From IMG/VR virus record IMGVR_UViG_3300020205_003247, positions 1 through 46,974 of that record: a DNA stretch of 46,974 nucleotides; one strand, 5' to 3'. The position numbers and the translations under genes were made by a program. The notes beneath the pieces are model-generated. The model had not been told where the DNA came from and made no database searches. It saw only the letters and a program-made list of their open reading frames with translations. Position 1 is the stretch's first letter, and every line of letters begins with the position of its first letter. Positions 1 to 46,974 of this stretch are shown here, piece by piece. The DNA comes from a virus.

Positions 1-95
1 GTAGTCGTTTGGGCGGTCGGACAGGTGTAGACAGTCGTCTCGGTGTTAGCCGTGAGGACAGATGGTCCTGATAGTCGTTTTTCTGTAAAAGCCAT
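1..95 (-). CDS. Tail fibre protein, N-terminal fragment (runs off left edge)
   Basis: An ATG at 95 opens a frame that stays open to the window edge (about 31 residues, beginning MAFTEKRLSGPSVL). The start overlaps the stop of the upstream small gene as TAATG, as in the other fibre cassettes. The N terminus resembles that of the fibre at 1631..3130 (MPFVETRFISPTTL, followed in both by a short Thr-rich stretch and a VYT/LYTVP-like motif), so this is probably a further paralogous fibre. Only the start is visible, so length and C-terminal domain are unknown. Confidence 0.6.
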   Translation of the reverse strand, partial: MAFTEKRLSGPSVLTANTETTVYTCPTAQTT

Positions 96-280
96 TACTC
101 TGTCTCCTCAGGGTTCCATTCTTCAGCGGTGTTTCCTTCAGCAACCCACGCAAGATACGCATCGGTGTTCGGGTTGTCATCTGTAAGTGGAAATGTCCGC
201 ATACCGCCATCATGTAATGGTTGAATAATATGTCTTGTGGTTCCTCTTAGTGGGTGTTCATCATCATAGAAATAATACAT
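95..280 (-). CDS. Small fibre-associated protein (AWVAEGNTAEEW family)
   Basis: 61-residue acidic protein ending in AYLAWVAEGNTAEEWNPEE. The YLxWVAEGNTxEEW motif is found in tiny genes placed directly after fibre genes in many tailed phages, and related segments occur in XkdW-like and fibre-assembly proteins. It starts at the ATG at 280, overlapping the fibre stop as TAATG, and ends in a TAATG overlap with the next fibre. Two paralogues lie at 1467..1631 and 3294..3461. A role as fibre chaperone or fibre-tip partner is inferred from position only. Confidence 0.7.
   Translation of the reverse strand: MYYFYDDEHPLRGTTRHIIQPLHDGGMRTFPLTDDNPNTDAYLAWVAEGNTAEEWNPEETE
111..160. repeat. Direct repeat, first copy (with 1474..1523)
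   Basis: About 50 bases at 111-160 match 1474-1523 with only two or three differences. They encode the AWVAEGNTAEEWNPE end of the paralogous small proteins. A third, more diverged version is at about 3311-3360. The near identity suggests recent duplication or gene conversion among the fibre cassettes. Confidence 0.75.
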
Positions 281-1470
281 TACAACTCCGCATAAAAATT
301 GGCATAGCCACCAGTGGCATTGTTATTAGATGTAATAAAATATGGTCTGTACCCAGTTATCCCAGAACCACCACCACCCGACATGGAAACACAATTCGGT
401 GTTGATTCGGTTGATTGTAATGTAAATGTTGAGAATGTATATCCTGTACCAGTGTCAGTAGCACGAAGATTAAACACATCAGCACTTGTTGGTGTTACTC
501 TCATAGTCGTTGGCAAAGGTATTTGAAAATCAACAATTGTTGATGCACCAGTCCTACCAATTCCTGTACCAAAAATGCCGTAAGCAGCAGTGTTGCCCTG
601 TGCAGGCAATCTAGTGCAATACCGTTGGCATAGTGCTAGTTCTACACCGATTGGTCTTTGTTCAAACGGTGTTGGCTGAGAGTTTGCTTCTAACTGAACA
701 CCCGTAATCTGGAAATAATTACTCGTTGAAGAAGCAACATTGATTTGACCAGCAGCCACACTTCCGTTAGAGTAGTTGGCTGCACCCCATGAAGTATTTA
801 ATGTTCCGTTTGAGAATTGAGAACCTGCTCCTAACCAAAAGTAAACAATCAATGAAAGACCATTATCATTGTTGAAAGCACCAGTTGTGTCAGATGGAAA
901 AGTTACTGTTTTATATTCCCATGTTTCACTTGTGTTTACCGTGTATGACTTTGAACATTGACGAGTATTGTCACTATCATATAATTCACAAATGTAAGTT
1001 CCTGCTTGAAATGCTTTAACCCAAAAAGAAAGTGAAAAAGATTTAGCCGAAGCAGTGCCTTTTGCAAATCTTTGTAAATCTTGACCTTCCAAACGAGTTC
1101 CAATTCTTGCTAAAATAGGGTATGGAGACGAAACTGCTGTTGTGCATTGCATTCTGAGCGAGTTACCAAATCCTGCTGGAGCGTCAGTTGATTGGTTTTG
1201 TGTCCATGTACCAGCCAGTATCAATTCTGTGTACCATCTGTCACAGGTGTAGTAACCATTCGCAGTAATGCTTGCTGTTGATGTGCCTCGTTGGGCAATA
1301 CGCATGTCGCCGTTAATGATTACATTGCGGAAACCGCTCAAAGGAATATCTGTACTCAACTTGTCTTGAGTGATTACATTGGCAGCAATGTCCACAGCCT
1401 GAATAGACCCATCAACATAAGTTGATTCGCCAGTAGTACCTAATTGAGAGACTCTTCTAATACCAGTCAT
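280..1470 (-). CDS. Tail fibre / receptor-binding protein (fibre cassette 2)
   Basis: A protein of about 396 residues with a very short N terminus (MTGIRRVSQLG) and then a large C-terminal module shared with the fibres at 1631..3130 and 3462..7502. Shared landmarks are GFRNVIINGDMRIAQR, a DRW motif, [12 protein letters not shown], and ITGVQLE...TPFEQRPIGVELALCQRY. This C-terminal module is common in phage fibre tips. I prefer the ATG at 1470, whose ATGA overlaps the upstream TGA; an in-frame ATG at 1482 would add four residues. It lacks the long N-terminal region of its neighbour, so it may attach through another fibre or be a swapped tip. Confidence 0.8.
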   Translation of the reverse strand: MTGIRRVSQLGTTGESTYVDGSIQAVDIAANVITQDKLSTDIPLSGFRNVIINGDMRIAQRGTSTASITANGYYTCDRWYTELILAGTWTQNQSTDAPAGFGNSLRMQCTTAVSSPYPILARIGTRLEGQDLQRFAKGTASAKSFSLSFWVKAFQAGTYICELYDSDNTRQCSKSYTVNTSETWEYKTVTFPSDTTGAFNNDNGLSLIVYFWLGAGSQFSNGTLNTSWGAANYSNGSVAAGQINVASSTSNYFQITGVQLEANSQPTPFEQRPIGVELALCQRYCTRLPAQGNTAAYGIFGTGIGRTGASTIVDFQIPLPTTMRVTPTSADVFNLRATDTGTGYTFSTFTLQSTESTPNCVSMSGGGGSGITGYRPYFITSNNNATGGYANFYAEL

Positions 1471-1631
1471 TCTGGGTTCCATTCTTCAGCGGTGTTACCT
1501 TCAGCAACCCATGCAAGATACGCCTGGTAGTCTACGTTTCTTTCATCAAAAGGAATAGCAGCCATATCCTCTAGTCTTAAAATGATAGGCGCTTCGCCAT
1601 CATCAAATAAGTTTTTGCATTTTCTATACAT
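1467..1631 (-). CDS. Small fibre-associated protein (paralogue)
   Basis: 54-residue protein beginning MYRKCKNLFDDGEAP and ending AYLAWVAEGNTAEEWNPE. It is a paralogue of 95..280 and 3294..3461. The start at 1631 overlaps the upstream fibre stop as TAATG, and its TGA overlaps the next fibre start as ATGA, so the three genes look translationally coupled. The C-terminal half is nearly identical in DNA to that of 95..280, whereas the N-terminal half differs, suggesting exchange of N-terminal specificity. Function unknown beyond the fibre association. Confidence 0.7.
   Translation of the reverse strand: MYRKCKNLFDDGEAPIILRLEDMAAIPFDERNVDYQAYLAWVAEGNTAEEWNPE
1474..1523. repeat. Direct repeat, second copy (with 111..160)
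   Basis: Second copy of the 50-base segment described at 111..160. Longer similarity also exists at DNA level between the fibre tips around 620-720 and 1930-2030, and around 1303-1392 and 2519-2608, which fits tandem duplication of whole cassettes. Confidence 0.75.
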
Positions 1632-3130
1632 TACAGTTCCGCCGTTGCCTGCATGATTGCACCTTTAACTGTCACAGGTCCGCCATTTGTTTGTGAACCG
1701 CTTGCTAGGCTGAACAATAATTCAGCCCCATCTGCACTTAAATCTCTCACGGGCAAACCTGAGTATGCACTTCCTATAGTTAAGTCTGCTAGACCATTCA
1801 TAGTGGTTCCACCACTGATATAGGTAATCGTTGGGGATGCTCTCATTTTGGTTTTAAAAGCAATCGTGACAATTGGAACTGTTCCACTGCCACCTGTAGC
1901 ACCAGAACCATATATTTCGTTTCTCCAATAGTACCGTTGGCATAGGGCTAGTTCTATACCGATTGGTCGTTGTTCAAACGGGGTTGCTTGTGGTCCAACT
2001 TCCAACTGAACACCCGTAATATCAAAATAATCATTGGCACCAGCAGTACCAGTTGTAGCATAAAAGAAAAACAACCCATATTCGTTATATGAAGTCAACG
2101 CAGAAGTCGTGTATGTAAATCTTTGCCAAGAGGTTGTAAGAGTCACAGATTGGTCAACAACTATTGTCTGGCTAGTGTATGAAAAAACATTTTGGTCTGT
2201 CCCTGTGCCTCCATAGATACGCCAGTTGAAAGCATTGCTTGTGGCTGAATAGTTAGCACCAGCCCTTGCATAAAAAGAAACCGTTACAACTTTGCCTTGA
2301 AGTGGAATTGAAGCACTTGTTTCAAGGCTTTGTGCAATTTGAGGAACGGTTGTGTTTGTAGAACCATTTGTTCTTTGAACACGCATAAAGTTTTGAAAAC
2401 CTGCTGGTGGGGTAGATGTAGACTGAGAAATAGTATGGGAAGTATTTATACCTAAGTACCATCTATCAAGTGTGTAGTTTCCAGAAAGGGTATATGGGCC
2501 AACTCGTTGGTTGATTCGCATGTCGCCGTTAATCAAAACATTGCGGAACCCGCTTAATGGGATATCTGTACTTAGTTTTGCTTGAGTAACAGCATTGGCT
2601 GCAATATCGGCAGTAGCAATAGTTCCGTCAAGAATCATTGTTGAGGTAACTGTTCCAGTATCTGCAACAGTTACAGCAGTACCAGAAATCTTAGTTTTAT
2701 CAATCGCCGCCGATGCATTGATGTCTGCATTAACAATCGCACCATCAGCAATCTTGGCGCTCGTAATGGCGTTGTCAGCAATGACCGTAGCCGTAGATGC
2801 AAGAGGACCGTCATTCAGTACACCTGAAACTGTTAGGTTAAGTGCTGAACCTGTAGAAGCAAGCGCCCTAAGAACTTCTCCAGTTGTGAGTACTTGAGAC
2901 AAGTTGATAATTACCGTGTCATTAGCCGCTACCGAAGTACCGCTAAATAGCGCATTACCAGCAGAAGCCGCACCGATGTAGAAAGTAAAAGTAGCCGCAG
3001 TCCCCGTAATGTTCGTAACTACCAGTTGCTTGATAATTGCTGAGTACCCAGTCGGAACCGTATACAGCGCACTAGACGCTGAGGTTGTCAGCGTTGTAGG
3101 GGAAATGAAACGTGTCTCTACGAATGGCAT
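1631..3130 (-). CDS. Tail fibre protein with attachment domain and receptor-binding tip
   Basis: 499 residues. Residues 1-110 form a beta-rich head (TTLTTSASSALYTVP, then an ITGTAATFTFYIG-like strand region). Residues 110-190 are a low-complexity fibre stalk of repeated IADNAITSAKIADGAIVNA-type units. From about residue 190 comes the shared tip: [23 protein letters not shown], and GVQLEVGPQATPFEQRPIG followed by ELALCQRYYW. The AKIADGAIVN-type repeats are typical of phage fibre stalks. The start at 3130 overlaps the upstream stop as TAATG. The head domain would anchor the fibre to the baseplate or to another fibre (inference). Confidence 0.85.
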   Translation of the reverse strand: MPFVETRFISPTTLTTSASSALYTVPTGYSAIIKQLVVTNITGTAATFTFYIGAASAGNALFSGTSVAANDTVIINLSQVLTTGEVLRALASTGSALNLTVSGVLNDGPLASTATVIADNAITSAKIADGAIVNADINASAAIDKTKISGTAVTVADTGTVTSTMILDGTIATADIAANAVTQAKLSTDIPLSGFRNVLINGDMRINQRVGPYTLSGNYTLDRWYLGINTSHTISQSTSTPPAGFQNFMRVQRTNGSTNTTVPQIAQSLETSASIPLQGKVVTVSFYARAGANYSATSNAFNWRIYGGTGTDQNVFSYTSQTIVVDQSVTLTTSWQRFTYTTSALTSYNEYGLFFFYATTGTAGANDYFDITGVQLEVGPQATPFEQRPIGIELALCQRYYWRNEIYGSGATGGSGTVPIVTIAFKTKMRASPTITYISGGTTMNGLADLTIGSAYSGLPVRDLSADGAELLFSLASGSQTNGGPVTVKGAIMQATAEL

Positions 3131-3294
3131 TAGTTAGTCTCCATACGCAATAATACAGTAACATCGTAGACCTGGTTAGAGGCGTTGTTTACTTTGTCTA
3201 CAACAACCCATGCAGTACCGTTCCATGTCCATGTTTTACCACCGACTGTGTAGGTTTGGTTTGCTGTAGGAGAGTTTGGAAAGTCAATAGCCAT
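3130..3294 (-). CDS. Small fibre-region protein, WTWNGTAW motif
   Basis: 54 residues beginning MAIDFPNSPTANQTYTVGGK, with GKTWTWNGTAWVVVD. The pattern (P-x-NQTYTVGGKTWTWNGTAW) is the short collar/stalk repeat often seen inside phage fibres, here as a stand-alone gene. The start at 3294 and stop at 3130 both overlap neighbours as TAATG. It may be a detached domain of a longer fibre or a small adaptor between the fibre genes on either side. Confidence 0.65.
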   Translation of the reverse strand: MAIDFPNSPTANQTYTVGGKTWTWNGTAWVVVDKVNNASNQVYDVTVLLRMETN

Positions 3295-3461
3295 TATTCA
3301 GTCTCCTCTGGATTCCATTCTGTTGCTTCATTGCCTTCAGCAACCCATGAAAGATATTTTTGGTAATCCGAGTTACCTTCATCAAATGGAATGTAAATAG
3401 TAAAATCATCTTTTAGCATTATTATTACTTTAAAATCCCTAACTTCGTTAATGTAATACAT
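3294..3461 (-). CDS. Small fibre-associated protein (paralogue)
   Basis: 55 residues beginning MYYINEVRDFKVIIML and ending YLSWVAEGNEATEWNPEE. It is the most divergent of the three AEGN-motif paralogues. The start at 3461 follows directly on the stop of the collagen-like fibre (TAA then ATG), and its stop overlaps the next gene as TAATG. Its position after a fibre gene repeats the fibre-small-protein arrangement seen twice more to the left. Confidence 0.65.
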   Translation of the reverse strand: MYYINEVRDFKVIIMLKDDFTIYIPFDEGNSDYQKYLSWVAEGNEATEWNPEETE

Positions 3462-6400
3462 TTAAAACTCCGCATTTGCTGTTGCTTTTAACCCAGCGTT
3501 CCATAAGACATAAGCATTGTTGGCACCAACTGAGCCAAAGAAGTAAACAACACCATCAGTTGAAGCATTTGTTGCGTTTGAATTAGTATTACCCGTTTGA
3601 CTTGGCGTTGGAAGAACTACTGTAGGAGCAACTCTCATTTCACTCGGGAATCCAACATTTGAATAATATCCATAACCACCACTAGACGCATACCCTTCGG
3701 AGTTAAGCCTTCTTGCTTCAAAAACTGTGTAGTATCTCTGACACAACGATAGTTTTAAAGTATATGGTAATTGTTCAAAAGCAGTTGCTTGTGTATTTGC
3801 TTCTAACTGCACACCCGTAAATTGAAAATAGTTACTCGCAGAAGAAGCACCGTTGACAGTTAAACCAGCCGCACGATTAGCAACTGTTGCGCCAGACCCC
3901 CAAGACCCTGATGCTGTACCCGATGTGAATGTTGTTCCAGCAACAAGCCAAAAGAAAAGAGATAATGCGTTAGCGTTTGAGTTTGCAAAAGCACCTGTTG
4001 CGTCAGCAGGGAACTGAATTGTTTTGTATTCCCAAGTTGCAGAAGCATTGATTGTAAAAGTTTTTGTTACTTGACGACTGTTTGTGTTGTCGTAAAGTTC
4101 AGCAACATAAGTACCTGTTTGAAATGCTTTCACCCAAAAGGAAAGACTAAATGGTTTAGCACTAGCGGTACCTTTAGCAAATCGTTGAAGGTTTTGTCCT
4201 TCAATGTTTTGTCCCCAAATCAAATAGGAACCAGCGGATAAAGAAGCGTTGGCTGTTGTGCATTGAAACTTTATTGAATTACCAAACCCAGGAGGGGCAT
4301 CGGTTGATTGTGATTCTGTCCATGTGCCTGTTGTGCCATATGCAGACACAACACGGTCAAGAGTTCTGACCGTTTCACCGCTTGTAATGGTTGCTACCGA
4401 GGTTGAACGCTGGGCAATATTCATATCGCCGTTAATAAGTACATTTTTAAATCCAGTTGGCTGGTCAGCCCACGCTAAACCATTGGTAGCAGATGAGTTA
4501 GCCACAAGAATTTGAGTATCTGTACCTACTGGCAACTTGGCTACAACATCTGCTGTAGCACCTACAAGCAGGTCACCCTTAGCGTCAATGACTGTGTTAG
4601 TTGTGTCGTTAGCCCATGAAAGACCAGTAGCCGTGGATGAGTTAGCAATCAGTCGTTGAGTGTCCGTACCGACGGTTAGTCGTCCAAGTGCTTGAGATGC
4701 GGTACCGGCAAGAAGGTCTCCCTTTGCTTGAACCGTATTGATAACGGTTTCATAAGATGAGCCTGCACCAATTTCAATCCACGAAGAATCGTAGTAAATG
4801 TATGTGAGACCAGTGTCTGATTCAAACCACAGTTGTCCTGCTGCTGGAGACGCTGGGGGCGTGTCCGAGATAGCCATGTTTGGACCCGTAGGACCAGTTG
4901 CACCAGTATTGCCTTGCAATCCAGCAAGAGAAACTGTCGCCGAAGAAAAAGAACCTTCACCTGCTTCGTAAGCAGAAATTACGGTAAAGCCAGTATCTTG
5001 AGTAAGGGCTGTAATTTCACCAATGATGTATCCTGATGCGCCATTGACCTTTACATTGTTACCTAACGCAAACGCTCCTGTGTTGGCAGAAGTAAACACA
5101 TATGTTGACCCAGCGGTACCTGTAATGGCGGTCGCACTTGATGCCGTAATGCCAGCGTAACCACGACCTGCTGTTCCGCTTGCACCTGCTGTTCCGCTTG
5201 CACCTGCTGTTCCGCTTGCGCCTGTAGCCCCTGTTAAACCTGTCGGACCAGTCGCCCCTTCTGCTCCATTTGCTCCATTTGCGCCAGGTGCTCCGTTGGC
5301 ACCAGGGACTCCGTTAGCACCGGGAACTCCAGAAGGACCCGTAGCGCCAGTCGCGCCCTCTGTACCTGTAGCGCCAGTTGAACCTGTAGGTCCTGTTGCG
5401 CCCGTTACACCAGTCGGGCCAGTTGCGCCAGCCGCTCCTTCTGCACCAACAGGACCAGCAGGACCTTCTGCACCCACCAAACCTGTATCACCCGTATCAC
5501 CCTTGTCTCCGGTGCGAACGAAAGTAATAATTACATCTTGTCCAGATGTCCATGAAGGAGATGAGCCAGTTAGGTAAGAAACAGGAACTTTGTAATAAGT
5601 AGAAACAAGAGTGTGTGAACCTGTAATTGCATAGTAAACAAACTGCGCAGAGTTGCCAATTGCTTCTACTCTGAAATGACCTTTAACTGCGGATGTGGAG
5701 TCATCAATTGTATTTAAGTATGCAGTTATGTCGTTAGAACCAAAGTCAACTGGGTCAATGTACAAAAAAGTTGCAGTCGCTAATGCCGAGTCAAACTTCA
5801 AGTTTGTTGTGCCTGGGTCGGTATCTGCCGTGTTTGTTAGATAGTTATATGTAAAGGTTGCTCCGCCAAATGAACCTGTATCGCCTTTGATTCCAGTCGG
5901 ACCCGTTGCTCCTGTAAGACCCGTCGCGCCTGTTGCCCCTGTTGCGCCCGTAACTCCAGTCGGTCCTGTTACTCCGTCAACACCAATAGTTCCGTTAGTG
6001 CCCGATGCCCCCGTCGGACCAGTAGCACCCGTCAAGCCAGTAGCACCAGTCAATCCTGTTGCACCCGTCGGACCAGTCGGACCTAATGGTTGCGGACCAA
6101 CTTCAACCCAGTAAGAGTCGTAATAAACATAGGTAATCGCTGTAGTTGAATCAAACCAAAGGTCTCCTTGCGCTGGAGATGCTGGAGCAGTGTCGGAAAT
6201 GCTTACATACGCTACGCCTGTAGCCCCAGCGGGTCCTGTTGCGCCTGTTGGACCAGTTGAACCCGTCGCGCCAACCGCCCCCGCTGCACCACTTGCCCCT
6301 GTTGCGCCTGTTGGACCGGTCGGTCCTGTTACACCGTCAACACCGATGGTTCCGTTGGAGCCTGATGCGCCAGTAGCCCCTGTCAATCCCGTCGGACCAG

Positions 6401-7502
6401 TAGCACCAGTAGCACCAGTAGCACCCGTGTCACCTACATCACCAGTGCGAGCAAAAGTTACGAGAATGGCATCATTACTGGCAAAAGAACCATTACCAGA
6501 GATAAAGGAAACATTGATTTGAAACCAGTTTGGTGACTCATCAGAAATACTGTTGATGGCGTAAATGGCGAATATTGAACTGTCTGTTTTTAGAGAGACT
6601 TTTACATGCCCTTTTATGGTGCTTGTGGAATCATCAATCGTCTGTAAGAACGGAGACAAGTCATAGTTTCCGTCAGAGGGATTATCATCAATAGCGATAC
6701 TGGTGGCAGCATTGAGGCTGGCGTTATTGAAACGAAGTAAATCATCACCTGGGTCAGACATTGTGGTGGAAGTAGAAAAAGTGTATCCAAATGTTGCTCC
6801 ACCAAAACTTCCTTGAGGACCTGTTGCCCCAGTTGCACCAGTCGCACCAGTCAAACCCGTTGCACCCGCCGCACCCGATGCACCAATTCCAGTTGCACCA
6901 GTTGCACCCGTTACGCCCGTAGGACCGACAGGACCAGTCGGACCACTCGGTCCAAGAGGTTGTGTTCCGACTTCAACCCAAAAGGAATCGTAGTAAATAA
7001 AAGTTTTACCAGTATCGGACTCGAACCAAATTTGACCAGCAACAGGAGTGCTTGGGGCGGTGTCAGAGATTGTTGCCCCACCCGCAGCAGTAGCGTTTAC
7101 CCATGCGGTGCCGTTCCATTGCAGAACTTGATTGGTAGCGGCGCTGGTTACCGTTACATCAGTTAGGTCATCAAGAGACGCGACCGTAGACGCAGTGCCC
7201 GGAACAAACTTAGTTCCGTTGAATTTAAGTACTTGGTCGCCCGTAGCGCCAGTTGTGTCTACTTCTATGCCATCAATGAAAAGAACGGGGACTTTAAAAG
7301 TGTCATCTGTTCTTAGGACATTTGCTTCATCGCGATAAAGATTTGTGTCTCCAGTTGCTGACCCAGAAGCCCAAGTGATTCTTCCACCTGCATCAATACG
7401 AATTCGTGGATATGCATCAGTGCCAACACGAGCGGATACCGCTTCATCGCCAGCACTAGCGAACTCTGTTCCGCGTAGCGGCGTTCCTACAAATCTCGTC
7501 AT
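3462..7502 (-). CDS. Large collagen-like tail fibre
   Basis: 1346 residues, the main long fibre. Long Gly-X-Y tracts rich in [13 protein letters not shown] (roughly residues 180-230, 360-450, 490-560, 690-790) are expected to form collagen-like triple helices. They alternate with globular repeats: three copies of a module of about 40 residues (ISDTAPxxP...WFESDTG..YIYYDSxWVEVG), two copies of a module of about 115 residues starting GSFGGATF and containing TIDDSTS.(I/V)KGH, and two AKGDLLxG...LPVGTDTQ-type units before the tip. The C terminus carries the shared [16 protein letters not shown]...LCQRYY tip. The start at 7502 has GAGG about nine bases upstream. Gly tracts and repeats make the locus prone to recombination. 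Confidence 0.9.
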
Positions 7503-7558
7503 TGATACAGCCTCAACTGTGTCTTCCTATTTTTGTGCGCCCCTCAGGACGCTATGTA

Positions 7559-9028
7559 TTACCCGATTACTACAATTGTGTAAGCACTTGACGACGGAGC
7601 AACGTTAAAAGAAACAGTGACTGTGTTGGCGTCAGTACGAACAACATCCGCAATGACCGTATCATAGTTTGCTGAGTCATAAACTTGAACCATCACTTCT
7701 CGTGTATTAAATGCGTGAACAAGAGTAAACGAAGTATCTACTCCGTTGCCTACTGCTTTTGTAACTTTTCGCGCAAGTGCTGGTGTGCTTACCCCAGCAC
7801 CCTGAGTTCCACCAGCGGCGAGGTTTGTTCGTGCGGTTGCTTCCGTGGAAGCATTGGTTCCGCCTCGTGAGATTAAAAGTGAATTAGTTGTTGCGGCGGT
7901 CTGCGAAAGGTCAACAGCACCAAAGGCGGGAACCCCACCAGAGCCTGCACGGAGAACCTGATGTTCCGTTCCAGCACTGGTTACATCAAGTGCGCTTGTT
8001 CCGTTACCATAAACAACGCCGTTGTCGGTAAACGACTCAACACCAGTACCACCAGCAGTAACCGCCACGGTTGTAGCGTCCCATGTACCCGTAATGATTG
8101 TTCCAAGGGTTGTAATGCTGTTTTGACCTGCATAGGTAGAGGCAATGTCAATACTGTCTTCATTGGCTGTAATACGGTCTGCCGTACCAATGGCATTAAT
8201 CGTATTTCCAGTCTTTGTAAGACCTGTGCCAGGAGTGATTTGACCAGCACCCGAGAACTGAACGAATGTGAGACCAGTTGTTCCAAGAGTAATGGTGTCG
8301 TTTGTTGTAAGAACCCAACCAGAGTCAGCGTTTGTGTTACCTTCGGATACAAAAGTGAACATTCCTGTTGTAACTTCTGCCGAAGAGTCAGCGTCAGTGG
8401 CACGAGAAGCCGCACCCGAAGCAACTGCTACATAGATACCGTTTTCTGACGCTGTACTTTGGTCTTTGAGAAGAACTCTGTCACCAGCAACAAGTGTTAC
8501 GCCGTCAATTATGTCGCCTGCTTCAAGAGCCGAAGCGATTGCTACTGGAGCAACGGAAGCGACTCTTACGGACTGCTTAACATCCAAGCCTGAACGAGCG
8601 GCGTCTACATAACCTTTTGTCGCCGCATGACCGTCAGCGGTTGGTGTAGCAACAGAGATATTGCCGTTTCCGTCCCTTTTGGCAAGTGTATTTATTGTGG
8701 CGGCAGAAGTGGCGTTGGTGAGGTCGGTGAAAAATGACGCAGTAAGCAAACCTGCTGCTTCAGCAGTTGCAAGGTTGAGGGTAAGCGTTACAACGCCGTT
8801 TGCCTCAGAAATCGTGATTGCGTCTGTGTATGAGCCGCCCTTAGTGACGGAGTTGACAACCTTACGCCATGCGCCATTTCCATATATCTGAATACTGTCA
8901 GTTGCACTGTTGAAGTACATCCGACCTTCAAAGTTGCCTGACTCAGGCGCAAAGCCAAGAACCTCAAAGGTAGCGTTGACTATCTGATTCTGATTGAGAT
9001 TTATATCTGTGAGAAATTTTTGTGCCAT
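7559..9028 (-). CDS. Tail fibre protein
   Basis: 489 residues beginning MAQKFLTDINLNQNQIVNAT, an N terminus typical of phage fibre proteins that attach to the baseplate. Next comes GRMYFNSATDSIQIYGNGAW and a stalk with the ATKGYVDAA motif common in gp36-like and lambda-type side fibres. The C terminus (residues 380-489) has ISRGGTNASTEATARTNL and a beta-rich end with FNTREVMVQVYDS. AAGGA precedes the ATG at 9028. It probably forms the proximal fibre to which the collagen-like fibre encoded next is linked. The exact contact is inference. Confidence 0.85.
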   Translation of the reverse strand: MAQKFLTDINLNQNQIVNATFEVLGFAPESGNFEGRMYFNSATDSIQIYGNGAWRKVVNSVTKGGSYTDAITISEANGVVTLTLNLATAEAAGLLTASFFTDLTNATSAATINTLAKRDGNGNISVATPTADGHAATKGYVDAARSGLDVKQSVRVASVAPVAIASALEAGDIIDGVTLVAGDRVLLKDQSTASENGIYVAVASGAASRATDADSSAEVTTGMFTFVSEGNTNADSGWVLTTNDTITLGTTGLTFVQFSGAGQITPGTGLTKTGNTINAIGTADRITANEDSIDIASTYAGQNSITTLGTIITGTWDATTVAVTAGGTGVESFTDNGVVYGNGTSALDVTSAGTEHQVLRAGSGGVPAFGAVDLSQTAATTNSLLISRGGTNASTEATARTNLAAGGTQGAGVSTPALARKVTKAVGNGVDTSFTLVHAFNTREVMVQVYDSANYDTVIADVVRTDANTVTVSFNVAPSSSAYTIVVIG

Positions 9029-9039
9029 GTTTTAAATCC

Positions 9040-9387
9040 TTATGTCAGGTAAGCAAAACCAGAAAATGGTGATGAAAAAAGAACGGTGATACTTGTGTTG
9101 CTATTATATCGCACTTCACCATAAACTACGGTACCTGCACTATCCACAATCGTCACCGATGGGCGACCGCCTAGTTGGTGGGTGATGTTCCAAGTGCTGG
9201 AGACTGAAGCCTGCGTAAATACCTCGCGGTCATTCAGAACCGCTGCATCAATTGTCGCTGATGTTAAAGCCGTAAAAAATGGCGTGTCGGGCCAGCCCGC
9301 CGCTGTTTTCGGACCATAAAAGTCTCCCGTGGCAGTATCAATGAAGATGTCACCAATATTCCCGTAATCCGAAGCCTGAATGGGCAT
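9040..9387 (-). CDS. Small baseplate/fibre-adaptor protein
   Basis: 115 residues. The first half contains GNIGDIFIDTATGDFYGPKT, a motif common near the start of phage fibres. The second half (WNITHQLGGRPSVTIVDSAG to FSGFAYLT) matches the small C-terminal beta domain that also ends the fibre at 7559..9028 (TREVMVQVYDS..., IVVIG). It starts directly after the stop of the preceding gene (TAAATG). A fibre-connector or short accessory fibre is likely; the precise role is unknown. Confidence 0.6.
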   Translation of the reverse strand: MPIQASDYGNIGDIFIDTATGDFYGPKTAAGWPDTPFFTALTSATIDAAVLNDREVFTQASVSSTWNITHQLGGRPSVTIVDSAGTVVYGEVRYNSNTSITVLFSSPFSGFAYLT

Positions 9388-9579
9388 TTAAACAGCCACC
9401 TGAATCCATGGGGCACCAACACCATAGGAGACGTTGGTTCTGGCAGAAGACGAAACACCGGGGACGATGACCTGAACAGTATTTGGTTCCTCGTGAACAA
9501 TTTCAACAATGTTTCTTTGGTCTTCGAGGACGATATTGTAGTCCGCATTACCCATGGTTACTTGAGTGATATTGCTCAT
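9388..9579 (-). CDS. Small tail-region protein of unknown function
   Basis: 63-residue protein beginning MSNITQVTMGNADYNIVLED. There are no transmembrane segments or recognisable catalytic motifs. It overlaps the upstream gene by ATGA and abuts the downstream one, so it belongs to the same cotranslated string (9926 to 9040). Beta-strand-like VQVIVPG and VNVSYG stretches suggest a small structural adaptor, but the function is not established. Confidence 0.5.
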   Translation of the reverse strand: MSNITQVTMGNADYNIVLEDQRNIVEIVHEEPNTVQVIVPGVSSSARTNVSYGVGAPWIQVAV

Positions 9580-9926
9580 CGCGAAACCTCTTTCTCAAGC
9601 CTAAACTCACCTCTAATTACCTTATAAACCTCACTAGTAGAGGTTTTTATGATTTCCAAGTCGTAAACACCACTACGAGTGAGAGATGCCGTCAAATCTG
9701 GGGTCAAGGTCATAGTAATCGCGCCTAGGGCACCGTTGATAGTAATGCGACCGTTGGCGCTCGTCAGTTCAATAAGGGTGGTTGATGAGTCAACATCGCG
9801 CCGTACCTGCATCCTTGCCGTATAGCCAGTCAGAGGAAAAACCACACCATCTGCGTCTTTTATCTCAATCGTCCGTGCAAACGTGGAGCCCTGATCGCAA
9901 ACCATGTTGTATTTTCCTGCAAGCAT
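9576..9926 (-). CDS. Baseplate/fibre-region structural protein (BppU-N-like)
   Basis: 116 residues beginning MLAGKYNMVCDQGSTFARTI, with FPLTGYTARMQVR, LIELTSANGRITI and IRGEFRLEKEVSR. The order DQGSTF..T..WKD-type strand, LTGYTARMQVR and GxIxLxLxP matches small phage proteins placed between baseplate and fibre genes and is similar in plan to the N-terminal domain of baseplate upper proteins. GAGG lies just upstream of the ATG at 9926. It is predicted all-beta with no signal peptide. Likely an adaptor that carries fibres (inference). Confidence 0.6.
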   Translation of the reverse strand: MLAGKYNMVCDQGSTFARTIEIKDADGVVFPLTGYTARMQVRRDVDSSTTLIELTSANGRITINGALGAITMTLTPDLTASLTRSGVYDLEIIKTSTSEVYKVIRGEFRLEKEVSR

Positions 9927-10007
9927 CGTTCCTCACTCCATTAAGGGGACAGCAAAAAGCCGTTCACTATCAAGAATACAACACTTGTAACCCTTGAATT
10001 AGAAGCG

Positions 10008-10250
10008 TTAAGCCTTTTTCTTGCTATTCGCCTGTGCTTCAACAATCTTGGCAACAACTGAAAAAATTGCGGTCGTATTCTTGTCGCCAATCTTTGTTGA
10101 CAACCAAGCAAAACCAGCCAAAACTGCGGGTGTCACCACGGCGACGACCTCAGCAGAAACGCCGTATTTCGTGGCTAGGTAGGCAAGACCACCAAGAACC
10201 GCGCCTTTTACTGCCTGATCACCGACATTCGCTTTAATGTTATTGTTCAT
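10008..10250 (-). CDS. Small two-helix membrane protein, possible holin
   Basis: 80 residues. Two hydrophobic stretches (about residues 16-30, AVLGGLAYLATKYGV; and 36-51, VVAVVTPAVLAGFAWL) are separated by a short turn and followed by a basic tail ending NSKKKA. Size, two predicted membrane segments and a charged C terminus fit class II-type holins, and its place between baseplate and fibre genes is common for lysis functions. No endolysin is visible nearby, so holin remains a guess. The start overlaps the upstream gene by 11 bases. Confidence 0.5.
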   Translation of the reverse strand: MNNNIKANVGDQAVKGAVLGGLAYLATKYGVSAEVVAVVTPAVLAGFAWLSTKIGDKNTTAIFSVVAKIVEAQANSKKKA

Positions 10251-10494
10251 TGTTTTCCTCCATGTAAGGGAATTGGTACTCGCCTGAGCGCATCATTTCT
10301 ATAGCCAATTCCAACATCCCGTGGGCAAGCCACGGAGTCATTGAATCAGATATAGACAGCGACAGTTCCTGTTGAGAACTAGAAGCCACTTCTGCGATAA
10401 TAATAAAATTGGTTACAAGACCTTCGGGCATTGACTCTCTGATGAGTTGCTCTATTTCTTTATCCAAAGAAGGTTCAGATTCTTTGTCTTCCAT
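10240..10494 (-). CDS. Small acidic phage protein of unknown function
   Basis: 84 residues from the ATG at 10494, chosen because GGGGG lies six bases upstream (minus strand); the frame extends upstream to 10557 but that would include the intergenic region. The N terminus is acidic (MEDKESEPSLDKEIEQLI), followed by VTNFIIIAEVASSS and SDSMTPWLAHGMLELAIEM. The middle region looks like a compact alpha/beta domain. I recognise similar short genes in other phages but no assigned function. Confidence 0.55.
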   Translation of the reverse strand: MEDKESEPSLDKEIEQLIRESMPEGLVTNFIIIAEVASSSQQELSLSISDSMTPWLAHGMLELAIEMMRSGEYQFPYMEENNEQ

Positions 10495-10531
10495 GAATCC
10501 CCCAATCTTAAAGTTACTTATCCATTCTACA

Positions 10532-11821
10532 TCAAGCGATGAGCGTGTGGGTGACAATCATTCCCAGAGGTCTTGCAGGCTCAATCAGGGCAATAATGTT
10601 TGGTACGGAAGCACCAATGTCACCCACGACGGTACTGAATGTTTCCGCTTGACTTGTCGTAAAAGCAATCTGATTTGTTGATTTTACATAGGTGACTATT
10701 TTTTGACCCGTAAGAGCGCGTTGAATTGCACTAATCATTGACTGCAATGTTCCCGCATTATGACCGTAATACGCAGTCTCTACCTGCCATCGCGCAAAAG
10801 CATCAACACCAGCGGGCAACTGCGACGAGGCATTTGCATCCGTTCCAAGAACATTGCTCCCGCCAAGCAAACTTGATGGACTATCAAGGGTGAAAACTTC
10901 CCAACCAACACCTTCAGTTGAAGGTTGATAGGTGACCAAAACTGGTCTACCTCGAAACTGTGCCAACCAGAAAAGAGCATTACCGTCACAAATGTTTGGA
11001 TTAATGAGGGTGCTTAAAGTATCAAGTTCCGTACTGTCCTGACCGTCAGAAAAATCAAGATATTCAAATTGATAAGTCTTGTCGTAAATATCGTCAGCAA
11101 CGGAGGATGCGAGTTCAATAAATCTACTTAAAACAAAAGTCGGCTCATTGGTTGAAAAACTAGCGGTATCAGACTCAAGAAAAACTTCGGGAAGTACATT
11201 CAAAACCTCAGAAGCAAAACCGTTCCTGAAAACCCTGTACGAAGGGTAGGCTGTTGGGCGAGAAATGTTAAGCGAAGCACCTGTCAGTGTGCTAAAAACC
11301 ACACGAAAATGCAACGATACTGAATAGTTGCCCGTAGTAGGCAATTCGACAGGAACAGCCCTCAGTAGGTGGAACCTATTTTGGTCTAGAGCGCCAAGAT
11401 TCACACTATGAACACCCTCTGCTCCAGTGATTACATCCTGCGCATTTGTGGACAACATATATTTACTTGTACCACTATTATAAGTGACCTTGGTAAGCAC
11501 TGTTTTCAAATAGATTGTGCAATTTACGGTCGTCCTTACCCAAAAGAAAGATTCAACAAAATCGTTGATGTCTTGGTTTGGTGTTATTGCATACTGTGAT
11601 GGAATGTCGGTTGCTGGAACCGCCCAATAATTGTATTTTACGTAGTGTTCGGAAGTTGATGGGGTTAACTTCAAGGAACCAAAATCGGCATCTTGGAAAA
11701 TTACGGGGTCGGCACTTATTGTCCCATCCGAAGTCCAATAATCAGATACAGAAGAAATGAAAGCGCCGCTCTCTAGGAGTGTGCGCTCCGTTTCATCTAT
11801 GTAGTTATAAATTACACCCAT
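10532..11821 (-). CDS. Baseplate wedge / tail protein I-like
   Basis: About 429 residues from the ATG at 11821 (MGVIYNYIDETERTLLESG). An upstream ATG at 11848 is in frame but would overlap baseplate J by 25 bases. The C-terminal half has the layout of P2 gpI-type proteins: VADDIYDKTYQFEYLDF, LDTLSTLINPNI, LFWLAQFRG, then an alpha-helical end with RWQVETAYYGHNAGTL. It follows baseplate J directly, as gpI does in P2-like and SPO1-like baseplates. The first 200 residues are a beta-rich region that may be a phage-specific fibre-binding addition. Confidence 0.7.
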   Translation of the reverse strand: MGVIYNYIDETERTLLESGAFISSVSDYWTSDGTISADPVIFQDADFGSLKLTPSTSEHYVKYNYWAVPATDIPSQYAITPNQDINDFVESFFWVRTTVNCTIYLKTVLTKVTYNSGTSKYMLSTNAQDVITGAEGVHSVNLGALDQNRFHLLRAVPVELPTTGNYSVSLHFRVVFSTLTGASLNISRPTAYPSYRVFRNGFASEVLNVLPEVFLESDTASFSTNEPTFVLSRFIELASSVADDIYDKTYQFEYLDFSDGQDSTELDTLSTLINPNICDGNALFWLAQFRGRPVLVTYQPSTEGVGWEVFTLDSPSSLLGGSNVLGTDANASSQLPAGVDAFARWQVETAYYGHNAGTLQSMISAIQRALTGQKIVTYVKSTNQIAFTTSQAETFSTVVGDIGASVPNIIALIEPARPLGMIVTHTLIA

Positions 11822-11823
11822 AT

Positions 11824-13233
11824 TTAAGCCGTAGCCACAGTGGTACAAGAACCAATAGGGATAGCGCCTTTTTGCAGAACAGTAACATTCAAGGTGTCGT
11901 TAGACGCGAAGGGTGATGAACTAACCAATGTTGCATCCATCGCCGAAACGTATTTAACACCTGTTACGCGTGATGCAATTGTTGTCAGATACATGGAAGA
12001 AACAGATGTTGCAAAATCCCAACCAGCAACAGACAAATAAGCCTCTATCGCTTCAGATACGGCAGTACCAACATCGGAAGTTGAGTAGTTTGGTTCAACT
12101 ACTACAGTTGCCGCCACATTGACATAGAATAAATTCATGTCGTGTAGATAAATGCTGAGACCAGCAACGACTTTCGACTCAATGTTTTCTTTGATAATCA
12201 GTTTTTGGGCAACAGAAATTGGGTCGCCTACCGAGTCGCACATGGAGATAGTCACAGCACCGCCAACATTTGCAGTTGCGTAGAGCATACCGTTGGCAAG
12301 AACAACAGTTCCCAATGTTGTTACAGCGGTCGTGATGTTCGCATTGGTCTTTGCGTAACGGAAGGTTGTGGTCGTTGGTACAACAGTTACTGTGTATGTT
12401 CCGTCGTAAACGTCATTAACCATTCCCGAGACTGTCACACTGTCACCAACAGAGAAACCATGAGCATAACGGGTCGTAAGTGTCACTACGTTGGATGTCA
12501 ATACGGCGTTGACAATGTCGTTTTGTTTTGCTTGCGTCAAGTCAAAGACCTTAAAACGGCTTACTGTAGGATAATTAACCGCAATATAGTTCGTCAACTG
12601 CGACGCTGTTGCGATAGAGGCACTCAAAGAACCAAGAAAAGTTACAGCACGGTCAAAGTATTCAGAGTCTGTTTCCGTGTCTGTTCCAACAGTTGCAATT
12701 GAAGTCAGTGTTACAGTCAAAATAAACGGAGTACTAGAAACGACGGTCAATTCCGTACCAACCGGAATGTCTGGATATGCAGATGGGTCAGAAGCAGTGA
12801 CAGCGGATGTTCCTACTGTTGAGCCTGAAGCAATAGTTAAATCAGCAATTGTTTCGTACAGGTATTGTGTAAGAACACCCTCAGCATCAAAAACATTATA
12901 AGAAAAAACAGTGCCAGCGGAAATTGTTGCACCTGTATTGACTGACAAAGTAATTTCTACTGACGCCGTGGACGGGGTTGCCTCAATTCGTGAGAAACCC
13001 ATCAATTTGAGTAGACCCTCCATCAGACCATCAGGAAGCGAATTTATTGTGGTTATTAGACTTCCAGTTGCGTGGGAAAAAGCCTCTAGGAGAGCGTTTT
13101 CGATTGTCCCAACTCGTGGGTTGAATTCAGGCAATGCTGTTTGGGCGTACTGAACAGAAGCATCATAAACATCAGTAATTGTTTTATTGTTGATAGTCAG
13201 GTCAACGTATGGGGTGAAGTTTGGTGAAGCCAT
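11824..13233 (-). CDS. Baseplate J-like protein (gp47/gpJ family)
   Basis: 469 residues. The N terminus has FNPRVGTIENALLEAFSHATG, typical of the helical region of baseplate J/gp6 proteins. The core includes DTETDSEYFDRAVTFLGS and a C-terminal domain with DVGTAVSEAIEAYLSVAGW followed by SSMYLTTIASRVTGVKYVSAMD. An extra beta module sits at about residues 240-300 (ARYAHGFSVGD-type: TRYAHGFSVGDSVTVSGM), absent from plain gpJ proteins and shared in style with the neck protein at 23700..24575. Its neighbours, gp25-like upstream and gpI-like downstream, give the standard wedge order. Confidence 0.88.
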   Translation of the reverse strand: MASPNFTPYVDLTINNKTITDVYDASVQYAQTALPEFNPRVGTIENALLEAFSHATGSLITTINSLPDGLMEGLLKLMGFSRIEATPSTASVEITLSVNTGATISAGTVFSYNVFDAEGVLTQYLYETIADLTIASGSTVGTSAVTASDPSAYPDIPVGTELTVVSSTPFILTVTLTSIATVGTDTETDSEYFDRAVTFLGSLSASIATASQLTNYIAVNYPTVSRFKVFDLTQAKQNDIVNAVLTSNVVTLTTRYAHGFSVGDSVTVSGMVNDVYDGTYTVTVVPTTTTFRYAKTNANITTAVTTLGTVVLANGMLYATANVGGAVTISMCDSVGDPISVAQKLIIKENIESKVVAGLSIYLHDMNLFYVNVAATVVVEPNYSTSDVGTAVSEAIEAYLSVAGWDFATSVSSMYLTTIASRVTGVKYVSAMDATLVSSSPFASNDTLNVTVLQKGAIPIGSCTTVATA

Positions 13234-13235
13234 CT

Positions 13236-13538
13236 TTATGACAACCTTTCAAATCGTATTGCCAAGTTTGTTTTGCCAGTATTGTCTTTCACAGTATTTA
13301 CCTCTATGACCTTTATTTCGGGGATGTGCCTTGAAACTTCCTGAACAATTCTTCCTGTTTGACGATCATCAAAAGCAGCGTCAGAAGCGCCATAAAAAGT
13401 TGAAATAGGTAAAGAATTATTTTCAATCTGTATTGCGAAACCAATTAATGTTGCGTAATACTCGTCAGTAGTTTCATCAATTGTTTCCATTTGTGAAGAA
13501 ACCGAACTAAACCGTATTGGTAGGCGAATGGTATTCAT
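13236..13538 (-). CDS. Baseplate wedge protein, gp25/gpW family
   Basis: 100 residues with the standard gp25-like length. The sequence runs MNTIRLPIRFSS, TDEYYATLIGFAIQIENN, a REVP-like region ending in DDRQTGRIVQEVSRHIP, and KVIEVNTVKDNTGKTNLAIRFE. The last strand pair (NLAIRFE) matches the end of gp25/XkdS-type folds. It overlaps the spike gene upstream by ATGA (13535..13538) and sits directly before baseplate J, as expected. It joins inner wedges to the sheath in related baseplates. Confidence 0.8.
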   Translation of the reverse strand: MNTIRLPIRFSSVSSQMETIDETTDEYYATLIGFAIQIENNSLPISTFYGASDAAFDDRQTGRIVQEVSRHIPEIKVIEVNTVKDNTGKTNLAIRFERLS

Positions 13539-13951
13539 ATTTTCCCCACAATAACACCTTCGTCAAGTGAGTCGTTAAGGAAAACTACAAGTACTCGCGT
13601 TCCTACGGGAGGTAGCGTCAATGACCCTGAGTACGCACCAGACAGGGCTGTGGTCGTGTTGGATAGCGAAGCACCCGTAAGTACCGTAGTACCCGAAACA
13701 ACCGCTGAGGTTGTGGTGAGCGTCTGCTTTGCAGGCGTAGTCACAGGGAAAGAAAACGGTTCCAAAAACTTAAAAGGACCAAGTTGTGCAGATTGGTTTA
13801 ATGCAGGAATCCGAACAAAACCAGTTTTTGTAGCATCCGAAGTTGCCGTAACTACCCCAATGTGAATAGACGAAAATGAGGCATTGGTCATCTGCGACGA
13901 GTCGCTACGTTGCATGCCGTCTAGCCCGTCACCTCCTAAGGTTGCTGTCAT
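13535..13951 (-). CDS. Baseplate spike / gp5-N OB-fold protein
   Basis: 138 residues. The first segment is flexible. The core, IHIGVVTATSDATKTGFVRIP to LPPVGTRVLVVFLNDSLDEGVIVGK, is an OB-fold strand pattern ending in the PPVGTRVLVVF...GVIVG motif typical of gp5/gpV-type spike proteins. No lysozyme or needle domain is present; a short Thr/Ser-rich insert sits between the OB strands. Its place between the hub and gp25 supports the spike assignment. Confidence 0.75.
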   Translation of the reverse strand: MTATLGGDGLDGMQRSDSSQMTNASFSSIHIGVVTATSDATKTGFVRIPALNQSAQLGPFKFLEPFSFPVTTPAKQTLTTTSAVVSGTTVLTGASLSNTTTALSGAYSGSLTLPPVGTRVLVVFLNDSLDEGVIVGKI

Positions 13952-13962
13952 AATATTCCTTC

Positions 13963-14988
13963 CTAGCCAATCACTGTTGTTTCAGCGACTTTTGCGTCAA
14001 TTTTCTTTTTATCTTCGGGGTTGATTTTTTCCAAAGTTGCAAACCTTATTTTTACAGGTTCGGGCTGTCCGTACTGATACTCAACTGATGTAATCAAATA
14101 TGCTGTTTTGTCAAAACCTTTGATTCCGTAAACAACGACAGTCATACCTGCCCTTATATTATACGCACTGCCTACGTTCTCTTCATGTCTGTCACCAACC
14201 CAGATATTTGCGGTACCTTCCGACTCTTTAGGGCTATCCATAGACCGTCTTAATTCGGGAACATCCGTAAGAAAAAAGTTGAGTTTATTATCATTCGGAT
14301 ATTTCAAAGGAATAAAATAAAGCGGACGCTTTTCCGTCTTTCCATCAGTAGTGGTAAATGTAAAGACTTGAGTTTTCTCTACACCCCAACGCCCAAGCAA
14401 CCAATTTGGAGAACCATAAAAGAGTGTTGGAACCGCCCTACCGCCAGTTGCGGGTACCGCATACATCACAAAGCAGAGATATTGCAGGTCTTTTGCTGAA
14501 CGAACAAGAACATCGTAAACAGATTCCCTATTTTTGTCCTGCTTGACTTTAATGGTTGTGGTTTTGATACCTTTTGGTTCTTGACCAATAAATTCTAAAC
14601 CAAACCTTTTTGCAACTTTTTGAGCATATTCGTAGGCGGTGGTTGATTTGTATGCTTCAGGTTTCCTATCCAATTTCATTCTTTGGATTGCTTCTGTACG
14701 CATTTCCAATTTTATTTTAAAATAATTACCTTCACCATTGGATATTTCGTGGCTAGCAATCATGTATCTTTCGGTTAACGTGCCGTCAAAAAACTCAACA
14801 ACATTACCTACCTGAAAATAGTTGCTGTTCCACATTTTAAGATTTTCGTCAACGAGTTCAACAGTCACCTGTGATGCACCATCAACCGTGTAACTGACGA
14901 TAATAGAAGTAATACTCTGTGCAATTTGAGCACTGAGGAAAGCGTTCGCCGTATAGGCAACGATGAGAATCGTCTTATCTGTTATCAC
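13963..14988 (-). CDS. Baseplate hub protein, gpD/gp27/XkdQ-like
   Basis: 341 residues starting with GTG at 14988 (read as Met). Features: an N-terminal beta domain (TSIIVSYTVDGASQVTVEL, then VVEFFDGTLTERYMIASHE), a central TTAYEYAQKVAKRFGLEFIG helix-strand region, SVYDVLVRSAKDLQYLCFVMY, and a C-terminal NIRAGMTVVVYGIKGF...YLITSVEY strand set. This order matches late-control gpD/XkdQ hubs, which form the trimeric ring under the tube. Lower-confidence point: the ribosome site is weak and the GTG start is the only reasonable one before the previous stop at 15006. Confidence 0.8.
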   Translation of the reverse strand: MITDKTILIVAYTANAFLSAQIAQSITSIIVSYTVDGASQVTVELVDENLKMWNSNYFQVGNVVEFFDGTLTERYMIASHEISNGEGNYFKIKLEMRTEAIQRMKLDRKPEAYKSTTAYEYAQKVAKRFGLEFIGQEPKGIKTTTIKVKQDKNRESVYDVLVRSAKDLQYLCFVMYAVPATGGRAVPTLFYGSPNWLLGRWGVEKTQVFTFTTTDGKTEKRPLYFIPLKYPNDNKLNFFLTDVPELRRSMDSPKESEGTANIWVGDRHEENVGSAYNIRAGMTVVVYGIKGFDKTAYLITSVEYQYGQPEPVKIRFATLEKINPEDKKKIDAKVAETTVIG

Positions 14989-15005
14989 TATTTACGCCCA
15001 ATTAA

Positions 15006-15806
15006 TTATCCTGGATATCCGATTTCACCCGGACAAATTTGTTTTTTAGCACCAATAGGAAAAATGCAATGCTTACCTTGTTGTCCCTTAATATTTGCGG
15101 CGGCAGTGGTGTTTGATGCTTGCGAGGCACTACGTGTTGTAGGCGGAGTTACCTTTATGGGCTTGCATTTAGTCGGATTCTTTTTCGCATATTTCGCGTT
15201 CGCGCATTTTGGATTAGGTCTCGTGAACTTCAAAGGCGGTATCAGGGTGATATTTATCTTAGGATTTCTATTCTCAACTAAACTAATCTGCACATTAGCG
15301 CTAGTAATTTTGTTTTCCTTATTTCTCCGAACAACATCAATACTCATCTCGGTGATGGAGAAAAACAGTGAACTCTGCCTTTCAGCAGACATGTTTCTAT
15401 ATGTGAAGGGAAGATAAGTAAAAATATCGTAATTCAGCAACTGAAAAACACGGTTACTGCTAGACGCCATAGTACGCAAAGCAAACAGTTCTCTTTCAAC
15501 ATCTTGAACCAAACCATCACCCGGATACGCGATTAAAGCAGTAAAATCAACTGTCATTAGGTTGTGGCTTTTGAAAGCAACAATAGGTGTAGTGCCCGGT
15601 CGTGCTATCTGAACCATTTCGTCAGAAAGTTTCCCAACCTTAATTTCTCTAGGACTATAAGGAAAAACAAAATCTTTATCAGTTTTATTGTTACCAGTAG
15701 CCATTCTTAAAATAAGAGGTAGAGCACCCCCGAGGGTTGCGCTCATGCGGTCAGCCTCTGGTGTTGGGTCTTTCATTCTCACCCAAACGGTAACTGTGCT
15801 AGCCAT
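15006..15806 (-). CDS. Tail tube initiator / LysM-type hub-adaptor-like protein
   Basis: 266 residues. The core (FVFPYSPREIKVGKLSDEM, then STR-like RPGTTPIVAFKSHNLMTVDF and a long ALIAYPGDGLVQDVERELFALR helix) resembles the CIS tube-initiator or XkdP-type proteins that cap the hub. The C terminus (residues 200-266) is basic, Pro/Thr-rich and holds four cysteines (PKCANAKYAKKNPTKC and GKHCIFPIGAKKQIC), with no recognisable LysM repeat. AGGAG lies seven bases upstream of the ATG at 15806. It sits between tape measure and hub, as expected for an initiator. Confidence 0.65.
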   Translation of the reverse strand: MASTVTVWVRMKDPTPEADRMSATLGGALPLILRMATGNNKTDKDFVFPYSPREIKVGKLSDEMVQIARPGTTPIVAFKSHNLMTVDFTALIAYPGDGLVQDVERELFALRTMASSSNRVFQLLNYDIFTYLPFTYRNMSAERQSSLFFSITEMSIDVVRRNKENKITSANVQISLVENRNPKINITLIPPLKFTRPNPKCANAKYAKKNPTKCKPIKVTPPTTRSASQASNTTAAANIKGQQGKHCIFPIGAKKQICPGEIGYPG

Positions 15807-15808
15807 AA

Positions 15809-18800
15809 TTATCTCCTAGTCGAAAGGGGTATTGAAGCGGTAGACCCTCGTTCTTTTGCGTCACGAAGACCCTTGGCAATAGCAGCCTCAATTTGCAGAA
15901 TAGTAGCCTTATCGAGAACAGAGGCGTTGACTGTTGTGTTCACATAACTTGGTGATACCACCGAGGCAGGAGGAACAGCAGTTACACCAAGGGCACCCGC
16001 GCCAGCACCCTGCATCCCCGGTTGAGCAAACACTGAAGCAGTATCTTTGCCCGGCATTTGTTTTGGCGTCACAAATGCTGACGCTTCTTGCGCTTTCGCC
16101 AAGTTTGCAAGGAAGTACGCACCACCAGGACCCGTCATTGTTTCAATCGCAAGAGCGTTCAACTTAGCCGGGTCAATTGTTTTCCCATCCTTGCCCATCA
16201 CAGATGATGGTACGCCAGCGGAACCGCCAAGCAATTGTGCGAGACCTGTATCACCTATGGTTGCTATTACATTTTTGATTACGCCCGCAGGGTCAGCGCC
16301 AGCCGCTTTTAATTCTCCTCGTAAACTTGCTTTTACATCCTCGGAAAGACCGCTTAAACCGCCACCTTCACCAAGTTGACTCTCCAAAGCGGTATACGCA
16401 TTCGCTAATCCACCAGTATCACCAAATTTAGATACGTTGTAGTTAATTAGGTTTTTAAGGAAATCCTGCTGATTCGCAATACCCGTTGCTCCACCCTTGA
16501 GTTTCAACTCAGAGGCGTCGACCAACTTGGATTGTTCTCGTGCCGCTTGTTGCTTATCAAAGTAACTCGTTGCCTCGGAGACCGCAAAAGAACCTATGTT
16601 TGACCAAGCCACTTTAATCAATCGTGCTTTTTCTTCAGCGGTTTTACCTACGAGATTCAAAATCTCACGGAAGTTGAGCATCTTGTCTTTAAGGTCAATA
16701 CCAGCGGCGTTAGCCAATTTATTCAAAGACTCTGCACCTACACCAAAAAACTTTTCAGAAATAGCAACAGTTCCCGTGTAGTTATCTATTTGGGTGTTCA
16801 GTTTCGTGAACTGTTCGTTGTACTTTTCTAGAGCCTTCTGAGCATAGGCTGAATCCCCGCCTTCAAGAACAAGTTTTTTCTGATCTGCCATCAACTTGTC
16901 GCGAGCGGCAAAAAGGTCATCAACATTTCCGCCCTCAAAAGCCTGCTCAACAGAGTCACCAAATTCTTCTGCGATTCCTTTGGCGGCTTTACGGATATTT
17001 TTTCTTTGCTTTCCCGCTTTGAAATAACCAGTAACGCCACCAATTAGTGCACCAACGCCTGCACCAACTATCGCGCCAACTGCTGCACCAGGTCCTGCCC
17101 ATGCCGTCAGTGCGGCACCAGCCGCGGCTCCCGAAAGCGCACCACCTGCGGCACCAATTCCTGCGGCTCCCATTCTTGATTTTACAGAGTCGTCGTTAAA
17201 CTTGCTTGCAGAGTAACTTCCGATTCCATATGCAGCGGCTGCTCCTGCAATCGGTGCGGCGATTGCACCAGCACCAGCAGCAGTAGCACTTAGACCCGTT
17301 AGTGCTCCACCGCTTACCAAAGTTCCAGCGGCGGTTACGGCAGTGGTGGGGACAGCCATCAATGCGGCACCAGTTCCAATGCCAGCAATACCCGCAGTTT
17401 TTAGCGCCGTACCACCAGCGGAGTCATACCCACCAGCCTCTGAGCCTTTGCCCATTAGGTAACTGCCACCCATTGTTAGAGCAAGACCAGAGGCGAATCC
17501 GCCAACACTATAACCGGCATTACCAAGCATCTGTTTCGCTTTGCCAAATTTGCCAGTACCTCTACCGCCTCCGCCTGCTCCGCCTCCGCCTCCGCCTCCG
17601 CCTCCGAGACCTGTGGAGCCATTTACATTGACAACACCAGCATTAATGTCAACCCTGCTCTTCATGTTCTTGCCAAACATTGCACCAAGTGTCTTGAAAA
17701 AGCGTGTTGCAATAGTGAATAAAGAGTAGAGCGCGACTACGGAAACAAGACCGCCAGCAATCTTTCCTAAAGGTCCGAGTTTTGCGAAAGTTTTAGCAAT
17801 ACTAGATGCGGCACTAGCGAAGGCACCTAAACCCTTAAAGAACAATTCAACAACTTTGAGAAGCAATGTTAAAAGAGGTAGTGCGGTAATGAAAAGTTTC
17901 CTAATTTCATTACCATATTTACCGATAGATGCAAGCGCTTTTGCTATTCCGTTCGCAAATGATTCAATAGCAGGACCGTTACCACTAATAGTGTTGGAGA
18001 GGCTTTCCATGCTGTCAGTGAAACTCTGCCCAAGTGCATTAAACAATGGCTTAAAGAAGTAGTCATTAATCATTGTTCCAGCGGCTTGAAACTGTCTCAT
18101 CCAATCCTGCATAGCGTCAAAAGCGTTAGCAATACTGTTAAATGAATTACCAAAAAATTCAAACAAACCGGGCGTTGTACCCAAATATTTAGTCATAACG
18201 ACTATGAGTTTGTCTGCCCCTTTTTGAAGCATGTCCATGAAAGAGCCCATTTTACCAGCGGCATCAAAGTCGTTGAGGACATAAGCAAGACGAGAAATGG
18301 TTGTTTGAATAATTCCTTGCAAACGGACAATCGCACCGCCCGTACTGGAAAGGTAATCACCACCCAAGTCGGTTAATTGTGCCTTGATTGCTGATGTAGC
18401 CTGCTTGAAACGACCCATGACCGTGTTGTTTAAGGCATCTAAAGTTCCCGCATACTTGGTCGCGAAAGTTTCACCAAGTTTTCCTTCGTTGGCTGCTTTT
18501 ATAAACTCGTCGCTAGTTTTTATACCTAGAGCACCGGCTTCTTTGAGAATTTTTTCAAAATCAGGACCTAGTGCTTTTGCCTCCGCCGAAGCACCAGCCA
18601 CACTTCCGCTTTGTTGTACTTTGGCTAAGAAGTCAGAAAGTTTCTTAGTATTCCCCTCTAGGTCGCCACCCATGCCAGCAGTGATATTGGTGAGCGTTGT
18701 AAAAGCACCTACTGTTTCGCCAGTAACTGGTTTTACCTTACTTAAAGTGGTAAACGCGGATTGCAGACCCTTGGAGCCAATAACCGCCAACTCGGTACTA

Positions 18801-19387
18801 TCGGTAAACATAGACATTGCTTGACCTGCGGCAACAAAACGGTCAGTTGATGACTGCGTTCCACCAACATATTGAGGAGAAATTTGAACGGCGGCAAATT
18901 CTCTCTGAGCAGCCAAGAGTGTAGTGATAGCGACAAATGCAACACCAACCGCCGAAGCCATTGTGGACATCGCCGCTTTATACATTTTGATGAAGTATGT
19001 TCCTGCTTGAAAAGCCAAGGAAATTGCACCCAAAGCACCAGCCATTAATGGCAAGGAAATCATTGATAGTTTGTTAACCATCTTGAGGAGCGCACCGTAG
19101 GATGCGATTGCTTTGCCCGCGTCTCCACGGAAGTCAAAAACTTGTCCAGCGAAACCTGCGTAACGACCTTTTCCGCCACCGCTTCCTTTTACACCGGGCG
19201 CACGAGGACGTCTGTCATCATCGCCGCCTCCGCCTCCGCCACCGCCTCCTCCACGACGTTCTTTGTCGCGTTCACGGTTGTAGCGTTTCTGTGCGTTGGT
19301 TAAGCGTTCAAGGGCTTCACGGGTAGCCTCAATCGTCGCAATATCAGAGTTAACCTCTATATCAATTACTACGCGCTCGGCTGCCAT
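15809..19387 (-). CDS. Tail tape measure protein
   Basis: 1192 residues, the longest tail gene, placed right after the frameshifted chaperone as usual. The N terminus is helical (ATREALERLTNAQKRYNRER), followed by a poly-Gly/Asp tract and long amphipathic helices. Hydrophobic, membrane-like stretches occur at about residues 100-160 and 480-560. A Gly/Ala-rich region with many GAG/AGA repeats spans about residues 600-810 and is followed by charged helices. GGAG lies 11-14 bases before the ATG at 19387. At about 0.15 nm per residue the length would suggest a tail near 180 nm (rule-of-thumb inference). No peptidase or lysozyme motif was seen. Confidence 0.88.
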   Translation of the reverse strand: MAAERVVIDIEVNSDIATIEATREALERLTNAQKRYNRERDKERRGGGGGGGGGGDDDRRPRAPGVKGSGGGKGRYAGFAGQVFDFRGDAGKAIASYGALLKMVNKLSMISLPLMAGALGAISLAFQAGTYFIKMYKAAMSTMASAVGVAFVAITTLLAAQREFAAVQISPQYVGGTQSSTDRFVAAGQAMSMFTDSTELAVIGSKGLQSAFTTLSKVKPVTGETVGAFTTLTNITAGMGGDLEGNTKKLSDFLAKVQQSGSVAGASAEAKALGPDFEKILKEAGALGIKTSDEFIKAANEGKLGETFATKYAGTLDALNNTVMGRFKQATSAIKAQLTDLGGDYLSSTGGAIVRLQGIIQTTISRLAYVLNDFDAAGKMGSFMDMLQKGADKLIVVMTKYLGTTPGLFEFFGNSFNSIANAFDAMQDWMRQFQAAGTMINDYFFKPLFNALGQSFTDSMESLSNTISGNGPAIESFANGIAKALASIGKYGNEIRKLFITALPLLTLLLKVVELFFKGLGAFASAASSIAKTFAKLGPLGKIAGGLVSVVALYSLFTIATRFFKTLGAMFGKNMKSRVDINAGVVNVNGSTGLGGGGGGGGGAGGGGRGTGKFGKAKQMLGNAGYSVGGFASGLALTMGGSYLMGKGSEAGGYDSAGGTALKTAGIAGIGTGAALMAVPTTAVTAAGTLVSGGALTGLSATAAGAGAIAAPIAGAAAAYGIGSYSASKFNDDSVKSRMGAAGIGAAGGALSGAAAGAALTAWAGPGAAVGAIVGAGVGALIGGVTGYFKAGKQRKNIRKAAKGIAEEFGDSVEQAFEGGNVDDLFAARDKLMADQKKLVLEGGDSAYAQKALEKYNEQFTKLNTQIDNYTGTVAISEKFFGVGAESLNKLANAAGIDLKDKMLNFREILNLVGKTAEEKARLIKVAWSNIGSFAVSEATSYFDKQQAAREQSKLVDASELKLKGGATGIANQQDFLKNLINYNVSKFGDTGGLANAYTALESQLGEGGGLSGLSEDVKASLRGELKAAGADPAGVIKNVIATIGDTGLAQLLGGSAGVPSSVMGKDGKTIDPAKLNALAIETMTGPGGAYFLANLAKAQEASAFVTPKQMPGKDTASVFAQPGMQGAGAGALGVTAVPPASVVSPSYVNTTVNASVLDKATILQIEAAIAKGLRDAKERGSTASIPLSTRR
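17568..17612 (-). repeat. GGAGGC tandem tract encoding poly-Gly (tape measure)
   Basis: A run of near-perfect CCTCCG hexamer units on the + strand (GGAGGC on the coding strand) encodes a poly-Gly stretch in the tape measure at about residues 590-605. A shorter, less regular tract of the same kind lies at about 19221-19255. Such tracts expand and contract by slippage, which would change tape length slightly. The GGAGGC units are also Shine-Dalgarno-like inside the gene. Confidence 0.6.
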
Positions 19388-19441
19388 TTATCCGTCTCCG
19401 TTTTAAGGGTTAGGGAGTATGAGCGCTCCAGCAAAAACCGA

Positions 19442-19642
19442 CTACTTATTTCGTCGCATTTCCGCTTCCTGTTTTTCTCTATCCGTCTGTATAACTTTAG
19501 CACACGCAAGCCGAATAACCCATTCTTCATTAGTGCTATTCAACAGTTGTATGGGGTCAGTTTTGAAGAGGTCGCCAAGCCTTGCCGCAAGAACGATGCG
19601 GAAATCGTCCGTTAACTCTCGGAAGACCTCTTCGTAGGGTCC
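19442..19642 (-). CDS. Tail assembly chaperone, frameshift extension (gpT-like)
   Basis: The -1 frame downstream of the chaperone gene is open from about 19642 to TAG at 19442-19444 and encodes about 65 residues: YEEVFRELTDDFRIVLAARL, then LGDLFKTDPIQLLN, ending REKQEAEMRRNK. No ATG or GTG lies in its first 35 codons, so it is probably reached only by ribosomal frameshifting from 19612..20160. This is the standard gpG-gpGT arrangement directly before a tape measure gene. The fused product would span 20160 to 19442. Confidence 0.75.
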   Translation of the reverse strand, partial: GPYEEVFRELTDDFRIVLAARLGDLFKTDPIQLLNSTNEEWVIRLACAKVIQTDREKQEAEMRRNK

Positions 19643-20160
19643 ACTGCATCAACCGTATCTCCGTAGCCAGCCGCTTCAATGATTGCGACAGCCGCGGCTT
19701 CAACATGTGGTTCAAGACCAAAGAACGCCAAAACACAATCAGGATGAGGGCGATTTGTGTTTGTCATCGCCATAATTTCAGGCGAAGCAAAAGTTAGTTC
19801 AATTCCACCTTCGTCAACAACAACAACATCATTAACGAGGATTCCTGTAGTTGTAGCGGCAATCAAGTTCGCAGAGAATTTAATGGTATCCATTCCCGCT
19901 TTGCGTTCTTCACCAGCATTACGACGCCAAGCCTTTAGTTGGTTCTGCGAAATATTGGGAGAAATACGCACTTGAACGCCGGGTCGCTCAGGAACATTGA
20001 TATAAACATCAGGACGACGAACTTTGTCCTGAATGATTTTCTTCAGAGAATCAAGAACATTATCGTTGTCACGAATGTCGTCGTTATAGGAGGTTCGTGG
20101 AGCAATGGTCGGAGAATCCGTAAGTCCACTGTCTTCTGAGTTGAAATGGATATTTGTCAT
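19612..20160 (-). CDS. Tail assembly chaperone (gpG-like)
   Basis: 182 residues beginning MTNIHFNSEDSGLTDSPT. It contains VYINVPERPGVQVRISP and a helical C-terminal part (EVMAMTNTNR-type: ASPEIMAMTNTNRPHPDCVLAFFGLEPHVEAAAVA is the region at about residues 127-161). It lies between the tail tube and the tape measure, as chaperones do. The stop at 19612 is followed by an open -1 frame that looks like the gpT-type extension. Chaperones of this type coat the tape measure during tail assembly. Confidence 0.75.
   Translation of the reverse strand: MTNIHFNSEDSGLTDSPTIAPRTSYNDDIRDNDNVLDSLKKIIQDKVRRPDVYINVPERPGVQVRISPNISQNQLKAWRRNAGEERKAGMDTIKFSANLIAATTTGILVNDVVVVDEGGIELTFASPEIMAMTNTNRPHPDCVLAFFGLEPHVEAAAVAIIEAAGYGDTVDAVDPTKRSSES
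19631..19642 (-). other. Likely -1 ribosomal frameshift site
   Basis: The last 13 in-frame codons before the short stop hold the coding-strand sequence GGACCCTACGAA (19642 to 19631). Slipping one base back changes the P-site codon CCT to CCC, both Pro and readable by one tRNA, and joins the chaperone to the long -1 frame. The shift window is bounded by a -1 frame TGA upstream and the zero-frame TAA downstream. The slip site is not a textbook X-XXY-YYZ heptamer, so the exact point is uncertain. Confidence 0.5.
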
Positions 20161-20189
20161 ATCCGAAACACTAACACGACAGCAATATC

Positions 20190-20218
20190 AAAAATGCAAC
20201 CCTGCAAAATAGGGTTTT
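20190..20218 (-). terminator. Terminator-like hairpin after tail tube
   Basis: On the - strand AACCCT (20216-20211), a 7-base loop and AGGGTT (20203-20198) form a perfect 6-bp stem, followed two to three bases later by ATTTTT. It lies in the only gap of this stretch, between the tube stop (20229) and the chaperone start (20160). It could reduce read-through so that sheath and tube are made in excess over chaperone and tape measure. Confidence 0.55.
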
Positions 20219-20228
20219 ATAACAGAAG

Positions 20229-20705
20229 TTATTGAGGAGTGTTGCCTACGGAGACAGTTGAAACACTGAATGTGAGAGCAAAAGTAGCAGGGGTTCCTGA
20301 GGTTGCGTCACCATCTGGCTCAGTCAAACCAACAAGCAATGCCTTTGTGTATTGACGGTCAGCACCCGGCACGGCGATGTCACAGTCAAAAACATGGACA
20401 TCGATGTCGTAGCGTACGCGACCGACCACTTGGCGCAAAGCCTGAATCTTCTGCATGAAAGCCGAATCAGTAGAAACATAACCAGTCAAGGTAATGTCAC
20501 CAATTTCCATTGGAGCACAAAGCGTTTCCGAGAACAAGTCGCCACCGTGGTAAACCTTTTCTACCGAAGCAGTAATTTCTCCACCAGAGATCTGTGTGAA
20601 ATAGTCTGGGAAAGTAGGAAGGTTTGAAGTGGTGTCGGTTGGCGTAATCTTGCCAACGATTTGTCGTTGGGTGGCAAGATTCTTGAAAAGTGTTGGACGA
20701 GCCAT
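20229..20705 (-). CDS. Tail tube protein
   Basis: 158 residues. It contains DYFTQISGGEITASVEKVYHGG, ISGxSG-like strands and EIGDITLTGYVSTDSAFMQK, ending in a beta pair ATFALTFSVSTVSV. Size, the GEITASVEKV...GGDLF pattern and position directly after the sheath fit contractile-tail tube proteins. The ATG at 20705 has a strong GGAGG six bases upstream. A terminator-like hairpin follows, consistent with separate high expression. Confidence 0.8.
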   Translation of the reverse strand: MARPTLFKNLATQRQIVGKITPTDTTSNLPTFPDYFTQISGGEITASVEKVYHGGDLFSETLCAPMEIGDITLTGYVSTDSAFMQKIQALRQVVGRVRYDIDVHVFDCDIAVPGADRQYTKALLVGLTEPDGDATSGTPATFALTFSVSTVSVGNTPQ

Positions 20706-20716
20706 TTATTCCTCCG

Positions 20717-22183
20717 TTATGCCAAAGCAGTTGTTAGATTTGACTTGATAAGATCAACTTCGATTTTGTCACCAACAGTTGAGGTGCGGACACCAATTCG
20801 TGCCTGTACCGTTCCTGTTTCAAGCGTGGCAACAGGGTTCAATGAAGCGTCGCACTTGATTGTGTATCCGTAGTCAATACGGCGACCAGTTGCGTCAAAT
20901 CCTTCGTAGAAACCGCCATTAACGCGAATTGGCTCAAGAACTGATTGAATTGAGTTGATGATGTTTGCGAACAGTGTTGAACGACCATCAATTGTTGAGA
21001 ACACGAGGTCTTCCAAACGTTTGTTTGACTCAACAACAATGTAGTTGATTGTGTCACGAATGGTGATGAAGCGCCATTGTGCGACAACGGTTGAGTGTGA
21101 GCGAGCACCATAGATGCGTACACGACCATTGATTAGACGAATTGGGTTCACATAAGCCGCATCCATCAAATCGCCTTCTGAGCGACTTACTGGAAGAGTT
21201 AAACCTGAAACAAACTTTGCTTCTGATGCAATTCCTGCGAAAGCCTTCCATGGACCGACTGCGTTATGTGTGCGTGAGCGAACAGCCGCTACATATGCTT
21301 CTGGTGGGATGTCCACAGTTACGGAACCGTTAGGAATTTGTACCCAAGGATGGTAAAAAGCCATGTATTCGTGTGATGTTGTTCCTGTGTAGCCAGTTGA
21401 GGCTGAACGAGCATCCGAGAGGCTTGCAGTTGAAACGAAACCACACAAGGCGATTCGGTTGTTTGAAGCGGCATGTGTGCGAAGCGCATCATAGAGAGCA
21501 GAGTCACTAGAGCCTGTTGCAACACCCGGTGCGGCTACAGCGCCAGCGCCAAGTTCTTCAGTAAACAAACTGATTGCGCTGATGAAGTCTGATTTCGCAA
21601 CAGTTCCATCTGAACCGTTTGAAGGCGATGTCGCGGCGGCTGTTGCTAACAGTTGTGATGCAACTGCCGATGCTGTCAATGCCGCTGTGAAGTAAAGTTT
21701 TGCTGTTGCGCTTGCGTTAACTGCGGTGATGCATTCGGTGAGATTTGCGTAACCAGTTCCTGAGAAAACTGTAGTTCCGCTGTAAGTAACAAGCAAATCA
21801 AATGTTGTGGTGTTGTTTGTTGCAGTGAATGCAAGGCTATTTGCCCAAACACCTTTGCCGGTGGCGGTGAAAGTAATTCCAGGACCCGTTGATGTTGCTG
21901 TGGTGAGTGCTTTTGTTCCAACGACACCAGCAGCAGCGGTTACGCGGACGAAATATGCGTTCACTCCGCCTTCTTCAAAGAATGTTTTCATTGAATACCA
22001 CGAGTAAGAGCCCGTTACGTGAGCACCAAACTTTGTTTCAAAATCCTCAAGCGAAGTAACTTGCGTTGCCAAGGTGTTGGTTCCACGCTCAGAAGTCCCA
22101 AGAAGGAAGAACGTTGCCGCTGGGGCTGTTCCAGTATTGATTGCGCCTGTGCGAACTGCGGTTGTAATTGTTACGCCAGCCAT
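20717..22183 (-). CDS. Tail sheath protein
   Basis: 488 residues. The N terminus (VTITTAVRTGAINTGTAPAATFF, then LLGTSERGTN, SLEDFETKFG and GGVNAYFVRV) is a classic sheath start. The C-terminal half has VDIPPEAYVAAVRSRTHN, NPIRLINGRVRIYGARS, FITIRDTINYIVVESNKRLE and FEGFDATGRRIDYGYTIKCD-like ending, which match the conserved contractile core. The strong ribosome site GGAGGGTGCTAG precedes the ATG at 22183. It is the clearest marker that the phage is a myovirus. Confidence 0.95.
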   Translation of the reverse strand: MAGVTITTAVRTGAINTGTAPAATFFLLGTSERGTNTLATQVTSLEDFETKFGAHVTGSYSWYSMKTFFEEGGVNAYFVRVTAAAGVVGTKALTTATSTGPGITFTATGKGVWANSLAFTATNNTTTFDLLVTYSGTTVFSGTGYANLTECITAVNASATAKLYFTAALTASAVASQLLATAAATSPSNGSDGTVAKSDFISAISLFTEELGAGAVAAPGVATGSSDSALYDALRTHAASNNRIALCGFVSTASLSDARSASTGYTGTTSHEYMAFYHPWVQIPNGSVTVDIPPEAYVAAVRSRTHNAVGPWKAFAGIASEAKFVSGLTLPVSRSEGDLMDAAYVNPIRLINGRVRIYGARSHSTVVAQWRFITIRDTINYIVVESNKRLEDLVFSTIDGRSTLFANIINSIQSVLEPIRVNGGFYEGFDATGRRIDYGYTIKCDASLNPVATLETGTVQARIGVRTSTVGDKIEVDLIKSNLTTALA

Positions 22184-22205
22184 CTAGCACCCTCCATTTG
22201 GGTCG

Positions 22206-22230
22206 AAGAAATTTCTTTAAAACGAGTATA
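22206..22230 (-). promoter_or_regulatory. Palindrome and possible -10 upstream of sheath
   Basis: The 53-base gap before the sheath holds a perfect 12-bp palindrome AAGAAATTTCTT (22206-22217) and a TATACT box on the - strand (22230-22225). A good -35 at normal spacing is not obvious, so a promoter is only suggested. The placement upstream of the sheath/tube pair, with the hairpin after the tube, would make a separate high-output unit. Confidence 0.25.
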
Positions 22231-22236
22231 CATTAC

Positions 22237-22608
22237 TTAAACAGTCTCAACTGAAACATCATTAGTTGACGGCTCAATTTTGCTGTCATCATTTTTATTA
22301 ACTGTATCATCCGCAACAGGTTGATCTTCTGTGCTGGTGGATAACTGGTTCGTTACGGTTGAAAATCGCTTTTTTTTTGCGTTTTCGGCAGGTGTGACGG
22401 TTTCTGAAGGACTCATAGTGGTTTCCCCCTCAACAAGGACAAGTAAACCTTTTTCAATTAAAGAAATAATCTCAGGGGTCTCTTCAACCCAAGCGGTTGT
22501 TTCACCTGTCAAAAGGTGACCTTCAGTACTCACATCCAGGTATCCCTTTGTGGCATTCCATACTTTTAGCAAGCCGTGCGCATTTGCTCCGTCATAAATT
22601 GGTTCCAT
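22237..22608 (-). CDS. Hypothetical protein between neck and sheath
   Basis: 123 residues. The N-terminal half is a compact region (LKVWNATKGYLDVSTEGHL, then WVEETPEIISLIEKGLLVLVEG); the C-terminal half is acidic and Ser/Thr-rich, probably disordered (VNKNDDSKIEPSTNDVS). It starts at 22608 in a TAATG overlap with the neck gene. I do not recognise a family; position suggests a head-tail joining or sheath-terminator accessory protein. Confidence 0.5.
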   Translation of the reverse strand: MEPIYDGANAHGLLKVWNATKGYLDVSTEGHLLTGETTAWVEETPEIISLIEKGLLVLVEGETTMSPSETVTPAENAKKKRFSTVTNQLSTSTEDQPVADDTVNKNDDSKIEPSTNDVSVETV

Positions 22609-23219
22609 TAGTATTCCTCCGTCGTACTGCGCATGTTGTAATTCTCGATGTCATAGCCAGTTATGGCGGCGACCTGATCTCGGTATATAACTTCGTTCAA
22701 TACTAAATCATAGCCTATATATGCCCCTGCTAATACGCGGTCGCCTTTTATTAGTGTTAGGTCAGAAAACTCTTCACGGATTGACGATTCATCAATATTC
22801 ATGTCGGCGTCATATGTGCTGTCATACCTTGTCAGACAAGGTCTATCCATTAGTGCCGAACGGACAACTGTCGTCAACCTATCTCGCATAAGTGTGACCG
22901 CTTCAGAGCCTTCCGTTTTTGTCCAAATATAAGTTCTCATGCTGTATGTCACGCGATAGAGAGGGTCACCCTGTCTGCCTTGCATCATCCGTTCAAACGG
23001 AGAAGTTGCGATGCAGACCGTAATAATTGTCGGCCAGTGATCAAGAGCAATTGGCTCATAAGTCAAGAAAAATTCAGGCGTTGGGAGTTCAGATGAATCA
23101 AGATTCCAACCAGAACGATAACGATTTATCCTGCTAGGTAAATCACCAGTCAGATATTGGTTTACATAGTATTTAGCCCATTGAGCGCCATGCATGAGGT
23201 CAGTTACTGGTGTAGCCAC
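22608..23219 (-). CDS. Neck / tail terminator-like protein
   Basis: 203 residues. It begins MATPVTDLMHGAQWAKYYVNQ and includes LDHWPTIITVCIA, DPLYRVTYSMRTYIWTK and a helix rich in LMRDRLTTVVRSALMD. The alternation of strands with one long helix and the place between the gp10-like completion protein and the sheath fit tail terminator or head-tail joining proteins of myophages. No enzymatic motif is visible. Confidence 0.6.
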   Translation of the reverse strand: MATPVTDLMHGAQWAKYYVNQYLTGDLPSRINRYRSGWNLDSSELPTPEFFLTYEPIALDHWPTIITVCIATSPFERMMQGRQGDPLYRVTYSMRTYIWTKTEGSEAVTLMRDRLTTVVRSALMDRPCLTRYDSTYDADMNIDESSIREEFSDLTLIKGDRVLAGAYIGYDLVLNEVIYRDQVAAITGYDIENYNMRSTTEEY

Positions 23220-23228
23220 AATTAGTCC

Positions 23229-23696
23229 TTAAATGCCCAAACTACCATTGACAACATGTCTTGCAGACAATAGGGCTAAACGCTCAGCAAAACCAGCAGG
23301 CTCATAGACAAGTTTACGCTTTGCCATCTTTGTCGTTCCGTACTGATGAAATTTTGCATACTCAACATCTGTGCCAAAAGTTGCTTTTTTGAAACCAATG
23401 GAGTTAGCAGGACCATTAAGACTGCGCAGGGAATTAAAAAGTTTTCCGCTTCTTACCATTGTTGGTCTGCCGGGGAAGTTAACCGCTTTCCAAGCCGAAT
23501 ATGTAGGACTCAAGGGAGACCAACCTCCAACGGGAAGACCATTTGAAGTGAAGTTTGCAGCGTTCATTAAGCCGAGTTCTCTTTTAGCCCACCTAAATAC
23601 AGGTTTAAAATCCGTAGAACGGCGTTCCATGCTTTTCATTAACTTGATTGCGCGTCGAGCGTCAACCTTTATTGTTATTTTTAAGTTAGAAGCCAT
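23229..23696 (-). CDS. Tail completion protein (HK97 gp10 / Mu gpG-like)
   Basis: 155 residues. The N terminus is a basic helix (VDARRAIKLMKSMERRSTDF) followed by KRELGLMNAANFTSNGLPVG, SPLSPTYSAWK and RSGKLFNSLRS. The C-terminal part has FGTDVEYAKFHQYGT and VYEPAGFAERLA. WSPLSPTYSAWK...RSGxLxxSL...YAxFHQxGT is the motif series of phage virion morphogenesis/gp10 proteins. It sits next to a gp6-like connector, as in HK97. Confidence 0.85.
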   Translation of the reverse strand: MASNLKITIKVDARRAIKLMKSMERRSTDFKPVFRWAKRELGLMNAANFTSNGLPVGGWSPLSPTYSAWKAVNFPGRPTMVRSGKLFNSLRSLNGPANSIGFKKATFGTDVEYAKFHQYGTTKMAKRKLVYEPAGFAERLALLSARHVVNGSLGI

Positions 23697-23699
23697 CGG

Positions 23700-24575
23700 C
23701 TAGGAAATCCTATTTCTGCGATAACGCTTAACAGCATTCAGTTCTTTTTCCAAAAACCCTGTTTCCATTAACGCAACTTCACGGGCACCCAAGTCTTTGA
23801 TTCCAACAACATCGTCGTGCATGTTCTGAACTTCACGAGCAGCCGCTCTGAGAATCATGAGTTTAAACATTGGCGTATTGCCACCAGCAAGACCTGCGGT
23901 GTAGGTGACATTCAGAATGTCATTAGCGAAGCCACGGTAAAAGTCAATTCCAAACTTTCTTACGGTGTAATCAACGCCCGATGCAACTGCCGTTCCAGTT
24001 TGCGCAAAAGTACCCGCAGTGAGACCGCTCTGAGTCACTGTAAAAGTATTAGTGGCAACAGAAGTAATTACATTTGAGTAAAGATTCAAAGCAGAAGTGC
24101 TCAAACCGCTGACCGCAATACTCTGTCCAACAGTAAAGCCATGGTTGGTAGCCGTGTATGTGACAGTTGTTCCAGCGACAGTTACCGAAGTAACCGATGC
24201 TGTCCTTTTAATTGCTTCCCCAAGAACCTTGTTGGTCTCAGACATATTCGTAACACTGACGCTCTGCACGGAAACAACTGGAGAGTTATTGAAATAAACC
24301 GTTGGAGGGGGTGTTCCGTAAGTGATGAGCCCAACAGGGTCTACGTCTGAAGCCTGATAGAAATCATTGAAAATAGTTGAGCCCATAGGAAGACCAGTGT
24401 GGTCTGATTCGAGGACATATTTTTCCGTAAATGAAGCAACCTCTATGGGGCGTCGAAGAAATGTTTCAAGTTCGCTTTGAAGTCCGTCAATAACAAATTG
24501 AGCAGCGTCTTCTTGTCTGTTGGAAAAACTAATGTCCATGTAAGTCTTTAGGTCGGAAACCGTCACCAAAGCCAT
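23700..24575 (-). CDS. Head-tail connector (gp6-like) with extra beta domain
   Basis: 291 residues. The N terminus is typical of connector proteins: MALVTVSDLKTYMDISF, AQFVIDGLQSELETFLRRPI. The core resumes near the C terminus with FANDILNVTYTAGLAGG and a helical MLILRAAREV-like end (MLKLMILRAAAREVQNM in outline). About 70 residues (roughly 135-205) are inserted between these parts and contain TATNHGFTVGQSIAVSGL and NTFTVTQSG, a small beta module that also occurs in baseplate J (12363..12480 region). The insertion may be a surface decoration. Confidence 0.8.
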   Translation of the reverse strand: MALVTVSDLKTYMDISFSNRQEDAAQFVIDGLQSELETFLRRPIEVASFTEKYVLESDHTGLPMGSTIFNDFYQASDVDPVGLITYGTPPPTVYFNNSPVVSVQSVSVTNMSETNKVLGEAIKRTASVTSVTVAGTTVTYTATNHGFTVGQSIAVSGLSTSALNLYSNVITSVATNTFTVTQSGLTAGTFAQTGTAVASGVDYTVRKFGIDFYRGFANDILNVTYTAGLAGGNTPMFKLMILRAAAREVQNMHDDVVGIKDLGAREVALMETGFLEKELNAVKRYRRNRIS

Positions 24576-24588
24576 TGGCTACCTCCGA

Positions 24589-24999
24589 TTATCGATTAGG
24601 ACGAGAACGACGTCTTTCGAGTCTGTTGGCGAGACCTCTCGCGGCGCGGGCAAGAGCCCCACGAACACCACCACGACGAGAATTACCGCCAGTACTGCGA
24701 GGAGTTACCGTACGAGGATTACCTGCATTACGACCTGCACGACCTGCGCCTCTTGCTGTTCGCTCTGCGGCGCGTCCACGACGGGCTGCGTTACCTGCAC
24801 CCGCTACAGCGCCACGGCGTTGCCGTCTAGCGGCGTTAAGTTCAGCCTGACGGCGACGATAGTAGCGAGCATTTCCCGGAACATTCCGACCACCTTGACG
24901 GCGATTACGGCGAACAAAACGAGCACGTCGGACAACATCACCAGCAGTATCCACATCTGTGCGGAATTCAACATCTTCAGTCGTTCTTGGTCGTGGCAT
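24589..24999 (-). CDS. Arginine-rich, lysine-free protein
   Basis: 136 residues, about 39 of them Arg and none Lys; Gly and Ala make up most of the rest (RRGRAAERTARGAGR-like). No globular motif is visible beyond a short acidic start (MPRPRTTEDVEFRTDVDTA). AGGAG lies eight bases before the ATG at 24999. Local GC is well above its neighbours. Extreme Arg content suggests binding of DNA or RNA, like protamine-like or core proteins of virions, or a scaffold-interacting peptide. Its place next to the gp6-like connector hints at a virion role (inference). Confidence 0.65.
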   Translation of the reverse strand: MPRPRTTEDVEFRTDVDTAGDVVRRARFVRRNRRQGGRNVPGNARYYRRRQAELNAARRQRRGAVAGAGNAARRGRAAERTARGAGRAGRNAGNPRTVTPRSTGGNSRRGGVRGALARAARGLANRLERRRSRPNR

Positions 25000-25057
25000 C
25001 AGTAATCTCCTGAAAGGGGTACTTGGAATTTTACCACATACTGACTATTTGTATTCC

Positions 25058-25606
25058 CTAACGGTCGGCGTTTGGAGGGCGTTCAATCAGAACAGTGTCC
25101 TCAACAATGGGTTTTGGTACCTCAATCGGAACCCAAGCACGAGAATATTCGTATTTCTGCCAGTTTTTCTTCTTCAAAAGACCATCCGACATAAGCAAAT
25201 CAATCTCATCGTCATGCATCAGAAATAGATTGCCCAAATCGTCTTCCTCGTATTTGCCTGATGCGACAATTCTCTTTACTAATTTACTTAGACCATATGA
25301 ATTAACAGAGCCACGCGCTCTATTTAGGCGGACATGCATCACCATTGCTTCAATTTCGTCAACATCTTGATAAATGACGGGAATCTTGTCGCCGTACTTT
25401 TTTAAGAACTTTTCGTCATCTATTGATATTAAATATCTCTGATAGCCGTCAATAATTGTTTTATCTGAAAGCCTGACAACTAATGGCTGTAACCAACCAT
25501 GCTCAATCAGGGAAAGTTTAAGAAGCATTTTGTCTGGTCTTAAAATGCTCGTAGAACCCCACTTAGGGATTTTTAGGACTTTGTTTTTAACCTCAGTTAG
25601 TTCCAT
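25058..25606 (-). CDS. ParB-like nuclease-fold protein (IbrB-like)
   Basis: 182 residues. It carries a ParB/Srx-type domain: ILRPDKMLLKLSLIEHGWL, QPLVVR, TIIDGYQRYLIS (equivalent to the GERR-type motif), then KIPVIYQDVDEIEAMVMHVR and a helical NRARGSVNSYGLSKLV. The gene partners directly with the PAPS-reductase-like gene upstream (14 bases apart), the IbrA-IbrB pairing seen in phages and genomic islands. GAGGAG lies six bases before the ATG at 25606. The role of such pairs is uncertain; transcription control and DNA modification have both been considered. Confidence 0.8.
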   Translation of the reverse strand: MELTEVKNKVLKIPKWGSTSILRPDKMLLKLSLIEHGWLQPLVVRLSDKTIIDGYQRYLISIDDEKFLKKYGDKIPVIYQDVDEIEAMVMHVRLNRARGSVNSYGLSKLVKRIVASGKYEEDDLGNLFLMHDDEIDLLMSDGLLKKKNWQKYEYSRAWVPIEVPKPIVEDTVLIERPPNADR

Positions 25607-25620
25607 GAATTCTCCTCATG

Positions 25621-26754
25621 TTAGTAATCCTCGCCAGCCTCTATCGCCTTCAAGCGCATCGTGTGTGCTCTCGTTTTCGGTCCGACGGGAGTTGGTGTTG
25701 ACTGATGAAACTCGTTCAGTAGGAGCGTTCTAATCAGGTATTCGAGAGGGAAACCATATGGGTCTACTGCTCTTTTTTTCCTAAAAGCAGAAGCGAACTT
25801 TAGCGCATCTAGGCGCATTCCGGGAGTCAGCATGTGGTCATCAATACATTGAGATACACCGTCCCAACCCATAGACGAATAGTTCAGAATTAAACTCTCA
25901 ATATCAAAGTCAGCCCAATATCTCCGCTGAGCATCAATTTGAGGAAAACAACGTACTAACTGATCGTAGAACTCTGGCTCAGTAGCAACAACATCACCAA
26001 TGCGTCTTATGGCAACAGAATGTAACGGAATACCAACACGGCTATTACTGCCCGTCAATTCTGCCAAATCGTAATACTCACAATATTCAGCCTTATGTTC
26101 ATCAATAATGAACTTCAAGACATCTTCGGTCGTCCAGTCGTAGATGACTTTGGCAAATTTGAGAGGAATTGATTTCTGTAGGAGAAACGGCGAAACAATA
26201 TAGTTTTCATGAAGTTTCTGTACGCACGACCTGTATCTAACCATTGACTCGTTGGCACGAACACCCATAACGAATGCGGTTCTGCCCTTTTTGCCCTGCA
26301 TTGTGTAGTAGTCAACAAGATTGGGGCAAGGTTTTGATGGGTCTAAACCAAAGTGTTCTGCCTTGATAGCCCACTCAGGCATTTCACGAACCAACCGACC
26401 TTCAGCCTTGCGTTGTGGAGACCAAAGCAAAACATACTCACGGCGACCTAGAACCCATATTTCTTGACCAGATGGAAGGCAATACCATTCCATGTCAACC
26501 CAATCATAATTCCTGACTTTTTCAACAAAGGAAACCACTGTGGGGCTAACCATCTCTTCGTCACGAAAAATAACTTTTACTTTTCCGAGGTTTCGCTCTT
26601 CATGGATTTCTTTTGCAAGATAGATGATTGCCGTGCTGTCTTTGCCACCAGAAAATTGGTAACAAACAGTGTCAAATGTGTCGTACACATGACGCAAGCG
26701 TTCACGAGCGGCGTCAACACATGAAATATCAAGAAATAGTCTTTGCCTAGTCAC
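25621..26754 (-). CDS. PAPS reductase-like PP-loop protein (IbrA-like)
   Basis: 377 residues, start GTG at 26754. The PP-loop is clear: VCYQFSGGKDSTAIIYLA. Other landmarks are KVIFRDEEMVSPTVVSF, MEWYCLPSGQ, RTAFVMGVRANESMVRYRSC and PLKFAKVIYDWTTEDVLKFI. The set (SGGKDS, RxxES..R, DW...DVW-like) fits phosphoadenosine phosphosulfate reductase-family proteins such as IbrA, also related to DndC. It lies in a tight pair with the ParB-like gene. It probably adenylates or activates a substrate, possibly linked to sulfur chemistry, but the substrate is unknown. Confidence 0.85.
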   Translation of the reverse strand: MTRQRLFLDISCVDAARERLRHVYDTFDTVCYQFSGGKDSTAIIYLAKEIHEERNLGKVKVIFRDEEMVSPTVVSFVEKVRNYDWVDMEWYCLPSGQEIWVLGRREYVLLWSPQRKAEGRLVREMPEWAIKAEHFGLDPSKPCPNLVDYYTMQGKKGRTAFVMGVRANESMVRYRSCVQKLHENYIVSPFLLQKSIPLKFAKVIYDWTTEDVLKFIIDEHKAEYCEYYDLAELTGSNSRVGIPLHSVAIRRIGDVVATEPEFYDQLVRCFPQIDAQRRYWADFDIESLILNYSSMGWDGVSQCIDDHMLTPGMRLDALKFASAFRKKRAVDPYGFPLEYLIRTLLLNEFHQSTPTPVGPKTRAHTMRLKAIEAGEDY

Positions 26755-26762
26755 TATTCTAC

Positions 26763-27281
26763 TTAATCTTCAAAATCACCGAAGACGTTATCTTGGGTTA
26801 ATCCTTCGAATTCCCATCTACCATCAAGCGATGCGTAGAGAGCCTCGTCAATGCGAGTGGTTTCCATCTCGAAGTCTTCCATAAGCGACCACCATTTGCG
26901 GATAGCCCTACGGTAAAAGTCTTCAGTATTTTGCGAGGAGTCATCGCTGGGTGATAAAGCATTTAATCTTGATACTTCGTCAAGTTTTGCTTTGACAAAA
27001 AAATCAAATCGCTCAATTTTTGATTTACGAGCAGTGAAGTTGGCTGATGTCTCAGCGATAAGAGCAGTTCCTTCTTCACCCAAGTGTTCGTATTCTTTGA
27101 GTTTGGATGTCTCAAAAGCATTAATTTGTTTTATCTGTTCCTCAAGATTTGAATCTAGATATTCAAGAGCCCTTCTCCATCTTTTGATGTTTTCAGGTAA
27201 CTGAAGGTACTTTTTTTGTGCTTCGGTTGATTTATTTTTTACATCGTCGGCAACTAGCCGTGCGAATGATTCGTCATTCAT
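26763..27281 (-). CDS. Helical/coiled-coil protein of unknown function
   Basis: 172 residues, almost wholly helical by eye: LQLPENIKRWRRALEYLDSN, LEEQIKQINAFETSKLKEY, FTARKSKIERFDFFVKAKL and RKWWSLMEDFEMETTR. No catalytic or metal-binding motif. It overlaps the upstream nuclease gene by ATGA and leads into the IbrA-like gene, so it lies in the replication/recombination string. Function not recognised. Confidence 0.55.
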   Translation of the reverse strand: MNDESFARLVADDVKNKSTEAQKKYLQLPENIKRWRRALEYLDSNLEEQIKQINAFETSKLKEYEHLGEEGTALIAETSANFTARKSKIERFDFFVKAKLDEVSRLNALSPSDDSSQNTEDFYRRAIRKWWSLMEDFEMETTRIDEALYASLDGRWEFEGLTQDNVFGDFED

Positions 27282-28081
27282 TTGTTCTTTTTACTCCATG
27301 CAGGGCATATAGGTTTATAGTGACACCATCCACACAAGACCCCAACCTTGGTTTCAAAAACCTCAGTTTCGCATCTTGCATCTATGGCGTTTCTTGTTTC
27401 GACTAACATGTTAGTTATTCGTGTAACATCTTCTTTTGTTGGGTTTTTGGTCAATTTAACGCTATCTTTAATGTATAGCAATTCCAATGTACCAATATCT
27501 TTGTCTTCTATTTCGGACAAAATAATTGCGTAAATTAAAAGTTGGTCAAACTTGTCATCACGGAATCGTGGCTGAGGAACTTTGCCAGTCTTGTAATCGC
27601 CAATGTTTATCTTGCCGTCACTAATAGCCCACCTGTCAATGAAACCTTTTATCTTCACACCGCTTACAGCATGATTAAGTTCGGTTTCAATCCCATCAAA
27701 TTCAATGGTCTGTGATGATTCCATGCCCATAAGGTTCTCTACGCAGTAACGCGCACGCAACCTGAACTGTGAAATGCTCTCCGTTTTACCGTGGTAGATA
27801 TTCACAACATCCTGTGAGTAATCCTCCCAAATGTTTCTAAACAGCGTTCTTGCGCTTAGAACATTTCGCTCACTTGCATCAAGACGATAAAACTCCTCAA
27901 GAATGGAGTGAACATAATTACCTAAAAGTGTATGTTCCGTTGGCGGTTCCTTGATTCCATCAATGCGGGAAAGTTTGTACTTCAGCGGACATTGATGAAA
28001 TGTTCCTATCGAACTTGGGGATAAATATTCAGGAGCGGTAAGCAAATCAGTCAAGGTCTCTGCGTTGAGGCATTTCAACAC
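27278..28081 (-). CDS. Cas4/RecB-family PD-(D/E)XK nuclease with Fe-S cluster
   Basis: About 267 residues from GTG at 28081; an ATG at 28153 would extend it and overlap the Rad52-like gene by 107 bases, so the shorter form is preferred but not certain. The sequence begins with LSPSSIGTFHQCPLKYKLSR, in which the Cys is the first cluster ligand, then HTLLGNYVHSILEEFYRL. The nuclease core is GFIDRWAISDGKINIGDYKTG (conserved D and DYK). The C terminus has LCGWCHYKPICPAW, giving three more Cys ligands. This matches Cas4/AddB exonucleases. With the annealing protein it should form a recombination pair. Confidence 0.85.
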   Translation of the reverse strand: MLKCLNAETLTDLLTAPEYLSPSSIGTFHQCPLKYKLSRIDGIKEPPTEHTLLGNYVHSILEEFYRLDASERNVLSARTLFRNIWEDYSQDVVNIYHGKTESISQFRLRARYCVENLMGMESSQTIEFDGIETELNHAVSGVKIKGFIDRWAISDGKINIGDYKTGKVPQPRFRDDKFDQLLIYAIILSEIEDKDIGTLELLYIKDSVKLTKNPTKEDVTRITNMLVETRNAIDARCETEVFETKVGVLCGWCHYKPICPAWSKKNK

Positions 28082-28739
28082 TCTTCTGCTTTTTGGCAGG
28101 AGGTGATTCCACGACTGTCGCGCCGGGGAAACTGTAAGAAACGAGTTCAGCAATCAAGATGTCAAGTTCTTCTTCTGTGAACTCTGATGGCTTTGGAACT
28201 GGTCGTCCACCACCATAGTGACCCCAAAAATCTTTAATCTTTGTTTTGTACTCGTCGTTTCCCTCAAGTAGAGACTTGAACTGTGTGTACTTTGGAGAAA
28301 CGGTAGGGGCAGGAAGGGCAACTGGTGCATCAAGCGCCTGTTCAATTTCCATCGCTTCATAAGACCGTGCAAGATACAAACCGATGCCAAGCGTTTGAAC
28401 CGCTTTCTTCAAAGCATCCGAAACCGCTCCCTTAACTTCGTCCCCAATATCAACAGGGTCGCCTTGTTTGCTCAACTTGATTTTCTGTCCACCAACACCT
28501 TCTCTAGTGACGGTATTTCCCAAAATAGTCGCCGTTACTGACACATGAGCAACGATTGATGTTCCTACCTGTTCCCAGCCTTTAACAATGAAAGACCAGT
28601 TTTCTACACCAATGATTTTATTCATCCGAGTAATAACTTCACTAATAGGGATGTAGACCAAACTTGCGCCACCTTTGCTGAGGCGCTTCTCCATCTCAGG
28701 GGGGAATTGTTCGGTTAGTTGTTGGTAAATATCGTTCAT
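28047..28739 (-). CDS. Rad52-like single-strand annealing protein
   Basis: 230 residues. The signature region is YIPISEVITRMNKIIGVENW, VKGWEQVGTSIVAHVSVTAT, TVTREGVGGQKIKL and GDEVKGAVSDALKKAVQTLG followed by IGLYLARSYE. The ISEVI...W motif, TREGVGG and KGAVSDALKKA..LGIG..L identify the Rad52/DdrA-type annealing fold. A C-terminal tail of about 80 residues is variable and ends MPQRRDLD. The start at 28739 overlaps the upstream gene as TAATG. The next gene encodes the probable partner exonuclease. Confidence 0.88.
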   Translation of the reverse strand: MNDIYQQLTEQFPPEMEKRLSKGGASLVYIPISEVITRMNKIIGVENWSFIVKGWEQVGTSIVAHVSVTATILGNTVTREGVGGQKIKLSKQGDPVDIGDEVKGAVSDALKKAVQTLGIGLYLARSYEAMEIEQALDAPVALPAPTVSPKYTQFKSLLEGNDEYKTKIKDFWGHYGGGRPVPKPSEFTEEELDILIAELVSYSFPGATVVESPPAKKQKSVEMPQRRDLD

Positions 28740-29236
28740 TAGATTTTTTCCTTTCGTACGATAATGCTTGTTTTTAGTTCTCCGACTTCACAGAACTGGT
28801 CTGCGTTAATTCCTAGTTTTGACAACTCTTTGATGCGCCAATAGGAAGGCTGTACATAGTCAAGAAGTTTCATGGCAATTTCCTCATCGGACATTGTCAC
28901 TTCACCCGTATCCATGTCAACAGAAAGGTCACGCAGTCTACGCAACACTTCAGAAGCAATATCTTCGTGTCTCCACCCCTTGCGGTCAAATGCTGATTTC
29001 TTTTCAATCAACTGACCGTTGGAGGATTGGTATTCTGAGAGTTCAATTTTCTCGGAGAAAAGATTTGAAAACTGCGTAAAGATAGATGAAATGTCACCCT
29101 TTATCGCATGAAGCAAAACGAGTGTGTCACACCATAATTGCTCATCGTCTTGCTCTAGATTCTGTAAAGCCTTGTCGCCAACGGCAATCATTGCTTTACG
29201 AAATTCAGTAAGTTCTAATAGGTCTTTAGATTCCAT
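28739..29236 (-). CDS. Hypothetical protein upstream of annealing protein
   Basis: 165 residues. Mostly helical N terminus (ELTEFRKAMIAVGDKALQNL, then LWCDTLVLLHAIKGDI), a charged middle with KKSAFDRKGWRHEDIASEVL and a C-terminal PSYWRIKELSKLGINADQF. No motif recognised. AAGGGG lies just before the ATG at 29236. It overlaps the Rad52-like gene by TAATG, so it may help recombination or be a replication accessory protein. Confidence 0.5.
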   Translation of the reverse strand: MESKDLLELTEFRKAMIAVGDKALQNLEQDDEQLWCDTLVLLHAIKGDISSIFTQFSNLFSEKIELSEYQSSNGQLIEKKSAFDRKGWRHEDIASEVLRRLRDLSVDMDTGEVTMSDEEIAMKLLDYVQPSYWRIKELSKLGINADQFCEVGELKTSIIVRKEKI

Positions 29237-29264
29237 ATTTCCCCTTTCGGGAACTAGGTTTAGT

Positions 29265-30569
29265 TCACACGATGATAACGGCTTTCCTCCGTTGAGGCAA
29301 CCCCAATCCAGTTAAAAATGTGAACGCTCCAACGGCGGAGTCAACTTGGTCATCATGGGTGCACGCCTCTGGGAAAGACGAAACTTCGTCCAACCAATCA
29401 GTAATCCATTTTCCTCTGACTAAGCGAACATTACCGTTGGCAACAGCGGCTGCGAATGGTCTCGCCCTTGTTTCCTTGTCTCCCGATGAACGAACACCCT
29501 GCAAATCCCAACCCGGCACTACATATCGTGCATATTGGTCAATAAGTGCCTTACCTGATGAGCCCGGCTCCTGCTCCATGCGGATAGTCACGCCTTTTCC
29601 GTCCTCTTGGGCTGTTTGATGGATAAATGCTTCAACTTTGTCTGATTTCGCTCTGACTTTACGAACATCCATGATGTAGGAGATTCCTTGGTCAAAAAGC
29701 ATCAAAGTTCCTACCGTCCAGTCAGGGTCAGTGTTCCCTGAATGAGGCTCGGTTGCCGCTAAGTCCCAATACCTGACTGCCCTAGCGCTACTTGTGATTT
29801 CGGGCACATCGGAGCCGTCAATAATAGGAAAATCAGTTCTGTCAAACAATGTTCCAAGAGTAGTCGCCCACCAGTCGCCCATTTCAAGCCTTCTGCGCTC
29901 TACGGGGTCAAGAACAGACAAAGCCTGACGGTACGATTCTGCGTCAATTCCTGGGTTGTCAGTTAAAAATGATGGAACAAAAAATCTCTGCTCATTTTTA
30001 CCCTCAACAATAAATCGCTGTCTGACCCAATTTGGGGCAGGGTTAGAGGCTGAACGCATCCTCAGGGGGACTTTAGATAAAGGTCCGCTTGCGGGGCGAC
30101 GGAGACGGGAGAACATGTACCTGTAGTCCGATTCGCGGATTTCGGTGACTTCGTCCATGCCAATGAATTGAAATTCTGAACCTTTGTAACGCAAGTAGTC
30201 ATTAGTGTTATTCAAATATCCGAAGGAAACTCGCGCACCTGACGGAAAAGTAGCGACATAACTGTTGGCGTTCCAATGAACATCGTCATACGCTGACACC
30301 CAAGTGCGAAAACGATCCATGAGTGCACCCGGCAAAGAAAGGTCGGCATAGGTACGACGGAAAAGAATCGCTGAATAGTTTGGAACATCCACATACTGCA
30401 AAGCCGCCATCAATAGGGCACTGCTTTTTCCTCCACCCGCGGCACCACCAAACAAACCCTCAAGCGAGTAACTTCGCAAAAAAACTTTCTGCGTCAGGGA
30501 AGCCTCTTCAGGGCAGAAGAGTGACTCCTTCGGTTGGAGGTAATCATAAATTTTATCCCAGTCAGCCAT
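29265..30569 (-). CDS. terL: Terminase large subunit
   Basis: 434 residues from the ATG at 30569, chosen because ACGAGGACTA lies directly upstream; an in-frame ATG at 30623 would add residues in the divergent promoter region. Walker A is GLFGGAAGGGKSSALLMA. Walker B is FQFIGMDEVTEI. The RNase H-like nuclease domain has RYWDLAATEPHSGNTDPDW with its first Asp and ends HDDQVDSAVGAF with the last acidic pair. It is the packaging motor that cuts and translocates DNA through the portal. Unusually, the portal lies on the other strand, divergent from this gene. No small terminase was found. Confidence 0.93.
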   Translation of the reverse strand: MADWDKIYDYLQPKESLFCPEEASLTQKVFLRSYSLEGLFGGAAGGGKSSALLMAALQYVDVPNYSAILFRRTYADLSLPGALMDRFRTWVSAYDDVHWNANSYVATFPSGARVSFGYLNNTNDYLRYKGSEFQFIGMDEVTEIRESDYRYMFSRLRRPASGPLSKVPLRMRSASNPAPNWVRQRFIVEGKNEQRFFVPSFLTDNPGIDAESYRQALSVLDPVERRRLEMGDWWATTLGTLFDRTDFPIIDGSDVPEITSSARAVRYWDLAATEPHSGNTDPDWTVGTLMLFDQGISYIMDVRKVRAKSDKVEAFIHQTAQEDGKGVTIRMEQEPGSSGKALIDQYARYVVPGWDLQGVRSSGDKETRARPFAAAVANGNVRLVRGKWITDWLDEVSSFPEACTHDDQVDSAVGAFTFLTGLGLPQRRKAVIIV

Positions 30570-30643
30570 TAGTCCTCGTAAATATTGGTACATACATAAT
30601 GTAGTATTAAAGAGGTCTCTCATTTGCTAAGGTGATGGTCTCA
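30570..30643. promoter_or_regulatory. Divergent intergenic region between terminase and portal arm
   Basis: The only gap where two gene strings part: the terminase string runs left and the portal string runs right. It is about 70 bases and AT-rich (TACATACATAATGTAGTATTAA), so it likely contains back-to-back promoters. A CATAAT box is at 30595-30600 on the + strand, but no convincing -35 pairs with it, so no promoter is assigned exactly. AAGG at 30629-30632 could serve the ATG at 30644. Confidence 0.35.
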
Positions 30644-30820
30644 ATGGACATTTTCCGAAAATTTAAATATTCCCTTACCCGCCCTAACCTTGCAAACTGT
30701 TTGATGGTTTTATTCGTCGCAGGAATTTCGATAGGTACGGGTCTCATTTTCCCACCAGCAGGCTTAATCGCCTTCGGAGTAACCTGTGGAATCTATGGTT
30801 ACTTGTTGGGATCTGAATAA
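30644..30820 (+). CDS. Small membrane protein
   Basis: 58 residues (MDIFRKFKYSLTRPNLANC, then hydrophobic). Two predicted membrane segments: LMVLFVAGISIGTGLIF and LIAFGVTCGIYGYLLG. The start at 30644 is chosen because AAGG lies upstream; GTG at 30632 and ATG at 30635 are in-frame alternatives. Its stop overlaps the portal start as TAATG, so it is translationally coupled. Could be a membrane-acting accessory protein; function not recognised. Confidence 0.55.
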   Translation: MDIFRKFKYSLTRPNLANCLMVLFVAGISIGTGLIFPPAGLIAFGVTCGIYGYLLGSE

Positions 30821-33030
30821 TGGCTTGGAATAGCGAAAATAATAAAGATCTTAGAAACAGTGCTGAAAAAGCAATGTCCAACCCCGGTGCCCCTGTCGCT
30901 TTTGACATGGGACGAGTTGGTAAACCATATAAAGATGGATGGGACATTGACCGTGCGTACCGAGAAGGTATGCAAAAAGTTACTTGGGTGTTCCGTTGCA
31001 TAGATGCAATCGCGGGAAACCAAGCACGCCTTCCTATCATTCTGCGAAAAGGTAACGACCAGCGCGGAGAACAAACAAAAGACAACGAATCACTACTTGA
31101 GATTTTTAACTCGAAGTCAAATGACGGCGAAAACTCGTTCGCTTTCAGGTACAGGATTTCTGCTCAGTTATTGATGAGTACCCGAGGCGTCTTCATTGAA
31201 AAGGTTCGCTCCCGTGACGGCAAGATAATTGCGTTGCAACTTCTTCCGCCTCAGTACACAGCGCCAATCCCTGACAGCAAGAAGTTTGTTCAAGGATTTG
31301 AAGTTGACATGCGCAACGGAACGAAGTTTGTTTTAAAGCCAGAAGATGTTTGTTGGATACGCCGACCACACCCATTAGACCCATATCTCTCAATGACTCC
31401 TATGGAATCTGCTGGAATTGCAATTGAATTAGAGAACCTGTCCAAACTGTATAACCGCAACTACCTCATCAACGATGGTCGTCCGGGTGGCTTGCTTGTA
31501 GTTCGTGGCGACATGGAAGACGATGACAAGCAGGAACTAAAGAACCGATTCCGTGGAAACCTTTCGCGTGCTGGTTCAACAACAGTTCTTGCTTCATCAG
31601 ATGGCGTTGACTACATAGATACATCCGCCTCTCCAAGAGATGCCGCGTATACGCAAATGCGTGAACTCCAAAAGAATGAAATCTTCGCGGCTTTCGGTGT
31701 TCCTGAATCAGTAATTGGTAATGCGTCGGGAAGAACATTCTCGAACGCGTCAGAAGAGTTGCGTGTGTTTTGGATGGAGACGATGGCTCCTCATCTTCAT
31801 ACTCTTGCGCGAGCATTTGATGAACTTGACGATAAGTATTATGTCGACTTTGATACGGAAGACATTCCAATTCTCATTCTTGCAAAGCAGGAACGCGAAC
31901 GCTATGTGATGGACGAATTCCAACAGGGTCTAATTAGTCTCAACGAATACAGAACCGCAACAGGTCGCAAGAAGGTTGAATCGGAACTCGCAGACAGTCT
32001 TCTCTCTAATCCAAACCTCACTCCTATCGCCAACACAGAAAAGCCTTTCAAGCCTGAGGAGCAACAGCCTGTTGACATGGCAGGTGTTGACCCGAATGCA
32101 ATGCCTCAAGGTTTACCTCCGCAGGAAGGCGCAATGCAGGTTCCGCCTCCCGCCCCACCTTCAGAGATACAAATTCCTGATGCTCAAGCAGGTGTTGCCC
32201 CTGAAACAGCAACACTGACACCTGACCAACAGTTATCAGAGTTTGAAAAGATTCAGCATGAAATGCAGTTGAAGTTCGTACAAGAACTTGAAACCAAAGC
32301 AGACGCAGATACCGACAGGTGGACTGAAATACTTGACCGTGCGCTTGAGCGTGTGTTTGAAAGACAACAGCGTGTTGTTCTGGAAAAGGCTTTTGGTAAA
32401 CGGGGAATAAAGGCATTGTCCACAGGAGTCCTTACCGTGGATATGGTTTTTGACCAAGAGGTTTGGAACAAGCAACTCGCTGACGACCTAGAACCAATCA
32501 TTTTGGCAATCTATACAGAGGCTAAAGAATATGTTGCTTCTAGGACAAGTAGCAATGTGGTCATGGAACCGCAAGAAGTTGAGAAACTCGCCCAACAGCA
32601 GGTTGAGAGAATGCAAATGGCTAACGCCACAACTGCTGAAGAAATTGGAGCGGCTATAGCCGTTGCGTTGATGGAAGAAAGCGAAGAAGAGCGTTCCGTC
32701 CTTCTGCGCCTTGCACTAATAGCAATTTTCTTGAAACTTCTATCTAAGCGTCGCAGGGATATTGCCGAACATGAGGCTCAGGCTTCATACAACGGCGGAG
32801 TCTTCTTGGCTGGCAAGGAAAACAATGTTGGCTTGACAAAGACTTGGATTACCCGAAAAGACTCACGCGTACGCAGTACTCACAAGACACTAGAGGGCAA
32901 CACGGTTGATTTTGGTGACGGATTCTTGGTTGATGGTACGGTTTTGCGCTTTCCGGGCGACCCTGTAGCACCGCCTGCTCTGACATTCAACTGTCGTTGC
33001 CGTTTGCGTTTTGGCTTCAGCAAAGAGTAG
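30820..33030 (+). CDS. Portal protein fused to MuF-like head morphogenesis domain
   Basis: 736 residues. Residues 1-400 are an HK97-type portal: TWVFRCIDAIAGNQARLPI, LLMSTRGVFIEKVRSRDG, YNRNYLINDGRPGGLLVV, EIFAAFGVPESVIGN and a helical stem. A Pro/Gln-rich linker follows (about 410-470). The C-terminal part (from about 600) ends with KTWITRKDSRVRSTHKTLEG...LRFPGDPVAPPALTFNCRCRL, the signature of phage Mu gpF-like minor head proteins. Portal and MuF domain in one chain are seen in some phages. The portal ring is the DNA entry; the MuF domain lies inside the head. No frameshift was seen in the joint. Confidence 0.92.
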   Translation: MAWNSENNKDLRNSAEKAMSNPGAPVAFDMGRVGKPYKDGWDIDRAYREGMQKVTWVFRCIDAIAGNQARLPIILRKGNDQRGEQTKDNESLLEIFNSKSNDGENSFAFRYRISAQLLMSTRGVFIEKVRSRDGKIIALQLLPPQYTAPIPDSKKFVQGFEVDMRNGTKFVLKPEDVCWIRRPHPLDPYLSMTPMESAGIAIELENLSKLYNRNYLINDGRPGGLLVVRGDMEDDDKQELKNRFRGNLSRAGSTTVLASSDGVDYIDTSASPRDAAYTQMRELQKNEIFAAFGVPESVIGNASGRTFSNASEELRVFWMETMAPHLHTLARAFDELDDKYYVDFDTEDIPILILAKQERERYVMDEFQQGLISLNEYRTATGRKKVESELADSLLSNPNLTPIANTEKPFKPEEQQPVDMAGVDPNAMPQGLPPQEGAMQVPPPAPPSEIQIPDAQAGVAPETATLTPDQQLSEFEKIQHEMQLKFVQELETKADADTDRWTEILDRALERVFERQQRVVLEKAFGKRGIKALSTGVLTVDMVFDQEVWNKQLADDLEPIILAIYTEAKEYVASRTSSNVVMEPQEVEKLAQQQVERMQMANATTAEEIGAAIAVALMEESEEERSVLLRLALIAIFLKLLSKRRRDIAEHEAQASYNGGVFLAGKENNVGLTKTWITRKDSRVRSTHKTLEGNTVDFGDGFLVDGTVLRFPGDPVAPPALTFNCRCRLRFGFSKE

Positions 33031-33076
33031 TTTCAGTAAAACAAGCCCATTATACTTAAAGTGTTCCTTTTTTGGC

Positions 33077-33120
33077 GCTCCAAATAGTTTATTGTTAAAT
33101 AAACAACTTTTCATTGGAGC
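33077..33120 (+). promoter_or_regulatory. Leader structure that can pair with the protease ribosome site
   Basis: In the 93-base gap before the protease gene, GCTCC (33077-33081) is complementary to GGAGC (33116-33120), which contains the Shine-Dalgarno GGAG. Between them lies a perfect 7-bp hairpin GTTTATT-GTTA-AATAAAC (33087-33104). Together they could mask the ribosome site until melted or bound, which would tune protease supply relative to the portal. Seen by eye only; no folding energy calculated. Confidence 0.35.
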
Positions 33121-33123
33121 CCC

Positions 33124-35226
33124 ATGTCAAACACCGCAGTAGATTCTCAGCAATACAAAGCACTCCAAGGTCAGTTCAATATTGATGAAGCGCTTGGAGT
33201 TGTTGAATGCTTCGTTGCGGGTATTGGAAACAAGGACAGTGTTGGCGACATTATCGTGCCGGGCGCATTTACTGAGAGCCTTAAAAGGCGCAAACCTCGT
33301 GTTGTTTGGGGTCATAACTGGAATGAACCAATTGGAAAAGTACTTGAAATGTACGAAGTTCCACCATCTGACCCACGCCTTCCAATGAAAATGCGTGCCG
33401 CTGGTATTGGCGGACTGTACGCAAAAGTTCAATTTAATCTCAAATCCGAGCGAGGACGTCAGGCTTTCGCAGATGTTGCCTTCTTTGGTGAAGAGCAAGA
33501 GTGGTCAATTGGTTACAAAACCCTTGATGCGGATTTTGACCCACAACGCCAAGCAAATGTTCTTAAAAAGGTTGAACTATATGAGGCAAGTCCTGTTCTT
33601 CACGGTGCAAATCAATTAACTGGCACAATCTCAATCAAGTCCTTCGAGGGCAATGACTCAAAAGGTCAGATGCGCGACCAGAACGGCAATATCACCGAAG
33701 CGGGTCGCTCCCTTCTTGCACGCTTTATGGCAAGCAACATGCAACGCAATAAGCCACAAGTAGAGCAAGAAGAAGAGGAAGACGACGACGCCGTAGATGC
33801 ACCAATGCCGTCGCGTAGCCGTCAGGATAACCTGCCATACGCTCTCGCCAAGAAGTTTGGTGGAGCCGTAAAAATCAGGGAATCAGACTCAAACAGCGTA
33901 ATTTTTGACCATCGGGTAGAGGGTCAAGGCATCATGACGATGCGTGTTTCCTACCATTTTGAAAACAATCAATTTATGTTTGGCGACCCAACACGAGTGA
34001 AGCCACAAACTGTCTACATCAACGCTGATGGAGATAATTTGCCTAGTGGTTCTGATGCAGAGCGACGCTTTGAAGACCGTTACCGCCTTGATGCTGACCC
34101 GCAAGTGCCATTGGGCGTGAAACCAAAATCACCAGAAAAAGCAGACCCTCTTGGCGGAATCATTCCGCAAGAAATCGTCACAGCGCGTACCCGTGGATAC
34201 GGACCTCGCCGAGGGAACCTTGAAGAACTTCTTCGCTACTGGCGTCCAATTATGAAGAAACCCGGTGGTTTCCGTCGTTGTCGCGTAATTCTTGCTAACC
34301 ATCCTGAACTGTACCCATTGAGCAATATTTGCGCATGGTTGCATCACGAAACCACTGGTCTCTGGCCGAACGAAGGCTGTCACCACCCCGGCATGAAGAA
34401 TTGCCGTGGAAAACTACGCAAGTTGAATTGGGATGACAACGAATTCAATAACCGCCTTGGTGGAGTTCTCAAACCCGGAAAGTCACTTGAGACCATGACT
34501 GAAGATGAAATTAAGTCAGTATTTGACTTCCTTGATTCTGAGGAAAAGGGCTACGAGATGATGGAGGCTATGGCGAGTCGCTTGGCTGAGTCGGACGAGA
34601 CAGAAGAGACCATGAAGATGGAAGATGTTGAGTTTGAAAATGACGACGAAGCCGACGAGAAGGCATATGAGGCTTTGAAGCAATTCATGAATGCTGAGCC
34701 TGACTTCATTAATTACATGGCTGACAAGGACAACTGGGTCATGGAAGGCGATGATGACAACGGTGGCGTCATGGAAATGCCGTACTACAAAGGTTCTGAT
34801 GACGATGACTGTGGTTGTGGTGGCGGAGATAAAAATCCAAAGCAGATGATTGGCATGCTGATGGCTGCTATTTCAGAACTCATGGGCAAAGACGCTGATG
34901 AAGACATTGAGGTCAAGGCTGGTCGTGTTCTCAATTCACGGAACATGCTTAAAATTCAAAATGCTTTCAATCTTTTACAGGAAGTCCTTAGTGCGGGTGG
35001 TGTTGATTCTGATTTACAAGCGAAATCATTTGATTACACCGAGACTGAGACCATGACGATTTCCTCAGACAAGCGTTCGCTTTATGAATTGAAAGACCTT
35101 CTAAATCCAGTTTTGGATTACTACGAAATAAAGTCAGAAGTTACCGAAGAGGGAGTCAAGATTGATTTGACCGACCTTGAAGACGACGCCTTTGACGCTC
35201 TAATCAATGTGATGGATGTTCTGTAA
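33124..35226 (+). CDS. Prohead protease (U35/HK97 family) with long Cys/His-rich extension
   Basis: 700 residues, several times the usual size. The protease domain covers about residues 15-180: VECFVAGIGNKDSVGDIIVP, catalytic His64 in VVWGHNWNEPIG, Ser128 in EWSIGYKT, and LYEASPVLHGANQL. The middle region is acidic and Arg-rich. At about residues 380-432 a compact domain carries many Cys and His residues (RRCRVIL, NICAWLHHETTG, GCHHPGMKNC), consistent with zinc binding. The last 250 residues are acidic and helical, like an internal scaffold, with a DIEVKAGRVL site. The fusion of protease and scaffold in one chain is plausible (inference). Confidence 0.88.
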   Translation: MSNTAVDSQQYKALQGQFNIDEALGVVECFVAGIGNKDSVGDIIVPGAFTESLKRRKPRVVWGHNWNEPIGKVLEMYEVPPSDPRLPMKMRAAGIGGLYAKVQFNLKSERGRQAFADVAFFGEEQEWSIGYKTLDADFDPQRQANVLKKVELYEASPVLHGANQLTGTISIKSFEGNDSKGQMRDQNGNITEAGRSLLARFMASNMQRNKPQVEQEEEEDDDAVDAPMPSRSRQDNLPYALAKKFGGAVKIRESDSNSVIFDHRVEGQGIMTMRVSYHFENNQFMFGDPTRVKPQTVYINADGDNLPSGSDAERRFEDRYRLDADPQVPLGVKPKSPEKADPLGGIIPQEIVTARTRGYGPRRGNLEELLRYWRPIMKKPGGFRRCRVILANHPELYPLSNICAWLHHETTGLWPNEGCHHPGMKNCRGKLRKLNWDDNEFNNRLGGVLKPGKSLETMTEDEIKSVFDFLDSEEKGYEMMEAMASRLAESDETEETMKMEDVEFENDDEADEKAYEALKQFMNAEPDFINYMADKDNWVMEGDDDNGGVMEMPYYKGSDDDDCGCGGGDKNPKQMIGMLMAAISELMGKDADEDIEVKAGRVLNSRNMLKIQNAFNLLQEVLSAGGVDSDLQAKSFDYTETETMTISSDKRSLYELKDLLNPVLDYYEIKSEVTEEGVKIDLTDLEDDAFDALINVMDVL

Positions 35227-35434
35227 ATAAAAAAAATGCTTCACAAAATCCGTGTTGCATTTGAAACGAAAACAAAACACTATTATGAGTTATACTTCAA
35301 TAACAGGTTTACCACAAAAAACAGCAAAGTTTCAGTGTTTGATGTCGGGCGAAAAACGTCTGACACCATGCTCTGTTTGCTCTAATCCATCAAGGTGTAT
35401 TGCTAAAACAATGCACTACAAGGAGTCCACGAAC
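35227..35434 (+). other. Leader with inverted repeat and in-frame Cys-rich stretch
   Basis: The region holds AAATGC...CAC (35234-35244) and GTG...GCATTT (35252-35262), an interrupted inverted repeat. On the opposite strand it is followed by a T-run, resembling a terminator for antisense transcripts. From ATG 35285 an in-frame stretch continues into the next gene with LTPCSVCSNPSRCIAK, so a longer protein start cannot be excluded, but AAGGAG sits only before the ATG at 35435. Confidence 0.4.
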
Positions 35435-36775
35435 ATGGAAAATACGACACCAATAGTAAAACTTCTCGCTGACGGCGGAATTGAATGCGCCAAGGGTTTG
35501 GAATTAAAGGACTGTGGCTACAAGCCGGGTGCAAAAGTCTGTGGCAAGTGCGGAGCAAAGGCTGTAACACAGTCAGAACAAGCCGTACCTTCCGATATGG
35601 CACCCGAAGCATCTGCTCCAGTTGAAGAAGAAAAGAGCGAGTGGGTGACCGCATCTGAAGAAAAAACCATGCACGTCGAAGCAGATATGCCAATGGCTCC
35701 GTCAAAGAAAAAGAAAAAGCCAATGATGGAAGTTCTTGAAGAAGAAAAGATGGACGGCGAAGAAGACGACGACGACGAGATGGATGAAGACTTGGACGCC
35801 GAAGAAGAAAAGATGTACGGCGAAATCGAGAAGATGATGGAAGAGCGCAAGAAGGCTCGCGCCAAGCGTATGCAAACAATGGGAGTTAAGTCTGCTGATT
35901 ATGACGACCTTGCTTTCGTTTGCGCCATTGAGCGAAAAGTCTATGCAGGTGGTTCACAAATCTGTGCATCATGCCCAGGTGGATGTGAACAGCAAGACAC
36001 AATGCCAAGTCTTCTTGAAGTTGAGGGTATGGCTGAAACCATGTTCGCAGGAAAAGTTTTAGACTCTGGTTATGCAGACGAAGTTGACATTTTTGTTGTT
36101 GATGTTCAACGCAAAGATGGAAAACCAGTTGAGGCTTACTTTGATGGAACAAGTGGCGAGTGCATGGGTTGGCATCTCCTTAATGAGGACTTGATTGGTG
36201 AAGTAGCAACAATTCCGGGTCAGAAAGTAATTTCTTTCAGCGAAGCATCTGCTATTGCAACAAAGTCAATTGAGGGAGATGTTGTTTCCGTTGATGCGGA
36301 CATGTTTGACGGATACGACGCATACGCTGTTGAGATTGAAGGCATTGATGGCAAGTCCTACGATGTTTATGTTGGCGTAGACGGCGAAATCCTTGGCTAC
36401 GACGAGTATGACGCTGACGAAGCATCGGACATTGATGAAGAGATTGCTGATATTGCCCTCAAAGCAATGTACAGCGAAGATGAGCGCATGGAAATGGCTA
36501 AGGGCGGAATGGCTCTCGCTGATGGTTCCTTCCCAATCAAGGATGAAGAAGACCTAAAGAACGCCATCATGGCTTACGGTCGTGCATCAGACAAAGCAAA
36601 AGCAAAAATGCATATCATGAAGCGCGCACAAGAACTTGACCGCGATGACATGATTCCAGAGTCTTGGACTTCAGAAGAAAAAGTACTTGTTGATGACGAA
36701 GCAAAGCAATTCCTCAGCAACTTGATGGAACTTGAGATGCTTGAGATTGAAACAGGCTTCGGCGAAGTTCAATGA
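35435..36775 (+). CDS. Acidic PepSY-domain virion-region protein
   Basis: 446 residues. AAGGAG lies nine bases before the ATG at 35435; an upstream in-frame ATG at 35285 is possible. After CAKGLELKDCGYKPGAKVCG (CxxC-type cysteines) comes a highly charged Lys/Glu tract (about 90-150). Two repeats that look like PepSY domains follow (about 190-246 and 265-325; the second has FSEASAIATKSIEG, YAVEIEGIDGKSYDVYVG and DGEILGYD). The C terminus has MALADGSFPIKDEEDLKNAI and GRASDKAKAKMHIMKRA, a module often found in phage protease or capsid-associated proteins. PepSY domains are usually protease inhibitors, so it may restrain the upstream protease (inference). Confidence 0.65.
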   Translation: MENTTPIVKLLADGGIECAKGLELKDCGYKPGAKVCGKCGAKAVTQSEQAVPSDMAPEASAPVEEEKSEWVTASEEKTMHVEADMPMAPSKKKKKPMMEVLEEEKMDGEEDDDDEMDEDLDAEEEKMYGEIEKMMEERKKARAKRMQTMGVKSADYDDLAFVCAIERKVYAGGSQICASCPGGCEQQDTMPSLLEVEGMAETMFAGKVLDSGYADEVDIFVVDVQRKDGKPVEAYFDGTSGECMGWHLLNEDLIGEVATIPGQKVISFSEASAIATKSIEGDVVSVDADMFDGYDAYAVEIEGIDGKSYDVYVGVDGEILGYDEYDADEASDIDEEIADIALKAMYSEDERMEMAKGGMALADGSFPIKDEEDLKNAIMAYGRASDKAKAKMHIMKRAQELDRDDMIPESWTSEEKVLVDDEAKQFLSNLMELEMLEIETGFGEVQ

Positions 36776-37032
36776 GAAAAGAACGTCAGCCCCTCGATTC
36801 AGGTTTTATGCCTGCGGAAGAAACACCGCAAGTAGAAACACAAGTAGTTGAGACCACACCTATTCTTGAAGAAGTTGTTGAAGAAGTTCTTGTGCAGGAA
36901 GATGCACCTATTGAAGTTAAGACGGAAGAAAAACCACAACCCGAGAAGGCTTCTAAAAAACAAGATGAAGACGATGAAGATGTTGTTCAACTTTCAACAA
37001 TCAACCAATCGTCTGAATCAATTAGAGAGTAA
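36772..37032 (+). CDS. Acidic low-complexity protein
   Basis: 86 residues, about a quarter Glu, with Val/Glu-rich LEEVVEEVLVQEDAPIEVKT. No fold is apparent. The start overlaps the PepSY gene as ATGA and the stop is just before the next strong ribosome site. It could be a scaffold or internal virion peptide; the function is not recognised. Confidence 0.5.
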   Translation: MRKERQPLDSGFMPAEETPQVETQVVETTPILEEVVEEVLVQEDAPIEVKTEEKPQPEKASKKQDEDDEDVVQLSTINQSSESIRE

Positions 37033-37044
37033 TTGGAGGAGACG

Positions 37045-38955
37045 ATGATTAAGTCGTCTCGTGCTTTCGACGCAAACGAGAGGTTTTTTGAGTATCTAAA
37101 CTCGGTCTCCGTCGTTCAACAAAATGTCTTATTGTTCAAGGGGTTTCTCGGACCGACCATTAAAGACAATGATGGTTTGCAAACAGTTGGAGTACGCGCC
37201 GCCCGTGCCGCTGGTGTCATCGTTGACTCTTCAGGAAAACTTCGCTGTCCACCCGGCACTCCCAATGCCAATCAATTTACCGACTTGCAAATGTCTAATT
37301 GCATGGTTCCAAGTGCGGAGACTGCTGCACGCGCTGTTGCGGAGGCTGTCTCAGGTGTTGCAGAAAACATTGACCGTGCTATTGGAAAACTTAGTGACGC
37401 TTCGGATTTGGCTGAACTTCCAAAAGCAGACCATGCAACATCTGCGCAAATTAGAGAGTTTAATGCCAAAATGCTCGCCATGGCTCCGAAATGGGGTCGC
37501 GTTGACGACGAGTACATCAAAAAGGTAAATGATACTGGTTACTACTCGACAGCAATTTTGACTCTGGAAGAACGGCAGACGTTACGCAAGGATAAGATGG
37601 CGGAAAAGATTTCCAACCTTCGACGCATGATTGAATCAGGCGCACAGACGAATGAATCGGGATTTCCGCTTGGCAGGGTTATAGACCCTAAAACGCATGA
37701 ATTTATTCTTACGCATACTGACGAAGAAGTAATTGAAGCAATAGAACAGACTGCCTTAATAATTGCAAAAGCACGCAAACCCGAAGCATCCGTATGGGCT
37801 AAAGGAGAGCACCTAGAAGCATATTTGACAGATGGCTATCGCCCAATGACGGAAGGTGCAGCCGATGCCAAGGTTGGTGAAGCCATGACGTCCCTACTTG
37901 GCAACCGTGGGAAATTTGAAGCAAGTGTTGGAGCGGAACATGGTTCTGGTGTTCGTCCAGTGTACGGCTTTAGTCGCTTCACTTTCTGGGATGATGAGTT
38001 AAAACGAATCACGGATGAGAAAAACCTAAAAGAGGGTGCAGATTTATTCAGCACAGACCACTACTTAACCATTCCCGGCAAAGGTGCAGGTGGAATTGCT
38101 GGCTATGAAGGCGCATTCGCTGGTGACGCAATCGGCTACGGAGATATGGAATTTGTACTTCACGCAGAGGTAGCAGACAGAACAGTGATACATCACAGAG
38201 ATAGCATTCTCAATCAAGCAAGAGGTGCTGCGGCGGTTGGTGCATCAGACGAGGATTTAATTGAAGCAATTACTGGTCACTTGACCACCAGCGACATGGA
38301 TGACAATATCAATCGTCTGTTGCGAACCCATGTTACGCAGGATTTTGTTAATTGGACTAGGTCGTCAGCCAACAACGAAGAGAACATGAACACAAACGGT
38401 CAATATACGGAATCAAATATTCTTGGAGGATTCTCTGTTGAAGACATTAAAGAAATTAAATTTGATGCAGTTAGACTGTTCCCAAAACATAAAGACCAGT
38501 TTAACCCTGACGGGGTTGATGGTACGGAACTGATTCAAAAAATTGAAGACCAGCATCTTTCTACGGAACAGTTACTTGCGGAAGGTTTCACAATAGGTGA
38601 GATAGAAGTTGTACGCGCAAAAATTGCAAGTTGGAAAACAAAAAACGCTGCACCTAAGAGTGTGAAGGAGTTTCAAGCAATAGGTTACAACCCCAATCTT
38701 GATGGACTCATTGGGGCAATGGAGATGGAACGCATCAGTTCATTGGTTGCCGAAAAGGCTCCACACGCTAAAGTTATTTTTGGTTCTCCTGATGGTCTCG
38801 ACTTAGGCGACCCTACAAAATACGACGGCGGTAAAGCAGGCGACCGTATTACTGATATTTGGGGTAGTCGCCTACGTAAGAAGTTGTTGGAAGAGACTCG
38901 TCAGGAAATCAAGTATGCGTCCAGCCCATCCGACCCAAGTGAATCAGTGGCATGA
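37045..38955 (+). CDS. Large virion-associated protein with CPxG-FTD-C module
   Basis: 636 residues from the ATG at 37045, chosen for GGAGG about six bases upstream; the frame also has TTG at 37033. Near the N terminus NVLLFKGFLG (residues 27-36) is followed by RCPPGTP...FTD...NC with Cys68 and Cys86, the module shared with three further proteins downstream. The middle is helical. At about residues 275-390 the sequence GYRPMTEGAADAKVGEAM, SGVRPVYGFSRFTFWDDE and YGDMEFVLHAEVADRTVIHH forms a globular domain that resembles, weakly, DUF3626-type or toxin-like enzymes. No catalytic triad can be assigned. Likely virion-packaged. Confidence 0.6.
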   Translation: MIKSSRAFDANERFFEYLNSVSVVQQNVLLFKGFLGPTIKDNDGLQTVGVRAARAAGVIVDSSGKLRCPPGTPNANQFTDLQMSNCMVPSAETAARAVAEAVSGVAENIDRAIGKLSDASDLAELPKADHATSAQIREFNAKMLAMAPKWGRVDDEYIKKVNDTGYYSTAILTLEERQTLRKDKMAEKISNLRRMIESGAQTNESGFPLGRVIDPKTHEFILTHTDEEVIEAIEQTALIIAKARKPEASVWAKGEHLEAYLTDGYRPMTEGAADAKVGEAMTSLLGNRGKFEASVGAEHGSGVRPVYGFSRFTFWDDELKRITDEKNLKEGADLFSTDHYLTIPGKGAGGIAGYEGAFAGDAIGYGDMEFVLHAEVADRTVIHHRDSILNQARGAAAVGASDEDLIEAITGHLTTSDMDDNINRLLRTHVTQDFVNWTRSSANNEENMNTNGQYTESNILGGFSVEDIKEIKFDAVRLFPKHKDQFNPDGVDGTELIQKIEDQHLSTEQLLAEGFTIGEIEVVRAKIASWKTKNAAPKSVKEFQAIGYNPNLDGLIGAMEMERISSLVAEKAPHAKVIFGSPDGLDLGDPTKYDGGKAGDRITDIWGSRLRKKLLEETRQEIKYASSPSDPSESVA

Positions 38956-39380
38956 CAATGATTGATAAAAAAGAGTTTCCCATTCCGGTCGCCGTAGTCA
39001 ATAAAGCGATTATCTACACTTGTTTAAAACCTACCTCCTCAAATTACGACGGCTATTTTTCTGAAGGAGGCGTAGATACCCCGATTAAGGTTTACGCTTT
39101 GTACTTTCACCTAAACGATGGCGGAATTCAATCAAAACTTGATGAATGGCGTCTAATAGATACAACCGAATTCCATAAGCAGTTTTGGGAAATGTCTTCA
39201 CGCTCGAAAAAGATAGATACGGAGGCTTGGATAGCCATGTTTTCCCTCCGTTCAGAGCCAATAAGCCCTGACATTCTCGCGAGTGTGGGTATAGAGCAAG
39301 AAGAAATATATGGCAATAAACAAAAGATGTCATCAACTGCGACCGATTTGAAGAAACCAGCCAAAGAGGACGACCTATGA
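38952..39380 (+). CDS. Hypothetical protein
   Basis: 142 residues beginning MTMIDKKEFPIPVAVVNKAI. It overlaps the upstream gene as ATGA (38952..38955). Globular in the first 110 residues (KVYALYFHLNDGGIQSKLDEW, then FWEMSSRSKKIDTEAWIAMF), with a charged tail. No family recognised. It lies between two CPxG-module genes and may be a chaperone or partner for them. Confidence 0.45.
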   Translation: MTMIDKKEFPIPVAVVNKAIIYTCLKPTSSNYDGYFSEGGVDTPIKVYALYFHLNDGGIQSKLDEWRLIDTTEFHKQFWEMSSRSKKIDTEAWIAMFSLRSEPISPDILASVGIEQEEIYGNKQKMSSTATDLKKPAKEDDL

Positions 39381-39628
39381 GGTATGCGTTAGTTGCACCT
39401 TGCACGAATATCTCAGGGACGCCTTATGTTGCCTTCAAGGGTAATGTACCCATTGGGAAAAGCCTTCAAAAAGACACCCCTAAAATGTCCTATTATAGTA
39501 TTAGTACCAATATTTTAGATACAGACAATATTGAACTCTTACGTGTGCTAGCAAAAAAATGGAAAGCCACTTTACCAGCGGAATTCGCTGAAACAGAACA
39601 AACGAAAGAACCAACAAAAGATGAGTGA
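39377..39628 (+). CDS. Hypothetical small protein
   Basis: 83 residues with MRYALVAPCTNISGTPYVAF at the start, a central YYSISTNILDTDNIELLRVL, and an acidic tail. It overlaps the previous gene by ATGA and the next by eight bases. No recognised family. The tight overlaps indicate a co-translated group with 38952..39380 and 39621..41294. Confidence 0.45.
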   Translation: MRYALVAPCTNISGTPYVAFKGNVPIGKSLQKDTPKMSYYSISTNILDTDNIELLRVLAKKWKATLPAEFAETEQTKEPTKDE

Positions 39629-41294
39629 ATCATTTAACCAAAATTTTGATATTTTTGCTCGGCGTTTTCGTGTTGCTTTGCGTGAAAAAACATTGATGAA
39701 GCGCACTAACCTTTTGCTTGATCAAGAGATTTACTTCAACCCTGAACAATCTAAGCAGAATTTCATCTTCAAGAGTGGTTCAGATATTAGAAAAGTTCCG
39801 CTAAACGGAAACAGAGAACTTTTGAACTTTAAGGCAACGCTTTACCTCAAAACGCGAGTTTCTCGTCTTGGTTCAGAGACCTTCGTTGGAGACGAAACAA
39901 AGCGTGGCGGTCTTGGGAAATGGTTTGATGAAGAGTGGGTGGACATCTCTCGCCCCAAAAAGGGTGGCGGTTTTGAACCATGTGGACGCTCAGATGCGGA
40001 TTCAGGGAAATACCCTAAGTGTGTAAAGAAATCTGTCGCCATGCGTATGACTGCTGAGGAAATTGATTCTGCCGTGCGGAGAAAGCGTCGCGCTGAAACA
40101 TCAGAAGTTCGTGACGAGAACAAGCCAATAAATGTGACTACATTTAAGAGTGAGAATGTTCCTACGGATACGGAACTTTATGCTCGCGTCAAAGACGAAG
40201 CGAAAAAGAAATTTAATGTTTACCCATCCGCATATGCCAATGCTTGGCTCGTTCGTGAATACAAAAAACGAGGCGGTGGCTATCGTGTTGAAAAAGACGC
40301 TGAAGAAGATGTTGAGATAAAAGCAGGCTTAATTGGTTCTAGCAATCCTGCTGGTCGTGCCCTACAGGCGGTTGGTTCGGCTATCACGCCGGGGAACGTT
40401 TCAAGCATTACTTCGCCAATCCGTTCCCGTGTGTACGGTGCTCTTGTTCCCGGCGGTGGCGGTGGCGCTTTAAGCCGACTGAAGCCAAACCGCAAAAGGC
40501 AAGCACGGTGCCCTGCTGGATTTGAATATGGTGGAAGATTCACCGACAATCGCTTCTCAACCTGTGGTGCCCAACTCTTTGAAATACCAGGACCTTTAGC
40601 ACTTATCGGACGGGCGGTTCGTGGCGCAATGAACCTTGGTACAGCACGAGCCGAGAACCTTTCAGAAGTCCTAGAAGGAAACCCAAGCAACGCTAGAACT
40701 ATTCAGATTCAACGAATGGCTCAAATCCCAAGAACAGGTGCTTTCAATAAGAGCAAGTTTGACACTGCCGTAAAAGATTCAATCACGCTCCTCAAAGGTG
40801 CACAACGCGGTGAAGGCAGAATGATTCGCAGAGACGGAGTAATCCTGCGTCCTGTTGTTGCATCTTCCGTTCTGCGGTCATTCAGCGAGAACCCTGACAT
40901 GGTTGAAGGTGCGATGATACGAGCAATTCAGTTGCCCGAGGACATTACATCAGACGATTTAGCACTACTTGGTGGAGCATCTATGAGCAAAATTGCTTTC
41001 GTCGCACCAAACGGTGTTGTTGTCAGTCTTGAACGGTCACGACCTTTTACCGTTGGTGAGAAGCGAAAGTTCCCACGCATGATTAATGCCCTCGCTGAAT
41101 CAAGCACAAAAGACAACATCATTAAAAACATTGAGGATTTCGCTACCAACTCTGACGGTGCGTTCAAATACTCAACAGAGTTTGGAAGTGTTTCTGATGC
41201 GCTTGAGATGGTGACATACACGGGGACTGATGGTGTTGAACGAACGGCACCTCGCTGGATTTATGAAACCTTTATCAAGAAGAATTTGAAATAA
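39621..41294 (+). CDS. DUF5872-like and CPxG-FTD-C module protein
   Basis: 557 residues. Near residues 94-160 is a DUF5872-like basic Cys region: RGGLGKWFDEEWVDISRPKK, PCGRSDADSGKYPKCVKKS and RMTAEEIDSAVRRKRRAE. At about residues 197-222 YPSAYANAWLVREYKKRGGG follows, a small repeat known from phages and large DNA viruses. Then comes ARCPAGFEYGGRFTDNRFS with Cys297 and Cys315 in the shared module. The C-terminal 150 residues are globular with a SLERSRPFTVGEKRKFPRM region. Putative DNA- or virion-binding role; function unknown. Confidence 0.7.
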   Translation: MSESFNQNFDIFARRFRVALREKTLMKRTNLLLDQEIYFNPEQSKQNFIFKSGSDIRKVPLNGNRELLNFKATLYLKTRVSRLGSETFVGDETKRGGLGKWFDEEWVDISRPKKGGGFEPCGRSDADSGKYPKCVKKSVAMRMTAEEIDSAVRRKRRAETSEVRDENKPINVTTFKSENVPTDTELYARVKDEAKKKFNVYPSAYANAWLVREYKKRGGGYRVEKDAEEDVEIKAGLIGSSNPAGRALQAVGSAITPGNVSSITSPIRSRVYGALVPGGGGGALSRLKPNRKRQARCPAGFEYGGRFTDNRFSTCGAQLFEIPGPLALIGRAVRGAMNLGTARAENLSEVLEGNPSNARTIQIQRMAQIPRTGAFNKSKFDTAVKDSITLLKGAQRGEGRMIRRDGVILRPVVASSVLRSFSENPDMVEGAMIRAIQLPEDITSDDLALLGGASMSKIAFVAPNGVVVSLERSRPFTVGEKRKFPRMINALAESSTKDNIIKNIEDFATNSDGAFKYSTEFGSVSDALEMVTYTGTDGVERTAPRWIYETFIKKNLK

Positions 41295-41320
41295 TATATT
41301 TACAAATCCTCTGAAATTCT

Positions 41321-41419
41321 ATGTCCTTATTAGTGATACCATTTTCATATAGCAATATCGCCGTTGGCAAAGGCGGAGAACAGAAGTCTTCTTCGTATTC
41401 CTTGGAAAGCACCCAATGA
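41321..41419 (+). CDS. Possible 32-residue leader peptide gene
   Basis: ATG at 41321 opens a 32-codon frame (MSLLVIPFSYSNIAVGKGG, then EQKSSSYSLESTQ) ending in TGA that overlaps the kinase-like gene start as ATGA. No clear ribosome site. It could be a leader or coupling peptide, or chance. The rest of the gap 41295-41320 is AT-rich and shows nothing clear. Confidence 0.3.
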   Translation: MSLLVIPFSYSNIAVGKGGEQKSSSYSLESTQ

Positions 41420-44400
41420 AATTAGTTTTCATTATAAAAAATCGTGACAACTCACCCTTTATGGTGGTCTCAACGACCCCTGAAGGGACAAAGTTTCAGC
41501 CAATGACGGAACCTGCCAAGGAACTTGCCGTCTTTTTGCGTCAAGAGTATTCAAAAACCAAAATTACTAAAGCGGAATTAGAACAAGTAGTTGATTCTTC
41601 TAAAATAATTGAAGGTCCAAGCCCTGACAGTTCAGCAACATCTAAAAAAGTTGCTCTACTTAATGAAGAGCCACAATATTCTCAGGAATTAGTAACCTTG
41701 CCTGTTCTATCAATTTCAGAAGTTCTTCTTTCGGAATTTTCTAATGCCGAATACAGGAATGTTCTAACCTTCAAAGCGTCTTCTTTCATATCAGACCAAA
41801 CACGGTCTTCGGCAAACTTTGAAGTCAAGGCTGTTCGTGCGATATGGGATCCGAGCCTCTCTATCCCCGGCACAAATCGCCGTGGCGGGTTTCGTTGCCC
41901 AGTCGGAACTCGATATGGCGGACAAATCACAGACCGCTTTGGTCGCTCCTGTGGATGGGGTGTGGCAAGGCGTATTGCTAACCAAATAGCAGACATTGGT
42001 GAGCGTCTAGAACAACGAGATGACGGTAAGCGCAAGCGTCGCCTTGACCGTCGCAATGCACGAATGATTGCACGCCTACAGGGTGGAGAGCGGGCTGGTC
42101 GTCTTGAGGGTGGATTAAGAGACATTGCGCAAAGACTTGACGGTGGTGGTGGTGCGCCAAGAGCGCCACGCCCACAGAGAGAAATAGATCCCGTCCGTGA
42201 AGCGAATCGTCAAGAAGCATTAGCGGAATTGCGAAGAGTCCGTGATGACGTTGTTATGCCAAGAGTTCCAAGACGAAGGGGTAGGCAAGCACCAAGAGAC
42301 GAAGAAGTAGAAACTCCATCTGCACGCCCAACTCGCAACAGACGCCGTGATGTGATTCCTGAAACAGCGCCAACTCCAAAGCCAAGACCAAGACCTGTAC
42401 CACAGGGTGGAGTTCGCCCTACGCCGGGCGGTTTGCCATCCCTTCCCGACTACAGACCAAATGACCCTGTTGGTAATCGTCAAAGGTATCTCGCTGAGGC
42501 TATACAACGACTCGCTAAGGATAAGCGCGACGCAAAGCGCAATCGCCCTGATGGTGTTTCAAACGAAAACTGGAAAAAATACAAAGACTACGTTGATTCC
42601 CTTGAACATGTGTTTGGTTATGGAGGCAATGACCGTTTTGCATCTGTTATGTCATATGACGAGTGGGCACGCAGGAACAATGCAACTCCTCGCGCACCAC
42701 AGGCTCCTTCAGATGCTCCCGCTCGCCCACAGCCACGCCCACGAGCAATCCCACAACCAGAAGATGTTGATGTACTAACAGCCCGAGAGGCTTCCGACGC
42801 AGGCGAATCTGAAGCGTTCAAACCATATGTTCTTCGTAAATACAACGAGTACGCACAGCGTGTTCGTGAGATTCGTGAAGGCGGTGGCAATGCAGGAATG
42901 CTTACACGACGCGAGTGGTATGCGATAAATAAAGACAACCTTCGTGATGCGTGGAAAGATGTTCATGGTCGTAGTGCTCCACAGGACTTTGAACCACCAG
43001 CACCACGGCGTCCACAAAACAATCGTCGCCGTCGTCGCGCCGCTACAGCAGTGCCAGCAGGTCGTAGCGCATCACGCAAACCAACACCCGATGACGTTCC
43101 CGAGCCAGCACCAGCACGACCAGTAAGACCGGCTCGGAAGCCATTCAACGCTCCCGGTCAGCGCGGGCAAGTTAGTTTGCTGGACGCACTGCGCAAACGC
43201 AATGAAATGCGAAGAGGCGGTGCACAAGATGAAGACTTGAAGATAGTGCTTCACAACGGCAAGCATTATGTTGTAAAAAAGGCAGAAATAGATAGGGCTA
43301 ATGCAAATGGTGCAAATATTGTAGCCCTGCCAGAGCCTCCACAACCTCCACCACGCCCTCCTGCTAGACCAGCAGTAGTTCAGCCGATTACTCCACCTCC
43401 TGCGGTAGGTCCAACGAACCTGCCTCCTAATGCTCCACCCGCCCCACCAAGAGCACCACGACCACAGATACCAATGGGACAAGAAGAGCGCTCACCAATA
43501 CGACCATTCGCTCGTAAGGAAAATGCTCACGGCGTTCTTCCTGTTGAGCGTGGAAATGGTGGTCTTGGAAAATGGGTGGACAAAGAAGACAAGACGATAG
43601 ACACTCAACAAAAAGCAATTGAACATATTAAAAACGGTGGAGATTTTGAAAAAGTTCCGGCGAAGTTCATGTTTGAGGCTTTGTTTCAAAATTCGTCAGC
43701 GGACGAGACAGATTTGAATGCGAGATACAGGAGAATAACACCGTCGGGTGGAATCATTGGATTTACTCAACTCTTTTTCGTGCGAGGAAAAGATGGAAAG
43801 AAGAGTAACCAAGGCTGGGTTTTGAAAGCCGCCTCAGACAAAGATAATGCTGGCGAGTTGGTTGGATGGAACTATCTTGCTGAAGTAGGAGTCCTAGGAG
43901 ATGGTGCCATCGCCGATGGGCGTCTAGAAGCAACACCTGAACTAGTACGGGATCTTGGGGCATATGGAGCCAGGGCGACACGGAGTGCGGGGGCACAGTT
44001 TGTTGTCACGCCGTTGGCTTTTAATGATGTTCCAAATGACCACGCAGTCGGTCCTGACGGAGGTCGTCCCAATAGCGACTTTGTTCTTGCCCAACTACAA
44101 GCAACAACAGATCGTGGTCTCCCAGCGCGATTAGCAAACCTTATGACAAATTATATTCTTGGTGTCAGCGACAGGCATACGGGTAACGGCATGGGACGTA
44201 GTGTCACTGCGCCAGATGGTAAAAAAACAGCGCTTGTGGTTCCACTTGACCTTGGTTGGGCAGGACAATTACATGGCAGTTCGTTCTCCTCGTACAAACA
44301 AGGTTTCTCTATGGATCCGAACATGATGGATAATGCTTCGCGAGAACTGCAACTAATAGGTGATGTTGCTGTTCGTAAGCAGGCATACGAAGCAATGGTG

Positions 44401-44610
44401 CAAACATTCGATGATATTGTAAGCAAAACAGAAAGAGTCTTGGGCGTTGGACGAGACGAGTTCATTGCAGATGCACTAAAGAATCAGAACCGCAACGCTA
44501 CGAATGTAGCGAGAATGGGGAAACTTTATGATGGAATGCAAGACCATTTAAGCAAACTGCGGAATCAACGAGCCAAAATTGTTGCACTCCTACCAGTAGA
44601 CCAGAGGTAA
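41416..44610 (+). CDS. CPxG-module protein with C-terminal PI3/PI4-kinase-like domain
   Basis: 1064 residues. N terminus: MKLVFIIKNRDNSPFMVVS, then NVLTFKA (about 115-121), FEVKAVRAIWDPSLS (135-149) and the shared module FRCPVGTRYGGQITDRFG with Cys161 and Cys179. Residues 230-720 are a long Pro/Arg-rich linker with small globular islands. The last 330 residues hold a kinase domain: GWVLKAAS with candidate ATP lysine K804, GELVGW with E814, the catalytic loop NYILGVSDRHTGNG with D919 and N924, and the metal-binding DLG at D945. The DRHxxN...DLG arrangement is that of PI3/PI4-type kinases and their phage/large-virus relatives. Probably virion-packaged and ejected (inference). Confidence 0.8.
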   Translation: MKLVFIIKNRDNSPFMVVSTTPEGTKFQPMTEPAKELAVFLRQEYSKTKITKAELEQVVDSSKIIEGPSPDSSATSKKVALLNEEPQYSQELVTLPVLSISEVLLSEFSNAEYRNVLTFKASSFISDQTRSSANFEVKAVRAIWDPSLSIPGTNRRGGFRCPVGTRYGGQITDRFGRSCGWGVARRIANQIADIGERLEQRDDGKRKRRLDRRNARMIARLQGGERAGRLEGGLRDIAQRLDGGGGAPRAPRPQREIDPVREANRQEALAELRRVRDDVVMPRVPRRRGRQAPRDEEVETPSARPTRNRRRDVIPETAPTPKPRPRPVPQGGVRPTPGGLPSLPDYRPNDPVGNRQRYLAEAIQRLAKDKRDAKRNRPDGVSNENWKKYKDYVDSLEHVFGYGGNDRFASVMSYDEWARRNNATPRAPQAPSDAPARPQPRPRAIPQPEDVDVLTAREASDAGESEAFKPYVLRKYNEYAQRVREIREGGGNAGMLTRREWYAINKDNLRDAWKDVHGRSAPQDFEPPAPRRPQNNRRRRRAATAVPAGRSASRKPTPDDVPEPAPARPVRPARKPFNAPGQRGQVSLLDALRKRNEMRRGGAQDEDLKIVLHNGKHYVVKKAEIDRANANGANIVALPEPPQPPPRPPARPAVVQPITPPPAVGPTNLPPNAPPAPPRAPRPQIPMGQEERSPIRPFARKENAHGVLPVERGNGGLGKWVDKEDKTIDTQQKAIEHIKNGGDFEKVPAKFMFEALFQNSSADETDLNARYRRITPSGGIIGFTQLFFVRGKDGKKSNQGWVLKAASDKDNAGELVGWNYLAEVGVLGDGAIADGRLEATPELVRDLGAYGARATRSAGAQFVVTPLAFNDVPNDHAVGPDGGRPNSDFVLAQLQATTDRGLPARLANLMTNYILGVSDRHTGNGMGRSVTAPDGKKTALVVPLDLGWAGQLHGSSFSSYKQGFSMDPNMMDNASRELQLIGDVAVRKQAYEAMVQTFDDIVSKTERVLGVGRDEFIADALKNQNRNATNVARMGKLYDGMQDHLSKLRNQRAKIVALLPVDQR

Positions 44611-44613
44611 ATT

Positions 44614-44925
44614 ATGAGAGAGTTCGCGATAGGTGAATTTAGAGATTTCTACACCGATAAAAAACATGGCTCATTTGCTATAAAAAACACCGATGGCATG
44701 GTTGAGATAAACGGCTCAGATAAGGACACATCAAAAGCGCTTCTTGATATTTTATCAATGTCGGGTGGTAGGAAAGAAATTCCTGAAGCAGGAAGCGGTG
44801 TGGAGAGAATCTTGAGTAAAATTCTTGGAGCATCATCACGATTCAGTTCTGATGGGAAAGTAACAGAAGAACTCTACAACGAAGCAGTTAAGTCTCTTCC
44901 AAATAAGGAAAGTTTCAAGGCGTAA
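44614..44925 (+). CDS. Hypothetical protein after kinase-like gene
   Basis: 103 residues beginning MREFAIGEFRDFYTDKKHG, with a helix LLDILSMSGGRKEIPEAGSG and RILSKILGASSRFSS. No motif recognised. It starts three bases after the kinase gene stop and ends shortly before the next CPxG-module gene, so it may be an accessory to the kinase protein. Confidence 0.45.
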   Translation: MREFAIGEFRDFYTDKKHGSFAIKNTDGMVEINGSDKDTSKALLDILSMSGGRKEIPEAGSGVERILSKILGASSRFSSDGKVTEELYNEAVKSLPNKESFKA

Positions 44926-44928
44926 ATC

Positions 44929-46974
44929 ATGCTTAATAATGTTGTTGACTTTAAAGCCAAATCTTTCCTTAGTGAACAAAATACGTCAACTATGGCGTAT
45001 GAAGTAAAGGCTGTTCGTGCTATTTGGGACCCAAGTCTTTCTATTCCGGGAACTAACCGTCGTGGTGGTTTTCGTTGTCCAGTGGGAACACGATACGGTG
45101 GGCAAATAACCGACAGGTTTGGTCGTTCATGCGGTTGGGGCGTAGCACGCCGAATTGCAAACCAAATTGCTGACATTGGGGAAAGATTTGAAAACATTGA
45201 CGATGCTCGTAGGGGTCGTCGTATTGCTCGCCGTGAACGTAGGATTCTTGAGCGTTTAAACCCTGAAGGTGGTGGCACGGGTCGTCTTGAAAGAGGCTTG
45301 CGTGGCGTGGCGGAAAGGCTAGATGGTGGAGATGCTCCGTCTCCTGCTCCTCGCGGTGCAAGGCGTCGTACTGTCACGCCTCGTCCACCATCTGTTGATG
45401 CACCCGATGCTGAACAAACACCCGACGCACCTCGTGCTCCACGGAGAAGGCGTGCACCAAATCTTCGCGACTCGGAGCAACGACGCATGGATAGGGAAAT
45501 TGAACAGCCGGGCGCACCGAGAACTGACGAAGCGCCTGCTCGCCCAAGACGACCTGTCAAACCGCGAGGCGAAGGCAACTTGCGTGATTCTGAACAGCGA
45601 CGCATGGAGAGAGAAATCAACGAACCAGGTGCACCTAGAACAGATGAAGCACCTGCTCGCCGTCGTCGTCGTGCTGTTGTTGAAACTGCAAAACCACCCA
45701 AACCACAACAAGAACAGGCAAAGAAGCCAAAGCCAATTGTTGAACCAAAAGTCGTCAAACCACGCCGACCTAAACCAATGGACGTCAACGAAAGCGATCC
45801 AGATGAACGCTCCGAACGAAATGTCAGAAACCGTTTTCGTCAACGAGGTTTGCCTAATGATGCATATTGGAGAAAGCCAGAATATGCAGGCGAAGATAAG
45901 AATGAATTAGAGAGACGATTTGGTCGCTACTACTCCGAAGACAATAGACGGAACGCACGCGGTAATTTAGTAAATGAAAGAATTGCAAGAGGCGAGGGTG
46001 ATGCAAACCGTATTGCCGCAGACATCATAAGGGCATTTGGCGAGAACAATCTTCCCCTTAGGCAAGTTGAATTTGATGATATTGCAGGTCCGGGAAATAG
46101 TGATAACGCGGCTCGTTCAGCAGAAGTGCGGGCAGAAGCGGCTCGTCAGGCTGATGCCATTTTGGCTGATGCTGATAGAGAGCGTGCTTTTGAGCAAGAT
46201 CAACCTGACGCTTTCCTTGAAGCATTCATGCCTCCCGATTTAAGAAATCTTTCATTGGATGAGGAAAGAGAGTTCCGTGAACAGTGGAGAGAAGAACAGA
46301 ACGGAATTGAAGATATCTTCCGAAACTTTGACGGACGGATAGCCGACGGAGACTTCGGTACCGCCGAAACCTTACGTGAACGCATTCGGATAAATAATGA
46401 TGAAATTGGATTCGCCAACGACCGTCTTGAAAGGGATTTGGAGAGATTAAGAGAACTAGAAGGTTCTATAACCGTGGCTCAGATGCGGGCTAGATCTCAA
46501 GTCAGAAGAGAGGCGCTTGCGCGAATTGCTGTTAATGCGCAAGATAGGCGTCGCAGGCAACTTGAAAACAAGAAATTTCAAGAAGCGATAGACGAGGCAG
46601 ACAAAAAGCCAAAAACACCAAAACCCAAAGTGGTAAAAAAACGCGCTATCAATCTCAACGACGCACTAAGAGACGACACTTTCGTTGAGCGCATAAACAG
46701 AGATGTTTTAGGTAAGCGCCTAGAGATTTTGAATGACCCTAAAAACTTTACTGGTGCTAACGACCGAGATGCTGAAGCAAAAAAACAATCTGCTTTGCGT
46801 GTCGCAGAAACAAACATAATCGCGCTTACTGCTCGTCTTGAGCGTATTCAGCAAGCACAAGACAGAGGAGACATAAGTCCTCTTGATGTCGTGCGTGGCG
46901 CGAACAGAGAAATCAATGTCCGTGAACTGAAGGAAGAAATTGAATCAGTAATTGACGCGTGGGGTGATGTTGTA
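44929..46974 (+). CDS. CPxG-module protein, long helical tail (runs off right edge)
   Basis: 682 codons are open from the ATG at 44929 to the window edge. The N terminus has VVDFKAKSF (5-13), YEVKAVRAIWDPSLS (24-38) and the shared module FRCPVGTRYGGQITDRFG with Cys50 and Cys68, nearly identical over about 60 residues to the same stretch of 41416..44610. Then follow Arg-rich helix, a Pro/Arg linker with two 40-residue repeats (NLRDSEQRRMDRE and NLRDSEQRRMERE) and long charged coiled-coil-like helices to the edge. The C-terminal domain, probably the effector part, is not in view. Confidence 0.75.
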   Translation, partial: MLNNVVDFKAKSFLSEQNTSTMAYEVKAVRAIWDPSLSIPGTNRRGGFRCPVGTRYGGQITDRFGRSCGWGVARRIANQIADIGERFENIDDARRGRRIARRERRILERLNPEGGGTGRLERGLRGVAERLDGGDAPSPAPRGARRRTVTPRPPSVDAPDAEQTPDAPRAPRRRRAPNLRDSEQRRMDREIEQPGAPRTDEAPARPRRPVKPRGEGNLRDSEQRRMEREINEPGAPRTDEAPARRRRRAVVETAKPPKPQQEQAKKPKPIVEPKVVKPRRPKPMDVNESDPDERSERNVRNRFRQRGLPNDAYWRKPEYAGEDKNELERRFGRYYSEDNRRNARGNLVNERIARGEGDANRIAADIIRAFGENNLPLRQVEFDDIAGPGNSDNAARSAEVRAEAARQADAILADADRERAFEQDQPDAFLEAFMPPDLRNLSLDEEREFREQWREEQNGIEDIFRNFDGRIADGDFGTAETLRERIRINNDEIGFANDRLERDLERLRELEGSITVAQMRARSQVRREALARIAVNAQDRRRRQLENKKFQEAIDEADKKPKTPKPKVVKKRAINLNDALRDDTFVERINRDVLGKRLEILNDPKNFTGANDRDAEAKKQSALRVAETNIIALTARLERIQQAQDRGDISPLDVVRGANREINVRELKEEIESVIDAWGDVV
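45466..45665 (+). repeat. Two in-frame 120-base repeats
   Basis: Within the right-edge gene, NLRDSEQRRMDREIEQPGAP and NLRDSEQRRMEREINEPGAP lie 40 residues apart, and both continue with RTDEAPAR. The protein repeat is strongly kept while third positions differ, so the duplication is old and selected for sequence. Could be a binding repeat. Confidence 0.65.

What the first reader, a model, noticed from the sequence alone, without database searches (positions are those of the whole stretch)
43798..44265. PI3/PI4-kinase-like catalytic domain at the end of a phage virion-region protein
Seen: a candidate ATP lysine in GWVLKAAS, GELVGW with a helix-C-like Glu, the loop GVSDRHTGNG and, 20 residues later, PLDLGWAG. 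Known: DRHxxN plus a DFG-like DLG is the catalytic signature of PI3/PI4-type and related atypical kinases. Inference: encoded among portal, protease and other virion-type genes and carrying a shared N-terminal module, it may be packaged and injected to phosphorylate a host lipid, protein or nucleotide early in infection.
Basis: partly seen in the sequence, partly recalled or inferred. Interest (0 to 1): 0.75.

Follow-up and report, generated by a model that had tools for sequence, protein, structure and literature searches.

The report
Swappable kinases in actinophage head-gene cluster
The gene ends in a genuine kinase domain of the PI3/PI4-kinase type, and it belongs to a large, previously uncharacterised set of phage proteins that keep the same front end but swap very different kinase ends, encoded among the head-building genes of lake phages that probably infect actinobacteria and perhaps delivered into the host with the DNA.

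Summary
ORF 41416-44610 (1064 aa) ends in an atypical kinase domain (about residues 714-1046). Pfam PF00454 alone is sub-threshold (E 0.05). However, 58 non-redundant homologous domains from related IMG/VR contigs keep K804 (56/56), E814 (57/57), D919 (55/57), R920, N924 and D945 (57/57 each). A profile of the family hits FAM20, PI4KB, PI3K and mTOR in PDB at 1e-5 to 5e-4. AlphaFold gives pLDDT 89 and pTM 0.89; the best Foldseek hits in PDB are PI3K, VPS34 and ATM. Related phages carry one to three such kinases, only 14-26% identical within a contig, behind N-terminal Cys modules that can be 99-100% identical while the kinases are about 20% identical: a polymorphic-effector pattern. In a relative where I checked, the genes lie between prohead protease and major capsid protein; WhiB genes in 12 of 15 contigs point to actinobacterial hosts. 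Most likely these are head-packaged, injected effectors that phosphorylate host targets, analogous in delivery to T4 Alt and the polyvalent proteins. Kinase fold: about 0.95. Packaging and injection: about 0.6, inferred. Substrate: unknown; lipid kinase activity is not shown.

The parts
41416..44610 (+). kinase-bearing effector gene, 1064 aa
   Evidence: open frame with RBS-like GGAAAG; orthologue in L002 with the C-terminal 335 aa 76% identical
41815..42036 (+). N-terminal Cys module (VRAIWDPSLSIPGTNRRGGFRCPVGTRYGGQITDRFGRSCGWG), shared with the next large ORF and with about 50 viral contigs
42037..43554 (+). Pro/Arg-rich low-complexity linker with small embedded segments
   Evidence: translation
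43555..44607 (+). PI3/PI4-kinase-like catalytic domain and C-terminal helices (residues 714-1064)
   Evidence: AlphaFold pLDDT 89.1, pTM 0.89; Foldseek PI3Kgamma, VPS34, ATM; family alignment A4
43825..43827 (+). codon K804, beta-3 ATP lysine
   Evidence: 56/56 homologues; in predicted strand 83-93 of the model
43855..43857 (+). codon E814, helix-C glutamate
   Evidence: 57/57 homologues; in predicted helix 95-110
44170..44187 (+). catalytic loop D919-R-H-T-G-N924
   Evidence: D 55/57, R 57/57, H 53/57, N 57/57
44248..44250 (+). codon D945, DFG-like metal-binding aspartate (PLDLGWAG)
   Evidence: 57/57 homologues
30820..33030 (+). portal protein fused to a MuF-like domain
   Evidence: phrog_2662 4.6e-97; PF04860 1.9e-48; PF04233 5.7e-7
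33124..35226 (+). prohead protease (Peptidase_S78)
   Evidence: phrog_80 2.6e-30; PF04586 3.4e-11
37033..38955 (+). slot-1 paralogue: N-terminal module RCPPGTPNANQFTDLQMSNC with a non-kinase C-terminus here; the same module carries a kinase in L002 and others
   Evidence: structure prediction of its C-terminus failed (pLDDT 37.5)
39621..41294 (+). neighbour with DUF5872 and a third variant of the Cys module (RCPAGFEYGGRFTDNRFSTCG)
   Evidence: PF19197 1.2e-14; module match by hhalign
44929..46974 (+). third gene with the same Cys module, runs off the contig end

Best explanation
The C-terminus is a catalytically intact atypical kinase of the PI3/PI4-kinase-like group. It is one of many interchangeable C-terminal effector domains attached to a conserved N-terminal Cys module in a family of contractile-tailed phages that probably infect actinobacteria. 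The gene lies in the head-assembly cluster, so the module probably sorts the protein into the prohead. The protein would then enter the host with the DNA, and the kinase would phosphorylate one or more host components early in infection, for instance to disable a defence or redirect metabolism. Shown: predicted kinase fold, conserved active site, module sharing, domain swapping, genomic setting. Inferred: packaging, injection, early action. Unknown: the substrate; a protein substrate is guessed as more likely than a lipid, because paralogues in one phage are so divergent and FAM20/HipA-like matches are about as strong as lipid-kinase ones.
For: Active-site residues conserved in 58 non-redundant domains, tested without a motif filter. 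Predicted structure pLDDT 89.1, pTM 0.89; PDB Foldseek hits PI3Kgamma 7.8e-4, VPS34 8e-4 (prob 1.00), ATM 9e-4; viral library hit 'Phosphatidylinositol 3-/4-kinase catalytic domain' of an uncultured phage 2.4e-10. Profile against PDB: FAM20 1e-5, PI4KB 4e-5, PI4KA and PI3Kalpha 3e-4, mTOR 5e-4. Domain swapping: in slot 2b, 46 of 69 protein pairs with modules at least 90% identical have kinases under 30% identical, down to 99% vs 19%. Slot 1 carries kinases, DUF3626 or other ends. 26 of 28 related contigs have at least one match; within-contig kinases are 14-26% identical. Setting: portal-MuF, protease, effectors, major capsid protein. WhiB in 12 of 15 contigs.
Against: No virion proteomics or activity data. 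The window's own PF00454 score is below the curated cut-off, and TM-scores to PDB kinases are modest (at most 0.41). Some relatives have split or ERDxxN copies, so not every member need be active. No sorting signal of this sequence is known to me. A late head-operon position also fits a role in assembly rather than injection.
Confidence: 0.62

Rival explanations
1. The kinase is a virion-assembly enzyme: made late, it phosphorylates phage head proteins or scaffold and is never meant for the host cell.
For: Encoded between prohead protease and major capsid genes.
Against: Structural roles are usually conserved, whereas the C-termini are swapped for very different kinase types or other domains under near-identical modules; two of 28 contigs have no match, though contigs are fragments.
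Confidence: 0.12
2. It is a lipid kinase acting on phosphatidylinositol of the actinobacterial membrane.
For: Best fold matches are PI3K/VPS34, and PI4K/PI3K are among the best sequence matches; hosts are probably actinobacteria, which are known to make phosphatidylinositol (background knowledge).
Against: FAM20 (protein kinase), HipA and mTOR/ATM match about as well; residues defining lipid specificity cannot be aligned with confidence at about 12% identity.
Confidence: 0.12
3. Trojan-horse effector aimed at eukaryotic grazers that swallow infected bacteria, as proposed for ADP-ribosyltransferases of freshwater phages (PMC6802176).
For: Probable actinophages of lakes; phosphoinositide signalling is a eukaryotic target; one member weakly matches the Rickettsia PI3-kinase effector Risk1 (E 0.007).
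Against: No secretion or uptake domain seen; position in the head cluster suggests delivery into bacteria.
Confidence: 0.06
4. The similarity is a short chance or convergent motif and the domain is not a kinase.
For: Window copy alone is sub-threshold in Pfam.
Against: Searches exclude this for practical purposes.
Confidence: 0.03

Closest known systems
PI3/PI4 kinase family (PF00454), incl. VPS34, PI4KB, PIKKs
   Same: beta-3 Lys, helix-C Glu, DRHxxN loop and following DFG-like Asp; best fold matches
   Different: about 12% identity; window copy below the Pfam cut-off; phage fusion to a Cys module; substrate unknown
FAM20-type, HipA and HipA-like kinases (PF06702, PF20613)
   Same: Related atypical kinase core; FAM20 is the top PDB profile hit, HipA_2 matches 17 of 51 members weakly, Shewanella HipA structures among the fold hits
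   Different: Weak scores; no HipB-type partner was looked for
Phage polyvalent proteins, MuF toxins and T4 Alt (PMC5512222)
   Same: Proteins encoded with head genes, interchangeable enzymatic domains, proposed injection
   Different: The kinases described there belong to the Ser/Thr/Tyr superfamily and lack the C-terminal subdomain; here PI3/PI4-like kinases keep helices after the active site and share a Cys module not found in 50,697 phage records
Uncultured Caudovirales protein A0A6J5MJB0, annotated PI 3-/4-kinase
   Same: Best fold match in the viral library (E 2.4e-10)
   Different: Annotation only; I found no paper on it in the library searched
Staphylococcus phage 52A 'phosphatidylinositol kinase'
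   Same: Weak match to a paralogue of this family (E 5e-4)
   Different: DRNxxN loop; lies between endolysin and integrase, not in the head cluster, as a single short gene
PADLOC candidate PDC-M03A; SCO1664 family TIGR03843
   Same: PDC-M03A matches up to 18 of 51 members, best 4e-7; TIGR03843 8 of 51, best 6e-4
   Different: Other contexts, without (as far as known to me) the virion module; the window copy itself matches neither at E<=0.01

Membership tests
PI3/PI4 kinase (PF00454) | Profile score over the curated cut-off (27.1 bits) | tested here: not met
   Window copy 14 bits; a relative, L032 slot 1, reaches 27.2; best member E 7.1e-9
PI3/PI4 kinase (PF00454) | DRHxxN catalytic loop plus DFG-like Asp | tested here: met
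PI3/PI4 kinase (PF00454) | beta-3 Lys and helix-C Glu | tested here: met
   K804 56/56, E814 57/57, in the predicted strand and helix
PI3/PI4 kinase (PF00454) | PI3K-type kinase fold | tested here: met
   Foldseek PI3K/VPS34/ATM fill ranks 1-18, E 8e-4 to 1e-2, though TM-scores are only up to 0.41
PI3/PI4 kinase (PF00454) | Phosphoinositide substrate | not testable with these tools
   needs biochemistry
Polymorphic or polyvalent phage effectors | Conserved N-terminus with interchangeable C-terminal domains | tested here: met
   (99-100% module identity with about 20% kinase identity)
Polymorphic or polyvalent phage effectors | Encoded with head or packaging genes | tested here: met
Polymorphic or polyvalent phage effectors | Present in virion and delivered | not testable with these tools
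   needs proteomics and infection assays
Polyvalent-protein kinase group (PMC5512222) | Loss of the C-terminal kinase subdomain | tested here: not met
   model keeps about 110 residues, mostly helices, after D945
HipA | HipA profile match | tested here: inconclusive
   HipA_2 in 17/51 members, best 1.2e-4, not in the window copy
HipA | HipB antitoxin partner | not tested
   not looked for

The most novel reading that the evidence does not exclude
These actinophages carry a virion-borne set of two or three divergent PI3/PI4-type kinases per particle, sorted by the RCPxG...TD...C module, which together re-phosphorylate the host (proteins or its phosphatidylinositol) before any phage gene is expressed. 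That would be a delivered kinome with a new packaging signal.
Probability: 0.3. Interest if true: 0.85.

Novelty: new variant of a known kind. Interest (0 to 1): 0.66.

Why it matters
Kinases of the PI3/PI4 type are best known from eukaryotes. A family of some 58 distinct phage versions, nearly all with an intact active site and mounted on an interchangeable chassis among head genes of environmental phages, would point to phosphorylation as a delivered weapon of phages and offer a possible packaging tag, new kinases and new host targets to test.

Tried and rejected
Single-sequence phmmer against PDB gave only chance hits. The window kinase, two paralogues and the module are absent from 50,697 phage records at the thresholds used. 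The module was not found in GTDB genomes. I suspected that the window's slot-1 C-terminus is an ADP-ribosyltransferase, from a remembered motif; Pfam and phage searches found nothing and the model failed (pLDDT 37.5), so I do not claim it. The chance-motif reading was rejected. Literature searches found no paper on this family in the library held. The kinase tree is a quick one with long branches; I draw nothing from it beyond the window kinase grouping with L002, L021 and L023.

Full report
Observation. On its own the domain is a weak Pfam case (PF00454, E 0.05 for the C-terminal part, 14 bits against a cut-off of 27.1), and a single-sequence search of PDB finds only chance hits. The test therefore needed relatives.

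Relatives. The kinase domain alone found one close relative, L002 (76% identical over the C-terminal 335 aa). L002 also revealed a second, different kinase upstream, fused to the N-terminal module that in the window (37033-38955) carries a non-kinase end. Searching with the two N-terminal modules gave 51 and 32 loci, and these are full of kinase-like ends.

Kinase evidence. In 51 aligned domains, 11-76% identical to the window's, exactly seven columns are invariant: K804, E814, D919, R920, H921, N924 and D945. Because these sequences were picked partly by a DRHxxN/D motif, I repeated the search with the profile alone. In 58 non-redundant domains K, E, R, N and the second D never vary where present, D919 is E in two, and H921 varies in four. 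K804 and E814 were never used for selection. The family profile reaches FAM20 (1e-5), PI4KB (4e-5), PI4KA and PI3Kalpha (3e-4) and mTOR (5e-4) in PDB, aligned on the catalytic loop. PF00454 is found in 41 of 51 members, HipA_2 in 17 and Fam20C in 8. AlphaFold with this alignment gives pLDDT 89.1 and pTM 0.89, with K804 in a strand, E814 in the next helix, and the catalytic loop and D945 either side of a strand pair. Foldseek's best PDB hits are PI3Kgamma, VPS34 and ATM, with HipA lower down; TM-scores are modest (at most 0.41), so the domain is a distant relative, not a close one. The best viral hit is an uncultured phage protein annotated as PI 3-/4-kinase.

Setting. The window is an IMG/VR virus record of 46,974 bases, apparently part of a contractile-tailed phage: tail fibres, baseplate wedge, tail sheath and terminase on the minus strand, then portal-MuF and prohead protease on the plus strand. 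In the longer relative G006 the order runs portal, protease, slot-1 gene, DUF5872 gene, two kinase genes, a third module gene, a 468-aa protein, then the major capsid protein (phrog_10, 2.9e-66). WhiB genes above the curated cut-off in 12 of 15 contigs point to actinobacterial hosts, by the criterion used for freshwater actinophages in PMC6802176. The window itself has no WhiB hit.

Polymorphism. Of 69 pairs of slot-2b proteins with modules at least 90% identical, 46 have kinase domains under 30% identical; examples are 99% against 19% and 100% against 22%. In slot 1, the same module type is followed by kinases, DUF3626, or other ends. Kinases within one contig are only 14-26% identical, and 26 of 28 contigs searched have at least one match, up to three separate genes. 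Three kinds of neighbouring gene share an RCPxG...TD...C core (hhalign E-values 3e-6 for slot 1 against slots 2/3, 7e-7 for slots 2/3 against the DUF5872 gene, 4e-5 for slot 1 against the DUF5872 gene; these are pairwise values, not database searches).

Mechanism. The pattern of a constant front, a swapped enzymatic end and a place among head genes is that of phage effectors thought to be packaged and injected (T4 Alt, MuF fusions, polyvalent proteins; PMC5512222). I therefore infer that the Cys module sorts the protein into the head and that the kinase acts on host molecules early in infection. Packaging, injection and timing are inferences. Protein, lipid or nucleotide substrate cannot be decided here; similarity to FAM20/HipA/PIKK is as good as to lipid kinases.

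Relation to known systems. The kinases of polyvalent proteins described so far are a different group lacking the C-terminal subdomain. PI-kinase-like phage genes have been annotated singly, and relatives occur in the PADLOC candidate PDC-M03A and TIGR03843. I found no description of this module-kinase family in the papers searched, which is a limited library. I rate it a new variant of a known kind.

Noticed in passing
window 37033-38955: Slot-1 paralogue with a C-terminus of unknown function conserved at 75-83% in six other loci, one of them with a long insertion after the module; suspected but unproven ADP-ribosyltransferase.
   Followed up: partly
window 39621-41294; L045, L046, L049, L050, L051: DUF5872/Cys-module protein; longer homologues end in a degenerate kinase-like domain (DRSPAT instead of DRHxxN), possibly a pseudokinase.
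   Followed up: partly
L030:1819-4901; also L020, L070, L071, L080: Slot-1 kinase split over two ORFs (775 and 253 aa), with ERDxxN in place of DRHxxN; a decayed or split kinase.
   Followed up: no
L054, L055: Very long (1786+ and 2097 aa) module proteins with a DRTPGN catalytic loop.
   Followed up: no
L042:1325-4930: Slot-1 protein with an HEGAH metallopeptidase-like and a ParB-like (DGYIIDGHHR) stretch instead of a kinase, read by eye.
   Followed up: no
window 39621-41294, residues 54-222: DUF5872 region is shared with Pelagibacter, Roseobacter and Synechococcus phages.
   Followed up: no
window 3462-7502: 1346-aa tail fibre with several repeated and collagen-like stretches matching 33 PHROG families.
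   Followed up: no
A4 members: Kinase domains match the PADLOC phage-defence candidate PDC-M03A (best 4e-7), so related kinases may sit on the host's side too.
   Followed up: no
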